From: Candidatus Paraprochloron terpiosi LD05
GTDB lineage: Bacteria > Cyanobacteriota > Cyanobacteriia > Cyanobacteriales > Prochloraceae
DNA length: 64,000 bases
Direction: 5' to 3'
NCBI GenBank assembly: GCA_018141785.1
Contig: CP073341.1
Coordinates: 372,001-436,000, forward strand
In this document: positions 1-64,000 of the stretch, piece after piece
How positions within the stretch are numbered: position 1 is the first letter of the stretch
Layout: every line of letters begins with the position of its first letter
Notes under the pieces: model-generated
Told to the model about the DNA's origin: nothing
Seen by the model: only the letters and a program-made list of their open reading frames with translations
The model's database searches: none
Position numbers and translations under genes: made by a program

Positions 1-123
1 GATCGGATTAAAATGACAGTAGAGTTAATAAATCCCATCGCTATCGAGCAAGGTATGCGCTTTGCTATCCGAGAAGGGGGACGTACTATTGGATCTGGAG
101 TAGTCTCCAAAATATTAAAATAG
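1..123 (+). CDS. tuf: Elongation factor Tu, C-terminal end (partial)
   Basis: The frame is open from the first base and encodes the last 40 residues of EF-Tu, the GTPase that delivers aminoacyl-tRNA to the ribosome. Recognisable parts are [20 protein letters not shown] and the closing [15 protein letters not shown], which belong to domain 3. The gene starts upstream of the window. It is followed 72 nt later by rpsJ in the same direction, the usual str-operon order in cyanobacteria (fus-tuf-rpsJ). Confidence 0.95.
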
Positions 124-195
124 AACTAAAAGAGAGCAGAAAACTTAATCTGCTCCTTTTTAGTTTGTAAAATCACTGAACCTTGACAACTAAAA

Positions 196-513
196 ATGGC
201 AACAATTCAGCAAAATAAAATTCGCATTCGTCTCAAAGCTTTTGACCGTCGCTTACTGGATACATCCTGTGAAAAGATTGTAGATACGGCCAACAGGACA
301 AACGCTACAGCTATCGGTCCGATCCCTTTACCCACCAAACGGAAGATTTACTGTCTGCTGCGATCGCCTCACGTAGATAAAGATTCCCGAGAACACTTTG
401 AAACTCGTACCCACCGAAGAATTATCGATATTTACCAACCTTCCTCCAAAACAATTGATGCTTTGATGAAACTTGATTTACCTGCGGCAGTGGATATTGA
501 AGTCAAACTATAA
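196..513 (+). CDS. rpsJ: 30S ribosomal protein S10
   Basis: Encodes a 105-residue S10, the normal bacterial length. S10 sits in the 30S head and also acts as NusE in transcription antitermination. [14 protein letters not shown] at the start, the loop [20 protein letters not shown] and the tail [17 protein letters not shown] are diagnostic. It lies 72 nt after tuf in the same orientation, so co-transcription is likely. The ATG at 196 gives the family N-terminus [17 protein letters not shown]. Nothing unusual. Confidence 0.98.
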
Positions 514-578
514 GTTAGTTATCTTGAGTAGTAGGGTGGGAAATTGCCCACCTTTCAAAATTTAATCCTAAGCTACCC

Positions 579-1034
579 ATGTCACCTATTAGCCATAAAC
601 GAGACAAACTTTATAATAGAGACTATTATCTTTGGTTAGAAGAAACTGCGCAACTATTAAAGGATAGAAACTTAGAGAAACTAGATGTAGTTAATTTAGT
701 TGAAGAAATTCAAGACATGGGAAGGAGCGAAAAGAGAGCGATTGAAAGTAATTTAGTTGTTCTTTTCCTGCACTTGCTGAAATATAAATATCAACCAGAC
801 AAACGTAGTAAAAGTTGGAAGTCAACAATTAGAGAACATCGTCGGAGATTAAGAAAAGCTTTTGAAGATAGCCCTAGTTTGAAAGGCTATTTTGTCGCAG
901 TATTTAAAGAATGCTATCTTGATGGGAGAGAACAAGCAGCAGATGAGACAGGCTTACCACTTGCAACTTTTCCCATAGAATCTCCTTTTACTTCAGAAGA
1001 AACCCTCAATTCCAACTACTTACCTAATCAATAA
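579..1034 (+). CDS. DUF29 family protein
   Basis: A 151-residue soluble protein of the DUF29 family, abundant in cyanobacteria and without a known biochemical role. Family features visible are YNRDYYLWLEETAQLLKDR near the N-terminus, LVEEIQDMGRSEKRAIESNL in the middle, and a helical segment with YQPDKRSKSWKSTIREHRR. It follows rpsJ by 65 nt but is not part of the ribosomal operon logic. DUF29 genes are often multicopy and sit near mobile or repeat-rich regions, as here just before the broken adhesin. Function unknown. Confidence 0.85.
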   Translation: MSPISHKRDKLYNRDYYLWLEETAQLLKDRNLEKLDVVNLVEEIQDMGRSEKRAIESNLVVLFLHLLKYKYQPDKRSKSWKSTIREHRRRLRKAFEDSPSLKGYFVAVFKECYLDGREQAADETGLPLATFPIESPFTSEETLNSNYLPNQ

Positions 1035-1204
1035 CTTAACTTAGTTAAAATTAATGAGTTAATATTCAAGCATAACTTTTGAACTAAGTTAATATAAATT
1101 TAATCTAAGTTTAGATAATATTTAGCCTTGTCTTAGTGGACAGGCAATTGGGATAGGTCGATCATGAACCTGTTATCAATAAGCAGATTTGAGGTCATCT
1201 CTCA

Positions 1205-2835
1205 ATGTTTGAAGCTAACAGTGTCGTTTTCATCGATTCTCAAATAAATCCCAACCAACTGATTGCTGGTATTGACGCTAAAATTTCTGTTCACTATCTC
1301 AATAGTGAGCAGGATGGGCTGGCTCAAATTCGTGAGGTTTTAGATCAATATCAAAACCTAGATGCGGTTCATATTGTTTCCCACGGGAGCGAGGGAAGCT
1401 TACAACTGGGATCGTCAGAGTTGAGTTTGAAAACCCTAGATCAATACAGGCAAGATATAGGGGATTGGTCGAACGCCCTCAAGGAGGATGCGGACATTCT
1501 CTTGTTTGGATGCAATGTGGCCCATGGGGAACGGGGTCAAGCGTTCATTCAGCAGCTCGACACCCTAACGGGAGCTGATATTGGGGCTTCGACGGATCTA
1601 ACGGGACATGTCAGATTAGGGGGAGATTGGACCCTGGAAGCGGCCACAGGCACCATTGAAGCCCAAAATCCTTTTGCCGCTGATAGCCTCACCAACTACC
1701 AAGGTACCCTGGCAAGTTTGACTGGTAGCCTGAGTGGCACGCAGGATTTCTCCGATGATGTGACGGTGAGTGGCGACCTGATCCTGAGCGGTGATGTAAC
1801 GCTAAATGTAGATAATTTCACCCTGGGCGAAAACTTTACCATCGCTGGAAATCATGACTCCACTCGCGATGATTTCACAATTAACTCCAGCGGAACTGTC
1901 AATATCGCCGGTGATATATTTGGAGGTGGTATTCGTGACATCACCATCAACGCCAAAGATATTGTCATCGCTGGAACATTCTTAATTTCAACCCGCTTAA
2001 TTAAAAGTATTGAAGGTTTAGGTCATGAAAATGATGCATCAAGCGGGAATTCTGGTGATTTGACCTTGGGGGTTTCCTATAGCTTTAGAAATCCAGAAGA
2101 CTCTGTTCTGCGAGCAAAGTATGGGGGCATTTTAGGCAACGCCAACCCCACCATTATCGTGGAGTCTGGGGCGAAACTTTTAGCTCATGCCAGCACAAAC
2201 CACTCTTCTGGTGACATCACGATTACTGCCCTTGATGAAACGCTCCAAACCCAAGTTCTCTCCTTCCCCACCCAGCCGCTGCGCGCCGCCACCATTGACA
2301 TTGACGGTGCAACCCTTAAAGGCAAGAATGTGAAAATTGAGGCTAGTGGCATCGATCCCAAGCTGTTTGGGGATGTGGTTGATGTCCCAGGTCTTAAACT
2401 CATTGACAAGGTGTTAATCTCCCCATTCCTGGAGGGCAGCGCTTCACTCCTCCAAAATTTACTCTTACCTGCCTCTGTGGAAGTGCGAATTTCTGGGGCA
2501 AATGCCACGGTGACGAAGAGTACGATTGATGCGAGTGGTGACGTTTCCATCAGTACTGAAGCCACTGCTGATAGTAGTGTCAGGGCGCACCGTAATATCT
2601 ACACGGCCGATGCCTCTTCCAGTGCAGCGGCTGGTGCAGCAAAACTCACCAGTCATATCGCGGTGGCCGTGGGTTACGCTGAAACGGATGCGGTCACCAA
2701 TGTGGAAGGAACGACCATTACCGCAGGCTCTGATGTCTCTATTACCTCAGAGATCAAAACTGTCTCCAACGTCACAGCACGGCTCTATGGCAACCTCCAG
2801 TTCGGTGGCCAAGGAGCAGACAACAATAACTATGG
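1205..2835 (+). CDS. Large DUF4347 surface/adhesin-like protein, exon 1
   Basis: First part of a giant cell-surface-type protein. Residues about 5-165 form a DUF4347 domain (AVHIVSHGSEGSLQLGSSEL, ILLFGCNVAHGERGQAFIQQ), the N-terminal module of many very large cyanobacterial extracellular proteins. From about residue 170 on it is beta-solenoid-like, rich in repeated Val/Ile-Thr-Gly strands (DVTVSGDLILSGDVTLNVDN). The ATG at 1205 has a TGAGGT stretch upstream. Reading through to the stop at 2881 enters a group II intron. The exon ends at 2835 with two bases of a Gly codon, completed by base 3829. Joined to 3829 it reads NNNYGGITAAVAVTNTTS without a break, so the intron is inferred to be spliced or was once spliced. 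No classical signal peptide is visible, which is common for DUF4347 proteins. Confidence 0.85.
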
Positions 2836-3828
2836 GGGCGACTCGTTCTGGGCGAAAAGTCGCGGCTTAATAGCCAAATGACATAACCCCAGGCTAGGTA
2901 TTTTGTACCTTGACAACTAAATCAGGAATGTTGGTGAGGAGCTGGTCAGCAATCAGTCTTCCAAGTCCAACCGCTTAGGGGATAAGCGAATCTCTATCTG
3001 CCCACACGCAACTGTGAATTCAAGCAGGCGATAGGGGTTAGTCTCCGGGGCGTGAAGCTGGGAACAGGGCGGAATCAGACACGAAAGTGACCCTGCCTAA
3101 TGCCGGAGAATCCATGGTCAACAGGTATCCTAGAAATAGGTACGCACTCACCGGAAAAAGCGTCTAATTTGTAGGAGTACAGCGTTTAGTTTGGGGGGAG
3201 ACCTCCTTAATGGGCAACAAGAACCGATAACCAAAACCCTGCTGCGTTTTGCATAGGATAGCAGCATTCCTAGGGGGTCGGTAGGCGAAGTGGTGAGACC
3301 TAAAGATTCGGAACAATTTCTGATTTGGAACGAGGAAAAACGAATGGTTCTTTCTAAGCGGGGTGGTACCCGGAGAGGGAGGGCAGACATACCTCTATCG
3401 AGACCATTCGGATAGGACGCGGGAACGAAAGCCACGATGCTAAACAATTGCCCGCAATGTGTTGGAGCTAATTTCTATCCAAAAAGGTGACGCCTAGGCT
3501 GAAAATATGCTGTATACCACCGTGGAGACACGGATGAGAGGATAACCTAGTTCCGAATTTGAGGTCTGGGTAAGACGACAGCCGAGTAGGAATCATTTTC
3601 AAACTCAGGTTCCTGTAAAACCGAGTAAGAACCAGTAAAACTGATGCTGGATAGGACAGGCAAAGATTGCCACAACCTGACGCACCAAACTAGATAGAGG
3701 CAATCAACGGATTTTATGCCCTTTGCGGTAGGTTTCAATCCACAGGTCATAGGAGCCGTGTGAGGTGAAAGTCTCACGCACGGTTCTGAAAGGGAGCTGG
3801 GGTGGGCGACCACTCCTTCGACCCGAAC
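2836..3828 (+). mobile_element. ORF-less group II intron (993 nt) inside the DUF4347 gene
   Basis: Boundaries were set by alignment to the other introns in this window. The 5' end GGGCGACTCGTTC corresponds to GTGCGGCTCGTTC of family A (second base T to G). The 3' end is a domain VI helix followed by TTCGACCCGAAC, which corresponds to the family A end CTCGACTCTAAT. Domain V is a 34-nt hairpin at 3753-3786 (GAGCCGTG...CACGGTTC) with the expected GTGAAAGTC loop region. No reverse transcriptase is encoded. Removal joins the two parts of the host gene in frame. The non-standard first base pair region (GGGCG instead of GTGCG) is a possible splicing defect. Confidence 0.85.
3753..3786 (+). ncRNA. 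Group II intron domain V hairpin
   Basis: A 34-nt stem-loop that begins GAGCCGTG and ends CACGGTTC, the catalytic domain V of the surrounding intron. The basal and distal stems can pair fully, so the catalytic core looks intact in this copy. Domain VI follows at about 3790-3822. Confidence 0.85.
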
Positions 3829-6800
3829 CATAACCGCTGCGGTTGCGGTAACAAATACCACCTCCAAGGTTCTGCTGGACAAGGGTAGCAGTATCACTTC
3901 GGGTGGCAATGTGGACATTACGGCAGGGGGAAAGGTTGAGAGTGGAGCCAAGGCTAACACCTCCATCTTCAGCACCGGGAACTTGGCCACTGGAGTTTCG
4001 GTTAACCACGATGATACGGAAGTGAAGGCGATCGTCCACGGAGATATTACCGCCGCTGGACAAATCAGTGAAGAAGAAGAACCGACACTCATCAAGAGCC
4101 ATAAGGTTAACCTTAACGAAAATACCATTGCATTTGACGGACTCCATGGTTTTAAGGATGGCGAGTTCGTCACTTATTTGAATGAAAGTGAAGGGATTAA
4201 CACCGAGGATGTGGGGGGGCTCAAGGATGAGGAAACTTACGTTGTCCATGTGGAAGATGACCAGACGATTAAGCTCTCTCGTGGTCCAGCGATCGACATT
4301 AATGCCAATGCAGCGAATGAAGGGGCAATCCACAGCCTCAGTCGCCAAGAGGTTAAAGCCTTAACCCCCGTTGACAGGACATTAACGGTGGGGGCAGTTG
4401 ATACGAGTCGCAATACGATCACGTTAAATAATCATGGCTTAGAAACGGGAAATCAGGTTGCTTACCGGATTGGTGAGAACGCTACGGCGATTGAGGGATT
4501 GGAAGCGGATACTAGCTTTCACGTGATTGTTGTTGATGACAATACGATTCAGCTAGCCGCAGATCCTGAATTATTAGTGGTAGACAGCACTGATATTGAG
4601 GAGAACTGGATTCAAATTAGCGATAGCGGCTTGACGGTGGGCCAAGAAGTGGTTTATCGAGTTGGGGAGACAGCCATTGGTGGTCTGACCGATAATGGGC
4701 GATATCATGTTGTTGAGATTTCCGGTGATAAGATTAAACTTGCTGCTGAAACGGCTGAGGGAACTCCGATCGACCTAACAGGAGCAGGAACGGGAACCCA
4801 TACCTTTGAGAAATTTACGGCGATCGACCTCACGGGGACAGGATCTGGCCAGCAGACCATTGAGACCTATGTTGACCTCAGGACTCTTGTGAATGAGCAG
4901 GAGAATACCATTACCCTTGCTAACCATGGTTGGGTGACGGGGCAAGAGGTAATCTATCGAGCCAACACCACGGATGAGATTGAAGAGATTGACGGGTTGA
5001 TCGATCTGGCTACCTATTATGTGATTGTTGTAGACGAGAACAGGATTAAGCTGGCGGGGGATTTAGGTGATCTGGCGGCAGGAAATGAAGTTGATATCGA
5101 ATCAGTGGGAATTGGGTTAAACCACGAATTAGACTTTTACCATCAGGAAGAATTCACTTTAGAGCCTCAACAAGTCGATATCAGTGCCAATACATTAAGC
5201 CTTCCTGAACAATCTGTCGATACCAGTGCTAACACATTAAGCCGTTTCTATAATGGTCAGCTTGTTCATTACAGCAAAGCAGGCAATAGCAGTCCTATCG
5301 GCGGCTTGGAAGATGACAAGTATTATTTTGTCATCGTCAAGGATGACAGCACGATTCAATTAGCCTCAAGCCGACAGAATGTGGACGATCAAGTACAGAT
5401 CGACCTCACCGATAGTGGCACCGGGACTGGGCATCAGTTGACCGCCATTCAAAACACTACAAGGTTCAATGCCCGCACGGCGGTCAACAGCGAAAAAAAT
5501 TCTTTTACCATCAACGGGCACGGCTTCCAAACGGGTGACACGGTAGTTTACAACACCGATGCCACCTTCAATGCCGAAGCCTTTGCCCATATCAACCGCA
5601 CCTTCGATCCCAATGGGAAAATTAACATCGCCAACAACACGATCTCGATCGCTGCCCAAACCCTGGAAACTGGAGACAAGGTGGTCTACCAATCTGGTTA
5701 TGTCCTTGATGTGGGCAGTGCACAGAATCAGGCCATCGGCGGGTTGACGAGTAATAAATCATATTACCTGATCAAAGTTGATGACAATACAATCAAGCTT
5801 GCGGCGTCTGAAGCGGATGCTTTAGCGGGTCAAGCAATCGATTTGACTTCCGTCGGTAGCGGCTCATTGCATACCCTGTTCAGCGAAGGAGCAGAAGCTA
5901 TCCTGGTGGACGATCGCGAGATTTATGGTCTGGAAAATACAGCAACGTATTATGTCAGCGTCATTGACCAGAATACATTCCGACTCACCGAGACCAGGGA
6001 GGCTGCCTTTGATGCTGAGTTTGTTGACCTGAATAGCACCGACTTTGGCGAGGGTCATCGTTTGCAGCGGGCGGATCGGGATTCTCCACCGGGAATTTCG
6101 ATTGATGCGAACTTGAAAGCCCGCGATCGCTCCAATGGCGGTGGGGCAGCGCGATCGACACCAAAACTGCGACACTTTATCAAAAACCCTGACCTGATTG
6201 CCAATGCAGTTGCTGGCGGAGGCTATCGTTTGCTGGACCAGTCCAGATCTGGCGATCTGCTTAAGGGTAAAACGCCCAAGGGTGAGAATGAACGAGAATC
6301 TCCTTTTAAGGAGCCTAAAGGAAAGAACCGCTTTTCTGTTGGTCTAGGCGTGGCGTTAAACCTGGTTGACCATGATGTTCTGGCTGAGGTGGGGTCGGAG
6401 GAGAATCCAACTGTCGATACAGTCCTGAAATCCGATGCCAATATCAGTGTGAATGCAAAAATAGAACAGAAGGTGCAAACGCGAGCCAGTGGGGGAACTG
6501 GGAAATCAGAGGCAGGTTTGGCCTTGGGATTAGCCATCGGTGTCAGTGACTATGACAACTCAGCCCAAGCTATTATTCAAGGGAATGCTCGATTGGATGC
6601 CAAAGAGGCGATCGATGTCACATCCAAAGTTGAGTATCCGTTCCTATTTGATGTTGACGATCTTGCCAGTCTGGATGATACTGAAGAGGGCGACCTGACC
6701 AGTGCCTTTGATGAAAACGACCAAGTTAACAATAGCCTGAAGCTGGCTGAGTTAATCGGAATCGACGTTCTGTTTGGTGGCAACCTCTTGATTTCAAAAT

Positions 6801-7429
6801 TCACCAATACCTTTGCTGCTACGAAGAACACGGGCAAAATAGACAAGGGTCAGATCAAAGGTGCTAGCTATGGCTTCAACGGGACTATTGTTGTCAACGA
6901 TTACGATAATGTTTCCGAGGCAATAATCCGAGGCGGAGCCCAAATTAACCAGAATACGGATTACCAGACCGATCAACAATCCGTCAATGTTAAGGCTGAC
7001 ACAGATATTGTCCTAGTGGGTCTGGTGGGGATGTTTCACTTAGATGCGGCGCTGGATGTTCTAGCTACTAAGACCTTCAATACCCCCCTCAATGCCAAGA
7101 AGGAAAATAACCTACAATCCGCCTTTAACCCCTGGGGGAATACGTCTCAGAATGGTGTTGGGGCCTCCGTGTTTGCGGAACTGCTGAACAATACTACCAC
7201 CGCTAAGATCGAACGGGGCTCAAAGGTTCACACTGGCGCTCATGGTGATGGCTTAAAGGTGAAAGCTAAGGAAAAGGTTATTGTTGTTGGCTTAACCCAG
7301 TCTGGAGCCCAGGTGGAGGGATTTGGTCTGGCAGGTTCAGGTTCGGGCTATGCACATAATAGTCGCACAATCGCCCAAATCGAATCGGGCGTGACCCTCG
7401 GCATCCGCGATGGCGAGGGTGGCCCCTGA
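3829..7429 (+). CDS. DUF4347 surface protein, exon 2 (modular repeat region)
   Basis: Continues the frame of exon 1 from base 3829 (open back to the intron boundary) to a premature TGA at 7427-7429. It carries at least six to eight repeats of about 70-90 residues, roughly between 4090 and 6060. Each repeat follows the plan NTITLxxHGLxTGxxVxYR, a Gly-Gly-Leu turn, YYVIVVDDNTIKLA, then IDLTxxGxGxHxL. After about 6300 it returns to beta-solenoid-type sequence (AEVGSEENPTVDTVLKSDAN). Such modules suggest an extracellular or surface role; the ligand is unknown. The TGA is caused by a 29-nt palindromic insertion at 7399-7427. Without those bases the frame runs on as GVTLTVNAHSD. Confidence 0.8.
7395..7419 (+). 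repeat. SDR-alpha palindromic repeat, frameshifting the adhesin
   Basis: Imperfect palindrome CCCTCGGCATC-CGC-GATGGCGAGGG with the single G/G mismatch seen in the other SDR-alpha copies (8404, 8646, 41957, 48764). It is flanked by CCCT at 7395-7398 and 7424-7427, a possible target duplication. Deleting bases 7399-7427 (29 nt) restores the reading frame of the surface-protein gene exactly. Confidence 0.8.
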
Positions 7430-8316
7430 CCGTGAATGCCCACAGCGATGCGGTGAGGGTAAATGCAGCCCTGACCCTGGTCAAATCTAAGAATATTGGC
7501 GTGGGCATCGGGGTGGCGATCGATGATAGCGATCGCCAGGTGAGAGCCATTATTGGGGATGACAAGGACGATGCGGAGGCGATCGCCGCTCGCCAGAGCG
7601 AAACAGATCCGACCCAAAAACCCCGGACCTCGATTAATGTATCGGGCGATATCGATGTCAGTGCCAAGGTCACTGGCGCTGTGGTCAGCACTGCGTTAGG
7701 GATCAACTGGGCCCAAGCCGTATCCAGTGGAAGCCCTAGCAGTCAATCGTCGGGTAGTGGCAGCTCCAGTGGCTCTTCGTTAATAAATGAACCCTCCCCC
7801 ACCGCCACAACATTTGGTCATGACCTTAGTTTTCCATCACTTCCTGAATCTGGCTCTTCTTTTCAGCCTTATTCAAGCTCTTCAAACCCGTCACCTTCAT
7901 CCTCTGGAACACAATCACCTACTAAAAAGCCCTTTGGCAAGTTGTCCAAGTTAGAAAACGACGTTGGTGATAAGTTCTTAAAGCACCTCAAGAAACTAAC
8001 CTACGAACGCCGTTCCTTCGCCTTGGGAATCACCGGAGGCGTGGCTGGCAACATTCAAACAGAGTCTGCTAAGGCCTACATCTATGACTACCATGGCGAC
8101 GGATTGGTCACCGCGAGAGAGGGCGGTGATGTGCGGGTTAATAGTGAAAACCAAACCCTGACCCTGTCCATTGCGGGTCTCTTAACGGCGGCGGGTACAA
8201 AACAGGAAAATAAGCCAACTAAAGTTCCGAGCTCGCGGCTGTGGATAGATACAGATGGCTCATCCTCTAGCGACGATCAATCCATTGTCTCAGCTTCTTT
8301 GGGGGCCGTCAAAAGA
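7428..8316 (+). pseudogene. DUF4347 surface protein, third segment, truncated
   Basis: Third part of the surface-protein gene, in the frame opened after the SDR-alpha insertion (VNAHSDAVRVNAALTLVKSK). It contains solenoid-like sequence, then a low-complexity linker of Ser/Gly/Pro (SSGSGSSSGSSL, SSSSNPSPSSSGTQ) and a further beta-rich block ending SSSDDQSIVSASLGAVKR. Similarity to a protein stops at about 8313-8317, where group II intron sequence begins abruptly. No continuation is found beyond the intron. The 3' part of the gene, where secretion or anchoring signals might lie, is missing. The whole gene would encode about 2,000 residues up to this point. Confidence 0.75.
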
Positions 8317-8403
8317 TGAGTCCCAAGGGTTCAAAACAATAGTTCATTCCCAACGAGTAAAAACTCGCTTAACTTCCACGGAAACTGGGGATTCCAAGCC
8401 CAA

Positions 8404-8428
8404 CCCCCGCCATCGCGGATGCCGGGGG
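8404..8428 (+). repeat. SDR-alpha copy in intron A2
   Basis: Palindrome CCCCCGCCATC...GATGCCGGGGG, in inverted orientation relative to the copy at 8646. It replaces the short segment that in copy A3 joins the 5' part to GTGGTGGGGTCGCCTGATTA. Confidence 0.75.
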
Positions 8429-8645
8429 CGCGGCTGCGCAGGAGCAGGCATGTGAAGTGGTGGGGTCGCCTGATTAACGGCCTATCGGAAAGGCGAGGGT
8501 AAGAGAGGGCGTAACTGCCCGATGGTTTCTACAGAAAAGATACTCAACGTAATTATCAGAGCGACTAACGAGGTCAAAATTGTGAATATCACTAACCAGA
8601 CTTCAACCGAATACCGCAGTCTGAAAGCCTTGAGACTCCACTTAG

Positions 8646-8670
8646 CCCCCGGCATCCTCGATGGCGGGGG
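8646..8670 (+). repeat. SDR-alpha copy inside the intron RT gene
   Basis: CCCCCGGCATC-CTC-GATGGCGGGGG. Compared with copy A3, 24 nt stand where 13 nt are expected (net +11), which breaks the maturase frame after residue 22. Confidence 0.75.
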
Positions 8671-9940
8671 GCGGGGAAGATTGGCCGGAGGGCTGACGAT
8701 GTCTGGAAAGACCTACCATGGAAGCGATTCCGAGGGCAGGTATTTCGGTTACAACGGTGTATCTTCAAAGCGCAAAAGAACAATCAAAAAGCCAAGGTCA
8801 AACGTTTACAACGGCTCTTACTTCGGAGTCGTGCAGCCCAGGCACTGGCCGTCAAACAAGTAACACAGTTAAATACAGGGCGTAAGTCCCCCGGAGTTGA
8901 TGGGAAAACAGCACTCTCCACCAGAGAGCGTCTAGTGTTGTGTCAAAGGCTGAATAAGCACTGGTACCACTGGAAACACCAGCAACTGAGAAGGGTAAAT
9001 ATCCCCAAGCCAAACGGCAAAACAAGGGGATTAGGCATCCCGACAATAGCCGACCGGGCATGGCAAGCGTTGCTCAAGTTAGCAGCCGAGCCTGCCTACG
9101 AAGCAACTGCCGGAGAAAGAAGCTACGGCTTCCGACCCGGTCGCTGTACTGCGGACGCACAAAAGCTAATCTTCGACAACCTAAAGAGCCAAACAAATGG
9201 CAAGGACAAGCTGATTCTGGAAACAGATATCAGCAAATGCTTTGACGAAATTGACCACAAGGTCATGCTCGATGGAATAGTCCTACCAATCGAAGCTTTA
9301 AAGAGGTTAAAGAGGGCAGTAAAAGCAGGCGTTCGTGGCGAATACCCCTCCAGTATAAAGGGCACACCCCAAGGCGGGGTTATCTCACCCCTACTGGCCA
9401 ACATCGCTCTAGATGGATTTGAGAACCTAGGGTCAAACCAATGGAAGAGAGAACGGTCAAGGCCGCTAATAAGGGGCATTCGTTACGCGGACGACGCGGT
9501 CTTTATCTGTAAACCCGGAGCTGACACCAAGAGGCTACGGGAGGACATCGACGAATTTTTGAAGTCCAGAGGGCTAAGAATTAACGAAACTAAGACTAAG
9601 GTGAGTAAAGCTACGGATGGTTTCGATTTCCTGGGGTGGCGCTTCCGCGTTAATTCCCGTGGAGTCTTCAAATCCACACCGAGTTGGGAGAATCATGCAG
9701 ACATCAAGGCTAAGGTAAAAGCTACTTGGAGAAATGGCGCAACCACGGAGGCTCGCCTGAAAAGGATAGAGTCACAAGTCCGAGGCGGTCGTCAAAATCA
9801 TAAAAACTGCGATATGAACAAGCACTCGCTATGGTCGCTCAATCACTGGGTTTGGCGTAAGCTGAGGCGGGAAAAACGCAGAATGGCAATTAAGGAAGCT
9901 AAGAAAGCAAGACGTCTGGCTATCAAGGGTAAACCCTCAG

Positions 9941-9959
9941 GAGCGCGCGAGGCGCGCTC
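9941..9959 (+). repeat. Perfect small hairpin in the intron RT gene
   Basis: GAGCGCGC-GAG-GCGCGCTC, an 8-bp perfect stem with a 3-nt loop. It is absent from the aligned position in copy A3. Together with the local changes (net -7 nt) it separates the RT and HNH frames. Confidence 0.65.
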
Positions 9960-10327
9960 ACATCAGAGCAGATAAAGAAAGCTTTCCCAACAATTCCCCG
10001 GAAAGTCAATGGCCACGTAATGGTCAAAGGTAATGCCTCACCCTTCGATGGGAATATCTCCTATTGGGTCAGTCGAAATTCCAAACTATATAGTGGGCCA
10101 ACCGCTGAAGCTATCAAGCGACAGAAGGGTAAGTGTCAGCATTGCAACCGTAAGTTCATGGAGATAGACGGTACCGTGGAGTTGCACCACATAGACGGTA
10201 ACCACAACAACTGGAAACGTAAGAATCTAGTTGCCCTCCACCGAGAATGTCACCAAGCGCAGACGGTACACCGAAAACGCATTAAAGACGGACTCGCGAA
10301 GCGCGCCGTTAAGGCATAGGAGCACCT

Positions 10328-10361
10328 GAGCCGGATGCGGTGAAAGTCGCATGTCCGGTTC
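10328..10361 (+). ncRNA. Group II intron domain V (copy A2)
   Basis: 34-nt hairpin GAGCCGGATG...CATGTCCGGTTC with the conserved GTGAAAGTC segment. It is not interrupted here, unlike the two relic copies at 41870-42152 and 44797-45114. Confidence 0.8.
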
Positions 10362-10404
10362 GTCGGAGAGGGGCGAGCTGCGTGGCAGCTCCCTCGACTC
10401 TAAT

Positions 10405-10892
10405 TCAAAATGTCCCCAAAGCGTAGTTGGGAACTTAGGGGGCATCACCCAGGAAGTTCCCGCGCTATCCATCCCCACCCCGCTTTGCTGAGGGTGGGGA
10501 CTTCCGCGCATTGGTTAAATGTGAAAGGGCTGGTAAGGAATCGGAGACTAGCTAAATCGATAAGTGATGCAGGATGGTACACTTTTCGGGTCTGGGACGC
10601 TAAGAGCGGTTGCTTCGCAATGGAGTATTTTGGTAGAAAATACGGGAAGGTAACGGTCGCCGTCGCCCCACATTATACCAGTCAGAATTGCTCTAATTGT
10701 GGCCAAACTATCAAGAAATCCTTGTCTTGTAGAACCCATGTTTGCAACCATTGTGGGTATGTGGCAGATAGGGATGTAAACGCAGCCATCAACATCCTAA
10801 AAAAAGGGCTAAGTACGGCGGGGCACGCCGAAACTTATACGCTTGGGGAGAGCAGGGTTCAAGGCTACGTTGGAGCAATCCTGCGTAGTTAA
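10405..10892 (+). pseudogene. tnpB: TnpB (IS200/IS605 family) C-terminal remnant
   Basis: Only the C-terminal third of a TnpB RNA-guided nuclease is left. It reads LNVKGLVRNRRLAKSISDAG, then the zinc-ribbon (CSNCG, CNHCGYVADRDVNAAINIL) with the last RuvC aspartate in DRDVNAAI. Before about 10500 the sequence is degenerate and includes a hairpin CCCCACCC...GGGTGGGG (10473-10500). An SDR-beta variant at 10596-10620 adds about eight codons in frame (DAKSGCFA) between the usual FRVW and EYFGRKYGK. Its 5' part is missing, cut by intron A2. It cannot encode an active nuclease. Confidence 0.85.
10596..10620 (+). repeat. SDR-beta variant inserted in frame in tnpB
   Basis: GACGCTAAGAGC...TTGCTTCGCAA, the same 25-nt unit as at 15908 and, inverted, at 37319. 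It adds a multiple of three bases to the tnpB remnant and leaves the frame open. Confidence 0.75.
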
Positions 10893-10903
10893 ATCCGGTC
10901 GTT

Positions 10904-10930
10904 GTCACCGAAGGTGCCGCCCAAGGCGTC
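10904..10930 (-). repeat. SDR-beta copy downstream of tnpB and pheA
   Basis: A 27-nt unit, GACGCC...GGTGAC on the minus strand, between the tnpB remnant and the 3' end of pheA. The next 30 nt hold another GC-rich near-palindrome (CCCCGTCGCGG...GCGCGGGG) that may act as a terminator-like hairpin. Confidence 0.65.
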
Positions 10931-10972
10931 CCAAGAATCCCCGTCGCGGGTGCGCGGGGAGTGTCAATGCTC

Positions 10973-11827
10973 TCAAGGACGCTTTGAAGAATTAATCGCC
11001 ATCACGTTATAATTACCAAAGATTTTTAGCACTTCTACGTTAGGGGAGAGGGCTGCTAAAGCTGCTTGATATGATGGTTCTCTTGAGTTGGCGAATATGT
11101 CAATAAAGAAAATATACTCCCCGAGGGAGCGCTTAGTGGGACGGGACTCAATCCGACTGAGGTTAATTCTGTGCCTCGCTAAGATTTGCAGTGGTTTCAC
11201 TAGGGTTCCGGGAATGTCCGCGACGCTAAAAGCTAGGGAAATATTACTCCCCACAGTGGTGGGTTTTAAACCCAATACCCAAAACCGAGTGCAGTTGTCC
11301 GGATAATCGTTTATTGAAGCCGCGAGAATTGGTAGATTGTATAATTCAGATGCTCTCGCTCCTGCTATCGCTGCTGCGGTTGGGTCTTTTTCCAGATATC
11401 CTAAAGCTTCTGTGGTAGAATTGGTAGGAATGATTGTACATACAGGTAAAAATTGCTCTAACCATTGCTGACACTGAGCAAGAGCTTGAGGATGAGAATA
11501 AACTGTTTTCAATTCCTCTAAAGATGATCCTTTCGATAGAAGCTGATGGGATACGGGTAAAACTAATTCTTGTTGAATTTGCAGGTCATCTAATTGCCAC
11601 AGGGTGTCTAGGGTAATCGTTACACTGCCTTGAATCGAATTTTCTACCGGTACTACTGCCAGTTCTGCTTCTCCCTGAACCACGGAGCGCATACCTAGGG
11701 AAATAGTGGGATAGGGACACAGCAGGGATTTTTGACCCGTTTCTTCTACTAACCAATTGACATAAGCTAAAGCTGCTGCTTCGGTGTAAGTACCCGATGG
11801 ACCTAAGTGTGAAACAACTATTACCAT
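10973..11827 (-). CDS. pheA: Prephenate dehydratase
   Basis: Encodes a 284-residue monofunctional prephenate dehydratase, which converts prephenate to phenylpyruvate in phenylalanine synthesis. The catalytic domain begins SHLGPSGTYTEAAAL and contains the signature NSTTEAL (TNSTTEALGYLEKD) and VVPVENSIQGSVTITLD. The C-terminal ACT domain (LAFSVADIPGTLVKPLQILA, then NLSRIESRPTKRSLGEYIFF) has the ESRP motif typical of Phe feedback binding. Length is normal. The start at 11827 gives MVIVVSHLGPSGT. It is divergent from the DUF1997 gene, with about 113 nt between them. Confidence 0.95.
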   Translation of the reverse strand: MVIVVSHLGPSGTYTEAAALAYVNWLVEETGQKSLLCPYPTISLGMRSVVQGEAELAVVPVENSIQGSVTITLDTLWQLDDLQIQQELVLPVSHQLLSKGSSLEELKTVYSHPQALAQCQQWLEQFLPVCTIIPTNSTTEALGYLEKDPTAAAIAGARASELYNLPILAASINDYPDNCTRFWVLGLKPTTVGSNISLAFSVADIPGTLVKPLQILARHRINLSRIESRPTKRSLGEYIFFIDIFANSREPSYQAALAALSPNVEVLKIFGNYNVMAINSSKRP

Positions 11828-11940
11828 AAATCAAATTATTAAAATTATTTTCAAAAAGATAAATTATATTTTCGTGTATTTTATGAATAAATGTCACGTA
11901 TAATCGAGATATAATACTTTTTTTAAAGTGTGCCTCAGAA

Positions 11941-12564
11941 ATGGATATCCGCTTTACTGCCTCAGAATCTGTAGCTATCCCGGTGGAGCCCGGAGCAGTG
12001 GAGATTCAACATTATCTGCGTCAGCCCCAAAGATTAGTAAAGGCAATCGCCGATCCCAAGTTAATCGAACAGCTGTCGGTGGAACTATTTCGGCTGAAAA
12101 TGCGCCCTTTGAACTTTATGGAAATCTATTACTTTCAACCTTCTGTTATCCTCAAAGTCTGGGGAGATAGCAATGGCAATGGAATTGTATATTTAAGCTC
12201 TCAATCCTGTGAAATTAAAGGACTAGAATATATCAACCAGCGATTTTCCCTCAATCTTCAGGGAAAATTATGTCCTCGACTGCTCAATGGACAAACCTAT
12301 CTTGAGGGTAAAGCAGATTTGGCAGTGACAGTGGAGTTACCCCCTCCTCTGTGGCTAACTCCTAAACCATTGTTAGAATTGACTGGCAATGGACTGCTCA
12401 AGAGCGTTTTATTGAGAATTAAACAGAGGTTACTCGGTCAACTCTTGCAAGATTACCACGAATGGGCTAGTGGGGGGCAGGAAGACCCTTGCGCCCCTAC
12501 TAAGCACGGACTAAAATTCCAATGTGCTGGAAGCCGAAGAGCGACGACGACGGCGACGGATTAA
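11941..12564 (+). CDS. DUF1997 family protein
   Basis: A 207-residue protein of the DUF1997 family, conserved in cyanobacteria and plastids, with no established function. Recognisable parts are MDIRFTASESVAIPV, PQRLVKAIADPKLIEQL, FQPSVILKVW and LLGQLLQDYHEWA near the C-terminus. The last 18 codons (residues after about 189) overlap the 3' end of rne on the other strand by 54 nt. Their odd composition (SRRATTTATD) is the antisense of the RNase E arginine codons, so a mutation that removed an earlier stop is plausible. Confidence 0.8.
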   Translation: MDIRFTASESVAIPVEPGAVEIQHYLRQPQRLVKAIADPKLIEQLSVELFRLKMRPLNFMEIYYFQPSVILKVWGDSNGNGIVYLSSQSCEIKGLEYINQRFSLNLQGKLCPRLLNGQTYLEGKADLAVTVELPPPLWLTPKPLLELTGNGLLKSVLLRIKQRLLGQLLQDYHEWASGGQEDPCAPTKHGLKFQCAGSRRATTTATD

Positions 12565-14460
12565 AAGGCGCCCTCCGATACCTTCGGGGACGCTGGACTG
12601 TTCTTCTTCTGAATCGGATTCCCAAGACAGCTCGTTGGACTTTAACGGTTCCCACCGAGAAAATGGTTTTTGCTTTTTGGGTTCTGGATCTGGTTCTCCA
12701 GGAAGTTTAACGGAAACGATGGCTGATTTGGTATCTTCCAAGGGGTTATCTGTCATGACCAGGGGGGAAACTCCCATCAAAGCATAAATATCTTGCTCTA
12801 AATCGGTCATTTCGACGCAAATTCTTTTTGGATTGGTTTCATCTAGTTTTGTTCCCTTGATGAATCGGGTCGCTTCTTTTGTTGCAGTACTTGGGGTTAC
12901 AACCACTGGTCTACTATTTCGAACGGGTTCCACCTCTGGTGATATACCATTCTCAGGTACGGGCGCACGGCTGGGCGCTGATGGCGCACTCTCTTCTTTG
13001 GTAATTACTTCGCTTAAGCGACGACGACGACGACGGCGATTGGTATTGTTGTTGCTACCCTGCTGTTCATAACTGGGATGATTGAGTAGATCTAGTGGGG
13101 GAGAACTCTCTTTTTCTGCCTTTTCTATGTCCTCTGTTTGGGATAGTGGTACGGGCTCACGGTCGTGCGCTCCTGCATTTCCGTTAAGAATAGGTAGGGT
13201 AGTCTCCAGGGTAAGACTTTCTCCCTGTCCGGGAACGCGATGCAAATATCCCAACCCACCGCATACACTACAGGGTTGACCGAATAATTCGTAGATGTTT
13301 TTTCCTTGACGTTTACGAGTCAATTCAACTAAGCCAAGTTCGGAAAGTTGAGCAATTTGCGGTGCTGCTTTATCTGCTTTTAAAACTTGATTAAAGTGTT
13401 CCAGCAGTTTGAGTTGGTCTCTGCGAACGTCCATATCGATAAAGTCAACAATAATCACGCCGCCAATATTGCGCAGACGCAACTGACGGGCAATTTCCGT
13501 GGCGGCTTCGTTATTGGTCCAGAGAACCGTTTCTCGGGAAGTTGCTGAACGGATAAAGGAACCGGAGTTGACATCGATAACTGTCAAAGCCTCTGTAGGC
13601 TCAATAATAATATAGCCGCCAGAGGGAAGTTCTACTCTGGGTTTGAGGGCTTCGCGAATTGCAGCATTGACCCGGAAGTAATCTAAAATCGGTTGGGTTG
13701 AGCTGTGATGGTCGATTAAGACTCCTTCTGGGGAATAACCACCATTCCAGTTGAGCAACTGTTGTTTGACTCGATTAAGACCAGCATTGGAATCCACCAC
13801 AATCCGATTTACATCCTTCGTGTACATATCCCGGAGAACCCGCCCAATTAAATCATCGTCCCGGTTGAGTAATGCTGGGGCTTTGGTAGTATTGGCTTGT
13901 TGCTGAATTGATTCCCATTTCTTTTGGAGGAATTCCAAATCCTCCATAATGGTTTCTTCACTTTTTCCTTCTGCTTCCGTTCGCACCAGCAAACCCATAC
14001 CAGAGGGTTTAATCAGAATTGCTAATGCTCTGAGACGGCTGCGTTCGTTATTGTCTTCGATGCGCCGGGATAAATTTACCCCCCTGCCATAGGGCATTAA
14101 GACGAGAAAGCGTCCTGGTAAAGTAATATTGCCTGTCAGTCGGGGGCCTTTGTTCCCAGTAGGCTCTTTCATCACTTGCACCAAAACCTTCTGCTTGGGT
14201 GCTAGTAGTTCAGTGATTGCTCCAGAAGTTCGTCTTAAGCGCAGCGGTCCGAGGTCGGTGACGTGAATAAAACCATTGGGTTCAATATCACCAATGTTTA
14301 CAAATGCTGCATCGATTCCCAGAATTACATTTTCTACAATGCCGAGATAAATATCGCAAATTTGTTGGTTGCCAGTTGCAACCACTAGTTCTTGGATTTG
14401 ATCTTCCCAGAAAACAGCAGCAACGTTATGCTGCTGGGCGATGATAATTTGCTTTGCCAT
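12511..14460 (-). CDS. rne: Ribonuclease E/G
   Basis: Encodes a 649-residue RNase E, the main mRNA-decay and RNA-processing endonuclease. The N-terminal half holds the S1 domain, the sensor region and the DNase I-like domain with VIIVDFIDMDVRRDQ (metal-binding Asp), followed by the Zn-link (CSVCGGLGYL). The C-terminal third is disordered and rich in Arg (NRRRRRRRL at about residue 480). It ends in RRRRRRSSASSTLEF; the RRRRRRSSA nonapeptide is the known PNPase-binding motif of cyanobacterial RNase E. About 246 nt of intergenic DNA separate the start from the cysteine desulfurase gene and may serve as a long 5' UTR. Convergent overlap with the DUF1997 gene. Confidence 0.95.
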   Translation of the reverse strand: MAKQIIIAQQHNVAAVFWEDQIQELVVATGNQQICDIYLGIVENVILGIDAAFVNIGDIEPNGFIHVTDLGPLRLRRTSGAITELLAPKQKVLVQVMKEPTGNKGPRLTGNITLPGRFLVLMPYGRGVNLSRRIEDNNERSRLRALAILIKPSGMGLLVRTEAEGKSEETIMEDLEFLQKKWESIQQQANTTKAPALLNRDDDLIGRVLRDMYTKDVNRIVVDSNAGLNRVKQQLLNWNGGYSPEGVLIDHHSSTQPILDYFRVNAAIREALKPRVELPSGGYIIIEPTEALTVIDVNSGSFIRSATSRETVLWTNNEAATEIARQLRLRNIGGVIIVDFIDMDVRRDQLKLLEHFNQVLKADKAAPQIAQLSELGLVELTRKRQGKNIYELFGQPCSVCGGLGYLHRVPGQGESLTLETTLPILNGNAGAHDREPVPLSQTEDIEKAEKESSPPLDLLNHPSYEQQGSNNNTNRRRRRRRLSEVITKEESAPSAPSRAPVPENGISPEVEPVRNSRPVVVTPSTATKEATRFIKGTKLDETNPKRICVEMTDLEQDIYALMGVSPLVMTDNPLEDTKSAIVSVKLPGEPDPEPKKQKPFSRWEPLKSNELSWESDSEEEQSSVPEGIGGRLLIRRRRRRSSASSTLEF

Positions 14461-14706
14461 TCAACAATTAAATTCTAGATGAGTCTTCTTGATCAACTGT
14501 CAGGGTCTGAAACATGCTCTTAAATAAGTGCGATGAGCCAAGACATCAATGATTATCGGCTTTTACTAACAAGCTCTTTCAAAAGCCTCCTGCACACTGT
14601 ACGGGCCAGGTTGTGCTTACTTTTGCTGAATATATTACCCCCACTACTAACATCAATTCTTACAACTACCATAACTTGAGGATTCGGGATTATTACTATT
14701 GAACGC

Positions 14707-15873
14707 CTACCCTGCATAGCTCTGTCGGAGGGCTTGGATAGTGGCTCTTGCGAATTGGGCTACCTTATGAATTTCCTCTACCGTATTAAATCTGCCAATC
14801 CCAAATCTCAGAGAAGCATAGGCGAGGGGAGCAGGGCGTCCTAAACCTAAGAGCACGTGAGATGGTTCAGTTGAGGCAGAGGAACAGGCGGAACCAGAAG
14901 ATAAGGCTACTACTGATTGCAAACCCAGTAACAAGGCAGAACCATCCACTTCTTCTATACTAACATTTAAATTACCAGGTAAACGCTTTTTTGGATGACC
15001 ATTCAGATGAATTCCCGGAATCTGGGTAATATCCGCCAGCAATTGGGACCGCAATTCAAGTAAACGCTTTGTTTCCGATTCTAGTTCGCCTAATCCCAAT
15101 GCTACCGCTTTGGCAAAGCCCACAATCTGGGGGGTGTAAAGGGTACCGGCTCGCTTACCCCGTTCTTGTCCTCCTCCTTGAATTTGTGCTGCCAGCTGTA
15201 CTCTAGGGTTGCGACGGCGGACGTAGAGAGCGCCGATACCTTTGGGACCGTAAATTTTGTGGGCTGTCAAGGACATGAGATCCACTTTCATTGTCTCTAC
15301 GTCTAGGGGTATTTTGGCGATGGCCTGGGCTGCGTCCGTGTGAAACAATACTTCCCGTTGGCGACAAATTTCCCCAATTTTCTCTAGGGGCTGCAATACC
15401 CCGATTTCATTGTTAGCTGCCATGACGGATACTAAAATGGTATCGGCACGCATTGCTTGCTCTAATTCCTTTAAATCCAACAAGCCGTCGGATTGCACTG
15501 GTAAGAATGTAACATCAAAACCCAGGGTTTGCAAGTACTTGCAGGGATCCAGAACTGCTCTATGCTCGGTTTGGACGGTAATGATATGCCTTCCCTTCTG
15601 GTAATAAGCTTCTGCTACTCCTTTAATAGCCAAATTGTTAGCTTCCGTCGCCCCACTAGTAAAGACAATTTCCTCTGGGGAACCATGGATGGCATCAGCT
15701 AGAATTTGCCGCCCTTGTTTTACGGCTGCTTCTGCTTCCCAGCCGTAAGCATGGGTGATGGAGGAGGGGTTACCGAACCGATGAGTGAAGTAAGGAAGCA
15801 TGGCTTCGAGCACCCTTGGATCCATGGGTGTGGTTGCGTTACCATCTAGATAGATTGGTTTTTGGTTCTTCAT
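14707..15873 (-). CDS. Cysteine desulfurase (NifS/IscS type)
   Basis: A 388-residue PLP enzyme that takes sulfur from cysteine for Fe-S clusters and thio-modifications. Visible motifs: YLDGNATTPMDPRV at the N-terminus, TSGATEANNLAIKG, HTDAAQA, the PLP lysine in LTAHKIYGPKGIG, and the catalytic cysteine loop SSGSACSSAST. Length fits the IscS/NifS class. Which paralogue (iscS or nifS) cannot be told, and no nif genes are nearby. It is on the same strand as rne and upstream of it. Confidence 0.93.
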   Translation of the reverse strand: MKNQKPIYLDGNATTPMDPRVLEAMLPYFTHRFGNPSSITHAYGWEAEAAVKQGRQILADAIHGSPEEIVFTSGATEANNLAIKGVAEAYYQKGRHIITVQTEHRAVLDPCKYLQTLGFDVTFLPVQSDGLLDLKELEQAMRADTILVSVMAANNEIGVLQPLEKIGEICRQREVLFHTDAAQAIAKIPLDVETMKVDLMSLTAHKIYGPKGIGALYVRRRNPRVQLAAQIQGGGQERGKRAGTLYTPQIVGFAKAVALGLGELESETKRLLELRSQLLADITQIPGIHLNGHPKKRLPGNLNVSIEEVDGSALLLGLQSVVALSSGSACSSASTEPSHVLLGLGRPAPLAYASLRFGIGRFNTVEEIHKVAQFARATIQALRQSYAG

Positions 15874-15907
15874 TATATTTCTCTAAATTTATCTTTATTC
15901 ATCTGCG

Positions 15908-15932
15908 GACGCCAAGGGCGGTTGCTTCGCAA
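15908..15932 (+). repeat. SDR-beta variant upstream of the cysteine desulfurase
   Basis: GACGCCAAGGGC...TTGCTTCGCAA (25 nt) in the divergent spacer between the cysteine desulfurase and NUDIX genes. It is set in CATCTGCG...TATCTGCGTAC, a piece of the longer CGCAGAT-type dispersed repeat, so one repeat sits in another. Confidence 0.7.
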
Positions 15933-16036
15933 TTATCTGCGTACACAGCGGTTAAAAAAATCTTAATATTGGGCTTGACAAGTTACTCCTCTATATATTT
16001 TAATATAAATATATAAGATACTCATTATCTTCTCCC

Positions 16037-16570
16037 ATGGAATCACCCCAACTTTTGAAACAACGTCTTTCCTACCAAGGTCGTAAATTTAACTTTGAAG
16101 TCGCTAAACTCCGCTTACCTAACGGGGCTGAAGGAGACTGGGAATGTATTCGTCACCCTGGGGGAGCTTTGGCTGTACCTGTTACGAAAGATGGTAAGCT
16201 AGTATTGGTACGACAGTATCGCTTTGCCTTTCAAGAAAGACTTTTGGAGTTTCCAGCAGGTACAATTGAAGTTAATGAAGACCCGGCAGAGACCATTAAG
16301 AGAGAAATTGAAGAAGAAACTGGTTATAGGGCAGACTATTGGCGATCGCTAGGTAAATTTCCTCTCGCTCCTGGCTATTCTGATGAATATATCTACGCTT
16401 TTTTGGCTCAGAATTTGGAAAAATTAGCCGAACCTCCACCTCAGGATAATGACGAGGATATGGAAGTGGTTTTGATGACTGTTGAAGAATTAGAACAGGC
16501 TATTTTAGCAGGGAATTTGGTAGATGCAAAAACAATTGCTAGCTTTTTCTTGGCTCGTCCATTTTTATAA
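16037..16570 (+). CDS. NUDIX hydrolase (ADP-ribose pyrophosphatase type)
   Basis: 177 residues with a complete Nudix box, GTIEVNEDPAETIKREIEEE followed by TGY. The overall layout (N-terminal beta domain, then VPVTKDGKLVLVRQYR, then the box, then LAPGYSDEYIYAFLAQNL) matches ADP-ribose pyrophosphatases, which hydrolyse ADP-ribose and similar nucleoside diphosphates. The exact substrate is not certain. The photolyase gene follows 18 nt later in the same direction, so the two are likely one transcript. Confidence 0.9.
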   Translation: MESPQLLKQRLSYQGRKFNFEVAKLRLPNGAEGDWECIRHPGGALAVPVTKDGKLVLVRQYRFAFQERLLEFPAGTIEVNEDPAETIKREIEEETGYRADYWRSLGKFPLAPGYSDEYIYAFLAQNLEKLAEPPPQDNDEDMEVVLMTVEELEQAILAGNLVDAKTIASFFLARPFL

Positions 16571-16588
16571 AATATTATAGGTAAACTC

Positions 16589-18010
16589 ATGTCAGATTTA
16601 ATTATCTTTTGGCATCGTCGCGATTTGCGTATCTCAGATAGTATAGGACTTGCTGCTGCTCGTCAAGAGAGTAGGAAGATAGTTGGTTTATTTTGCCTGG
16701 ACTCGCATATTTTAGACCGGAAGGACGTGGCTCCAGCAAGAGTTACCTATATGGTGGGCTGTTTGCAGGAGTTAGAGGAAAATTATCGTCGAGTTGGGAG
16801 TCAATTATTAATTGTACAAGGGGAACCCAGTATAATTATTCCTCAATTAGCAGTAGCTTTGGAAGCTAAAGCTGTATTTTGGCATCAAGATGTGGAACCC
16901 TATGGGAAGGAACGGGATGAGATGGTTGGGTTGGCTCTAAAAGCAAAAGGAATTCAAATTCAACAATTTTGGGACCACTTATTAAACTCTCCTGAAGATG
17001 TTCTGACTCAGTCGGGTAAACCTTATACTGTCTATACTCCTTTCTGGAAAAACTGGATTGAGCAACATAAGGAAACAGTAGCACCTAAGTTAGATAATGT
17101 TCAAGGGTTGACAGCAGCAGAAATAACTGTAGCTGAGGAAGTGGGGGTGATACCTTTACCAACGGCAAAGGATTTGGGTTATTTTTGGGATACTCCTTTA
17201 ATTTTAATGCCCGGAGAAACAGCAGCAAGGGAGCAATTAGAAGAGTTTTGTAATAGGGCGATCGCCGAATATAAAGAACAACGGAATTTTCCCGGAGTTG
17301 AAGGTACATCAAAATTGAGTGCAGCTCTGAAATTTGGGGCGATCGGTATTCGTACTGTTTGGAAAGCTGCTGTGGAAGCCTTAGAATGTAGTTATAGTGA
17401 TGAAGCTCAAGGTAGTATTGAAACCTGGCAAAAAGAATTAGCATGGCGAGAGTTTTATCACCACGCTCTTTATCACTTTCCAAAATTGACGGAGGAACCT
17501 TATCGCAAGAAGTTTAAAGATTTTCCTTGGGAGAATAATCCAGAGCATTTTCAAGCATGGTGTGAGGGGAAGACGGGGTATCCTATCGTAGATGCTGCTA
17601 TGAGACAGTTAAAGGAAACCGGGTGGATGCACAACCGAGTCCGCATGATTGTGGCTAGTTTCCTGACTAAGGATTTGATGATTAACTGGCAGTGGGGAGA
17701 GAAATATTTCATGAAGCATTTGTTTGATGGAGATTTAGCTTCTAATAATGGAGGTTGGCAATGGAGTGCTTCTTGTGGGATGGATCCAAAACCTTTGCGG
17801 ATTTTCAATCCTTTTAGTCAAACAAAAAAGTTTGATCCGGAGGGGGAATATATCCGCCAGTGGTTACCAGAATTGAGTTCTTTGGATACTGAATATATTG
17901 TGAGTGGGAAAATTCCTGATGATGAAAGAGAAGGTTGTGGTTATCCTCAACCTATTGTGGATCATAATTTACAGCAACGAGAGTTTAAACGTCTTTATAA
18001 AGAATTGTGA
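16589..18010 (+). CDS. phrA: Deoxyribodipyrimidine photo-lyase
   Basis: 473-residue FAD-dependent CPD photolyase, which repairs UV-induced cyclobutane dimers using light. It has the N-terminal antenna domain (LIIFWHRRDLRISDSIGL), the FAD-binding region (ELAWREFYHHALYHFPK, GKTGYPIVDAAMRQLKETGW, MHNRVRMIVASFLTKDLMIN) and WQWSASCGMDPKPLRIFNPF near the end. Length and motifs match the class I photolyases of cyanobacteria with a deazaflavin antenna; the antenna type is inferred. A NUDIX gene lies immediately upstream. Confidence 0.93.
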   Translation: MSDLIIFWHRRDLRISDSIGLAAARQESRKIVGLFCLDSHILDRKDVAPARVTYMVGCLQELEENYRRVGSQLLIVQGEPSIIIPQLAVALEAKAVFWHQDVEPYGKERDEMVGLALKAKGIQIQQFWDHLLNSPEDVLTQSGKPYTVYTPFWKNWIEQHKETVAPKLDNVQGLTAAEITVAEEVGVIPLPTAKDLGYFWDTPLILMPGETAAREQLEEFCNRAIAEYKEQRNFPGVEGTSKLSAALKFGAIGIRTVWKAAVEALECSYSDEAQGSIETWQKELAWREFYHHALYHFPKLTEEPYRKKFKDFPWENNPEHFQAWCEGKTGYPIVDAAMRQLKETGWMHNRVRMIVASFLTKDLMINWQWGEKYFMKHLFDGDLASNNGGWQWSASCGMDPKPLRIFNPFSQTKKFDPEGEYIRQWLPELSSLDTEYIVSGKIPDDEREGCGYPQPIVDHNLQQREFKRLYKEL

Positions 18011-18205
18011 ACCGCAGATTAACGCGGATGAACGCCGATAAATGCGGATAATGGGTTGACATTTTGGATTGGATGGATTATATTGTAGATGGTAGGATAG
18101 GTATCGTCCTATAGGGGGTAGTAGGATATCAAAATTCAAGCTATAAGCAAACAAGACTCTCCCTTTCTCCCCTCTCTGCGCCTCTGTGTCTCTGCGTGAA
18201 ACCCT
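18009..18205. repeat. Dispersed intergenic repeats (CGCAGAT and CACGCAGAG types)
   Basis: 18009-18050 holds degenerate units of the type AACCGCAGATTAACGCGGAT. 18155-18203 holds the inverse of TTTCACGCAGAGACACAGAG. Both kinds recur: CGCAGAT type at 20978, 31754 and 37275; CACGCAGAG type at 21096, 21905, 27615, 34139, 35111, 35664 and 38216. They fill spacers and often touch stop codons. Confidence 0.7.
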
Positions 18206-18228
18206 CTTATAAGGCGATCGCTTAAACA

Positions 18229-20883
18229 TTATATATTTAAAGATAGTTGTCGTTTTAACTCTTCAGGGACGTTCCTCGCTGTTTCTAACCCTTCCACTCC
18301 TTCCCACTTTGTATTTTCATTCCATTTAATTGCTTGGAGGTTGGCGTTTTTGAGTTTGGCGTTATAGAGTTTGGCGTTATAGAGGTTGGCGTTATAGAGT
18401 TTGGCGTTATAGAGTTTGGCGTTATAGAGGTTGGCGTTTTTGAGGTCGGCGTTATAGAGGTTGGCGTTATAGAGGTTGGCGTTTTTGAGGTCGGCGTTTT
18501 TGAGGTAGGCGTTTTTGAGGTAGGCGTTATAGAGGTTGGCACCGCTAAGAAAATCACCAACAATACTGGAAAAAGTACCATTATTGAGACAATCACTATA
18601 ATTGATTATGCGAGATAACTTATTTGGATCTTCCGGTTTCCCATCCTCTTTTACTTCCCCACATAAATGGAAAGACATCTCCAAATCATGACGTTCTCCA
18701 TACCGTTGTAACTCCAGGAGCAAAATCATGACGTTCAAACCAGTGTAAATATCTACTTGTCGCACTCCCCAAGTAGTTTTCTCTCCCAGTTCTGGTTGAG
18801 CTTTCCGTAGTTGTATCATTTTCTCTTGAGGATAATTAGGAGGAGGAACAGCGTCTATATACTCCCCGTCACACCACCGGAGATAGAAGTCTTTTAATCG
18901 TTGAAACAGTACTTTGGGTTTAAACTCCTTATTCCTCTCCAGTAAACCAAATAAATACTCTAGAATTTCCTGAGTGAGACTCCCATAACCAAATAAATCG
19001 TAGATTTCCTTTTCTACTTCCTCCTGGGACACCTCAAACCCCCGATTACGAGCACCAGGTTTAACCCATTGAGAGAAACTTTGCTCCATGGCTTTAGCAG
19101 TGAGAAACTCACTAAAGCTCTTGTGGAAAAATTCTACTGCTCCTTCTTCTGCTGGTTTGAGATAAAATGCTGCAAAAGCGTTCCTTAATGCTTCTTCTTG
19201 CTTCTTATTATCCCCCATTTTTGCAATTTCATCCGCAATACAGGGGTAAGATTTCTTTAACCGCTCTTCCACCGCTGCAATTTTGCCATATTCTCCTCCC
19301 GATTGTACCACACAAATAGCTGCACTCATCAAAACTTGCTCTAAATCTGTTCCTGATAACTCCACCAAATCCTTTTGTAAGTCCTCAGGGCGCTGTTTTG
19401 TTAATACCCACTCCAGAGACTGGTTATAAATCTCAATTTTCCTTCCCCTGTCTCCAAGAGAAACCAAATTTTCTGCTTTAATCTTACCATCTCGATGCAT
19501 TGCAGCTAAAAGATACAGTAGTAAAGGTTCTCCTGCTAACTCTTCTTTCACTGTTGTTGGAGCTTCACTGTCAAGAAACGCCCTAAACCGTTCCTTTTTC
19601 TCTCTTCCCACCAAAACTTCCCATTTTTCTAACCACTGCTCTTGTAATGAATTATCCATGGGGAGTAATGTTATTTCAGCTATCTCTTTCTTAGGATAGT
19701 GAAGACCGTGGAAAGCTAAAGGACGTCCAGTGAGAATAATACCATGGCGTGTTTTTTGGGGAAAGGAAATAACTTGTCGCAGAAACTTCTCAGCCCCAAA
19801 CTCTCTCCCTTCCATTCTCAGTTCGTCGAAACCATCCAGGAAAATCAAATAACGCTGGGAGTCGTCTTGTAACCAGTCTTTACCTAAAGAAGAAGTTACT
19901 TGTCTTTCCAGGATTTCTTCCAAACCCCTCGCAAAATTATTTATATCTCGTAGACGAAGAAAAATAGGTATCCACAGAGGGTGTAAACGCTCTCGAACCC
20001 GATGAGCAAACATGCGACAAAAGACTGTTTTCCCACTTCCGGGTCCACCCAAAATAACGATAGCATTCTTGGAGTCCTGTTTCAGCCTTTCTTTCACCCA
20101 ATCCTCTAAAATAACCTCTTTATCTCCCACCTTAGCTTTCAGGGGAACGTAAACCTGCTGTAAAGTAAAATTTTCCCCCAAAACTGGCTCCAGGGGCAAC
20201 TTCTGAATCGTGTTTTCGCAATAATCCTGAATACTTTGATATAAACTCTCCCTTTCCCGTCCTATACTATAACTTCTCACCACTCCGTCTACGTTATCAC
20301 CTGCTTCCTCTACCGCTTTTGCTAAATAAGCTTCGGTTTTCCAACCCACCCAACCAGCAATAATCTTCCTTTCTGTTTCCTTCAGCCCTCCTTCCTTTAA
20401 GAAACGAGCCAAAACTGTATTGTAAGCACGACCTAAGGTAGACTTGTGAAAGCAGGTGAGAGCTTCCTTAGCTAATTCTTTATCCAGCTCAAACTCTAGT
20501 AAAGCTGTGTCCGATTGAATATTCCTAGGTAAAGTTAAAGAGAGGTTTAGTTTCTCAAAATTCTGGGAGAGTTCCTCAAAACTCTGGCAATAAGATAAGG
20601 GAGCAGTAATAGCTACAAACTCTTCCACCGAAGTAAGCTTTCTTTTCTTCCGCTTTTGATAGGAATCAATGACACTACCAACCAAAGAAAGGGCAGGAAT
20701 TGCAACACCCACACCAGGAGATGTTATTATTCCTAGGGCGACAAATAATGCTAACATGGCACTAGAAATATTTGCTTTCTCCGGCACGCTTAAGTCTTTG
20801 AGGACTTCCCCTAAGTCTTTGTGGATTTCTTGTAATTTAACCTTAGATAAACCCTGACGAACCTGGTGGATAATTCCTGACAA
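18229..20883 (-). CDS. NACHT-domain STAND NTPase with C-terminal pentapeptide repeats
   Basis: 884 residues. An N-terminal helical region includes one strongly hydrophobic stretch (residues 40-70, ALFVALGIITSPGVGVAIPA). The NACHT core has Walker A GGPGSGKT at 279-286 and Walker B LIFLDGFDEL at 346-355, followed by LTGRPLA (sensor 1 region) and the FHKSFSEFLTAKAM winged-helix end. About residues 780-848 are a run of A(N/D/K/Y)L(Y/K)N pentapeptides. NACHT/STAND proteins are signal-sensing ATPases, and many bacterial ones act in antiphage defence (bNACHT, Avs), with the C-terminal repeats as sensor. That role is inferred. No partner effector gene is adjacent, and the gene is flanked by dispersed repeats and a broken HNH gene. 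Confidence 0.85.
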   Translation of the reverse strand: MSGIIHQVRQGLSKVKLQEIHKDLGEVLKDLSVPEKANISSAMLALFVALGIITSPGVGVAIPALSLVGSVIDSYQKRKKRKLTSVEEFVAITAPLSYCQSFEELSQNFEKLNLSLTLPRNIQSDTALLEFELDKELAKEALTCFHKSTLGRAYNTVLARFLKEGGLKETERKIIAGWVGWKTEAYLAKAVEEAGDNVDGVVRSYSIGRERESLYQSIQDYCENTIQKLPLEPVLGENFTLQQVYVPLKAKVGDKEVILEDWVKERLKQDSKNAIVILGGPGSGKTVFCRMFAHRVRERLHPLWIPIFLRLRDINNFARGLEEILERQVTSSLGKDWLQDDSQRYLIFLDGFDELRMEGREFGAEKFLRQVISFPQKTRHGIILTGRPLAFHGLHYPKKEIAEITLLPMDNSLQEQWLEKWEVLVGREKKERFRAFLDSEAPTTVKEELAGEPLLLYLLAAMHRDGKIKAENLVSLGDRGRKIEIYNQSLEWVLTKQRPEDLQKDLVELSGTDLEQVLMSAAICVVQSGGEYGKIAAVEERLKKSYPCIADEIAKMGDNKKQEEALRNAFAAFYLKPAEEGAVEFFHKSFSEFLTAKAMEQSFSQWVKPGARNRGFEVSQEEVEKEIYDLFGYGSLTQEILEYLFGLLERNKEFKPKVLFQRLKDFYLRWCDGEYIDAVPPPNYPQEKMIQLRKAQPELGEKTTWGVRQVDIYTGLNVMILLLELQRYGERHDLEMSFHLCGEVKEDGKPEDPNKLSRIINYSDCLNNGTFSSIVGDFLSGANLYNAYLKNAYLKNADLKNANLYNANLYNADLKNANLYNAKLYNAKLYNANLYNAKLYNAKLKNANLQAIKWNENTKWEGVEGLETARNVPEELKRQLSLNI
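18337..18540 (-). repeat. 15-bp tandem repeat encoding the pentapeptides
   Basis: About 13 nearly identical 15-bp units (GCCAACCTCTATAAC and variants on the minus strand) inside the NACHT gene. Units differ mainly at the second and fourth codons (AAC/GAC/AAA/TAC and TAT/AAA). The DNA identity is higher than protein selection needs, so recent expansion by slippage or unequal exchange is likely. Confidence 0.85.
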
Positions 20884-21214
20884 AACTCACAACCTCCAAA
20901 TCATGTATAAACCTATCATAGCAATTACATCTGGACTTGTCAACCTCTATTTGTAAATTAATTGTAAAGAATTGTTAACCGCAGATAAAAGCAGACAAAC
21001 ACAGATGAATAGGGATAAGATGAAAAAGAGGGCGATCGCGCCCTTTCGTCCGCGAATGAATTGGGGGCTATTTTATGAAACCCCGACAAAGTTTGAATCC
21101 TTCCTTTGCGTCTCTGCGTCTCTGCGCGAAACATTTCCAAAGAATAGGTTGACAAAAAGAGAATTGATAGACTATAATATAGATAAGTGAAACATTGTTG
21201 ATTCTAAACAACCC
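20884..21214. other. Spacer with dispersed repeats, no gene seen
   Basis: 331 nt between the NACHT gene and the small CDS at 21215. It holds a CGCAGAT-type repeat (20978-21016) and a CACGCAGAG-type repeat (about 21096-21132, CTTTGCGTCTCTGCGTCTCT). Small ORFs here are made of these repeats and are not credible genes. Confidence 0.6.
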
Positions 21215-21475
21215 ATGACTATTTCTCTTACCCCAAACCAAGCTTATGATGAACTAATAGATTTCATCGCCTCAGGAACCACCCCTCATAATGTTATAGC
21301 TTTTCAGCCTTCCGAAGAAGTGAAACTAAGGGTAGCTCATTTAATAGATCAAGAGAAAAATGAAGAGTTATCACCAGAAGAAAAGAACGAGCTGGATAAC
21401 TACATGGTCTTGGAACATATATTGCGGTTAGCGAAGGCAAAAGCTTATCAATATCTCACCCAGGTGGATCAATGA
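21215..21475 (+). CDS. Small hypothetical protein preceding an HNH gene
   Basis: 86 residues, hydrophilic and mostly helical (SPEEKNELDNYMVLEHILRL, AKAKAYQYLTQ). Its stop codon overlaps the ATG of the HNH gene by 4 nt (ATGA at 21472), so the two are translationally coupled. Small proteins of this type regularly precede HNH nuclease genes in cyanobacteria. An antitoxin or immunity role is possible but not shown. No family can be named with certainty. Confidence 0.75.
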   Translation: MTISLTPNQAYDELIDFIASGTTPHNVIAFQPSEEVKLRVAHLIDQEKNEELSPEEKNELDNYMVLEHILRLAKAKAYQYLTQVDQ

Positions 21476-21895
21476 GTCGAAAACCACGTCCTTACATTAA
21501 CCGTGACCTTCGTCGTCTTGTAGCTTCTCGTGCAGGTTATCTTTGTGAATACTGTTTGATTAAAGAAAGTGATACGATTTTTGGTTGTGCCATTAATAGT
21601 GCCATTAGCCTAAAACATAGTGGAAGTTCTGAGGTAAGCAATTTAGTTTATGCCTGTGGGTTTTGTAATCGCTACAAGGGCAGTAATATCGGGGGAAACC
21701 GGAGAATTTATACGCTTTTTCAACCCTAGACGGGATAGTTGGTTCGTTCACTTTGTTCTTAATGAAAGCTTGATTAAACCTAGAACTAAAATTGGTCATG
21801 TAACCGCTCAAATTTTAGGCTTTAATGATGCCAATAGGGTACAAGAGCGTCAGATATTAATCCAGTTAGGTAAATATCCAGATCGCCCTAACTAA
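21472..21895 (+). pseudogene. HNH endonuclease, frameshifted and active-site altered
   Basis: Begins MSRKPRPYINRDLRRLVASR with the zinc-type motif CEYC and a second knuckle CGFCNRYKGSN. A frameshift near 21690 moves the rest to another frame (ETGEFIRFFNPRRDSWFVHF, then IGHVTAQILGFNDANRVQER). In related proteins the core reads D-H-x-I-S-L-K-H-G-G. Here it reads NSAISLKHSGS, so the catalytic DH is replaced by NS. Both changes point to loss of function. The downstream miaA is convergent and its stop overlaps this region by 4 nt. Confidence 0.75.
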
Positions 21896-22803
21896 ATCTT
21901 CCTCCCCCCTTTGCGCCTCTGCGCCTCTGCGCGAAACTTTCCCACTCGTCTCCAAACCAGATCTAAAAGTGCTGCACTATCCCCATCAAACCATTCTATC
22001 TCCTGATAAGCCCTAAACCAAGTTCTTTGTCGTTTAGCAAATTGCCGGGTATGCAAAACTATCAAATCTTTGGCGTCGCGTAAAGATACCTCCCCAGCTA
22101 AATATTGTTTCATTTCCCGATAACCTAAAGTATCCAAAAGAGGTAAATCCCAACCATATTTATTCTCCAGAGTTGCTACTTCCTCCACCAACCCCTCTCC
22201 TATCATCTTTTCCGTTCTTGTTTTAATTCTATCTACAAGGTTGTCACAATCTAAGCCTATCTGAAGTAGAGGATAAGAAGGAGGATTCTCACCTTGTTGT
22301 TGGCTGAGAGGGATACCAGTAACGTAAAATACTTCTAATGCTCGAATCGTTCGCAGGGAATCGTTGGGATGAATTTTTTGAGCAGCCCTAGAGTCTACCT
22401 GACACAAAAAAGAATACAATAAAGGTTGAGAAAGAGATGCTAAATCTCTCCGCAACTTTGGCTGAGGGGAAACTGGCGGAATCTTCAAACCCCTCACAAT
22501 TGCCTTAATATATAAACCCGTACCCCCCACTAGAAGACAAGGAGAGGCAAAAGAAGCAATTAAACTTTGTGCTTGTGCTTGATATTGTGCTAAAGTGAGA
22601 GTGTCAGTAGGTTCACAAATATCAATTAAATAGTGGGGTACTAACTGTCGGTATATCTTGCTAGGTTTAGCAGTACCAATATCCAACTCTCGATACACTT
22701 GACGAGAATCTGCACTCATAATAACCGAATTCAGACGCTTCCCTAATTCTAAAGCCAGTTCCGACTTCCCTGTAGCAGTGGGGCCGCAAATAACAATCAG
22801 CAT
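21892..22803 (-). CDS. miaA: tRNA dimethylallyltransferase
   Basis: 303 residues. MiaA adds a dimethylallyl group to A37 of tRNAs that read UNN codons. P-loop ICGPTATGKSELALELGKRL, the substrate motif SADSRQVYRELDIGTAKPS, HYLIDICEP, GGTGLYIKA and QFAKRQRTWFR are all present. The last 14 or so residues (FRAEAQRRKGGRKI) are encoded by a dispersed CACGCAGAGGCGCAGAG-type repeat and are not part of the family. Divergent from gyrB, sharing a 139-nt promoter region. Confidence 0.95.
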   Translation of the reverse strand: MLIVICGPTATGKSELALELGKRLNSVIMSADSRQVYRELDIGTAKPSKIYRQLVPHYLIDICEPTDTLTLAQYQAQAQSLIASFASPCLLVGGTGLYIKAIVRGLKIPPVSPQPKLRRDLASLSQPLLYSFLCQVDSRAAQKIHPNDSLRTIRALEVFYVTGIPLSQQQGENPPSYPLLQIGLDCDNLVDRIKTRTEKMIGEGLVEEVATLENKYGWDLPLLDTLGYREMKQYLAGEVSLRDAKDLIVLHTRQFAKRQRTWFRAYQEIEWFDGDSAALLDLVWRRVGKFRAEAQRRKGGRKI

Positions 22804-22888
22804 TTAGGTTCATCCCCAATAAAATTTCTCTTCAAACAGCTCTAGCTTCCTCTTTAACCATTTTGTGCTATAATTTTTGATGAATTAA

Positions 22889-24865
<1,977 letters not shown>

Positions 24866-24875
24866 GGGGCAGCCC

Positions 24876-25271
24876 CTACAGTTCTTCTAAATACTGGAGT
24901 AAATCTGCCATTTCTTGCGGGTTAGGTTGGAATTTCGGCATGGGGGGTGTTTTGCCACTAATTACCTGGTAAATCAAACTTACCTTGGATTTGCGTTTGG
25001 AAACCTCTACCAGAGAAGGACCCACTTTCCCATTTGCTGTGCTGCCGTGACACCCAGCACAGTTGATCTGGAAAATGGCATTACCTTGGACAACATCTCC
25101 TTTGAGGGAAAGTACTTCTTGCATGTAGGGGTCTGATACCTGATACCAATGAACACCCAACATGGTGAGAAAAACAATCCCCAAAACTAACACAGCGGTT
25201 AAGGAAATCCGCAGTACTAGCATTTTGGGATGGACGAACTGATTATCCATTGAAACATTTGAATTGGGCAT
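24876..25271 (-). CDS. cytM: Cytochrome cM, membrane-anchored c-type cytochrome
   Basis: 131 residues. A hydrophobic segment (residues about 18-41) is an uncleaved anchor or signal peptide. The heme site is CAGCH at 71-75 and the likely Met ligand is in PPMPKF near the C-terminus. This architecture and the ending QEMADLLQYLEEL fit cytochrome cM, which in cyanobacteria is linked to regulation of photosynthesis and respiration. Naming against other small cytochromes c rests on the anchor and the motif spacing. Convergent with gyrB. Confidence 0.85.
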   Translation of the reverse strand: MPNSNVSMDNQFVHPKMLVLRISLTAVLVLGIVFLTMLGVHWYQVSDPYMQEVLSLKGDVVQGNAIFQINCAGCHGSTANGKVGPSLVEVSKRKSKVSLIYQVISGKTPPMPKFQPNPQEMADLLQYLEEL

Positions 25272-25641
25272 CCCTAAGTTGCAAATGGCAGGTTTGACTT
25301 CTTAATCATCGGTTAAAAAGATGTAACAATTATTGCGCTATATAAAGATAACTTAATATTTATCCATTCAGCAACCACGTCTGCCTTATAGCAGTGACCA
25401 GTTACCAGCTCTTTCACAATGAAGGTCCGTCACCAAAAAAAGATGAGAAACTCTTTATCCTGTGGCTCGAAGGTTTTGGAGTTCGTAGAATGGGCATTGC
25501 CTACGCCTTGCCAGTAATATTGCCATGCCTTATTATTAGTGGCTCCCCCGTGTCGCGCCCCAAAAAATAAGGATTAAAAACAGCCAAATCCCTGCTATAG
25601 TAATATATACAGATAAAAAATTATCGCCAAGGAGAACTATA
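25272..25641. other. Spacer between cytM and petG
   Basis: 370 nt without a supportable gene. It holds the divergent promoter region of cytM and petG and a short GACCAGTTACCAGCT stretch related to the ACTGGTA heptamers seen elsewhere. GGAGA at 25631 is the likely petG ribosome-binding site. Confidence 0.5.
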
Positions 25642-25758
25642 GTGGTCGAACACTTGCTGTTGGGAATTGTTATCGGTCTTATTTCAGTGACTCTCGCCGG
25701 GCTGTTTATCGCAGCCTATATGCAGTATAAGCGCGATGATCAGTTGGGAATAGATTAA
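25642..25758 (+). CDS. petG: Cytochrome b6f complex subunit V
   Basis: A 38-residue single-span membrane protein starting at GTG 25642 ([21 protein letters not shown], then [18 protein letters not shown]). It matches PetG, the small subunit needed for assembly and stability of the cytochrome b6f complex in the thylakoid membrane. GGAGA lies 6 nt upstream of the start. The gene is short enough to be missed by length filters. The C-terminal QLGID is slightly longer than in many homologues. Confidence 0.93.
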
Positions 25759-26130
25759 TAGCTGATTGAAACTAACATTCTTCCTAGGGACGATGCATAT
25801 ATTGTTACTGTATATTTGCTTTATATAAATAATTTATGTAAAGCTATCGCCCTTGCGATCAACAAGAGTGATCGCGTCCAAGGTGAGCTCTCCAGAAACT
25901 TATAGCGCTCCTTTTGGGGCTGAGTAAAGGGAGTTGTTATGAAGAAATGGGCCTCAGTTGCTTACTAATCTTCCTTTCCCCCTTACCCCTTACCCCTTAC
26001 CCCTTACTCCTTCCCAGTCCAGTTTCTCATCTTTATTTTGGGTGCGGGCTGCGCGATAGCGCAGATCCGCGCGAGCGCGGGTCACGTCGGGAAGGAGCTG
26101 GTAACTGGTAACTGTCATGGTACGAGATGA
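25759..26130. other. Repeat-bearing spacer downstream of petG
   Basis: 372 nt without a credible gene. It contains a CCCCTTA heptamer tandem (25978-26010), two GC-rich hairpins (GCTGCGCGATAGCGCAG and CCGCGCGAGCGCGG, about 26046-26080) and an ACTGGTA heptamer pair (26096-26114). Confidence 0.6.
25978..26010. repeat. Heptamer tandem repeat (CCCCTTA)
   Basis: Four consecutive units of CCCCTTA with one degenerate end. Short tandem heptamers (STRR type) are a known feature of filamentous cyanobacterial genomes. Confidence 0.75.
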
Positions 26131-26212
26131 TGCGGACGGCGAGACTCGAACTCGCATGGTCTAAGCCACACGCCCCTCAAGCGTGCGTGTCTACCGATTC
26201 CACCACGTCCGC
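26131..26212 (-). tRNA. tRNA-Leu (anticodon GAG)
   Basis: 82 nt, class II fold. Acceptor stem GCGGACG/CGTCCGC with discriminator A, D-arm GTG...CAC, anticodon stem CACGC/GCGTG with loop TTGAGGG (anticodon GAG at 26176-26178), long variable arm TGG...CCA, and T-arm GCGAG-TTCGAGT-CTCGC. CCA is not encoded. It reads CUC and CUU leucine codons. It lies divergently to queE. Confidence 0.95.
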
Positions 26213-26265
26213 GTTTGTATATAGATAACTATATCACATCAAATTGGGATAAGACATCGGAAAAT

Positions 26266-26871
26266 ATGGAAAAAAAAATTTTTTATCCCATTGTCGAAAT
26301 TTTCCACTCCGTTCAAGGAGAAGGAGCTTGGGTAGGGGTGAATGCCTTCTTTATTCGACTGGGGGGTTGCGACGTCCATTGTCCTTGGTGCGATCAGAAA
26401 GAGTCTTGGAGTAAGTCAGGTTACCCCTTCTCTAGTAGCGCCCAATTGAGGAAAGAGGCAAAAACCGCTAATCCCGCTATAATCGTTATTACCGGGGGAG
26501 AACCTTTGCTCCACAATCTGGATCCCTTAACGGAAGAACTCAGAGAGTTAGGAATACCCCTTCACTTAGAAACTTCTGGTGCTCATCTTTTCAGCGGCAA
26601 ATTTCATTGGGTAACCTTTTCCCCAAAAAAATTCAAACCACCTCATTTCAGTGTATATGACCATGTCCAGGAATTAAAAGTGGTGGTAGCCAATGATGGA
26701 GATTTAAAATGGGCAGAAGAGCAAGCAGCTAAGGTTCCACCGGAAACTGTCAAGTATCTGCAACCAGAATGGAACACAGACACCAGTCAGGAATTAATCC
26801 TACAATACGTTTTGCACCACCCAGAATGGCGGATTAGTCTCCAGACTCACAAATTCCTGAAAGTTAGATAA
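26266..26871 (+). CDS. queE: 7-carboxy-7-deazaguanine synthase
   Basis: 201 residues from ATG 26266 (MEKKIFYPIVEIFHSVQGEG); the longer frame back to 26215 runs into the tRNA promoter side and lacks homology. QueE is a radical-SAM enzyme that contracts the ring of carboxytetrahydropterin in queuosine/7-deazaguanine synthesis. The cluster motif is CDVHCPWC (C-x3-C-x2-C), followed by ITGGEPLLH. The end FLKVR is typical of the short clade. queC starts 6 nt after its stop, so the two form an operon. Together with queG (34192) most of the late pathway is in this window. Confidence 0.93.
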   Translation: MEKKIFYPIVEIFHSVQGEGAWVGVNAFFIRLGGCDVHCPWCDQKESWSKSGYPFSSSAQLRKEAKTANPAIIVITGGEPLLHNLDPLTEELRELGIPLHLETSGAHLFSGKFHWVTFSPKKFKPPHFSVYDHVQELKVVVANDGDLKWAEEQAAKVPPETVKYLQPEWNTDTSQELILQYVLHHPEWRISLQTHKFLKVR

Positions 26872-26877
26872 CCAAAA

Positions 26878-27570
26878 ATGCCCACTGCTGTCATATTACT
26901 ATCCGGCGGCTTAGACTCCGCAACCACCGCTGCTATTGCTCTTGGCCATGGTTACCAACTTATTGCTCTCTCCTTCCGTTACGGTCAACGTCATGAACGG
27001 GAATTAGGAGCAGCCCAGAAGATAGCCCAAGCTCTGGGAATTAAAGAACATTTTATTACTGATGTAAATTTATCTCAATGGGGTGGTTCTTCCCTGACGG
27101 ACAAGTCCCTTGCTTTACCTCAAGACGGAGTCCAACCAGGAGTTATTCCTTCTACTTACGTCCCCGGAAGGAATACAGTGTTTATTGCTATTGCCCTTTC
27201 CCTTGCAGAAGCCAAAAATGCCGAGGCTATTTACCTGGGAATTAATGCAGTAGACTATTCCGGCTACCCCGACTGTCGTCCCGAGTATCTGGCAGCTTAT
27301 CAGCAACTGGCTAACCTTTCTTCTAAGGTAGGGACAGAAGGAAAAGCAATCCAATTAATCGCTCCCTTAATTAAGGATTCTAAAGTAGATATCGTCCGTC
27401 GCGCCGTGGACTTAGGAGTACCCATTGAATTAACTTGGTCTTGCTATGGGGGAGAGGAGGAGCCTTGCGGTTTGTGCGATGCTTGTCGTATTCGCGATCG
27501 CGCTCTCATTGAAGCTGGTTATCCTGAGTTAGCTACAAGGGTTGGTAAAAATAGAATCTTGCGCCCCTAA
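26878..27570 (+). CDS. queC: 7-cyano-7-deazaguanine synthase
   Basis: 230 residues. QueC converts 7-carboxy-7-deazaguanine to preQ0 with ATP and ammonia. It shows the PP-loop [11 protein letters not shown], the region [14 protein letters not shown], and [14 protein letters not shown]. The C-terminal zinc site has four cysteines in [20 protein letters not shown]. Directly downstream of queE in the same operon. Length and motifs are complete. Confidence 0.96.
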
Positions 27571-27656
27571 CCTCAATAAAATATTCTTTTGATACAATGA
27601 ATCAGCCATTTTCTTCTGTCTTTCTCTGTGTCCTCTGTGTCTCTGCGGTTATTTTA

Positions 27657-27878
27657 TCAAAGTTGTCTCACCCTAGCTAAAGCTTCTTCTCCTGGAATAG
27701 GTTGAACCGTACCGCTTCGGATTTCATCTCGACGCTTTTTGGCAACAGTGGCCCAAAGTTTTTGGACCGTGTCGTCTTTATCTAACGGTCGGCTTTCAAA
27801 CAGCTTAGTAGCTAATAATGCTCTCAATGCACTGGGTAAAGATAAGGCCTCTTTCATTAACTGATCCACAGATGCCAT
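27657..27878 (-). CDS. Addiction-module component (antitoxin-like)
   Basis: 73 residues resembling the small 'putative addiction module component' family (Unstab_antitox type). The sequence MASVDQLMKEALSLPSALRA, then LLATKLFESL-like region and IPGEEALARVRQL, fits. Such antitoxins normally lie next to a RelE/ParE-type toxin. None is seen on either side here, so this copy looks orphaned. The 3' end abuts a CTCTGTGTCTCTGCGG repeat, and the toxin may have been lost with that insertion. Confidence 0.75.
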   Translation of the reverse strand: MASVDQLMKEALSLPSALRALLATKLFESRPLDKDDTVQKLWATVAKKRRDEIRSGTVQPIPGEEALARVRQL

Positions 27879-27960
27879 GATTCTTTCCTTACTATCCTAG
27901 TCTAGCAAACTAATGGCACCATGGGGGTGTGGATGATGAAGGCGATCGCACTCTTCGTAG

Positions 27961-28825
<865 letters not shown>

Positions 28826-28964
28826 TGCTCCCTCTGGTGGTTGGTTATTTGTAGTTCCTCCCTCACATTGACTTTATAGCATTGAGACCTCTAAGTGAGT
28901 TGGATATAGTTTGCGAGAAATGTTATAATCCTTACCTTTCGGCAATTTTCAAAGTATGGCACGT

Positions 28965-29007
28965 GGTAACTCATAGCTGGTAACTGGTAACTGGTAACTG
29001 GTAACTG
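28965..29007. repeat. ACTGGTA heptamer tandem repeat
   Basis: Five or so units of GGTAACT/ACTGGTA between the broken regulator and the histidine kinase gene. The same heptamer is found at 26096-26114 and 35938-35956, in each case next to GTCATGG or GTCAAGGTAC. Confidence 0.8.
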
Positions 29008-29009
29008 CT

Positions 29010-30489
29010 TTATTCCTTTGGTAGAGATACGGTGAAAGTTGTGTTTCCAGGGATTGACTTTACTTCTATTGTTCCTTGATGTTTCTCAATAATTTTCTTG
29101 ACAATATTTAATCCTAAGCCACTGCCTTCTCCTGCTGGTTTGGTGGTAAAGAAAGGATTAAATATGTCCGGTATTATTTCCGGAGGAATTCCCGAACCGC
29201 TATCCCTAATTATAACTGTGATCCAGTTATCTTGCTCACTCACTTCAACGGTTAGAGTTCCCTTTTCTGCCATTGCTTGAATGGCATTGTGAATTAGATT
29301 GGTCCAAACTTGGTTCAGCTCGTCGGGATAGCAGGGTATTGCTGGTAAGTTTTGCTCATAGTTCCTGATTACCTCTACTCCTCTTTTAAGAAGATTATGA
29401 TAAATGGTTAATACTGTTTCAATACCTTCTGGAATATGTGCTCTAATTTTCGCTCCCTCCGAGTCATGACGAGCGTAGGTTCTCAGGGCAAAGACAACTT
29501 TAGCTGCTTTTTCCGAAGCAGTGGCGATGGTTCTAGTGCTGCTCTGAGCTTTGGCTAATTGCTCCGCTATCTTTAAAATACTTTCTCCCTCTGGATCTTT
29601 AATTAACCCTAGGAAGGTTCCTATATCTCCTGTAATACCAATACTAACTAAAATATTAGCCATCCCTTGAAGATTTGCAACTTCATATTCTTTTAATTGA
29701 CGCACCAAATCTTTTTTAATTTTTCGCGTTTCTTTAGTAGATAAATAGTTATCCTTTTCAGTTGACTTTTCCAGTAATGCAAAGAAATACTGCTTTCTTT
29801 CCGCAGATATTTTTTGGAAAAAAGACGGTAACTCCAAAAGATGAGTCTGCCAAAAATTAGCGATATTTCTCACGGAGGAAGTAATCGCTCCCAAAGGAGT
29901 ATTAATTTCGTGGGCTACCCCTGCTACTAGTTTTCCTAATGCGGCCATTTTCTCTGATTGGAGCAATTCGTTTTGGGTAGCTTGCAATTCTACCAATGTT
30001 TGAGCCAAGTCTCTGTTTTTGTTGGCTAACTGCTCATTTCTCTCCCGGAGACTTGTTTGCAGTTGTTGCAAAGCCACATGAGTTTGCACCCGGGCTAACA
30101 CCTCTTCCATCTGAAAGGGTTTGGTGATGTAGTCCACTCCCCCCACACCAAAGGCTTTTGCTTTATCCAAAATGTCAGACAAGGCACTGATGAAGATAAC
30201 AGGTATTTCCCGAGTGCTTTGGTGGGCTTTGAGCTGGCTACATACTTCATAGCCATCCATGTCCGGCATAGTTATATCTAGCAAAATTAGATCCAGCTGC
30301 CTAGGGGACCAGGCAATGGTAAGAGCCTCTTGCCCATCAAGAGCCGCTCTCACAGCGTACCCTTTCGTCACTAAGATTCCTGTTAACAGGCTCAAGTGGG
30401 CTGGGGTGTCATCCACAACTAATATATTTGCTTTTTTTAATGGTTGGCTCGTCTTTAGTCTGATTGCTTATTTTTAACTTTACTCTCAT
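29010..30489 (-). CDS. Response regulator-histidine kinase hybrid (possible frameshift)
   Basis: Order: receiver domain (VVDDTPAHLSLLTGIL, LILLDITMPDMDGYE, PVIFISAL, YITKPF), coiled coil, HisKA (GKLVAGVAHEINTPLGAI) and HATPase_c (NLIHNAIQAM, IRDSGSGIPPEI, GEGSGLGLNIVKKI). The only usable start in the main frame is GTG 30416, which would delete the first receiver strand. The natural start ATG 30489 lies 3 nt after the upstream kinase stop (MRVKLKISNQTKDEPTIKK). It connects to ANILVVDDTP only if the A7 run at 30432-30438 is read as A6. The gene is frameshifted, slippery or mis-sequenced. Confidence 0.85.
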
Positions 30490-30492
30490 TTA

Positions 30493-31722
30493 TCAAACTT
30501 TGGCTAGGGTGAAGTAAAAGACAGTGCCCACGCCTAGTTCAGATTCTACCCAGATTCGACCGCCATGACGTTGGACAATTTTCTTGCAACTTGCTAAACC
30601 AATACCCGTACCTGGGTATTCAGTCTCTGTTTCCAGTCTTTGGAAAATGCCAAAAATGCGGTGGAAGTTCTCAGGTTTGATACCTATACCATTGTCTTGA
30701 ATACTAAAACACCATTGCTCCCCTTCTGGCTTTACGGAAATTGTAATAGTGGGGGAAAATGTCGGACGGGAGAATTTGAGAGCGTTATCAATCAGATTTT
30801 GAAACAGTTGGAGCAGTTGGGTTTCATTCCCCATTACCGTCGGTAGGTCCGCGCTAATGAGGTTGGCATGGTTCTGGGTAATAGCTCCATGTAAGTTGGC
30901 TAGTACCTTTTCCAGCACTCTATTGCAGTCCGTTGGTACCAATGTTTTACCTTCGGTCCCCACTCGGGAATAGGTGAGTAAGTCTCGAATCATCTGTCTC
31001 ATTTGATGCCCGGAATTAACTAGGGTGGATAAGCTGTCCTTTCCTTCTGCATCCAGAATCTCCTGGTAGTGTAACATCAGTATTTGCCCAAAACCAATGA
31101 TACTTTGTAACGGTTGTTGCAAGTCGTGGGAGATAACATAGGCAAATTGTTCTAAGTCCTCATTGGAACGCATTAGCTCCTCATTTAAGTCTTGCAATTT
31201 TCTCTCTGCTTCTTGGCGATCGGCAATTTCTTGTTTGAGTTTAGCGGTGCGTTCTTCTACTTGTTGCTCTAAAGAAGCGTTTAATTGCTGTAGAATTTTG
31301 TGTTGCTTCTCTAATTCCCGATCCCGTTTGTAGCTGCGCAATGCTTCTCTGAGGGTCAAAATTAAATCCGTTCCGTCCCAGGGTTTGGCTATATACCGGT
31401 ACAGGTTCGCTGCGTTCACGGCATTGCCCACTGCTTCAATATCTGCCTGTGCGGTTAGCAGGATTTTGAGGATTTTTGGATCTTGCTCATGAATTTTAAT
31501 CAGTACTTCATCTGCTTTCATTCCCGGCATGATATAGTTTGCTATGGCCACCGCAACTCCATAATTATCTTTTAATAATTCTGATAATAATTCTAAGGCT
31601 TCTTAGCCAGTTTCGGCGGTTTCAATGATATATTCATCCTCCAGAGCCGTTTCTAGTTCTATTTTCAGGCTATCTAGGATAGTCTGTTCGTCATCAATAC
31701 ATATAATATAGCTTATGCATAA
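30493..31722 (-). pseudogene. Response regulator-histidine kinase with internal stop
   Basis: Receiver (CIDDEQTILDSLKIELETAL, then NYIMPGMKADEVLI, LLTAQAD, YIAKPWD) followed by a coiled coil, HisKA (FAYVISHDLQQPLQSIIGFG) and HATPase_c (NLIDNALKFSRP, DNGIGIKPENF, GTGIGLASCKKIV). An in-frame TAA at about 31603-31605 (ETG-stop-EALEL, where GAA is expected) splits the receiver. There is no proper start codon in frame before CIDDE; the frame runs back into a dispersed CGCAGAT repeat. The kinase part could be translated from ATG/GTG near 31551 without most of the receiver. Confidence 0.8.
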
Positions 31723-31753
31723 CTTATTTATTGAGCAATATAGGTAATTTAAA

Positions 31754-31785
31754 CCGCAGATGCACGCAGATGAATGGGGATGTTT
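31754..31785 (+). repeat. CGCAGAT-type dispersed repeat
   Basis: AACCGCAGATGCACGCAGAT followed by GAATGGGGAT, upstream of the broken kinase. Same family as at 18009, 20978 and 37275. Confidence 0.7.
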
Positions 31786-31907
31786 TGATTTATTTTTTCT
31801 AGATAATTTTATTATCAATAGCTTGTTGCGCACCTTATACTAAGTTTATAAAATCAAACTAAAGAAATTGATTGAGGTGGGAGAAGGTGCTAGAATAGGA
31901 ATCAATA

Positions 31908-31985
31908 GCTAGGGGTGTCTGGAATTTAGGCTGAGAAATACCCTTAGAACCTGATCCTGGTTCATACCAGCGGAGGGAAGCTGTT
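31908..31985 (+). promoter_or_regulatory. TPP riboswitch (THI element)
   Basis: The conserved THI-box elements are present in order: AGGGGTGTC, CTGAGAAATACCC, GAACCTGATCCTGG, and ATACCAGCGGAGGGAAG. It ends 19 nt before the thiC ATG. Thiamine pyrophosphate binding is expected to repress thiC expression. Confidence 0.95.
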
Positions 31986-31991
31986 AATTGA

Positions 31992-33374
<1,383 letters not shown>

Positions 33375-33461
33375 CGGTAGGGTTTCCCCCAGGGGAAGGG
33401 CGCAAAGGGGGGAAGAGGAGCAACCTCTAATTCCCTCCATTTTCTTTTTTAATTATCCACT

Positions 33462-34088
33462 ATGGTACAAACACTTCCCAAAACTATAACGGTTCAAGAA
33501 TTTTTAGAGTCTTATCCTCATTGTGGGGGTAAACGCTATGAGCTACACAACGGTATTATTATTGAAATGTCTCCTCCCAAAGGAAAGCATGAAGAAATTA
33601 TTGGCTTTCTAACTCTGGAATTTTCCCTAAAAATTAGAGGGTTAAAATTGCCCTGGATTATCCCTAAAACCGCATTATTGCAATCTAGTCTCAGCCAGTC
33701 TGCATTTTGTCCTGATATACTCCTTCTTAATCGTTCTAATTTGCACCAAGAAAAGCAATGGGGACAATATTCAACTCTTTCCCAAGCTGCTTCGGTTCCC
33801 TTGGTTATTGAAGTAGTCAGTAGTAATTGGCGAGACGACTACTACTTAAAGTTGAGCGAGTATGAAGCCATGCAAATTATAGAATATTGGATTGTGGATT
33901 ATGCAGCTTATGGTGGGAGAAAATTCATTGGCAGCCCCAAACAGCCTACCCTCTCTATTTACCAACTCATGGAAGAGGAGTATCAAGTTACTCGTTTCCA
34001 AGGTTCTACTCCCATCGTTTCCCCCACTTTCCCCCAACTCAACCTCACAGCTGAAGAAATTTTTCAAATAGGGGTTGACAGCGTGTAA
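33462..34088 (+). CDS. Uma2 family (DUF820) restriction-endonuclease-like protein
   Basis: 208 residues of the Uma2/DUF820 family, with a PD-(D/E)XK-like fold, very common in cyanobacteria. Typical segments are TVQEFLESYPHCGGKRYELH, NGIIIEMSPPKGKHEEI, CPDILLLNRS (D of the active site) and VPLVIEVVSSNWRDDYYLKL (E-x-S in the ExVS motif), then EYWIVDYAA. Physiological role unknown. It follows thiC by 87 nt but is likely independent. Confidence 0.9.
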   Translation: MVQTLPKTITVQEFLESYPHCGGKRYELHNGIIIEMSPPKGKHEEIIGFLTLEFSLKIRGLKLPWIIPKTALLQSSLSQSAFCPDILLLNRSNLHQEKQWGQYSTLSQAASVPLVIEVVSSNWRDDYYLKLSEYEAMQIIEYWIVDYAAYGGRKFIGSPKQPTLSIYQLMEEEYQVTRFQGSTPIVSPTFPQLNLTAEEIFQIGVDSV

Positions 34089-34138
34089 TTTTGGAGCTAT
34101 GATACAATTGGGAAAGGGTGGGCCTAAAAAAAGGGCAT

Positions 34139-34175
34139 CATCTCTCTCTGCGACTCTGTGCCTCTGCGTGAAACA
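34139..34175. repeat. CACGCAGAG-type dispersed repeat between Uma2 and queG
   Basis: CTCTGCGACTCTGTGCCTCT and GCGTGAAAC, in the inverse orientation of the copy at 35111 on the other side of queG. It fills most of the convergent spacer and may form part of a transcription end. Confidence 0.65.
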
Positions 34176-34191
34176 TCCATATTCATCCCCG

Positions 34192-35112
34192 TTAAGGAGC
34201 GGTTCCTAAATTAAACCGAGCATTTCGCTGCCACATTTGAGGTTTAATTCTTCGCAAAGCAGAAGCAGTCCACCGTTGGTTCCACTCCTCCTCTGAAATG
34301 TTTGTCAAATCCCTTAATAAAGGAGCAACATTTCCAGTATAGGGTTGAAAATCTGCCACGTCGGTTTCCTTAGCAAAACGTTGGTTCCAGGGACACACCT
34401 CTTGACAAACATCACAACCCGCCACCCAACCGGCTAAATCAATATCCTGGGGGAGTTCCTTTTCCCGGTTCTCAATGGTATGATAGGCGATACAACGATT
34501 AGCGTCTACCACGAAGGGTTGGGGAAATGCTGAAGTAGGACAAGATTCTAGACAACGAGTACAAGTACCACAATATTCTTTGTGGGGTTCATCGGGTTCT
34601 AACACCAGGTTAGTAAGCACTTCTCCCAAAAACACCCAACTGCCATATTCTCTCGTAATGAGGTTCCCATTTTTGCCTATCCAACCTATTCCTGCTCGTT
34701 GTGCCCAAATTTTCTCCTGAATAGGTGCTGTGTCACTATAGTATTTAGCTTCAACTCCTATGTCTTGCTCTTCTAACCATCGACTGAGAGCTTTCAGCTT
34801 CTTGGACATGACCTTATGATAGTCCCTTCCCCAACCGTAACGAGCAATTTTGCCATATTCTTTTCCTTCCGGGCGTTGGTGGGGAGTATAATAGTTGAGA
34901 GCAACAGAAATAACCGATTGCACCCAGGGTTTATAGGTGAGGATATTGTTCCGTTGAGGATTTTTCATCCATTCCATATTGCCATGGTACCCTTTTCTTA
35001 ACCAAGTTTGGAGATAGTTGGTTTCTGGGTGCCCTTCTACGTTAGCTATCCCCACCAGGTGGAAACCTAACTCCTTGGCTTTGGCTTTGATTTGATTGCT
35101 GTTTGGTTTCAT
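34192..35112 (-). CDS. queG: Epoxyqueuosine reductase
   Basis: 306 residues. QueG uses cobalamin and two [4Fe-4S] clusters to reduce epoxyqueuosine to queuosine in tRNA, the last step of the pathway. N-terminal flavin-reductase-like region (KAKAKELGFHLVGIANVEGH), then the cluster motifs CGTCTRCLESCPTSAFPQP and CDVCQEVCPWNQRFAKE. Length is normal. The start at 35112 is 60 nt from the cupin gene stop on the same strand, with a CACGCAGAG repeat between. Confidence 0.96.
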   Translation of the reverse strand: MKPNSNQIKAKAKELGFHLVGIANVEGHPETNYLQTWLRKGYHGNMEWMKNPQRNNILTYKPWVQSVISVALNYYTPHQRPEGKEYGKIARYGWGRDYHKVMSKKLKALSRWLEEQDIGVEAKYYSDTAPIQEKIWAQRAGIGWIGKNGNLITREYGSWVFLGEVLTNLVLEPDEPHKEYCGTCTRCLESCPTSAFPQPFVVDANRCIAYHTIENREKELPQDIDLAGWVAGCDVCQEVCPWNQRFAKETDVADFQPYTGNVAPLLRDLTNISEEEWNQRWTASALRRIKPQMWQRNARFNLGTAP

Positions 35113-35157
35113 TTAAGAGGGTTTCACGCAGAGGCGCGGAGTCGCAGAGAGGAAGAG
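35111..35157. repeat. CACGCAGAG-type dispersed repeat upstream of queG
   Basis: TTTCACGCAGAGGCGCGGAG, then TCGCAGAGAGGAAGAGG. It touches the start codon of queG and may supply its leader. Confidence 0.65.
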
Positions 35158-35173
35158 GAGGGTTTTATGACTT

Positions 35174-35662
35174 TCATGACTTGACATAGGGTGCCAACTC
35201 AGACCACAATTGAGGAAAATGGGAACGAAAGTAATCTGGGGTAGCGAGGGACATATCTCGATAGTCAAAACCTGGACTAACTGCTTCTCCCAGTAAACCA
35301 TATTCTCCTGATTCTAAAATTGTTGCTTTCCAGCAGTTTTCCGGTACTAATAACTGGGGAACTTGATTTTTCGTAACATCAAATCCCAGTTTCACCCTCT
35401 CTAGGTGCCCATTTTCTGAGAGAATTAAATAAGTCAAAGGGGAACCGCCATGGAAGTAATGGAGAATGGGAGATTGGTTTTTGTTAAAGTAGCCAATGGG
35501 TTGCTCTTTCGTGAGGAGGTAATAAATGGAGGTGATTAAGTTTCTCTGATTCCCTTCTCTGGCGGTATCTATAGTGAGGCAGGAACGGTAGGTTTCTGAA
35601 AAATAGCCCCCTTCTACATGTTTTACTAAGGATAGTTTTTGGATTAAGTCCTGTTTGTTCAT
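35174..35662 (-). CDS. DUF985 cupin-domain protein
   Basis: 162 residues of the DUF985 cupin family (RmlC-like fold). Typical parts: LVKHVEGGYFSETYRS, TSIYYLLTKEQPIGYFN, LHYFHGGSPLTYLILS, VPENCWKATIL and LLGEAVSPGFDYRDMSLATP. The function is not established. It is upstream of queG on the same strand, 61 nt apart. Confidence 0.9.
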   Translation of the reverse strand: MNKQDLIQKLSLVKHVEGGYFSETYRSCLTIDTAREGNQRNLITSIYYLLTKEQPIGYFNKNQSPILHYFHGGSPLTYLILSENGHLERVKLGFDVTKNQVPQLLVPENCWKATILESGEYGLLGEAVSPGFDYRDMSLATPDYFRSHFPQLWSELAPYVKS

Positions 35663-35974
35663 TTTGTTTCACGCAGAGGCCAGAGGCGCAGAGAGGGGAG
35701 GAGAGGGTTTGGTTTACTTGGATATTCTACTATCTCCTATAGGAGCAGACCTTCTCCACTATGTGCACTATACCCTGTCAATTCCCCATTGTCAACCCCC
35801 TAGATTGACAAAGTTGTAGAAATATCTCATTTTTATTTTGGGAGCAAGTCTTTCGAGCGGCTACTTTGCGCGAGATAGACAAGATTGACAAAGTTGAGGT
35901 TACCTGTTATGATAAAATCATCTATAATTCCCAGCGCACTCACTGGTAACTGGTAACTGTCAAGGTACGTGCTC
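35663..35974. other. Repeat-bearing spacer upstream of the DUF512 gene
   Basis: 312 nt. 35664-35705 is a CACGCAGAG-type repeat (TTTCACGCAGAGGCCAGAGG). 35805-35905 contains TGACAAAGTTG twice (35807 and 35884). 35938-35956 has an ACTGGTA heptamer pair. No gene seen. Confidence 0.6.
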
Positions 35975-37288
35975 ATGAAACCTGCCACAATTAGTAAAAT
36001 AACCCCCAACTCCATAGCAGCAGAAATAGGGTTTGAACCAGGAGATGCTATTGTAACTGTCAACGGTACCCAACTGAGAGACCTCATCGACTATCAATAC
36101 CTCTGTGCCGACGAGTACCTAGAGTTAGAAGTCCTAGATAGAAAAGGAACCACCCACTATATCGAAATAGAAAAAGAGGATAACGAAGACTTAGGTTTAG
36201 AGTTTACCACTGCTCTTTTTGACGGATTAATCCAGTGTAACAACAATTGTCCCTTTTGTTTCATCGACCAACAACTCCCGGGAAAACGTTCTACCCTCTA
36301 CCTGAAAGACGACGATTATCGTCTCAGTTTCCTCTACGGGAGTTACCTCACCCTCACCAACCTCCCTCCTAAGGAGTGGGAAAGAATTGAAAAACTCCGA
36401 CTCTCTCCCCTTTACGTCTCCGTTCACAGTACGGAACCAGAAGTTAGAATCCGTCTCCTGAAAAACCCCCGCGCTGGAAAAATATTGGAACAGTTACAAT
36501 GGTTTCAAGAACGACGACTCCAAGTTCACGCTCAAATAGTAGTTTGTCCTGATATTAATGATAAACACCATTTAGAAACAACCCTCCTAGATTTAGCTCA
36601 GTTTCACCCTACGGTTATCTCCACTGCTGTAGTTCCTGTGGGTTTAACTAAGTTTCGTCCCCCAGAAGCAGAACTAACCCCCGTGAGTAGGAAAAAAGCA
36701 AGGGAAGTAATTAAGCAAGTGCAGCAACTCCAAACTGAGTTCCACAGGAAACTAGGAAGTAATTTTGCTTGGTTAGCAGATGAGTGGTTTCTCATTGCTC
36801 AAACTCCAACTCCCCCACCCTCTCACTACGAAGACTACCCCCAAATAGGTAACGGGGTGGGTTCTATTGGTAAATTTATCCAAGAGTTTACTGTAACTGC
36901 TAACAAAATGCTCCCCAGGAAGATAAAAACACCCCGCAACTTTACCTGGGTAGTAGGCAATGCTGTAGAACATGCTTTCATACCTTTAGTATCCAAACTA
37001 AATACACCTAAAGGATTAACAGTTCACTTAGCTCCCCTCAGGAGTAACTATTGGGGACAAGACATAACTGTTACTGGATTACTTACAGGGCATGATTTAG
37101 TTAAGGAACTGAAAGGGCGTTACCTAGGAGATGGGATTTTGCTCCCTTCCGTCATGTTAAAACAAGATGAATCAGTATTTTTAGATGATCTAACCTTAGA
37201 AGAAGTTAAATATGAGTTGCAGTGTGATATTTTTCCTGTTACTGGAGTCTCGGACTTGATTGAGACTTGTATAAGGAACCGCAGATGA
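35975..37288 (+). CDS. DUF512 / putative FeS-containing oxidoreductase
   Basis: 437 residues from ATG 35975 (MKPATISKITPNSIAAEIGF); GTG 35969 is an alternative. A PDZ-like domain (residues 1-70) is followed by a radical-SAM-like cysteine motif CNNNCPFCF and a DUF512 C-terminal domain (NAVEHAFIPLV, GQDITVTGLLTG, LPSVMLKQDESVFLDDLT). Cyanobacterial members are annotated as FeS oxidoreductases without an assigned reaction. The natural C-terminus is near LIETCI. The last residues RNRR and the TGA stop come from a CGCAGAT dispersed repeat. The stop overlaps the start of the next gene as ATGA. Confidence 0.9.
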   Translation: MKPATISKITPNSIAAEIGFEPGDAIVTVNGTQLRDLIDYQYLCADEYLELEVLDRKGTTHYIEIEKEDNEDLGLEFTTALFDGLIQCNNNCPFCFIDQQLPGKRSTLYLKDDDYRLSFLYGSYLTLTNLPPKEWERIEKLRLSPLYVSVHSTEPEVRIRLLKNPRAGKILEQLQWFQERRLQVHAQIVVCPDINDKHHLETTLLDLAQFHPTVISTAVVPVGLTKFRPPEAELTPVSRKKAREVIKQVQQLQTEFHRKLGSNFAWLADEWFLIAQTPTPPPSHYEDYPQIGNGVGSIGKFIQEFTVTANKMLPRKIKTPRNFTWVVGNAVEHAFIPLVSKLNTPKGLTVHLAPLRSNYWGQDITVTGLLTGHDLVKELKGRYLGDGILLPSVMLKQDESVFLDDLTLEEVKYELQCDIFPVTGVSDLIETCIRNRR

Positions 37289-38253
37289 AGGCTGATAATT
37301 GCGAAGCTTTGCGAAGCTTTGCGAAGCAACCGCCCTTGGCGTCCCGCTTGCGTCCCGCCCTTGGCGTCCGCAGATGGTTAAAATGGATAATTTTAGGTGG
37401 AACCCTCTTCTTTATCCTCAAAACTTTCAAAGACAGGTGGGAAGAAGTAACAGCGGTACGGATCCAAAGAGAAGGGTGGAATCTACTTATATTAGGAGTA
37501 ATTATCACCCTTATAGCTCATTTTTGGTCAGGTTTAGTTTGGAGCTGGATCCTGAAGAGTTGTAAACAACCAATCACAACCCAACAGGGATTAAAATTAT
37601 ACCTGAGAACTAATATAGCAAAATATTTACCAGGGAACATTTGGCACTATTATGGGCGGATAAAAGGAGTTCAAAACGCAGGAGGTTCCCTGGCGATCGC
37701 CACTCTCACAGTATTACTAGAACCCCTTTTAATGGCAGCAGCAGCTTTAATTATAGCCTTAATTGGACTCCGAACCGGGGGTTTAGAAGTTCTGGGTTTA
37801 ATCCTGATTTTAGTAACTATTCACCCCAACTTCCTCAACCCAGTGCTGCAAACTTTCAGTCGTCAGAAAGGAAACATCACCACAGAAAAGCTATCCACCT
37901 ACCCCCTCATACCCTTATTGGGAGAAATAGGTTTTGTTATCCTGCGGGGAATAGGGTTTTTGTGTTGCTTCTGGGCACTAACACCCATAAACCTGAGTGA
38001 TATACCCCAAATACTGGCAGCTTTCAGCTTTGCTTGGCTCCTAGGGTTAATTGTACCAGGAGCACCGGGAGGTTTGGGAGTATTTGAAGCTACTGCGATC
38101 GCCCTCTTAGATGATTTCTCAGGAGTGGTTGTCCTCACTATTGCTCTTTATCGGGTAATAAGCATTCTCGCAGAAGTTTTAGCAGCTGGATTAAGTTTAA
38201 TTCAAATGAGTAGTGCTTCACGCAGAGACACAGAGTCGCAGAGAGAAGAATAA
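37285..38253 (+). CDS. UPF0104 / lysylphosphatidylglycerol synthase TM-region family protein
   Basis: 322 residues from ATG 37285, with six to eight transmembrane segments (WIILGGTLFFILKTF, LILGVIITLIAHFWSGLVW, ILAAFSFAWLLGLIVPGAPG). The family (UPF0104/AglD-like) covers integral membrane proteins, some as flippase or synthase domains; the role here is unknown. Key motif VPGAPGGLGVFE is intact. Residues about 5-29 are encoded by SDR-beta and CGCAGAT repeats (37285-37370) and the C-terminal SASRRDTESQREE by a CACGCAGAG repeat. Both tails are therefore repeat-derived. Confidence 0.85.
   Translation: MKADNCEALRSFAKQPPLASRLRPALGVRRWLKWIILGGTLFFILKTFKDRWEEVTAVRIQREGWNLLILGVIITLIAHFWSGLVWSWILKSCKQPITTQQGLKLYLRTNIAKYLPGNIWHYYGRIKGVQNAGGSLAIATLTVLLEPLLMAAAALIIALIGLRTGGLEVLGLILILVTIHPNFLNPVLQTFSRQKGNITTEKLSTYPLIPLLGEIGFVILRGIGFLCCFWALTPINLSDIPQILAAFSFAWLLGLIVPGAPGGLGVFEATAIALLDDFSGVVVLTIALYRVISILAEVLAAGLSLIQMSSASRRDTESQREE
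37319..37343 (-). repeat. SDR-beta variant in the N-terminus of the UPF0104 gene
   Basis: On the minus strand GACGCCAAGGGC...TTGCTTCGCAA, preceded by partial duplications (GAAGCTTTGC twice at 37301-37321) and followed by a second part-copy GACGCAAG...GGACGCCAAGGGCGGGACGC up to about 37369. Confidence 0.75.
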
Positions 38254-38290
38254 GAATAAGAATAAGAATAAGAATAGGAATAGGCGATCG
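38216..38290 (+). repeat. CACGCAGAG repeat and AATAAG hexamers
   Basis: 38218-38250 is a CACGCAGAGACACAGAGTCG repeat that encodes the end of the UPF0104 protein. It is followed by five AATAAG hexamers (38250-38282) and a HIP1 octamer. No gene in the rest of the spacer to 38520. Confidence 0.75.
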
Positions 38291-38520
38291 CAGGTCCGAA
38301 AAGAAACCAACTTTAGATATTTTACCATAAAATTACCAAAAATGACAATAAATTTATAATTGCCCCACAGAGCAAGGATTTAAGGTTTACTAAAAAGTTA
38401 TGTTTATCCCTAACATAGCATTTTGATTGAGACAATTTAATCATAGCAAAGGGCTGAAACAAAGTCAATAGTGACCTCGATATGCCTGTAATATAGAGAT
38501 TAATAGATTGATAATAGATA

Positions 38521-39636
38521 ATGGGCAATACATTCGGACATTTATTTCGGATAACCACATTTGGAGAATCCCACGGTGGTGGAGTGGGGGTAGTAATAGA
38601 CGGGTGTCCCCCCCGACTAGAAATTAGCGAGGCAGAAATTCAAAGAGAATTAGATCGGAGAAAACCAGGACAAAGTAAAATAACCACCCCTAGGAAAGAA
38701 AGCGACACCTGCGAAATCATCTCCGGGGTATTTGAAGGGAAAACCCTAGGAACCCCCATAGCCATTTTGGTGCATAATAAAGATACTCGTTCCCAAGACT
38801 ATAATGAAATAGCCCAAGCATATCGCCCTTCCCACGCAGACGCCACCTACGATGCAAAATATGGGTTCCGTAACTGGCAGGGAGGGGGGAGAGCATCAGC
38901 CCGAGAAACCATAGGGAGAGTAGCAGCAGGAGCCATCGCCAAAAAAATCCTCCAACAAGTTGCCCAAGTAGAAATTATCGGCTACGTCCAGCAGATAAAA
39001 GACCTCCAAGCCCAAATAGACCCCAACAAGGTCACCCTAGCAGAAGTAGAAAGTAACATCGTCCGCTGTCCCGACGGGGAATGTGCCCAACAAATGATTC
39101 AACTAATCGACCAAACCCGACGGAACCAAGATTCTATCGGTGGGGTAGTCCAGTGCGTTGCTCGCAACGTACCCAAAGGTTTAGGGGAACCAGTCTTCGA
39201 CAAACTAGAAGCAGATCTAGCCAAAGGAGTCATGTCCCTCCCAGCCAGTAAAGGCTTTGAAATTGGTTCCGGTTTTGGGGGCACCCTCCTAACAGGCAAA
39301 GAGCATAACGACGAATTTTACCGAGACGAAAAAGGGGAAATCCGCACCACTACCAATCGTTCTGGTGGTATTCAGGGAGGTATAGCCAACGGAGAAAACA
39401 TTATTTTACGAGTAGCCTTCAAACCTACTGCCACTATAGGTAAAGAACAGCGGACAGTCACCAGAAGCGGTGTGGAGACTATCCTCGCAGCCAAAGGGCG
39501 CCACGACCCTTGCGTTCTGCCAAGAGCAGTACCCATGGTAGAAGCAATGGTTGCTCTGGTACTCTGCGATCATCTTCTACGGCATCACGCTCAATGTACC
39601 ATTCTCAACAAGTACCTTTCTGCTAAAATCTTATAG
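38521..39636 (+). CDS. aroC: Chorismate synthase
   Basis: 371 residues. AroC converts EPSP to chorismate, the last common step of aromatic amino acid synthesis, using reduced FMN. The start [20 protein letters not shown] and the motif regions [31 protein letters not shown] and [13 protein letters not shown] are complete. The C-terminus [17 protein letters not shown] is typical. Followed 31 nt later by ycf39. Confidence 0.97.
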
Positions 39637-39666
39637 AAACTTAAAAAAACGTTACCAAATTAATAA

Positions 39667-40644
39667 ATGGATTTATTGATTGTGGGTGCCACAGGCACCT
39701 TGGGCAGACAAGTGGCTCGTCGCGGACTTGATGAAGGGTATAAAGTTCGCTGTTTGGTGCGCAACCCTGCAAAAGCAGCTTTTTTAAAAGAATGGGGCGC
39801 AGAATTAGTGAAAGGAGACCTTTGCGACCCTACTACCTTACCATCAGCATTGAAAAATATTGATGCAATAATTGATACAGCAACAGCAAGAATTACAGAT
39901 TCCTTAACAATTAAACAGGTAGACTGGTTTGGGAAAGTCAATCTTATCCAAGCAGTAAAAGCAGCAGGGATCCAACGGTATATTTTTTGTTCCATTCTCA
40001 ATGCCTCCCAACAGAGAGAAGTCCCATTAATGGACATCAAATATTGTACTGAACTATTCTTAGCAGAAGCAGGCTTAAAATATACAACTCTACAATTAGT
40101 GGGCTTTATGCAAGGGCTTATCGGTCAGTATGCCATACCAATTTTAGATAAGCAAGCAGTATGGGTGACCGGGGAGAGTGGAGCCATCGCCTATATGAAT
40201 ACCCAAGATATTGCTAAATTTGCCATTCGAGCCTTATCTGTGCCAGAAACCGAGAAACGAACTTTCCCCATAGTAGGTACTCGTGCTTGGAGTGGGTGGG
40301 AAATTATTAGCTTGTGCGAAGAATTATCCGGTATTGATGCTAAAATATCCAGACTTCCCCTAGGTTTACTCCGTTTTCTGGGTCGGATCGCCCGTTTCTT
40401 TAAATGGGGTCAAAATACAGCGGATCGTTTAGCCTTTGCTGAAGTTTTGGCAAGGGGAGAATCTCTTAATGCTCCCATGGAAGAGGTTTATCAGGTTTTC
40501 GGACTGGATCCGAAAAACACTACTACATTAGAAGCCTACCTCAAAGAATATTTTAGTCGCATATTACAAAAACTCCGGGAAATTGATTACGAAAAAACAA
40601 AAACACAAAAAAGAAAAAAACTCATGAAGAAATCTCAATTTTAA
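39667..40644 (+). CDS. ycf39: Ycf39 / NmrA-like photosystem II assembly factor
   Basis: 325 residues, an atypical short-chain dehydrogenase with the NAD(P) motif LLIVGATGTLGRQVARRGLD. Ycf39 (HCF244 in plants) works with high-light-inducible proteins in early photosystem II D1 assembly. Supporting parts: VRCLVRNPAKAAFLKEWGA, SILNASQQREVPLMDIK and AYMNTQDIAKFAIRALS. The C-terminal stretch KTKTQKRKKLMKKSQF is Lys-rich and may be an extension beyond the family end. Confidence 0.93.
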   Translation: MDLLIVGATGTLGRQVARRGLDEGYKVRCLVRNPAKAAFLKEWGAELVKGDLCDPTTLPSALKNIDAIIDTATARITDSLTIKQVDWFGKVNLIQAVKAAGIQRYIFCSILNASQQREVPLMDIKYCTELFLAEAGLKYTTLQLVGFMQGLIGQYAIPILDKQAVWVTGESGAIAYMNTQDIAKFAIRALSVPETEKRTFPIVGTRAWSGWEIISLCEELSGIDAKISRLPLGLLRFLGRIARFFKWGQNTADRLAFAEVLARGESLNAPMEEVYQVFGLDPKNTTTLEAYLKEYFSRILQKLREIDYEKTKTQKRKKLMKKSQF

Positions 40645-40707
40645 GTCTAGGTTATGGGCGATGGATCATGGGTGATAGAAATGACCAAATTTAAGGGATA
40701 ATTAGTT

Positions 40708-41625
40708 GTGCCAAAAGCAGGCATTATCTACAACGATATCAAACCAGTAGCATGTAAAATGGCATCGAAACTGCGAGAGCAGTTAGCTAATAGAGGATGG
40801 GAAGTTTGCATCACCACAAGTTTCGGGGGTATTCTCGGATACTCTACCCCGGGTGGTCCCGTTTGCCATACCTCCATAGAACAGTTAATTCCTGGGGATT
40901 TTGACCAAAATGTAGCCTTTGCCATAATCTTGGGAGGAGACGGCACAGTTTTGTCAGCTTGCCGTCAACTAGCCCCCTGCGGTATTCCCCTGCTAACCGT
41001 AAATACTGGACACATGGGGTTTCTGACGGAAACCTACGTCAATCAACTGCCCCAAGCAGTGGAGAAGCTGTTAAAGGGAGAATATGAAATTGAAGAGCGA
41101 TCTATGCTGACAGTGCAGGTGTTTCGAGACCAGACTCTGCTTTGGGAAGCACTTTGCCTGAATGAAATGGTCATCCATAGGGAACCTTTAACCAGTATGT
41201 GCCATTTTGAAATTAAAATCGGCAGCCACGCACCAGTGGATATTGCTGCTGACGGGGTAATTGTCTCCACCCCCACAGGTTCCACCGCTTACGGACTCAG
41301 TGCAGGTGGTCCCGTATTGACACCAGATATTCCGGTGTTGCAATTAACCCCCATTTGTCCTCATTCTCTCGCTTCTAGGGCTTTAGTGTTTTCCGATACC
41401 TTCCATGTCCAAGTCATTCCCGCTACTGCTAACAGAATGGTAATGGTAGTAGATGGCAATGGGGGGTGTTACGTTTGCTGTGAAGATCGAGTACATATAG
41501 AGCGATCTCCCTATGCTGCTCGTTTTATCCGCTTGCAACCGCCAGAATTCTTCCGTATTCTGCGGGAAAAATTGGGCTGGGGACTCCCCCACATCGCTAA
41601 ACCCACCTCCGTGGAACTTCCGTAG
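40708..41625 (+). CDS. nadK: NAD(+) kinase
   Basis: 305 residues. It makes NADP from NAD. The GTG start at 40708 gives (M)[19 protein letters not shown]. Motifs: [14 protein letters not shown] (GGDG), [40 protein letters not shown] and SLASRALVF. Cyanobacteria often have two NAD kinases; this one belongs to the ATP-NAD kinase family, and paralogue identity is not determined. The stop is 244 nt from the next element, an intron relic. Confidence 0.93.
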
Positions 41626-41911
41626 CAAGTATTGACCAGAGAAAAAATTATCGCCAATGTTTGGTTCATTGCTCTGATTTTCCGGTCCAATCAAGGAGGG
41701 TGGGTTACGTTTTACGGTCCTCATAAATCTTAACCCAATTCCCCCTTTATCTATGGCAGAATAATGATCCATCAAAAATAGAATCTAATTTTAAGTAAAA
41801 AAACTGATTGTCAATTCCTGTTTTTGGTGTGAGGTAGATCTACTCAAGATGGAAATCACTGCTAGATTGATTAGAGTCGAGAGAGGTGTCACCACCTCGT
41901 CCCTCTCCTAC

Positions 41912-41938
41912 GACACCGAAGGTGCCGCCTTTGGCGTC
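41912..41938 (-). repeat. SDR-beta copy in domain V of intron relic A1
   Basis: 27 nt, GACGCC...GGTGTC on the minus strand, at the 3' side of domain V directly after GTCCGG and before GTAGGAG. Same position as in relic A5 (45046). Confidence 0.8.
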
Positions 41939-41956
41939 CCGGACGTGCGACTTTCA

Positions 41957-41982
41957 CCCCCGCCATTAATCAATGCCGGGGG
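41957..41982 (-). repeat. SDR-alpha copy in domain V of intron relic A1
   Basis: Minus strand CCCCCGGCATTG...ATGGCGGGGG, placed in the 5' strand of domain V after GAG, where intact copies have GGATGCGG. Confidence 0.8.
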
Positions 41983-42233
41983 CTCAGGTGCTTCTATGCC
42001 TTTACGGCGCGCTTCCGTAGAACCGTCCTTAATCCACTTGCGGTGTACCGCCTGCTTTTGGTGGCTTAGATTGACAGTTCCGATGTCCCGGAAACCAAGC
42101 CCTAGCTTATGTTTGGCTTACGCCGCGACTTTCGCGCTTGATCGAGCTGCACAGATCTAAAACATAAACACTTGGGAATTTAACTGAGACAATAATCAGT
42201 TCATCGATAATAAAATCAAGGAGGTGCATTCAG

Positions 42234-42428
42234 ATGATGTCACCCGTCAGTTATTGTCACTTAATTCGCTTTCTGCAAGAAGAATTATCTCTCTCTCAGG
42301 ATTCAATTACGATCGCAGAACGCTCACTAAAGCAAAATCACGGTCCCCTGCCAATGATTCTCTGGCAGTACGGTTTGGTAACTCTGGAGGAACTAAACCG
42401 GATCTTTGATTGGCTGGAAACTGCATAA
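42234..42428 (+). CDS. DUF2949 family protein
   Basis: 64 residues, a complete small cyanobacterial DUF2949 protein: LIRFLQEELSLSQDSITIAE, then GPLPMILWQYGLVTLEELNR and IFDWLETA. AAGGAGGTG lies 10 nt upstream of the ATG and is a strong ribosome-binding site. Function unknown. It stands alone between the intron relic A1 and the convergent gloB. Confidence 0.85.
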   Translation: MMSPVSYCHLIRFLQEELSLSQDSITIAERSLKQNHGPLPMILWQYGLVTLEELNRIFDWLETA

Positions 42429-42481
42429 ATACGAAACTAAATTAATGCTTAAAAAATATACTAAGCATAACAATATTTTGA

Positions 42482-43255
42482 TTAAAATAAGTCTTTCATC
42501 CCTCGTAAACGCCCAAAAACCCTCGCAGGCTCCTTACTTTTGGTCGCTAATTGCAACGAGTTCGTATCCCAGCGCAGAAAGGGATTGGTCCGCTTTTCAA
42601 TCCCCAAAAGGGATGGTACCGTAGCCAGTCCTTGACTGCGATCGCGGGCAACGACAGCGTATCTGCTTTGTAAATCGGTATTTTCCGGGTCTACCGTCAG
42701 GGCAAATTGAAGATTTTTGAGGGTATATTCGTGAGCGCACCAAACTCGAGTATTATCAGGTAAGGCCCTCAGTTTGCTCAAGGAATTGACCATTTGGGTC
42801 GGAGTACCTTCAAACAACCTACCGCACCCCCCAGCAAATAAAGTATCGCCGCAAAATAAATCCCCCATATTTTCTCCAGTCTCTGAGGGAAAATAGTAAG
42901 CAATATGAGCGCGGGTATGTCCCGGAACAAAGAAAACTTCAGCCCTCCGACCTCCAAATTCAACTTGATCCCCATCAGTCAAAAACACCTGCTGTCCAGG
43001 AATTCTCCCTCTATCCTCTGCTCCGCCATAAACGCAAAGGTTGGGAAAATGTTCCATTAATTGTTCATTACCCCCCACATGGTCAAAATGATGGTGAGTA
43101 TTAAAAATTGCAACCAAAGTAGCACCCAGCTTGTCTAAGCAAGACAGTACTGGCAAAGAGGTCGCCGGATCCACAACTGCGGCAATGTTCATTCGCCGAG
43201 CGTGCAGCAGGAATATATAGTTGTCAGAAAACGCGGGCAGTCTGATAATGTCCAT
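42482..43255 (-). CDS. gloB: Hydroxyacylglutathione hydrolase (glyoxalase II)
   Basis: 257 residues. It hydrolyses S-lactoylglutathione to lactate and glutathione in methylglyoxal detoxification. It is a metallo-beta-lactamase fold with the metal motif [15 protein letters not shown], then [35 protein letters not shown] and [15 protein letters not shown]. Length normal. The tnpB remnant begins about 130 nt upstream. Confidence 0.96.
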
Positions 43256-43605
43256 GGATTTTTCAAAGATCTGAATATCTAGATATGGTAGTGGAACTAG
43301 GAGGATGAAATCTTGCAGGGCGAGATCAACTCTGATACTTTCCCCGTAATTTGTACGGAGTACAATCTGAAGATTTTAATCTGATGAACTACGTCGTGCC
43401 GCTACGCTGAGCACGACGTTTCTGACGCTTCAGCGCCCCTAGTTGCTTCATACTGACCCATGAAGTAGAGCTAGGCGGCTCCACATCTAAAGAGGCCAGT
43501 TCCTGACCCCCTAGCCCAAGCCAACATGACGTGAGCTGCATTGATATCTCTATCTTCTTGATGCGGGCAATATTGACAAACATGAACACGGTCGCAATTT
43601 ATTGA

Positions 43606-43656
43606 CCTTTCGGGCGTGTCGCCCGAAAGGCTTTCCAGGCGCGCACGCCTGGAAAG
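43606..43656 (-). repeat. Double palindrome in the tnpB zinc-ribbon
   Basis: Two adjacent hairpins. CCTTTCGGGCG-TGT-CGCCCGAAAGG is a perfect 11-bp stem (43606-43630). CTTTCCAGGCG...CGCCTGGAAAG (43631-43656) has an 11-bp stem around a 4-nt centre. They interrupt the zinc-ribbon of TnpB. Confidence 0.8.
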
Positions 43657-43874
43657 TTAACCCAGTTTTCTTTGTAGTTTCCCAGCACTTAGCGCATCTT
43701 TGGGTAGGTTTTAACTTTTGTGTTGGGGCCTCTAAATAAACACCTTTCGCCTCAATAACCTTGTACTTAATCGCATCTTTCGTCATGCCGATAGCAACAT
43801 CTAACAAAGAACGATTAAGACCAGCTTTTTGACGCTTTCTCTTACCTTTTCCTTTGCGGGTCATGCCCGTGAGG

Positions 43875-43900
43875 GACGCCAAAGGCGGCACCTTCGGTGT
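43875..43900 (+). repeat. SDR-beta copy inside tnpB, in frame
   Basis: GACGCC...GGTGTT. With adjacent bases it accounts for a 36-nt, 12-codon addition to TnpB between ATKKL and MTRKGKGKRK. Confidence 0.75.
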
Positions 43901-44927
43901 TAGCTTCTTAGTAGCAACCAAGCTATTACTGCTAACGATTTGTGCCGCTACTTTATGAGACCAGTCGTGGCGTTGATTGGCAACTTTGCGCAATATGTTT
44001 GCTAATTAGACCTTGAACCTTACGCCATCTTCGTGTTGCCTTAGTCTTCCTTTTTTCTGGTGGGCGTTTTCGCCTTAACTGTTTGGAAAGCTGCTTGACT
44101 TTTTGAGCTGCTTTAGCCTGAAACTTTGGAGCTTCTATAAACTCTCCATCTGATGTAGCTATAGCTACTTTACACCCAAAATCTAACCCAATAGCTTCTG
44201 TGCCAGTTTGCCTTTCTGGGACACAATTAACTGTGATGTTCGCGTACCATTTATTGTTGCTCCAAACTAGAGTGCAAGTTGTTGGTTTTCCCCAGGTTCT
44301 AGCACGACCACGCATAGGAATTGACAGCTTTAAATCTCTCAATTCTAGGTACCCATTTACTCCCATATTCATCTTGCACTTTCCACCCGGTGGCAGAAGA
44401 GGGATAAATCCATCCTCTATAACGTCGTTTTGCTTTGAACCTGGGATATTTAGCCAACCCTTTGAAAAAGCGCTGATAGCCAAAATCCACACGCAAAGAC
44501 GCAAAGCCCGCGAAGGGTTGTAAAACAGGCGGTTCAGCCGTACATGATCCCCATTGGGTTCCTTGGCGCCTTTGCGCCTTGGCGCGATCCTTTCTCTTTA
44601 GCGTTGCCTGTAGAGTTTGAGAACCCAATTCTTTGTATTCAGGCCAGACCTCTTTAAATACAGGAAGTGAGTTCTGCTGCTCAAAATAATCCACTGAATG
44701 CCCGAAGCGCTTATATTGAGTTTGACGATTAGCAATGGCAGCGTTGTAGAGCGCGCAGTGCATCTTGCGGGCCTACCGCTGACAGAAAGGAAGATGCGCT
44801 CATTGCAATCGATTGTTCATGGAGATAGATGGTACCGTGGAATTGCATCACATAGATGGTAACCACAACAACTGGAAACGCAAAAATCTAGTTGCTCTCC
44901 ATCGGGAATGTCACCAAAAGCAGGCGG

Positions 44928-44954
44928 GACGCCAAGGGCGGCACCTTCGGTGTC
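44928..44954 (+). repeat. SDR-beta copy in the HNH region of relic A5
   Basis: GACGCC...GGTGTC, where intact copies read CAGACGGTACACCG. Confidence 0.75.
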
Positions 44955-45045
44955 ACCGCAAGCGAATTAAGGACGGACTCGTAAAGCGCGCCTCCCATTG
45001 GCGTAGAAGCACCTGAGCCGGATGAGGTGAAAGTCTCACGTCCGG

Positions 45046-45072
45046 GACGCCAAAGGCGGCACCTTCGGTGTC
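45046..45072 (+). repeat. SDR-beta copy in domain V of relic A5
   Basis: GACGCC...GGTGTC after GTCCGG and before GTAGGAG, the same site as in relic A1. The bases TC at its end restore part of the basal stem partner of GAG. Confidence 0.8.
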
Positions 45073-45283
45073 GTAGGAGAGGGGCGGTGTGGCAACACAC
45101 CCCTCGACTCTAATGAAGGTAGATTTACAGTAGTTGAACGAGAGCAAGTTCATCAGCGACCATTACCTAGTCTCAAAAATAAATATATGCTTTAATAAAT
45201 AATAATACACAAAACTAATATGCTTAATATTTTATTAAAACGAGGTTGGCTGGAGTTATTGTCAGTATGTAGGCTACATCAAA

Positions 45284-46279
45284 ATGGCTAATCCCCAACC
45301 CTGGAATCCTCTCCATGCAAGACTGCATCAAACACTGCGTCAAAGAAAATTATTGCAGCAAAAGGCTCGATTATTAGTAGCAGTCTCAGGAGGACAAGAT
45401 TCTCTGTGCTTGCTGAAACTACTGCTAGATTTACAATCAAAGTGGTCTTGGAAAATAGGGATCGCCCACTGCAATCACAGCTGGTCATCCGATGTGGGTA
45501 TTGCAGAGCATGTGGAACAAATCGCTACTGCCTGGGGAGTCCCTTTTTATTTAAAAAAAGCTACTGGAATCATCAAAGAAACAGAAGCAGCAGCCAGGAA
45601 GTGGCGCTATCAAGCCCTAATTGAAATTGGATCGGAGCAAGGTTTTTCCACTATTATCACTGGACATACCCTAAGCGATCGCGCCGAGACTCTGCTGTAT
45701 AACTTGATTCGCGGTGCTGGCGCTGACGGAATCGCCGCTCTTACTTGGCAGCGTTCTCTCACCGCAGAAATTGAGCTACTACGTCCTTTGTTGAATATCT
45801 CCCGTAGCGAAACAGGAGAATTTTGCCGTCAGTTTCAACTGCCAGTTTGGCAAGATACTGCCAATGAAAACCGCAAATATGCTCGCAACCGCATCCGGGC
45901 TGATTTGCTACCCTACTTAAGAACCCAATTTAACCCTCAAGTAGAAACTACCTTAGCCCGAACGGCAGAGTTATTGCGGGCTGAAGGAGAATATTTAGAA
46001 TATGCAGCAGGTCAGCTTTTGTCCGAGGCCATGGAGCAGGATGGATTAGCTCTAAATCGGATTGTTTTACGCCGGGCTAACCTAGCACTGCAAAGGCGAG
46101 CGATCCGGCAATTTCTGCGATCAGTCATGAATAAAGCCCCCAACTTCGAGCAGGTTGAGGCAGTGACCCAGTTAATTAATGCCCCCAACCGCACTCAGAC
46201 CTCTTCTTTCCCCTCAGGGGCCAGCGCCGAGGTTAGAGGAAACTCGATCCTAATGAACTACGCCAAGCCGCTACGCTGA
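45284..46279 (+). CDS. tilS: tRNA(Ile)-lysidine synthase
   Basis: 331 residues. TilS changes C34 of tRNA-Ile(CAU) to lysidine so that it reads AUA. PP-loop AVSGGQDSLCLLKLL, then GHTLSDRAETLLYNLIRGAG and WQDTANENRKYARNRIR are typical. This is the short cyanobacterial form. The last residues, MNYAKPLR and the stop, fall in a sequence shared with the 3' end of the tnpB element (46250-46285), so the C-terminus was probably altered by that insertion. Confidence 0.95.
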   Translation: MANPQPWNPLHARLHQTLRQRKLLQQKARLLVAVSGGQDSLCLLKLLLDLQSKWSWKIGIAHCNHSWSSDVGIAEHVEQIATAWGVPFYLKKATGIIKETEAAARKWRYQALIEIGSEQGFSTIITGHTLSDRAETLLYNLIRGAGADGIAALTWQRSLTAEIELLRPLLNISRSETGEFCRQFQLPVWQDTANENRKYARNRIRADLLPYLRTQFNPQVETTLARTAELLRAEGEYLEYAAGQLLSEAMEQDGLALNRIVLRRANLALQRRAIRQFLRSVMNKAPNFEQVEAVTQLINAPNRTQTSSFPSGASAEVRGNSILMNYAKPLR

Positions 46280-46352
46280 GCGTTCCCCTCCTGGGAGGGG
46301 GTAGGGGTGGGTCGTTTCTGACGCTTCTTCATCCCCAGTTGCTAGTTGCTTC
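46248..46352 (-). mobile_element. tnpB 3'-end remnant overlapping the end of tilS
   Basis: On the minus strand it reads ATGAAGCAACTAG...AAGCGTCAGAAACG...CTCAGCGTAGCGG...GTAGTTCAT. This matches the tnpB C-terminus and right end at 43386-43455, including the last codons (QKRR-AQRSG). A CCCCTCC...GGAGGGGA-type insertion (46287-46310) splits it. Confidence 0.65.
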
Positions 46353-46462
46353 ATATTTCTATTTCAACACATACTATGATAGTTAAGTATTAGAGTCGAG
46401 GGAGATGTTGCCACCTCGCCCCTCTCCTACGAACTGTACGTGAGACTTTCACCTCATACAGC

Positions 46463-48203
46463 TCAGGTGCTTCTTACGCCCTTAAGGCGCGCGTTTTCGA
46501 GTCCGTCCTTAATGCGCTTGCGGTGTACCGTTTGCGCCTGGTGACATTCCCGATGAAGAGCAACTAGATTCTCGCGTTTCCAGTTGTTATGGTTGCCATC
46601 TATGTGATGCAATTCCACGGCACCATCTGTCTCCATGAACAATCGATTGCAGTGCTGACATTTGCCCTCTTGTCGCTTAATGGCATTGGCGGTTGGCCCA
46701 CCGTATAGTTTGGAGTTGCGACTAACCCAGTAGGAAATATTCCCATCGTAGGGTGAGGCATCACCTTTAACCATCACGTGGTTATTGGCTTTCCAAGAAA
46801 CTGTCGGGAAAGCTTTCCTTACCTGCTCTGTTGTGAGCTGGCGCTTTGCAGCCCCTTTAATCGGCTTTTTGCCTCTAGTGGCCATCCGTCGTGCTTTCTC
46901 AGCTTCCTTAATCGCCGTCCTGCGTTTTTCAGCCCTCAGCTTATGCCATACCCAGTCATTGAGCGACCATAGCGAGTGCTTGTTCATATCGCAGTTTTTG
47001 TGATTTTGACGACCGCCTCGGACTTGTGACTCAATCCTTTTCAGGCGAGCTTCCGTGGTTGCACCACAATTCCTGAGTTGCTTTTACCTTGGCCTTTATG
47101 TCTGCATAATTCTCGGAACTCGGTGTGGATTTGAAGACTCCACGGGAATTCACCCTAAAGTGCCATCCCAGGAAATCAAATCCATCCGTAGCTTTACTCA
47201 CCTTAGTCTTAGTTTCGTTAATTCGTAGCCCGGAAGACTCCAGGAATTTGTCGATATCTTCCCGTAGCCTCTTGGTGTCGGCTTCGGGTTTACAGATAAA
47301 GACCGCGTCATCTGCGTAACGAATACCCCTTATGAGAGTCCGACTCCTTTTCCGTTGATTCGTCCCTAGGTTCTCAAATCCATCTAGGGCGATGTTGGCC
47401 AGTAGAGGCGAGATAACCCCGCCTTGGGGGGTACCCTTAATACTGGAGGGGTATTCACCACGGACGCCAGCTTTTACAGCTCTCTTTAACCCCCTTAAAG
47501 CTTCGATTGGTAGGACTACCTTTCTGAGCATGACCTGGTGGTCAATTTCATCAAAGCATTTACTGATGTCTGTTTCCAGTATCAGTTTATCCTTGCTCTT
47601 TGTGTTACTCTTGAGGTTATCAAAGATGAGCTTTTGTGCGTCCGCAGTACAGCGACCGGGTCGAAAGCCGTAGCTTCTTTTTCCGGCGGTTGCTTCATAG
47701 GCTGGCTCTGCTGCTAACTTGAGCAGCGCTTGCCACGCCCTGTCGGCTATTGTAGGAATGCCTAACCCCCTTGTTTTACCGTTAGGCTTGGGGATGTTTA
47801 CCCTTCTCAGTTGCTGGTGTTTCCAGTGGTGCCAGTGCTTGTTTAGCCTTTGACACAACACTAGACGCTCTTTAGTAGAGAGTGCGGTTTTGCCATCAAC
47901 TCCGGGGGACTTACGCCCTGTATTTAACTGTGTTACTTGTTTGACGGCCAGTGCTTGGGCTGCACGACTCTGTAATAGGAGCCGTTGTAAACGTTTGACC
48001 TTGGCTTTTGATTGTTCTTTTTGCGCTTTGAAAATACACCTCTGTAACCGAAATACATGACCCCGGAATCGCTTCCACGGTAGGTCTTTCCAGACGTCGT
48101 CAGCCCGAAAGCCAGTCTTCCCCGCCCGCAGGAGTACTGCTAGGTGGAGTCTCAAGGCTTTCAGACTGCGGTATTCGATTGAAGTCTGGTTAGTGATATT
48201 CAC
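46463..48203 (-). pseudogene. Group II intron RT-maturase-HNH (copy A3), one frameshift
   Basis: The GTG at 48203 starts MNITNQTSIEYRSLKALRLH. The RT domain is open to about 47085: RSYGFRPGRCTADAQ, ETDISKCFDEIDHQV, GTPQGGVISPLLANIALDGF, GIRYADDAVF and FDFLGWHFRV. A single extra base at about 47062-47085, compared with copy A2, ends the frame at 47031. The maturase/HNH remainder continues in another frame (MNKHSLWSLNDWVWHKLRAE from 46987; CQHCNRLF, ELHHIDGNHNNW, HREC to 46463). RT and HNH residues are intact, so reversion or slippage would give a full protein of about 580 residues. Confidence 0.92.
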
Positions 48204-48457
48204 AGTTTGACCTCATTAGTCGTTCTGATAATTACATTGGGTATCTTCTCTGTAGAAACCATCGGGCAGTTACGCCCTTCTTACCCTCGTTCTTCCGATA
48301 GGTCGTTAATCAGGCGACCCCACCACATTGCATGTCGGGTTTGGAACCCCTTGTTTCAGTGGAAGTTGAGCGAGTTTTTACTCGTTCCGAATGAACTATT
48401 GTTGTAAAAACCCTTGGGACTCATCCATTGACCTATCACCAACTCAGGAATGCAAGT

Positions 48458-49288
48458 GTCGAGATAGGTAGACCCTTACAGGTTTTCCCCCTCACAGTAC
48501 CGGGCGTGCAAGTTTCCAAGCACCCGGCTCCTGGTGTATCATCTACTGAACTGGCGCGTTTACTCCTCATTACTTGTATCGGCTTTCAGGTCTCATTCAG
48601 ATTGGGCTTTGAGTCCTTAAATTCCAACCTCCTCGCCATTGACGTTTGCCCGACGCCTCTAACTTATGAGGAGCTTTGAGTTTCAAGTTCCAGCTTTTTG
48701 ATTGCAAAATCGCAAGTGGTAAGGGATTTTACCGTTACGTTTCACCCTCTCCTACGTCAGCTCCCCCCGGCATCGCGGATGGCGGGGGTAGACATTTGCC
48801 TATCTGCCGGGTTATTGATTCCCCTGAACTTTCGTCCTAGCAGCGTTCGCTTCTTAGGATAGTCCTGTCTCCCCTGGGAATTGGTTCGCTTTACAGCTTC
48901 CCTACTGATTTCTCAGACCCAATGGAGGTTTACTCGTTCCACAGTAATTAGATACGTCTGACTTAGGCTGCTCCATACCCCGGCGGCGTGGTGTCTACGC
49001 GATGTCTATAGCAGTCCATCTTTCACATATGCCGCATACCGTTTTGGTTAGAGTGTATCAGTTCCGCTTTCACTCATTGCCACTGACGAGGCTGCAAGCT
49101 TCGCTTTATGCTCACCATATCAGACTTTCCCTAGGCCGTTACCACTATCGGACTAATAGAAAACTTAGCCATTTAACCCTCTAGCTGTGAAACCCCCTCA
49201 TTGCTGCTGAGGCTCCTTCGGGCTGGAACCGGGGAGGACACTCCCCATGGGGTTTTACCCACTAACTACTGCGACTTTCGAGCCGCAC
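48458..49288 (-). mobile_element. ORF-less group II intron, family B (copy B1), nested in A3
   Basis: 831 nt. 5' end GTGCGGCTCGAAAGTCGCAG at 49288; domain V-like hairpin GAGCCGGGTGCTTGG...CCCGGTACTG at about 48500-48535; 3' end ...CTACCTATCTCGAC at 48458. It splits domain I of intron A3. The uninterrupted version of that site is in copy A4 near 51030-51060. It contains an SDR-alpha at 48764. No ORF of note. Confidence 0.85.
48764..48788 (-). repeat. SDR-alpha copy inside intron B1
   Basis: CCCCCGGCATC-GCG-GATGGCGGGGG, absent at the aligned position of B2 (about 49855). This makes it a third-level insertion: a palindrome in intron B1, in intron A3. Confidence 0.8.
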
Positions 49289-49530
49289 GCTATATACTGG
49301 CCTTGCGAGTTTCTTTCGGTGTCTTTTCTGCTCAGGACGGTTGGGCAGTGTCTGACTTTAGGTCTTTTCTCAGATGATTCACGTTAAGTTATCCCGGTGT
49401 TCTCCCTGTTAGCGGTGTTGCCATCAAACCGCTTGATAGCTCCGGTTCCGCCCTGTTGCCAGCTTCAGCCTGATGATTAATCTCACTGTGGCTAGATTAG
49501 GATTCACGTGATTCCTTCACGGGAGGGACT

Positions 49531-50378
49531 GTCGAGATAGGTAGACCCTTACAGGTTTTCCCCCTCACAGTACCGCCGGGCGTACACTTTCAAAGCACCC
49601 GGCTCCTGGTGTATCATCCTACTCCCGGTGCGTTAATTCCCATTTCTAGGACTGGTTTTTCAGGACTATTCCTGCCGTCAGGCAGTCAAGTGGTTTTATT
49701 AATCCTTAGATTTGACCAGTCATCCCCGCCATTAGCGATTAACCATAACGCTTCAAACTTATGGGGAACATTGGGTCTCAAGTTCCAGTTTCAGATTACA
49801 AATCCTGTACGAATGGATTTGTAATTACGTTTCACCCTCTCCTACGTCAGCTCCCCTTTCGAGTAGACATTTGTCTATGAGTCAGGTTATACAGTCGTGT
49901 TTTCCCTCGGACTTTCGCCTATGACGACCTTCGCTTCTTAAGAGAGTCCTTTCTCCCCAGGGAATTGGTACAGATTACTCCTTTCCTACTGGTGCAAGAC
50001 CAGACCCTGTGGAGGTTAACTCGTTTCACAATAGTTAGATACGTCTGACGGCGGGCTGCTCAATACCCCGGCGGCGTGGTGTCTACGCGATGACGGTGAG
50101 ATTCCATCTTTCACATATACCGCATACCATTTTTGGTTAGAGTGTTTCAGTTGGGCTTTCACTCTTCCTACGTAACGAGGCTGCAAGCTTCGCTTTATGC
50201 TCACCATATCAGACTTTCCCTAGGCCGTTACCACTATCGGACTAATAGAAAACTTAGCCATTTAACCCTCTAGCTGTGAAACCCCCTCAAAGAGGGTTGA
50301 GGCTCCTTCGGGCGGGAACCGGGGAAGACACTCCCCATGGGGTTTTACCCACTAACTACTGCGACTTTCGAGCCGCAC
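49531..50378 (-). mobile_element. ORF-less group II intron, family B (copy B2), nested in A3
   Basis: 848 nt. 5' end GTGCGGCTCGAAAGTCGCAG at 50378; 3' end CTACCTATCTCGAC at 49531; domain V-like hairpin at about 49565-49605. It is largely colinear with B1 (shared CGTAGACACCACGCCGCCGG and AAGCGAAGCTTGCAGCCTCG). It splits the 5' half of intron A3 between GAGGGTGAA and AGTCCCTCCCG. Confidence 0.85.
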
Positions 50379-50593
50379 TTCACCCTCATAGTTCATTCAG
50401 TTGTCAAGGTTCGGTAATCCTGTTCCTCTCGCGTTTTCCCTAGCGGGACACGGTAGGGCAGGAGTCGGTTTAACCGTTTTCAGCCCTTTTTGAGGCTTTA
50501 GATTGTCAGTTCCGATGTCCCGGAAACCAAGCCCCCGCTTATGTTTTTGGCTTGCGCCACGACTTTCACAGGGAACGAGCCGCACATATATAA

Positions 50594-50699
50594 GTCATGA
50601 TAGGTAGACCCTTACAGGTTTTACCCCACACAGTACCGGACGTACAACTTTCAAAGTATCCGGGCTTACGCCGCGACCTTCACAGGAAACGAGCCGCAC
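50594..50699 (-). mobile_element. 106-nt chimeric mini-intron relic (B3)
   Basis: Starts with the family A 5' end (GTGCGGCTCGTTTCCTGTGA, then GCGGCGTAAGCC) and passes directly into a family B domain V/VI (GCCCGGATACTTTGAAAGTT, then CCTGTAAGGGTCTACCTATC). It ends CATGAC at 50594. All other domains are missing. Confidence 0.75.
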
Positions 50700-51548
50700 G
50701 CAGGAATAATGCGAGATGGAGTCTCATGGCCCATAGGTTGCGGTATTCGATTGAAGTCGGCTTAGTGATATTCACAGTTTTGACCTCATAAATTCGCTCT
50801 ACTAATTACATTGGGTCTCTTCTCTGTAGAAACCATCGGGCAGTTACGCCCTTCTTACCCTCGCTCTTCCGTTAAGCCGGTAATCAGTCGGCTCCACTTT
50901 CTCACATGTTGGGCTTGGAATCCCCTGCTTCGATAGGAGTTGAGCGAGTTTCTACTCGTTCCGAATGAACTATTGTTTCGGACCCTTGGGACTCATCCAT
51001 TGACCCATCGCCAACTCAGGAATGTAAGTGGTCTTACGCGCCCTTACGAGTTTCTTTCGGCGTCTCTTCTGTCGTGTGTTTAACGGCCTTCCGACAGTGT
51101 CCGTCATTAGATCTTTTCTCAGATGATTCACGTTAGGTTATCCCGGTATCCTCCCTATTAGCGGTCCGCCGCCTAACCGTTCGACTTTGGTAGTTCCACC
51201 CTGTTCCCAGCTTCGGCCCGGCTGATTCCAGCTTCACCGTGGGCAGATAAGGATTCACGTGATTCCTTCACGGGAGAGACTCGGTTGCACGATTTCTGAC
51301 CGTGGCCTCACTCTCATAGTTCATTCAGTTGTCAAGGTTCGGTGATCACTACCTTAGAGTTTCGGGAATCTTATTCAGATTCCCTAATTTCTCTCGCGTT
51401 TCCCTACCGGGTCTTGCGTTCAGGTAAGAATCGGTTTATCCGTTTTCAGCCCCTTTCGTGGCTTAGATTATCAGTACCAATGTCCCGGAAACCAGGCCCC
51501 TGCTTATATTCGGCTTACGCCACGACTTTCACAGGGAACGAGCCGCAC
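50700..51548 (-). mobile_element. Group II intron, family A (copy A4), 5' part only
   Basis: 5' end GTGCGGCTCGTTCCCTGTGA at 51548. 849 nt of domain I to III and the first codons of the RT gene (IEYRNLWAMRLHLALFLR) up to 50700, where relic B3 and then A3 begin. Its 3' part is not found. It is the uninterrupted reference that shows where B1 and B2 entered A3. Confidence 0.85.
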
Positions 51549-51765
51549 CGTTAGATAACGTCCCTGCAAGCTTCGCAAAATGGCTCACCTTACCAGTCTT
51601 TCCTTAGCCCTCTGCATTCTCTAGACAGCCTACAGATTAGACATTACCCTCTAGCTGTGAAACTCCGGCATTGCTACCAAAGCCCCTTCGGGTGGGAACT
51701 GGAGAGACACTCTCCTTTGGGCTCAGACGGCTGAACCACTAACTACTTCGACTTCCGAGTCGCAC
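51549..51765 (-). mobile_element. Group II intron, family B (copy B4), 5' part only
   Basis: 5' end GTGCGACTCGGAAGTCGAAG at 51765, followed by AGTAGTTAGTGG and the family B stem with CACAGCTAGAGGG. It is interrupted at 51549 by the 5' end of A4. Being outermost, it is probably the oldest of the stack. It lies 58 nt from the 3' end of hmpF. Confidence 0.8.
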
Positions 51766-51823
51766 TTAATAACAATTACTAATATTTAGTATACTGTATA
51801 TCTTAATGTTAAAATTATTAATA

Positions 51824-53557
51824 CTACATGATCGCAGTCATCGTGAGCTGCATCTCCTTAAGTGCTTCCTCTTGATTTGCCTTATTTTCAGTCAACTGAG
51901 CCAGGAATTGCTCTAAATACTGTAATTGCTGTCCATAGGAATTAAGACTCTTAAGGTTGCGCGAAAGAACTTTCTCCTCAGAATTTACCTGGAACTGAAG
52001 CAGGGCAATAGATACTTTTGCTTGTTGCCAGTTTTCCTCTTCCCTCAGCAGTTCTTGTTGCTTGGCATAAATTTGGAGACTTTGTTGCTGAAGGCGTTCT
52101 TCCCGAACACTGATGCTACTTTGGAGAAGTTCGATTTCAGTGGCAAGCTGTTCCCGTTCCTCGTGGAGTCTTTGTTTTTGCGTTTCTAATTGTTGTAGAA
52201 CTGGTTGGAGATTAATCTTGTTATCCTCGGCATCTGAGTCGAATATTCCTGTCCGACTCCGGAGAACCCACATGTGTTGTTTCAAAATTGCTTCTCTTTC
52301 CCGAAGTTTACGACGGGAGCCCATCAAAGATCTCTCCAGCATTTTATAGCCATCTTGTTCCTCTGATAGCTTTGTCTCCCAACCGAGGCTATCGTATGGG
52401 GTAGCCGCTTCAACTTTGTTTTTTAACTCATCAATTACCTGAAGTTGTAACATCAGTTCTTCTTCTTGGTCTCTGACAAATTGAACATCCCTTTCAAGTT
52501 CCTGCTGAAGATTATTAACTTTTTTTTCCAGCTCTCCCAAAGGCATATTTTCCAGTGCGCCAAGATCCAATTTACCCTCCAAGTTAATATCTCCCGATAA
52601 AACAGCCAAAGGGTTGAGCATTTCATATATTGAGTTGATTTTTTCTAGATCTATATCTATTGTTTGAGCTAATTTCTGTTTATTTTTGAGATTATTCTGT
52701 CCTACCAGCAACTCTGTTTTTTCCTGCTCTAGAGAGGCAATTTGTGCTTCTAACTCTTGCTTGCGTCGAATCAGTTTCTCCCCCTGTTGCTTAAACTCTT
52801 CTTGCTTTTGGGTGAAATTGGCCCTTTGTTGTTTTAGCATATCTTGGCGATGGCCACAATTAGCTTGCTCGTGATTCAACTGTTCTTTCGCCCAGCTTAT
52901 TTGTTCTTGTATATAGTCTGTAGGTAATATAGCTGATGAGAGCTGTGCGATTAACTGTTTAATTTGACCTGCCTGCTCTTCATTCAAAACTGTTGTCTGC
53001 TCAATTTCACTAATTTTTTCTTCTAGACCTTGTTGTTCTTTTTGAAGATGATGCTGAGCTAATTCTAATTCTTCATTTTTGCGCGATAACTCTTGCTTGC
53101 GTTGTTTTAGTTCTGCTAGTTCGCGATTAATCTCTTCCCTTTTTTGGTTGAGAGTTTGAAGCTCTTTCTCCTTTAGCTCGAGTTCTTCGCTCCGAGCTTC
53201 AATATCCATTTCCCGCCGAGTCAGTTCCTGACTTTGATAGGTCAGAGACTGCTTCCACTGTTCTATTTCTTCTTCAGACTCTCTTAACTTTTCCAAAAGA
53301 CGAGAAAAATCTTGCAATTCTTTAACTAATCTAGCTCCAGCTGGCTGTGGCTTACCTTGAACTCGTTTATTGCTAGTCAGGGAAACAATTATCAGAGCGC
53401 CATCTCCAAAATCCCTAGCTTCTTGAACTAAGATTGGTTCCGAACCACGCACGGGACTCCAGCTTTGATCGTTTTGTTTACAAGCCAAGAGTTTGAGTTT
53501 TGTTTCCGGGCTACCTATAAATTTAATCTGCTTTTTTACTTCTGCGAGATATAGCAC
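51824..53557 (-). CDS. hmpF: Pilus motility taxis protein HmpF
   Basis: 577 residues. The N-terminal 90 residues are globular (MLYLAEVKKQIKFIGSPETK, LKLLACKQNDQSWSPVRG) and the rest is a long coiled coil very rich in Glu, Gln, Lys and Leu (for example EELELKEKELQTLNQKREEI). This fits HmpF, a cyanobacterial coiled-coil protein needed for type IV pilus-driven gliding and its polarity. Divergent from hmpB, with 588 nt between. The intron stack begins 58 nt downstream of its stop. Confidence 0.9.
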   Translation of the reverse strand: MLYLAEVKKQIKFIGSPETKLKLLACKQNDQSWSPVRGSEPILVQEARDFGDGALIIVSLTSNKRVQGKPQPAGARLVKELQDFSRLLEKLRESEEEIEQWKQSLTYQSQELTRREMDIEARSEELELKEKELQTLNQKREEINRELAELKQRKQELSRKNEELELAQHHLQKEQQGLEEKISEIEQTTVLNEEQAGQIKQLIAQLSSAILPTDYIQEQISWAKEQLNHEQANCGHRQDMLKQQRANFTQKQEEFKQQGEKLIRRKQELEAQIASLEQEKTELLVGQNNLKNKQKLAQTIDIDLEKINSIYEMLNPLAVLSGDINLEGKLDLGALENMPLGELEKKVNNLQQELERDVQFVRDQEEELMLQLQVIDELKNKVEAATPYDSLGWETKLSEEQDGYKMLERSLMGSRRKLREREAILKQHMWVLRSRTGIFDSDAEDNKINLQPVLQQLETQKQRLHEEREQLATEIELLQSSISVREERLQQQSLQIYAKQQELLREEENWQQAKVSIALLQFQVNSEEKVLSRNLKSLNSYGQQLQYLEQFLAQLTENKANQEEALKEMQLTMTAIM

Positions 53558-54145
53558 GCTAATGCTCCTCTTTGATTGTGTGCAAAATGTATGTATACTT
53601 AATTAAGTTTGCTTTCCACTCATGATTGCTCGATCTAAAGCCTATGGACTAGACCGAATACTTTCCAATTAGTTTATAGCAGTCGCCAACTTTTTTCCAG
53701 TTCAGCACCGAATCTAAGTCCCATCATAAAAATTTGCTGTCATGTTGTAGACCCTCAATAAAGAAGCAGGAGCCTATTGGCACCACAAGCTGAGCAGGTA
53801 ATCTTGGGCAAGGCATTTTACCATAAGCTCCGACTCTATACAAGATTGGGCATTTTTGGTCATAGAAGTTGTCCAATTTATTAGTCCGACCTTCTAACTA
53901 CATTGATTAACCACTACGAGCTATTATTATAGCAACTTCATTCATAAGTGGGCGATTCGTTCGGGGGGAAAATATCTGAGTCTGGATCCCTGCTATCATT
54001 GAAATATCAGAATCGATATGAGATTTATTGAGATCCGACCATCATTGACATGAGAGATCCTAAATTAGATTAATAATTAAAGAGCGCGTTCAGTAAAGGC
54101 GTGGGTACGGAAAGCAGAACCGATAGGCATTTTAGGTAGTGAGTT
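53558..54145. promoter_or_regulatory. Divergent control region hmpF / hmpBCD
   Basis: 588 nt with no supportable ORF. It must contain the promoters for hmpF (minus) and hmpB (plus). No repeat, intron piece or riboswitch is recognised, in contrast with most other spacers in the window. Specific promoter boxes were not assigned. Confidence 0.5.
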
Positions 54146-54496
54146 ATGAGCACAGTTTTGGTTGTAGAAGACAGCTTCACACAACGGCAGATAATCTTAG
54201 ACCTACTCAAAGATAGTGGGTTAGACGTTTACTCGGCAGCTGATGGGGTTGAAGCATTAGAGCATATTCAGCAAACTAGCCCAGATCTAGTAGTTTTGGA
54301 TATTGTTATGCCCCGAATGAATGGTTATGAGGTTTGCCGCTGTCTCAAAAATGACCCTAAAACCCAAAATGTGCCAGTGGTGATGTGTTCTTCTAAAGGA
54401 GAAGAATTCGATCGCTACTGGAGCATGAAACAGGGAGCTGATGCGTATATTGCTAAACCTTTTGAACCAATAGAGTTGATTGGAACTGTAAAATAA
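54146..54496 (+). CDS. hmpB: CheY/PilH-like response regulator, 3' nonsense
   Basis: 116 residues, a single receiver domain: VLVVEDSFTQRQIILDLLKD, phosphoacceptor in LVVLDIVMPRMNGYE, then VVMCSSKGEEFDRYWSMKQG and AYIAKPFEPIELIGTVK. In relatives the end is GTVKQLLRG or similar. Here a TAA stands where CAA (Gln) is expected, and CTA CTG AGA GGA TAG follows in frame. The last four or five residues of helix 5 are therefore lost. It is the PilH/HmpB equivalent of the gliding taxis system, upstream of hmpC. Confidence 0.88.
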   Translation: MSTVLVVEDSFTQRQIILDLLKDSGLDVYSAADGVEALEHIQQTSPDLVVLDIVMPRMNGYEVCRCLKNDPKTQNVPVVMCSSKGEEFDRYWSMKQGADAYIAKPFEPIELIGTVK

Positions 54497-54704
54497 CTAC
54501 TGAGAGGATAGGGATATAATCTTTCATGTCCTATGTATCCACCCGCTCGCGTCCTGAGAGCAATCGCGAAAGAAGAGGTCGTCGCATTTCCAGCGCCTGC
54601 ACCGCCATCAAACCCTATCAGAGTACGCAGGTCGGGAACAGCCCGCGTTGGGGACAAGCTAGGATAACCCAATTCCAAAAAGTAAATTTAGGAATACTGC
54701 ACTC

Positions 54705-55283
54705 ATGGTTAGTCAACCAGATTTTTTAACAGAAGCAGATCCAGAAAGCTCGACAGAGATCTCGCTGCTAGAAAGCCCCGTAGGGGAACCTTACCTTCGC
54801 TTTTACCTGCCCTCCGGGGATGAATTTGCACTTCCGGCCACAGGCATCAGAGAGGTGATGCAACAGTCGCCAGATCGAATTACGTCCATTCCGAACGCTT
54901 CTCCTTTATTGTTGGGAACGATCAACTTACGAGGACAGGTAATTTGGGTGGTAGATCTCGGTCAATTTTTAGGATATCCAGCCCCGCTCAAGACAGAAAA
55001 ACCCGAAATACCCGTGATCGCAATCGTTGATGAAGAAACAATTTTAGGGTTAGCCATCGATCGTCTCTCAGAAATAGATTGGCGCGAGCCCGGAGGGACA
55101 ACGTTTGTCGATCGCAAACAGCTCAGGTGTGAAACTAATATCCCAGAAACAATGGCTCCTTTCGTAGAAGGACAATGGGTGTTAGACTCTGAGTCTAAAA
55201 AGTTTCTGCGACTGCTAGACCTAGTGGCAATTTTGCGGTGGTCCCGGGATGGTTGGTATCTAAAAATGAGATCCACATGCTGA
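54705..55283 (+). CDS. hmpC: CheW-like adaptor of the gliding motility system
   Basis: 192 residues with a CheW domain (LRFYLPSGDEFALPATGIRE, LLLGTINLRGQVIWVVDLGQ, VIAIVDEETILGLAIDRLSE). CheW couples the receptor to a CheA kinase. It lies between hmpB and hmpD, 208 nt and 55 nt apart. The last residues (WSRDGWYLKMRSTC) look atypical for the family and may result from a small 3' change. No CheA (HmpE/PilL) gene is in the window. Confidence 0.88.
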   Translation: MVSQPDFLTEADPESSTEISLLESPVGEPYLRFYLPSGDEFALPATGIREVMQQSPDRITSIPNASPLLLGTINLRGQVIWVVDLGQFLGYPAPLKTEKPEIPVIAIVDEETILGLAIDRLSEIDWREPGGTTFVDRKQLRCETNIPETMAPFVEGQWVLDSESKKFLRLLDLVAILRWSRDGWYLKMRSTC

Positions 55284-55338
55284 AATTAAGTACAACGAGT
55301 CAAATTAATATGTTTATGTTTTGCTTGGAGGGAAGCAA

Positions 55339-58161
55339 ATGCACGACAGATCCACAAAAGAATATGAAGAAAAATACACTGATGCACAAAAAGCATACTA
55401 TAAAGGTAATTATCAGGAGGCAGCTACGATTATTGATCGCATGGCTGAAGATTTCCCAGATGAGCCGACGATTCTGTTGCTGCGAGGTCATATCTATTAT
55501 AGACTTCAGCAGTACGAGTTTGCTCAAAAACAATACGAGTCGGTTTTGCGACTGACTCAAGATATTGAATATATCAATTACGCTAATAAAGGACTCGAAC
55601 TTGCTAGACAATTACAGAACCAAAAGGCTAAGACTGAACACGAGTGCGAAACTGAGGCTAATTACGACTACAGCCAACTTCATCAAACCGAAGCCTGGAC
55701 AGATGAGGAGGATTACTATGACCCGCTTGATGATTCGGCGACGGCAGCAGTTAAAACGGATATTTCCGACAGTATTAAGGTCATGAACGATTCCGGTTTC
55801 GATGAGGGGTTGGAGGAAAATTCAGACTCTGAGGAAACCCATGTGGAGCCTTTGCTTTCTGGTTATGACAACAATAGTAATGCTGGTAACTTATTTCCCG
55901 ATAGTAACGATTATGTCAATTCTTTTGAGGGAGAACCTGACGAAACCTCTATGGATTGGGAACATTTTAGAGAAGAAAGCGAAACTAACTTTGGGAGCCT
56001 CGAGCCGGGCGACTATTCCGATAAACTTAAACAAGAGCCGCAGCAATATGATGGATATGATCGAAATACTGGTGCCAATGAAGTTATCTTGACTGATAAC
56101 AAATTCAACCAGTCCGATGACCAGGTAAGAAAAAGTACAGGGTTAGATTCAGAACTAATAGATTCCGAACTAGATACCTTCATAGACTCGAAATCCTCCT
56201 CTGATACTTTCTTAGACGATAGTCAGCAAGATACTGTCCCAACTAGTTATCCGCCCAACAAATCCCAACCTGGCTCCGACGAAGAAAAACTCACATTCTG
56301 TGATGAGATGTCTGGTAATACGAATGTTCAAATTGCGGACAACTTTTCATCTGATGATATAGATATTAGCACCACATCTTTACGGGCGCACGGCAGCGAG
56401 CCGATGGCGCAATCAAAATTTAACATTGCATCAGAGGAAATCTCTGCTAGACAAACCGAGGTAGGTTTCTCAGAAGAATTTGATGTTTTGAACGACGAAG
56501 AGTTGGACTTGATACTCAACTTCGATCATGAAGATGTTGATCCTTATTTAGCAGATTCTGGATTGTTCAATCCCAATCCAGAAGATTTGAACCCAGACCA
56601 AAGCAGAAGCTCGTCCAGCGCTAAAACTGGTGGTCGGACTTCCCCGTTTAGTAGTAGCGATTATAGCACTAGCACTCGCAGTAACTTGACTAGTTTTACC
56701 CAAGGTACTGTAGCTCCTGCCGGTGAATCCGTCGAATTTGGACTCCTATCCTGGTTTAAAAATGCCCCTTTTAGTAAAAAACAATGGTTGACTGCGGCGA
56801 TCGCAGGGACGATATCCTTAATCGCTGCCGGTGGGGTCAGCTATATTTCTTCGACCTGGAGGTCAGAAAGAAACACTCTACATTCTAGTATTTTGACTGC
56901 AGGGACCGCTGGTTTGGCAAGCTTTGGCACTACTCTCTTTTTAGGCAAAATAACCAGGGAGCAAATTAACCGTTCTACTAGGGATTTGCAGGATAAGTTT
57001 GAGGCAGTATCTCAGGGAAATTTGGATGTTTTAGCAACGGTTTATACGTCTGACGAATTCGGTCAACTAGCGGTGGGATTCAACCAAATGGCACAGACGC
57101 TCTTAAGCACCACAAGGTCAGCGCAGGAGGGGGCTAAAGCAACAGAACAGGCAAGAGAAGACCTGCAGCGCCAGGTGATTTGTTTACTAGATGACGTTGA
57201 AGGAGCCGCAAGAGGAGACTTAACGGTACAAGCAGAAGTAACTGCTGACGTTTTGGGTGCAGTAGCTGATGCTTTTAACAACACTATTCAAAATCTGCGC
57301 TCAATTGTCCAGCAGGTAAAGCAGGCGGCACGCCAAGTAAACCAAAATGCTACCGATAGCGAAGCATTTGCCCGCAATCTTTCTGGTGATGCTTGGCGTC
57401 AGGCTGAAGAGTTAGCTGTTACCCTCAACTCCGTACAGATGATGACAGAATCAATTCAACGGGTGGCGGAAAATGCCGCTGATGCAGAAGAAGTGGCACG
57501 ATCTGCTTCCACTACTGCTTTGAGAGGGGGTGAAGCAGTAGAACATACAGTAGCCGGTATTCTAAAAATTAGAGATACGGTAGCACAAACAAATCGTAAA
57601 GTCAAGCGTCTGGCAGAATCAGCCCAGGAAATTTCCAAGATCGTAGCGGTGATTTCTACTATTGCTTCCAGGACTAATTTACTGGCTCTGAACGCCTCAA
57701 TTGAAGCAGCAAGAGCAGGAGAAGCTGGGAGAGGCTTTGCCGTAGTTGCCGACGAGGTGCGACAACTTGCTGATCGGTCCGCCAAAGCGCTCAAGGAAAT
57801 CGAACAAATAGTTTCACAAATCCAGAGCGAAACTAGCAAAGTCCAGACGGCAATGGAAGAAAGTCAGCAGCAGGTAATTGATGGAACAAAACGGGCAGAA
57901 CAAGCCAAGCGATCCCTGGAAGATATTATTCAGGTATCCAACCGCATTGATGCTTTGGTGCGTTCCATTACTGCTGACACGGTAGAACAGCGGGAAAACT
58001 CCCGTACTGTGGCTCAAGTGACCCAATCTGTAGAATTGGCAGCCCAAGAAACATCCCAGGAATCCCAACGAGTTGCAGGTTCGCTGCAAAACCTGGTTGG
58101 TATCGCCCGGAACTTGCTCTCGTCAGTGGAACGCTTCCGCGTCGAAGCTTCTGAGGAGTAG
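55339..58161 (+). CDS. hmpD: Methyl-accepting chemotaxis protein, PilJ/HmpD type
   Basis: 940 residues from ATG 55339, preceded by GGAGGGAAG; the TTG at 55321 is a weaker start. Order: N-terminal TPR-like region ([20 protein letters not shown]), a long acidic low-complexity linker (about 130-450), two hydrophobic segments near 482-505 and 520-537, a HAMP region, and the MCP signalling domain with the tip motif [20 protein letters not shown] at about 770. Receptors of this form act in type IV pilus gliding and phototaxis. The signal sensed is unknown. Confidence 0.92.
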
Positions 58162-58166
58162 TAGTA

Positions 58167-58958
58167 ATGATGGGTAATACTTCTAAAAGTGGCATTGAGT
58201 TGTGGGGAACTCGCGCCAAAGCCGCCATTTTTCTCGCAGGACAAGTCGCAGTTCACTTGCTAAAAAAGAAAATTCACCGTCGCAATACCCTCGACCAAAT
58301 GGCCACAGTCGGACCGGATTCAATGACTATCGCTTTAATTACTGCTGGTTTTGTCGGTATGGTGTTCACAATCCAAGTGGCACGGGAGTTCATTTACTTT
58401 GGAGCAGGAACTGCTGTAGGTGGTGTTCTGGCTATCGCTTTGAGTCGGGAATTAGCACCAGTTCTTACAGCAGTAGTTCTAGCAGGTAGAGTGGGATCTG
58501 CAATGGCTGCGGAAATCGGCACTATGCGAGTCACAGAACAGATTGATGCTCTCTATGTGCTCAAAACAGACCCGATTGACTACCTCGTCATACCTCGCGT
58601 TCTAGCTTGCTCTTTGATGTTGCCGATTTTGACCATTCTCTCCCTCATTACTGGTATGGCTGGAGGGTTGCTGATCGCTACTAATTTATATGATATTCCT
58701 CAATCGGTATTTCTCAATTCCGTTCGGAATTTCCTCAATTTGTGGGATTTGACGGCAGGTATAATTAAGTCGATTGTTTTTGGCGGACTGATTGCGACCA
58801 TCGGTTGCAGTTGGGGTTTGACAACTACTGGAGGAGCTAAAGGAGTAGGTCAATCTACCACTACTGCGGTTGTGACAGCAATACTTGCGATTTTTATCGT
58901 TAACTTCTTTTTGTCTTGGTTAATGTTTCAAGGCACTGGCAGTGCTTTAATTGGCTAA
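58167..58958 (+). CDS. MlaE-family ABC transporter permease (Ycf63/TGD1-like)
   Basis: 263 residues with about five transmembrane segments. MlaE permeases move lipids between membranes; the plastid relative TGD1 imports ER lipids and the plastid-encoded form is Ycf63. Recognisable: GPDSMTIALITAGFVGMVFT, LSRELAPVLTAVVLAGRVGS, GTMRVTEQIDALYVL. The neighbouring plsY (phospholipid synthesis) fits an envelope-lipid role. It starts 5 nt after hmpD, but the link to motility is likely only positional. Confidence 0.93.
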   Translation: MMGNTSKSGIELWGTRAKAAIFLAGQVAVHLLKKKIHRRNTLDQMATVGPDSMTIALITAGFVGMVFTIQVAREFIYFGAGTAVGGVLAIALSRELAPVLTAVVLAGRVGSAMAAEIGTMRVTEQIDALYVLKTDPIDYLVIPRVLACSLMLPILTILSLITGMAGGLLIATNLYDIPQSVFLNSVRNFLNLWDLTAGIIKSIVFGGLIATIGCSWGLTTTGGAKGVGQSTTTAVVTAILAIFIVNFFLSWLMFQGTGSALIG

Positions 58959-59084
58959 GGAACGTTAACTTGTAATATGTTGATTATTAGAGGGTGAAGT
59001 AAATAGGAAATTGTCAAGATTTTTTGAGATAATATTTTTTAAGTTTATTTGTTCAAATAAAAAAATAACTTAAGCTAACATATC

Positions 59085-59483
59085 ATGAACGCTAGTAAAG
59101 AATTAACAGCACAAACCATTGAGTTATCACCTAGCTATAGAATTCCTGTAATTTTAGTTATAGCTGCTATTATACTACTGTTACAACCGTGGGGTGGTTG
59201 GGTAACTAGGGTTGTCTGCTCTCTTGGCACCGCCTTTTTTGGATTGTTTCTCATGTTTCAAGCTGTTACCATCCGCTTACAATTTACGTCAACCGCTTTA
59301 GATATCTATCGCTCTGAAAAATTAATTCGGAGATTTCCCTATGCTGATTGGACTGATGCTCGCATTTTATGGAGTTCAATACCTATTTTGTTCTATTTCA
59401 AAGAAATTAAGAGCATTCATTTTTTACCAATTATATTCGATTCAAAAATGCTCAAAAAGTGTTTGAATGAATACCTGGTATAA
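59085..59483 (+). CDS. DUF3119 family protein
   Basis: 132 residues with two membrane segments near the N-terminus (IPVILVIAAIILLLQPWGGW, TAFFGLFLMFQAVTI) and a cytoplasmic-type C-terminal domain (LDIYRSEKLIRRFPYADWTD). DUF3119 is a cyanobacterial and plastid family without a known function. In many cyanobacteria it lies between the MlaE/Ycf63 gene and a DUF3086 gene, as here. Confidence 0.88.
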   Translation: MNASKELTAQTIELSPSYRIPVILVIAAIILLLQPWGGWVTRVVCSLGTAFFGLFLMFQAVTIRLQFTSTALDIYRSEKLIRRFPYADWTDARILWSSIPILFYFKEIKSIHFLPIIFDSKMLKKCLNEYLV

Positions 59484-59534
59484 ATATAGATAAGAGTCTA
59501 ATTATTTTCACTTTGTATTACAATATTAAAATAA

Positions 59535-60722
59535 ATGAATTCAGACGAATCCCCAATCCCAGATCAAGAGTTAGCTGTTCAAACATCGAATAGCTCGCAA
59601 GCACTCTCGGAAGAACTTTCTTTCGGGGGCGAAGATCCAGAACCAAAAGGTTTGTTTACTACCGACTCTCTCACTCCTGATACAATAGAGTCCAAAGGGG
59701 TAGAGTGCATCGCCCAAAAATCAGATAAAGCCGATACAGCAACAGAGCTAGGAGCGTATGTTGTAGGGCAACTATCAGAAAGAGTGGCTGAATTGCAACG
59801 GCTTCATGATACCCTAGAGGCTGAAATTGAGGCGCTCACTGAGAGTAAAAGTCACATTACTGATACTTTAGGACGAATAGTAGCAGCAGGACTTGAGGAG
59901 CTAGAGGAACGAAGGGAGCTTCTCCAAATAGAAATCGAACAACTAGAACTTCGCCGGGAAAGAATTAGGGAGGAAATGCGCACCAGTTTTGCGGGAATAT
60001 CTCAAGAACTGGCGATTCGGGTACAGGGTTTTAAAGATTATTTGGTCGGCAGTTTACAAGACTTGGCAGCGGCAGCAGAACAACTGGAATTGCCTACTCC
60101 TTCACGATGGTCTGAACCGAGAGAAACAGAACCAGGTCCTGCGCCCCTACCGACGCAATTTGCCGAACCGGTATTTCAAGAAAACGCAAAGCGAATTCGT
60201 CACATTCTTCACCAATACCGCACTCACCCCGATTATTACGGTCCTCCTTGGCAGTTGCGCCGCACTTTTGAACCAATTCACGCCGAAAGAGTGGAAGGTT
60301 GGTTTTTCTCCCAAGGAGGAAGAGGTGCAATACCGACCATGGGCAGCCGCTTACAGAATATTCTGCTCGCATCGTCGGTAATTTCGATTTTGCACAGTCT
60401 AGAAGGCGATCCCATGGCTGGGAGCAGGCGCAGACCTACTTTGGTGTTGGCTAATACTCCAGAAAGATTGGGGGAATGGCGGCGAGGTTTACAGGACTGC
60501 TTGGGAATTTCTCGCAGCGATTTTGGTCCCGAACGGGGTATCGTTCTCTTTGAAGCAACTGATGCTTTGGTACAAAAAGCGGATCGCTTGCTGGCGGATT
60601 CCCGCTTACCTTTAGTGGTTATTGATGAAACGGAAGATAAGGTTAGTCTTTCCCTGTTACAATTTCCTCTGTGGTTAGCTTTTGCCCCCGATCCCCAACA
60701 AACGTCTAGCTATATGTTTTAA
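59535..60722 (+). CDS. DUF3086 family protein
   Basis: 395 residues. The N-terminal third is low-complexity and coiled coil (LEELEERRELLQIEIEQLEL, RRERIREEMRTSFAGISQEL). A conserved C-terminal domain follows (RIRHILHQYRTHPDYYGPPW, GRGAIPTMGSRLQNILLASS, LVVIDETEDKVSLSLLQFPL). The function is unknown. It is 52 nt from the DUF3119 gene and 8 nt from plsY, so the three are likely co-transcribed. Confidence 0.9.
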   Translation: MNSDESPIPDQELAVQTSNSSQALSEELSFGGEDPEPKGLFTTDSLTPDTIESKGVECIAQKSDKADTATELGAYVVGQLSERVAELQRLHDTLEAEIEALTESKSHITDTLGRIVAAGLEELEERRELLQIEIEQLELRRERIREEMRTSFAGISQELAIRVQGFKDYLVGSLQDLAAAAEQLELPTPSRWSEPRETEPGPAPLPTQFAEPVFQENAKRIRHILHQYRTHPDYYGPPWQLRRTFEPIHAERVEGWFFSQGGRGAIPTMGSRLQNILLASSVISILHSLEGDPMAGSRRRPTLVLANTPERLGEWRRGLQDCLGISRSDFGPERGIVLFEATDALVQKADRLLADSRLPLVVIDETEDKVSLSLLQFPLWLAFAPDPQQTSSYMF

Positions 60723-60730
60723 TTCCTGCT

Positions 60731-61378
60731 ATGATCCAGTTTATCGTTTGTGGATTGCTCCCCATCGCTGCCTATTTATTAGGCTCAATTCCTACTGGTT
60801 ATTTACTCGGACAATATCTCCAGGAAATAGATATTCGCGACTATGGTTCTGGCTCCATTGGCGCGACTAATGTTTTGCGTACTCTGGGTAAGGGGGCGGC
60901 AATCGCTGTTTTGACCCTCGATTTGTTGAAGGGAGCCGGAGCTGTTGCCCTGGTTGATGGTGTAATTACTGTCAAGGCTGCGGGGATACCCCCAAGTTGG
61001 CAACCTTGGCTAGCCACCCTCGCCGCTTTGGCAGCAGTGTTAGGTCACAGCAAATCCATCTGGATTAATTTTACTGGAGGCAAATCGGTAGCGACGAGTT
61101 TGGGGGTGTTATTGGTGATGAACCCTTTCGTCGGCCTGGGAACCTTGGGGGTATTTCTCTTGGTATTGGCATTTTCCCGTATTGTTTCTCTAAGTTCTAT
61201 TAGTGGGGCGATAGCAGTAAATGTACTGATGATTGGACTGCAACAACCTTTGGCTTATATCTTGTTTGCTGCCGGGGCAGGGGGATACGTTATCTGGCGT
61301 CACCGCAGTAATATTGGCCGAATGCTTGCAGGAACTGAACCTCAGCTCGGACAAAACCAAACTGATTTCATTCGTTAA
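60731..61378 (+). CDS. plsY: Acyl-phosphate:glycerol-3-phosphate acyltransferase
   Basis: 215 residues with about five membrane segments. PlsY makes lysophosphatidate from glycerol-3-phosphate and acyl-phosphate, the first membrane step of phospholipid synthesis. Motifs: LLGSIPTGYLLGQYL, IRDYGSGSIGATNVLRTLGK, and LGHSKSIWINFTGGKSVATS. The 3' end overlaps that of proC by 11 nt (convergent). Confidence 0.96.
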   Translation: MIQFIVCGLLPIAAYLLGSIPTGYLLGQYLQEIDIRDYGSGSIGATNVLRTLGKGAAIAVLTLDLLKGAGAVALVDGVITVKAAGIPPSWQPWLATLAALAAVLGHSKSIWINFTGGKSVATSLGVLLVMNPFVGLGTLGVFLLVLAFSRIVSLSSISGAIAVNVLMIGLQQPLAYILFAAGAGGYVIWRHRSNIGRMLAGTEPQLGQNQTDFIR

Positions 61379-62201
61379 GGTAGGACTGCAATTCGACTGA
61401 ACGACGATAAGCGGCCAGTACTGCTTCAATTATTGCCGATCGCAAACCTGATTTCTCCAACTGAGCTACTCCAGCAATGGTGGTTCCTCCCGGACTGGTT
61501 ACCCGGTCTTTTAGTTCAGCCGGATGCAGCTTTTTCTTTTGGATCAGCTGTGCTGTTCCTAACACCGTTTGGAGGGCTAGTCTGGATGCCACAGCGCGAG
61601 GTAATCCGGCTGCTACACCCCCATCTGCTAAGGCTTCTATGGTGATCGCCACATAAGCAGGTCCGGAGCCGGAAAGCCCCGTCACCGCATCCATCAAGGA
61701 CTCTGGCACCTCTACTACTTGCCCCACAGCCGCAAAGATTGACTTGGCTTGGGCAAGATGACACTCTTGAACCTGGTTATGGGAGGAGGTCCCAGGCTCA
61801 GCGTAGCAGATCGCCGTCATTGCCGCACCTACAGTTGCCGGGGTATTGGGCATTGCCCTAATTACCGGATATTGGGGAAAAGCTGCTATCAGGCGACTTA
61901 AAGTAACTCCTGCTAAAATTGAAATTACTAAAGGTTTATTGGGGGTAACTTCTAAACCCGCTACAACTAGATCGAATACCTGGGGTTTAATCGCCAATAA
62001 TAAAACATCTGTCGCTGCTGCTGCTTCCCTGTTATCCTCTGTCACTTTTACCCGGTATTGCTGGTGCAAAAAATCACGCCGTGACTTTTCCGGTTCGCTC
62101 ACCAACATTTTCTTGGCAGGGTAAATCTCTTTAGTAAGAAGGCGGGATAGGATTGCTTCTCCCATGACCCCGCCGCCAATGATACCTAACTTGATAGTCA
62201 T
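61368..62201 (-). CDS. proC: Pyrroline-5-carboxylate reductase
   Basis: 277 residues. ProC reduces pyrroline-5-carboxylate to proline with NAD(P)H. It shows the N-terminal Rossmann motif LGIIGGGVMGEAILSRLL, LLAIKPQV, VIRAMPNTPATVGAAMTAI, and the C-terminal signature DAVTGLSGSGPAYVAITIEA with VTSPGGTTIAGVAQLEKSG. sepF is 14 nt upstream on the same strand; the sepF-proC pair is conserved in cyanobacteria and Gram-positives. Confidence 0.97.
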   Translation of the reverse strand: MTIKLGIIGGGVMGEAILSRLLTKEIYPAKKMLVSEPEKSRRDFLHQQYRVKVTEDNREAAAATDVLLLAIKPQVFDLVVAGLEVTPNKPLVISILAGVTLSRLIAAFPQYPVIRAMPNTPATVGAAMTAICYAEPGTSSHNQVQECHLAQAKSIFAAVGQVVEVPESLMDAVTGLSGSGPAYVAITIEALADGGVAAGLPRAVASRLALQTVLGTAQLIQKKKLHPAELKDRVTSPGGTTIAGVAQLEKSGLRSAIIEAVLAAYRRSVELQSYLNE

Positions 62202-62215
62202 GCAATAGTCCTGCT

Positions 62216-62803
62216 TTACTGAGCTATCCGACTTGCTTCAGGAGCCCAAGCAGTAGGCGCTGTCTGATGCGCGGGACTCTTTTGGGTAGGTTTAGGAGCG
62301 ACCTGTAACACTCCCGACTGGGTGCTGACTTGAACGCAGCTTGGGGTAAACAGGAAAATGCTCTCGCCAATGCGCTCTTGATGACCGTCGATGGCGTAAG
62401 TGCCTCCAGCAACAAAGTCTACGGCCCTTTGCGCCTCATCCGGGTCCATCACGTTTAAATTGAGAACCACAGAACGTCGCTCTCGCAGTACTTGAATCAC
62501 TTGAGGCATTTCCTCAAAAGAACGGGGCTCGAACACTACCACTTCTGAAATACCGTTATTAACTCCAGGCATTCCAATCACATTACTTCTTGTATTTGAT
62601 TCCATTGTTGCTTCCTCTGTTAAGTTTGACCTTCCGGCTTGACGTCGGCTACCTCGATGCTTTTCTTCCCTTACCGGGGAATGCTCTTGCTGATAAGAAT
62701 TTTGGTTGTCATTCCCATCCATTTCCTCATATTCATATTCTTCGTATTCTTCAGCTTCATTGAGACCTACGAAATCTTTTAGCTTCCCCAAGATTGAGTT
62801 CAT
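62216..62803 (-). CDS. sepF: Cell division protein SepF (Cdv2)
   Basis: 195 residues. SepF tethers and bundles FtsZ at the septum; the cyanobacterial homologue is also called Cdv2. An N-terminal amphipathic segment ([16 protein letters not shown]) is followed by a variable linker ([20 protein letters not shown]) and the conserved domain ([60 protein letters not shown]). Operon with proC. A 611-nt spacer separates it from pilM. Confidence 0.96.
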
Positions 62804-63414
62804 AGTGCACTTTCCTTCACAACTCTATTAATAAATAAATAGGATATATCTCTCAGATTGCAATGGAATTCAATCACAAAGGAACACGAAATTCGCAGCT
62901 TCCGCAAACTTACTATCCCGCAGGGATACGCGAAGCAGCGCAGTATCGCATTTCTTCACAACCAAAAATGCCTAGCAGTCATCAGTTATCCTAAATTTAA
63001 GGACCACTATAGCTTAGAAATGTTTAACTAACAGTAGCTAATTCAGTTTTGCGCCAATAGCACGGACAGTCTTGCCCAGTAACTCGACCCCAGTCAAGCG
63101 GTCTGTTCCGTATTTTCCCTGACTTGATTCTATTCTTAAGATTTAATTTGGGATCGCTTATCGTAGTAGCGCGTCTAGGCGGTGGGTCCAATATCTTAGT
63201 ATGGATAAACCATACACCCTAAATATATTTAATAAAGTATGCTCAAGTTAAAAGATTCCACAGATGAATCGATTTGGCTCCAACGCAGTTGCCACTGTCA
63301 GCTAGGAGCGGTGATCGGTCGCACGTCAGGTATGATACCAGAGGTGCTGGTAACAGGGACTTATACTATAAAGATATTGCTAATTCGTCATTGTTTCGGC
63401 TCAGGGGAAAAATT
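62804..63414. other. Long spacer between sepF and pilM
   Basis: 611 nt. No convincing gene is seen. 62895-62955 holds a repeat-like piece with TATCCCGCAGGGATA and GCGAAGCAGCGCAG palindromic parts. The rest must contain the divergent promoters of sepF and pilM. GGGGAAAAATT before 63415 is a weak ribosome-binding site for pilM. Confidence 0.5.
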
Positions 63415-64000
63415 ATGTTAGGTCGTTTAACCAGTTTATTGAGAAGAAATGCCAATGGTATCGGAATCGAACTGGCTCCAGAACGGATCAATATCGTCCA
63501 ACTGCGAAAGCACAAACAGCAATACAAACTGGTAGCAAATTGTTCTGCTGAAGTTCCAGAAGGAATATTTGAAGAGGGAAAAATTGCTGATGGGTCAGTT
63601 TTAGCAGAACTGATTCAAGATACCTTGGCTAGCAATAATATTAAATCAACAAGAGTGGCTACCGCAGTGCCGATGCGAGAAGCAATCATGCGGATCGTAC
63701 CCATTCCAGCAGAACTAGACGATCAAGAATTGCACGATGCGGTACTGAATACTGAGGCGGCCCTATACCTACCTTATCCTCGCGAAGAAGTAGATTTGGA
63801 TTACCAAAAGCTCGGTTACTTTGAAGATGAAGATGGGATTGAAAAAGTAAATGTACTGCTGGTGGCCACCAAAAGGGAAATTACCGATCTGTATATGGAT
63901 ACTTTCCTTCAGGCTGGGTTAGAGATAGATGTTTTGGAGCTCAACAGCTTTGCTCTAATTAGAACAATCAGAGAGCAATTGCATCAATTTGGCTCTACAA
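63415..64000 (+). CDS. pilM: Type IV pilus assembly protein PilM (partial)
   Basis: The frame is open from ATG 63415 to the end of the window (about 195 residues). It starts MLGRLTSLLRRNANGIGIEL with APERINIVQLRK and contains VATAVPMREAIMRIVPIPAE and YPREEVDLDYQKLGY. PilM is the actin-like ATPase-fold protein of the type IV pilus inner-membrane platform and works with PilN, PilO and PilQ, usually encoded next downstream. It links functionally with the hmp genes at 51824-58161. Confidence 0.95.
   Translation, partial: MLGRLTSLLRRNANGIGIELAPERINIVQLRKHKQQYKLVANCSAEVPEGIFEEGKIADGSVLAELIQDTLASNNIKSTRVATAVPMREAIMRIVPIPAELDDQELHDAVLNTEAALYLPYPREEVDLDYQKLGYFEDEDGIEKVNVLLVATKREITDLYMDTFLQAGLEIDVLELNSFALIRTIREQLHQFGST

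Follow-up and report, generated by a model that had tools for sequence, protein, structure and literature searches.

The stack of group II introns described here occupies positions 46389-51765 of the window, the 64,000-nt stretch of DNA at genome positions 372001-436000 that was analysed, and sits between two convergent genes (six- and seven-digit coordinates below are genome positions). Its pieces belong to two families, A, which encodes a reverse transcriptase (RT), and B, which is ORF-less. When intact, the family A protein is read in a single frame of 579 aa, and its closest named relative comes from Candidatus Paraprochloron terpiosi SP5CPC1, a cyanobacterium; Candidatus Paraprochloron terpiosi has been described as a sponge symbiont (PMC12465263). 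The features are as follows, with q denoting the coordinate along the family A or family B intron.

46389-50585, minus strand: A3, full-length RT-encoding group II intron (alignment to A4 and further A copies)
46463-46987, minus strand: C-terminal part of the A3 protein, weak HNH match (collinear with the intact 579-aa ORF)
47031-48203, minus strand: RT part of the A3 intron-encoded protein, 390 aa, severed from the HNH part (Pfam RVT_1 and RVT_N)
48458-49288, minus strand: B1, ORF-less group II intron of 831 nt within A3 at q449 (identical copies, domain V/VI)
49007-49012, minus strand: EBS1 of B1, GCTATA (EBS1/IBS1 matching)
49289-49294, minus strand: IBS1 of B1, TATAGC, sharing the last 3 nt of the A3 EBS1 (EBS1/IBS1 matching)
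49292-49297, minus strand: EBS1 of A3, GTATAT, 3 nt ahead of where B1 is inserted (EBS1/IBS1 matching across A copies)
49531-50378, minus strand: B2, ORF-less group II intron of 848 nt within A3 at q206 (near-identical copies)
50095-50100, minus strand: EBS1 of B2, CTCACC (EBS1/IBS1 matching)
50379-50384, minus strand: IBS1 of B2, GGTGAA, 5/6 paired (EBS1/IBS1 matching)
50586-50591, minus strand: IBS1 of A3, ATATAT, in the 5' flank (EBS1/IBS1 matching)
50594-50662, minus strand: 3' end of a family B intron (domain V/VI), 69 nt, probably that of B4 (RF00029, B q762-831)
50663-50699, minus strand: A5, another family A intron, represented by its first 37 nt (89% identical to A q1-37)
50700-51548, minus strand: A4, family A intron represented by its 5' piece, q1-785 (alignment, EBS1/IBS1)
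51033-51038, minus strand: EBS1 of A4, CGTAAG, against IBS1 CTAACG, 5/6 (EBS1/IBS1 matching)
51549-51765, minus strand: B4, diverged family B intron represented by its 5' piece, about q1-197 (alignment)

A3 measures 4197 nt, or 2518 nt once B1 and B2 are subtracted. At its 3' end, the Rfam domain V/VI model RF00029 matches with 59.4 bits (46389-46466, minus strand), and B1 closes with a match of 52.3 bits (48458-48532, minus strand). The corresponding score for B2 is 29.6 bits, under the Rfam cut-off of 40 bits, and the upper stem of its domain V is poorly paired. These matches coincide exactly with the 3' ends of the three introns. Both inner introns open with GTGCGGCTCG and close with ...CTCGAC, and they are 79% identical across their entire length. 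Beyond each of them the family A sequence picks up with continuous coordinates (q207/205 and q449/449). It was confirmed, as originally described, that A3 is a family A intron containing B1 and B2, the inner introns lying wholly within an outer intron whose sequence is unbroken across them. The palindrome noticed in B1 is likewise real and represents a dispersed 25-mer. The C-terminal part of the A3 protein reaches 19.0 bits against the HNH profile, for a cut-off of 21.4.

Unoccupied versions of both sites were found. The B1 empty site is present in A4 (near 51030), and the B1 junction is spanned by 59 matches in other family A copies, while a clean B2 empty site, ATGAGGGTGAA followed by AGTCCCTCCC with the junction between them, occurs in other A copies. 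Alignment of A4 with A3 had been expected to display both empty sites; it does so for B1, but A4 was rejected as a clean B2 empty site, its subfamily carrying 25 extra nt there.

Family B was followed in an intron catalogue drawn from stretches around matches, which total about 0.63 Mb and are weighted to A and B loci; membership was assigned by sequence identity, with fold and score limited to the domain V/VI region. In the stretches examined there are 36 full-length ORF-less B copies, all of which have the ends GTGCG...AC, the end signature of group II introns being 5' GUGYG and 3' AY. Half of them (18/36) lie within other introns, at few fixed sites: eight in family A (four at q449 in the EBS1 loop, three at q206 and one at q1184 in the RT ORF), eight in the ORF-less family C at two sites, and two in the RT ORF of family D. 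The other 18 are found elsewhere, cellular genes included. The probability of 18 of 36 copies falling in introns is 2e-12 if the combined genome share of families A, C and D is about 6.6%, which is an estimate, 2e-4 if only non-coding DNA tolerates insertion (share put at 22%), and 0.009 at a share of 30%. The proposal that domain I of family A is the home site of family B is therefore half right, the count of B within A standing at 8 of the 36 full-length copies in these stretches.

The same figures bear on whether the B-like sequence is simply an ordinary variable part of family A domain I. B1 and B2 do occupy the 5' portion of A3, where domain I is expected, but 28 of the 36 B copies have exact ends at places other than family A introns, many A copies are empty, and B possesses its own domain V/VI, which refutes this explanation. 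Between the two families there is almost no nucleotide similarity. With exact-ended B copies at unrelated sites and empty A sites in existence, the refutation originally proposed turned out in favour of B1 and B2 as separate introns.

The choice of sites follows the EBS1/IBS1 pairing. In family B, the EBS1 loop pairs with the six nucleotides 5' of the intron at a mean of 5.44/6 over 25 distinct loop/site combinations; for these 25 pairs the score is 5.14 against 2.93 (sd 0.21) after shuffling, and 0/20000 shuffles reach the observed value, the outcome again being 0/20000 when one pair per loop type (16 types) is used. Copies b15 and b25 fit the EBS1 register poorly. For family A, with the register found by scanning, the match across 35 distinct copies is 4.87 against 2.19, and this places EBS1 3 nt ahead of q449; B1 and its three counterparts at that site therefore occupy the exon-recognition loop of their host, and B1 splits A3's own EBS1 loop. 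Every host site has its own EBS1 type or types among the B copies, and the same B subfamily recurs at the same host site. In the B tree, same-site copies mostly cluster, although the A449 site comprises two groups, each including one copy from outside family A.

Copies of B at the same site are 96-100% identical, whereas the host flanks are about 81-97% identical. The exceptions are the pairs b28/b34 and b14/b30, whose hosts are near-identical; these look like segment duplications and hence not independent events. Since the same-site B copies are more alike than their hosts, the comparison supports a family B younger than its family A hosts, in agreement with the earlier description of a co-oriented, mixed two-family nest in which B arrived later.

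Nesting is by no means confined to this locus. The 3.84 Mb single-contig genome has at least 149 group II domain V/VI sites that pass the Rfam cut-off. The two genomes of the same genus gave 13 and 22 matches; both are spread over many contigs and may be undercounted. About twenty nested loci involving four families are present. At genome 3201442-3208270, the arrangement A(+)[B(+)[A(-)[B(-)]]] reaches four levels, each host resuming at the matching position; the inner pair A(-)[B(-)] is predicted to be incapable of splicing from the same transcript as the outer pair, because it is inverted. One D intron at genome 1116757-1128262 contains C[B; D], B[A] and C[B], making seven introns on three levels, and D[B[A]] lies at genome 2937846-2943680. 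Intact RT ORFs of families A (579 aa) and D (590 aa) persist elsewhere in the genome.

An abundance of well over 100 similar introns hampers assembly, and the nests were judged from the assembled contig alone, so collapsed or mis-joined repeats might in principle have created false nests. Such an artefact is very improbable: the junctions are exact intron ends across which the EBS1/IBS1 match holds, the same arrangement recurs at many places in different hosts, and one of the two genomes of the same genus, assembled separately, has a B intron within the RT ORF of an A intron.

Several B copies interrupt cellular genes in sense orientation and in frame, namely sigF, surE, the sucrose synthase gene and a gene of the Npun_F2552 family. 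When the flanks are joined, the corresponding NCBIfam profiles (SigF, SurE, sucrose synthase and Npun_F2552-family) cross each junction above cut-off. Only one close SigF match exists in the genome, and it is interrupted by a B2-type intron; the second-best is 45% identical and carries a stop. In-frame copies in sigF, surE and sucrose synthase indirectly imply that B introns in genes would be spliced. In the window, removal of a family C intron at 2836-3828 (plus strand), whose start was set by comparison with family D and by the restored reading frame, gives one open frame of about 1743 codons.

These copies weigh on the idea that B1 and B2 are dead passengers, which retrohomed into A3 but are no longer spliced and leave it permanently broken. 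With a broken A3 protein and an intergenic stack, the locus itself imposes no need for splicing, and the domain V of B2 is weak. Against this, B1 has two copies of 100% identity, at genome 3596410 (in A) and 3304125 (elsewhere), and B2 has copies of 99.8-99.9% identity at 815728, 1128886 and 3446991, the last (3446991-3447838) lying in frame in the sole close sigF match; the same RNAs were therefore mobile recently, and one of them is probably spliced. On balance, the loss of splicing is rather unlikely.

The outer fragments at 50594-51765 had been read as a B4 intron cut by A4, with A4 cut in turn by a mini-relic B intron, "B3" (50594-50699), and by A3. B4 and A4 are indeed 5' parts (q about 1-197 and q1-785), and A4 begins within B4 beside an IBS1-like hexamer that is 5/6 paired. 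As a mini-intron in its own right, on the other hand, "B3" was rejected, as it is a chimera of a family A 5' end (q1-37) fused to a family B 3' end (q762-831), with an RF00029 match of 33.5 bits at 50594-50667. This B-type 3' end is probably the surviving 3' end of B4, and comparison with other B copies neither proves nor rules out such an origin. If it is taken as the end of B4, A3 probably adjoins the B4/A4 wreck instead of lying inside it. The B-type 3' end is followed by TTATATAT, at which A3 has inserted beside its own IBS1; no continuation of A4 or B4 was found beyond A3, where non-intron sequence follows. A separate link from the 37-nt A start (genome 422699) to an A piece at 414055 as host of A3 proved to be a false chain from the automatic nesting script.

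A true three-level nest, B4[A4[B3, A3[B1,B2]]], whose 3' halves were lost by homologous recombination with the 3' part of A3, would agree with the paired hexamer at the start of A4 and with the strand order of the pieces, and nests this deep occur elsewhere in the genome. It is nonetheless unlikely, as the succession from the B-type 3' end through TTATATAT and A3 to non-intron sequence includes no A4 continuation, and as the order of the chimera, an A 5' end and then a B 3' end, fits B4 closing ahead of A3. Nesting to three levels within the window was consequently not retained: the halves of the outer introns do not flank A3 on both sides, the 3' halves of A4 and B4 being absent, and A3 is not demonstrably inside A4. 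The simpler reading would be a B4[A4[A5...]] nest after deletion, with A3[B1,B2] alongside.

Taken together, the locus is most probably (roughly 85%) an accumulation of group II retroelements produced by successive retrohoming, in which B is spliced in trans, A3 forms a sequential twintron and an older nest has lost its middle by deletion. The boundaries, the B1/B2 nesting, the EBS1/IBS1 match, the youth of B relative to its hosts and the in-frame copies are read from the sequence itself, and from them we infer that the introns splice, in which order and with what helper protein, and how the deletion came about. Two intron families would have retrohomed in turn into each other, family A providing an RT with an HNH domain and the ORF-less family B being moved and spliced by a trans-acting protein, probably the RT/HNH protein of D or A. 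Family D would be the better guess, because B has a domain V weakly similar to that of D and to that of an RT-bearing intron in genome G015. The EBS1 hexamer of each B subfamily would pick the target: B1 (GCTATA) would have entered the EBS1 loop of A3, and B2 (CTCACC) the conserved GGGTGA site in its 5' part. Fragments 50594-51765 would be the remnant of an older B4[A4[A5]] nest with its middle deleted, A3 having inserted 8 nt past the 3' end of B4 before B1 and B2 entered A3. In the RNA, B1 and B2 would leave first, restoring domain I and the EBS1 loop of A3, which would splice only afterwards; prior removal of B1 is expected because B1 splits that loop. A3[B1,B2] would then be an obligate sequential twintron, the position of B1 offering a direct reason for ordered splicing.

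More tentatively, and with the balance somewhat against it, family B may be a hyperparasite of group II introns, whose EBS1 shifts direct it to conserved sites of at least three intron families, the exon-recognition loop of A included; invaded hosts would require B to splice first, as well as a trans-acting protein common to them, in a genome-wide dependent splicing system. The B introns in sigF, surE and sucrose synthase would tie the cell to the shared machinery. With about twenty nested loci offering relative ages, empty sites and matched targeting hexamers, this genome lends itself to testing how ORF-less introns end up relying on a common splicing protein, as has often been suggested for the origin of the spliceosome.

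The known examples of nested group II introns come from a few genomes and are mostly lone twintrons or a single array, and no description of the present system was found in the literature searched, which lies mostly outside subscription journals. In Methanosarcina acetivorans, up to five group II introns are nested through repeated site-specific homing (PMC4424553). The likeness lies in homing into other group II introns outside genes and in losses by recombination (PMC4424553), whereas here four families nest reciprocally, the ORF-less B hits several sites, some copies are in cellular genes and one D intron contains seven introns. The twintrons of Thermosynechococcus elongatus, with the ORF-less TeI3 in TeI4, also have identical young ORF-less introns at one conserved site of older, diverged RT-bearing introns, and resemble the present case in families that differ in EBS and a driver IEP that acts in trans (PMC2882425). 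There, however, insertion is into domain IV, ahead of the ORF, and both partners descend from one intron (PMC2882425), in contrast with the several sites used here, including the host EBS1 loop, and with a B family almost without nucleotide similarity to A. In the Trichodesmium twintron, the inner intron was found by RT-PCR to splice first (PMC4649490). That inner intron too lies in domain I of its host, but this is a single twintron whose members both carry IEP ORFs (PMC4649490), whereas here the inner introns are ORF-less and numerous. Another cyanobacterium with a very high group II load, Arthrospira platensis, had the top count in a 2022 survey with 101 introns (PMC8919778); here the Rfam cut-off is passed by at least 149 domain V/VI sites, the counting methods being different. 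In essence, the kind of system is already known, and the genome described here holds an extreme, reciprocal, multi-family variant, unusually rich in family number, reciprocal nesting, copy number and insertion in the host EBS1 loop.

Group II introns of family A (RT-encoding) and of the ORF-less families B and C were located as follows, in window coordinates unless the genome, that is the whole contig, is named.

2836-3828, plus strand: family C intron of 993 nt, within a DUF4347 surface-protein gene
8308-10404, plus strand: family A intron, 3' part only, covering intron positions q475-2518 and closing with a domain V/VI match
44801-45114, plus strand: a further family A intron, represented by its 3' end and opposite in strand to A3, the full-length copy holding the family B introns B1 and B2
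genome 3446348-3447960: sigF with an in-frame intron 99.9% identical to B2

A close intact second copy of sigF was looked for in the genome, and none was found. At genome 1274302-1277744, a 427-codon ORF, which by eye reads like a peptide-synthetase adenylation domain, is interrupted in frame by a twintron A[B]. Another B copy (genome 2425146-2425963) is flanked 5' by family C site i and 3' by site ii, two positions at which B copies sit in family C introns, and this arrangement looks like the product of recombination between two B copies within one C intron.

B1 contains the palindromic 25-mer CCCCCGCCATCCGCGATGCCGGGGG (window near 48768-48793), which is scattered through the genome (237457, 903353, 2155636 and others); similar palindromes occur in loops of some A and C introns.

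The 44801-45114 piece, immediately upstream of a tilS-like gene, explains the long inverted repeat with A3. The 8308-10404 piece contains an ORF at 8935-9975; directly after the intron piece, an ORF from 10410 matches the Cas12f1-like TNB domain.

Once the family C intron is taken out, the DUF4347 gene has about 1743 open codons. This intron begins with GGGCG, whereas group II introns usually start with GTGYG.
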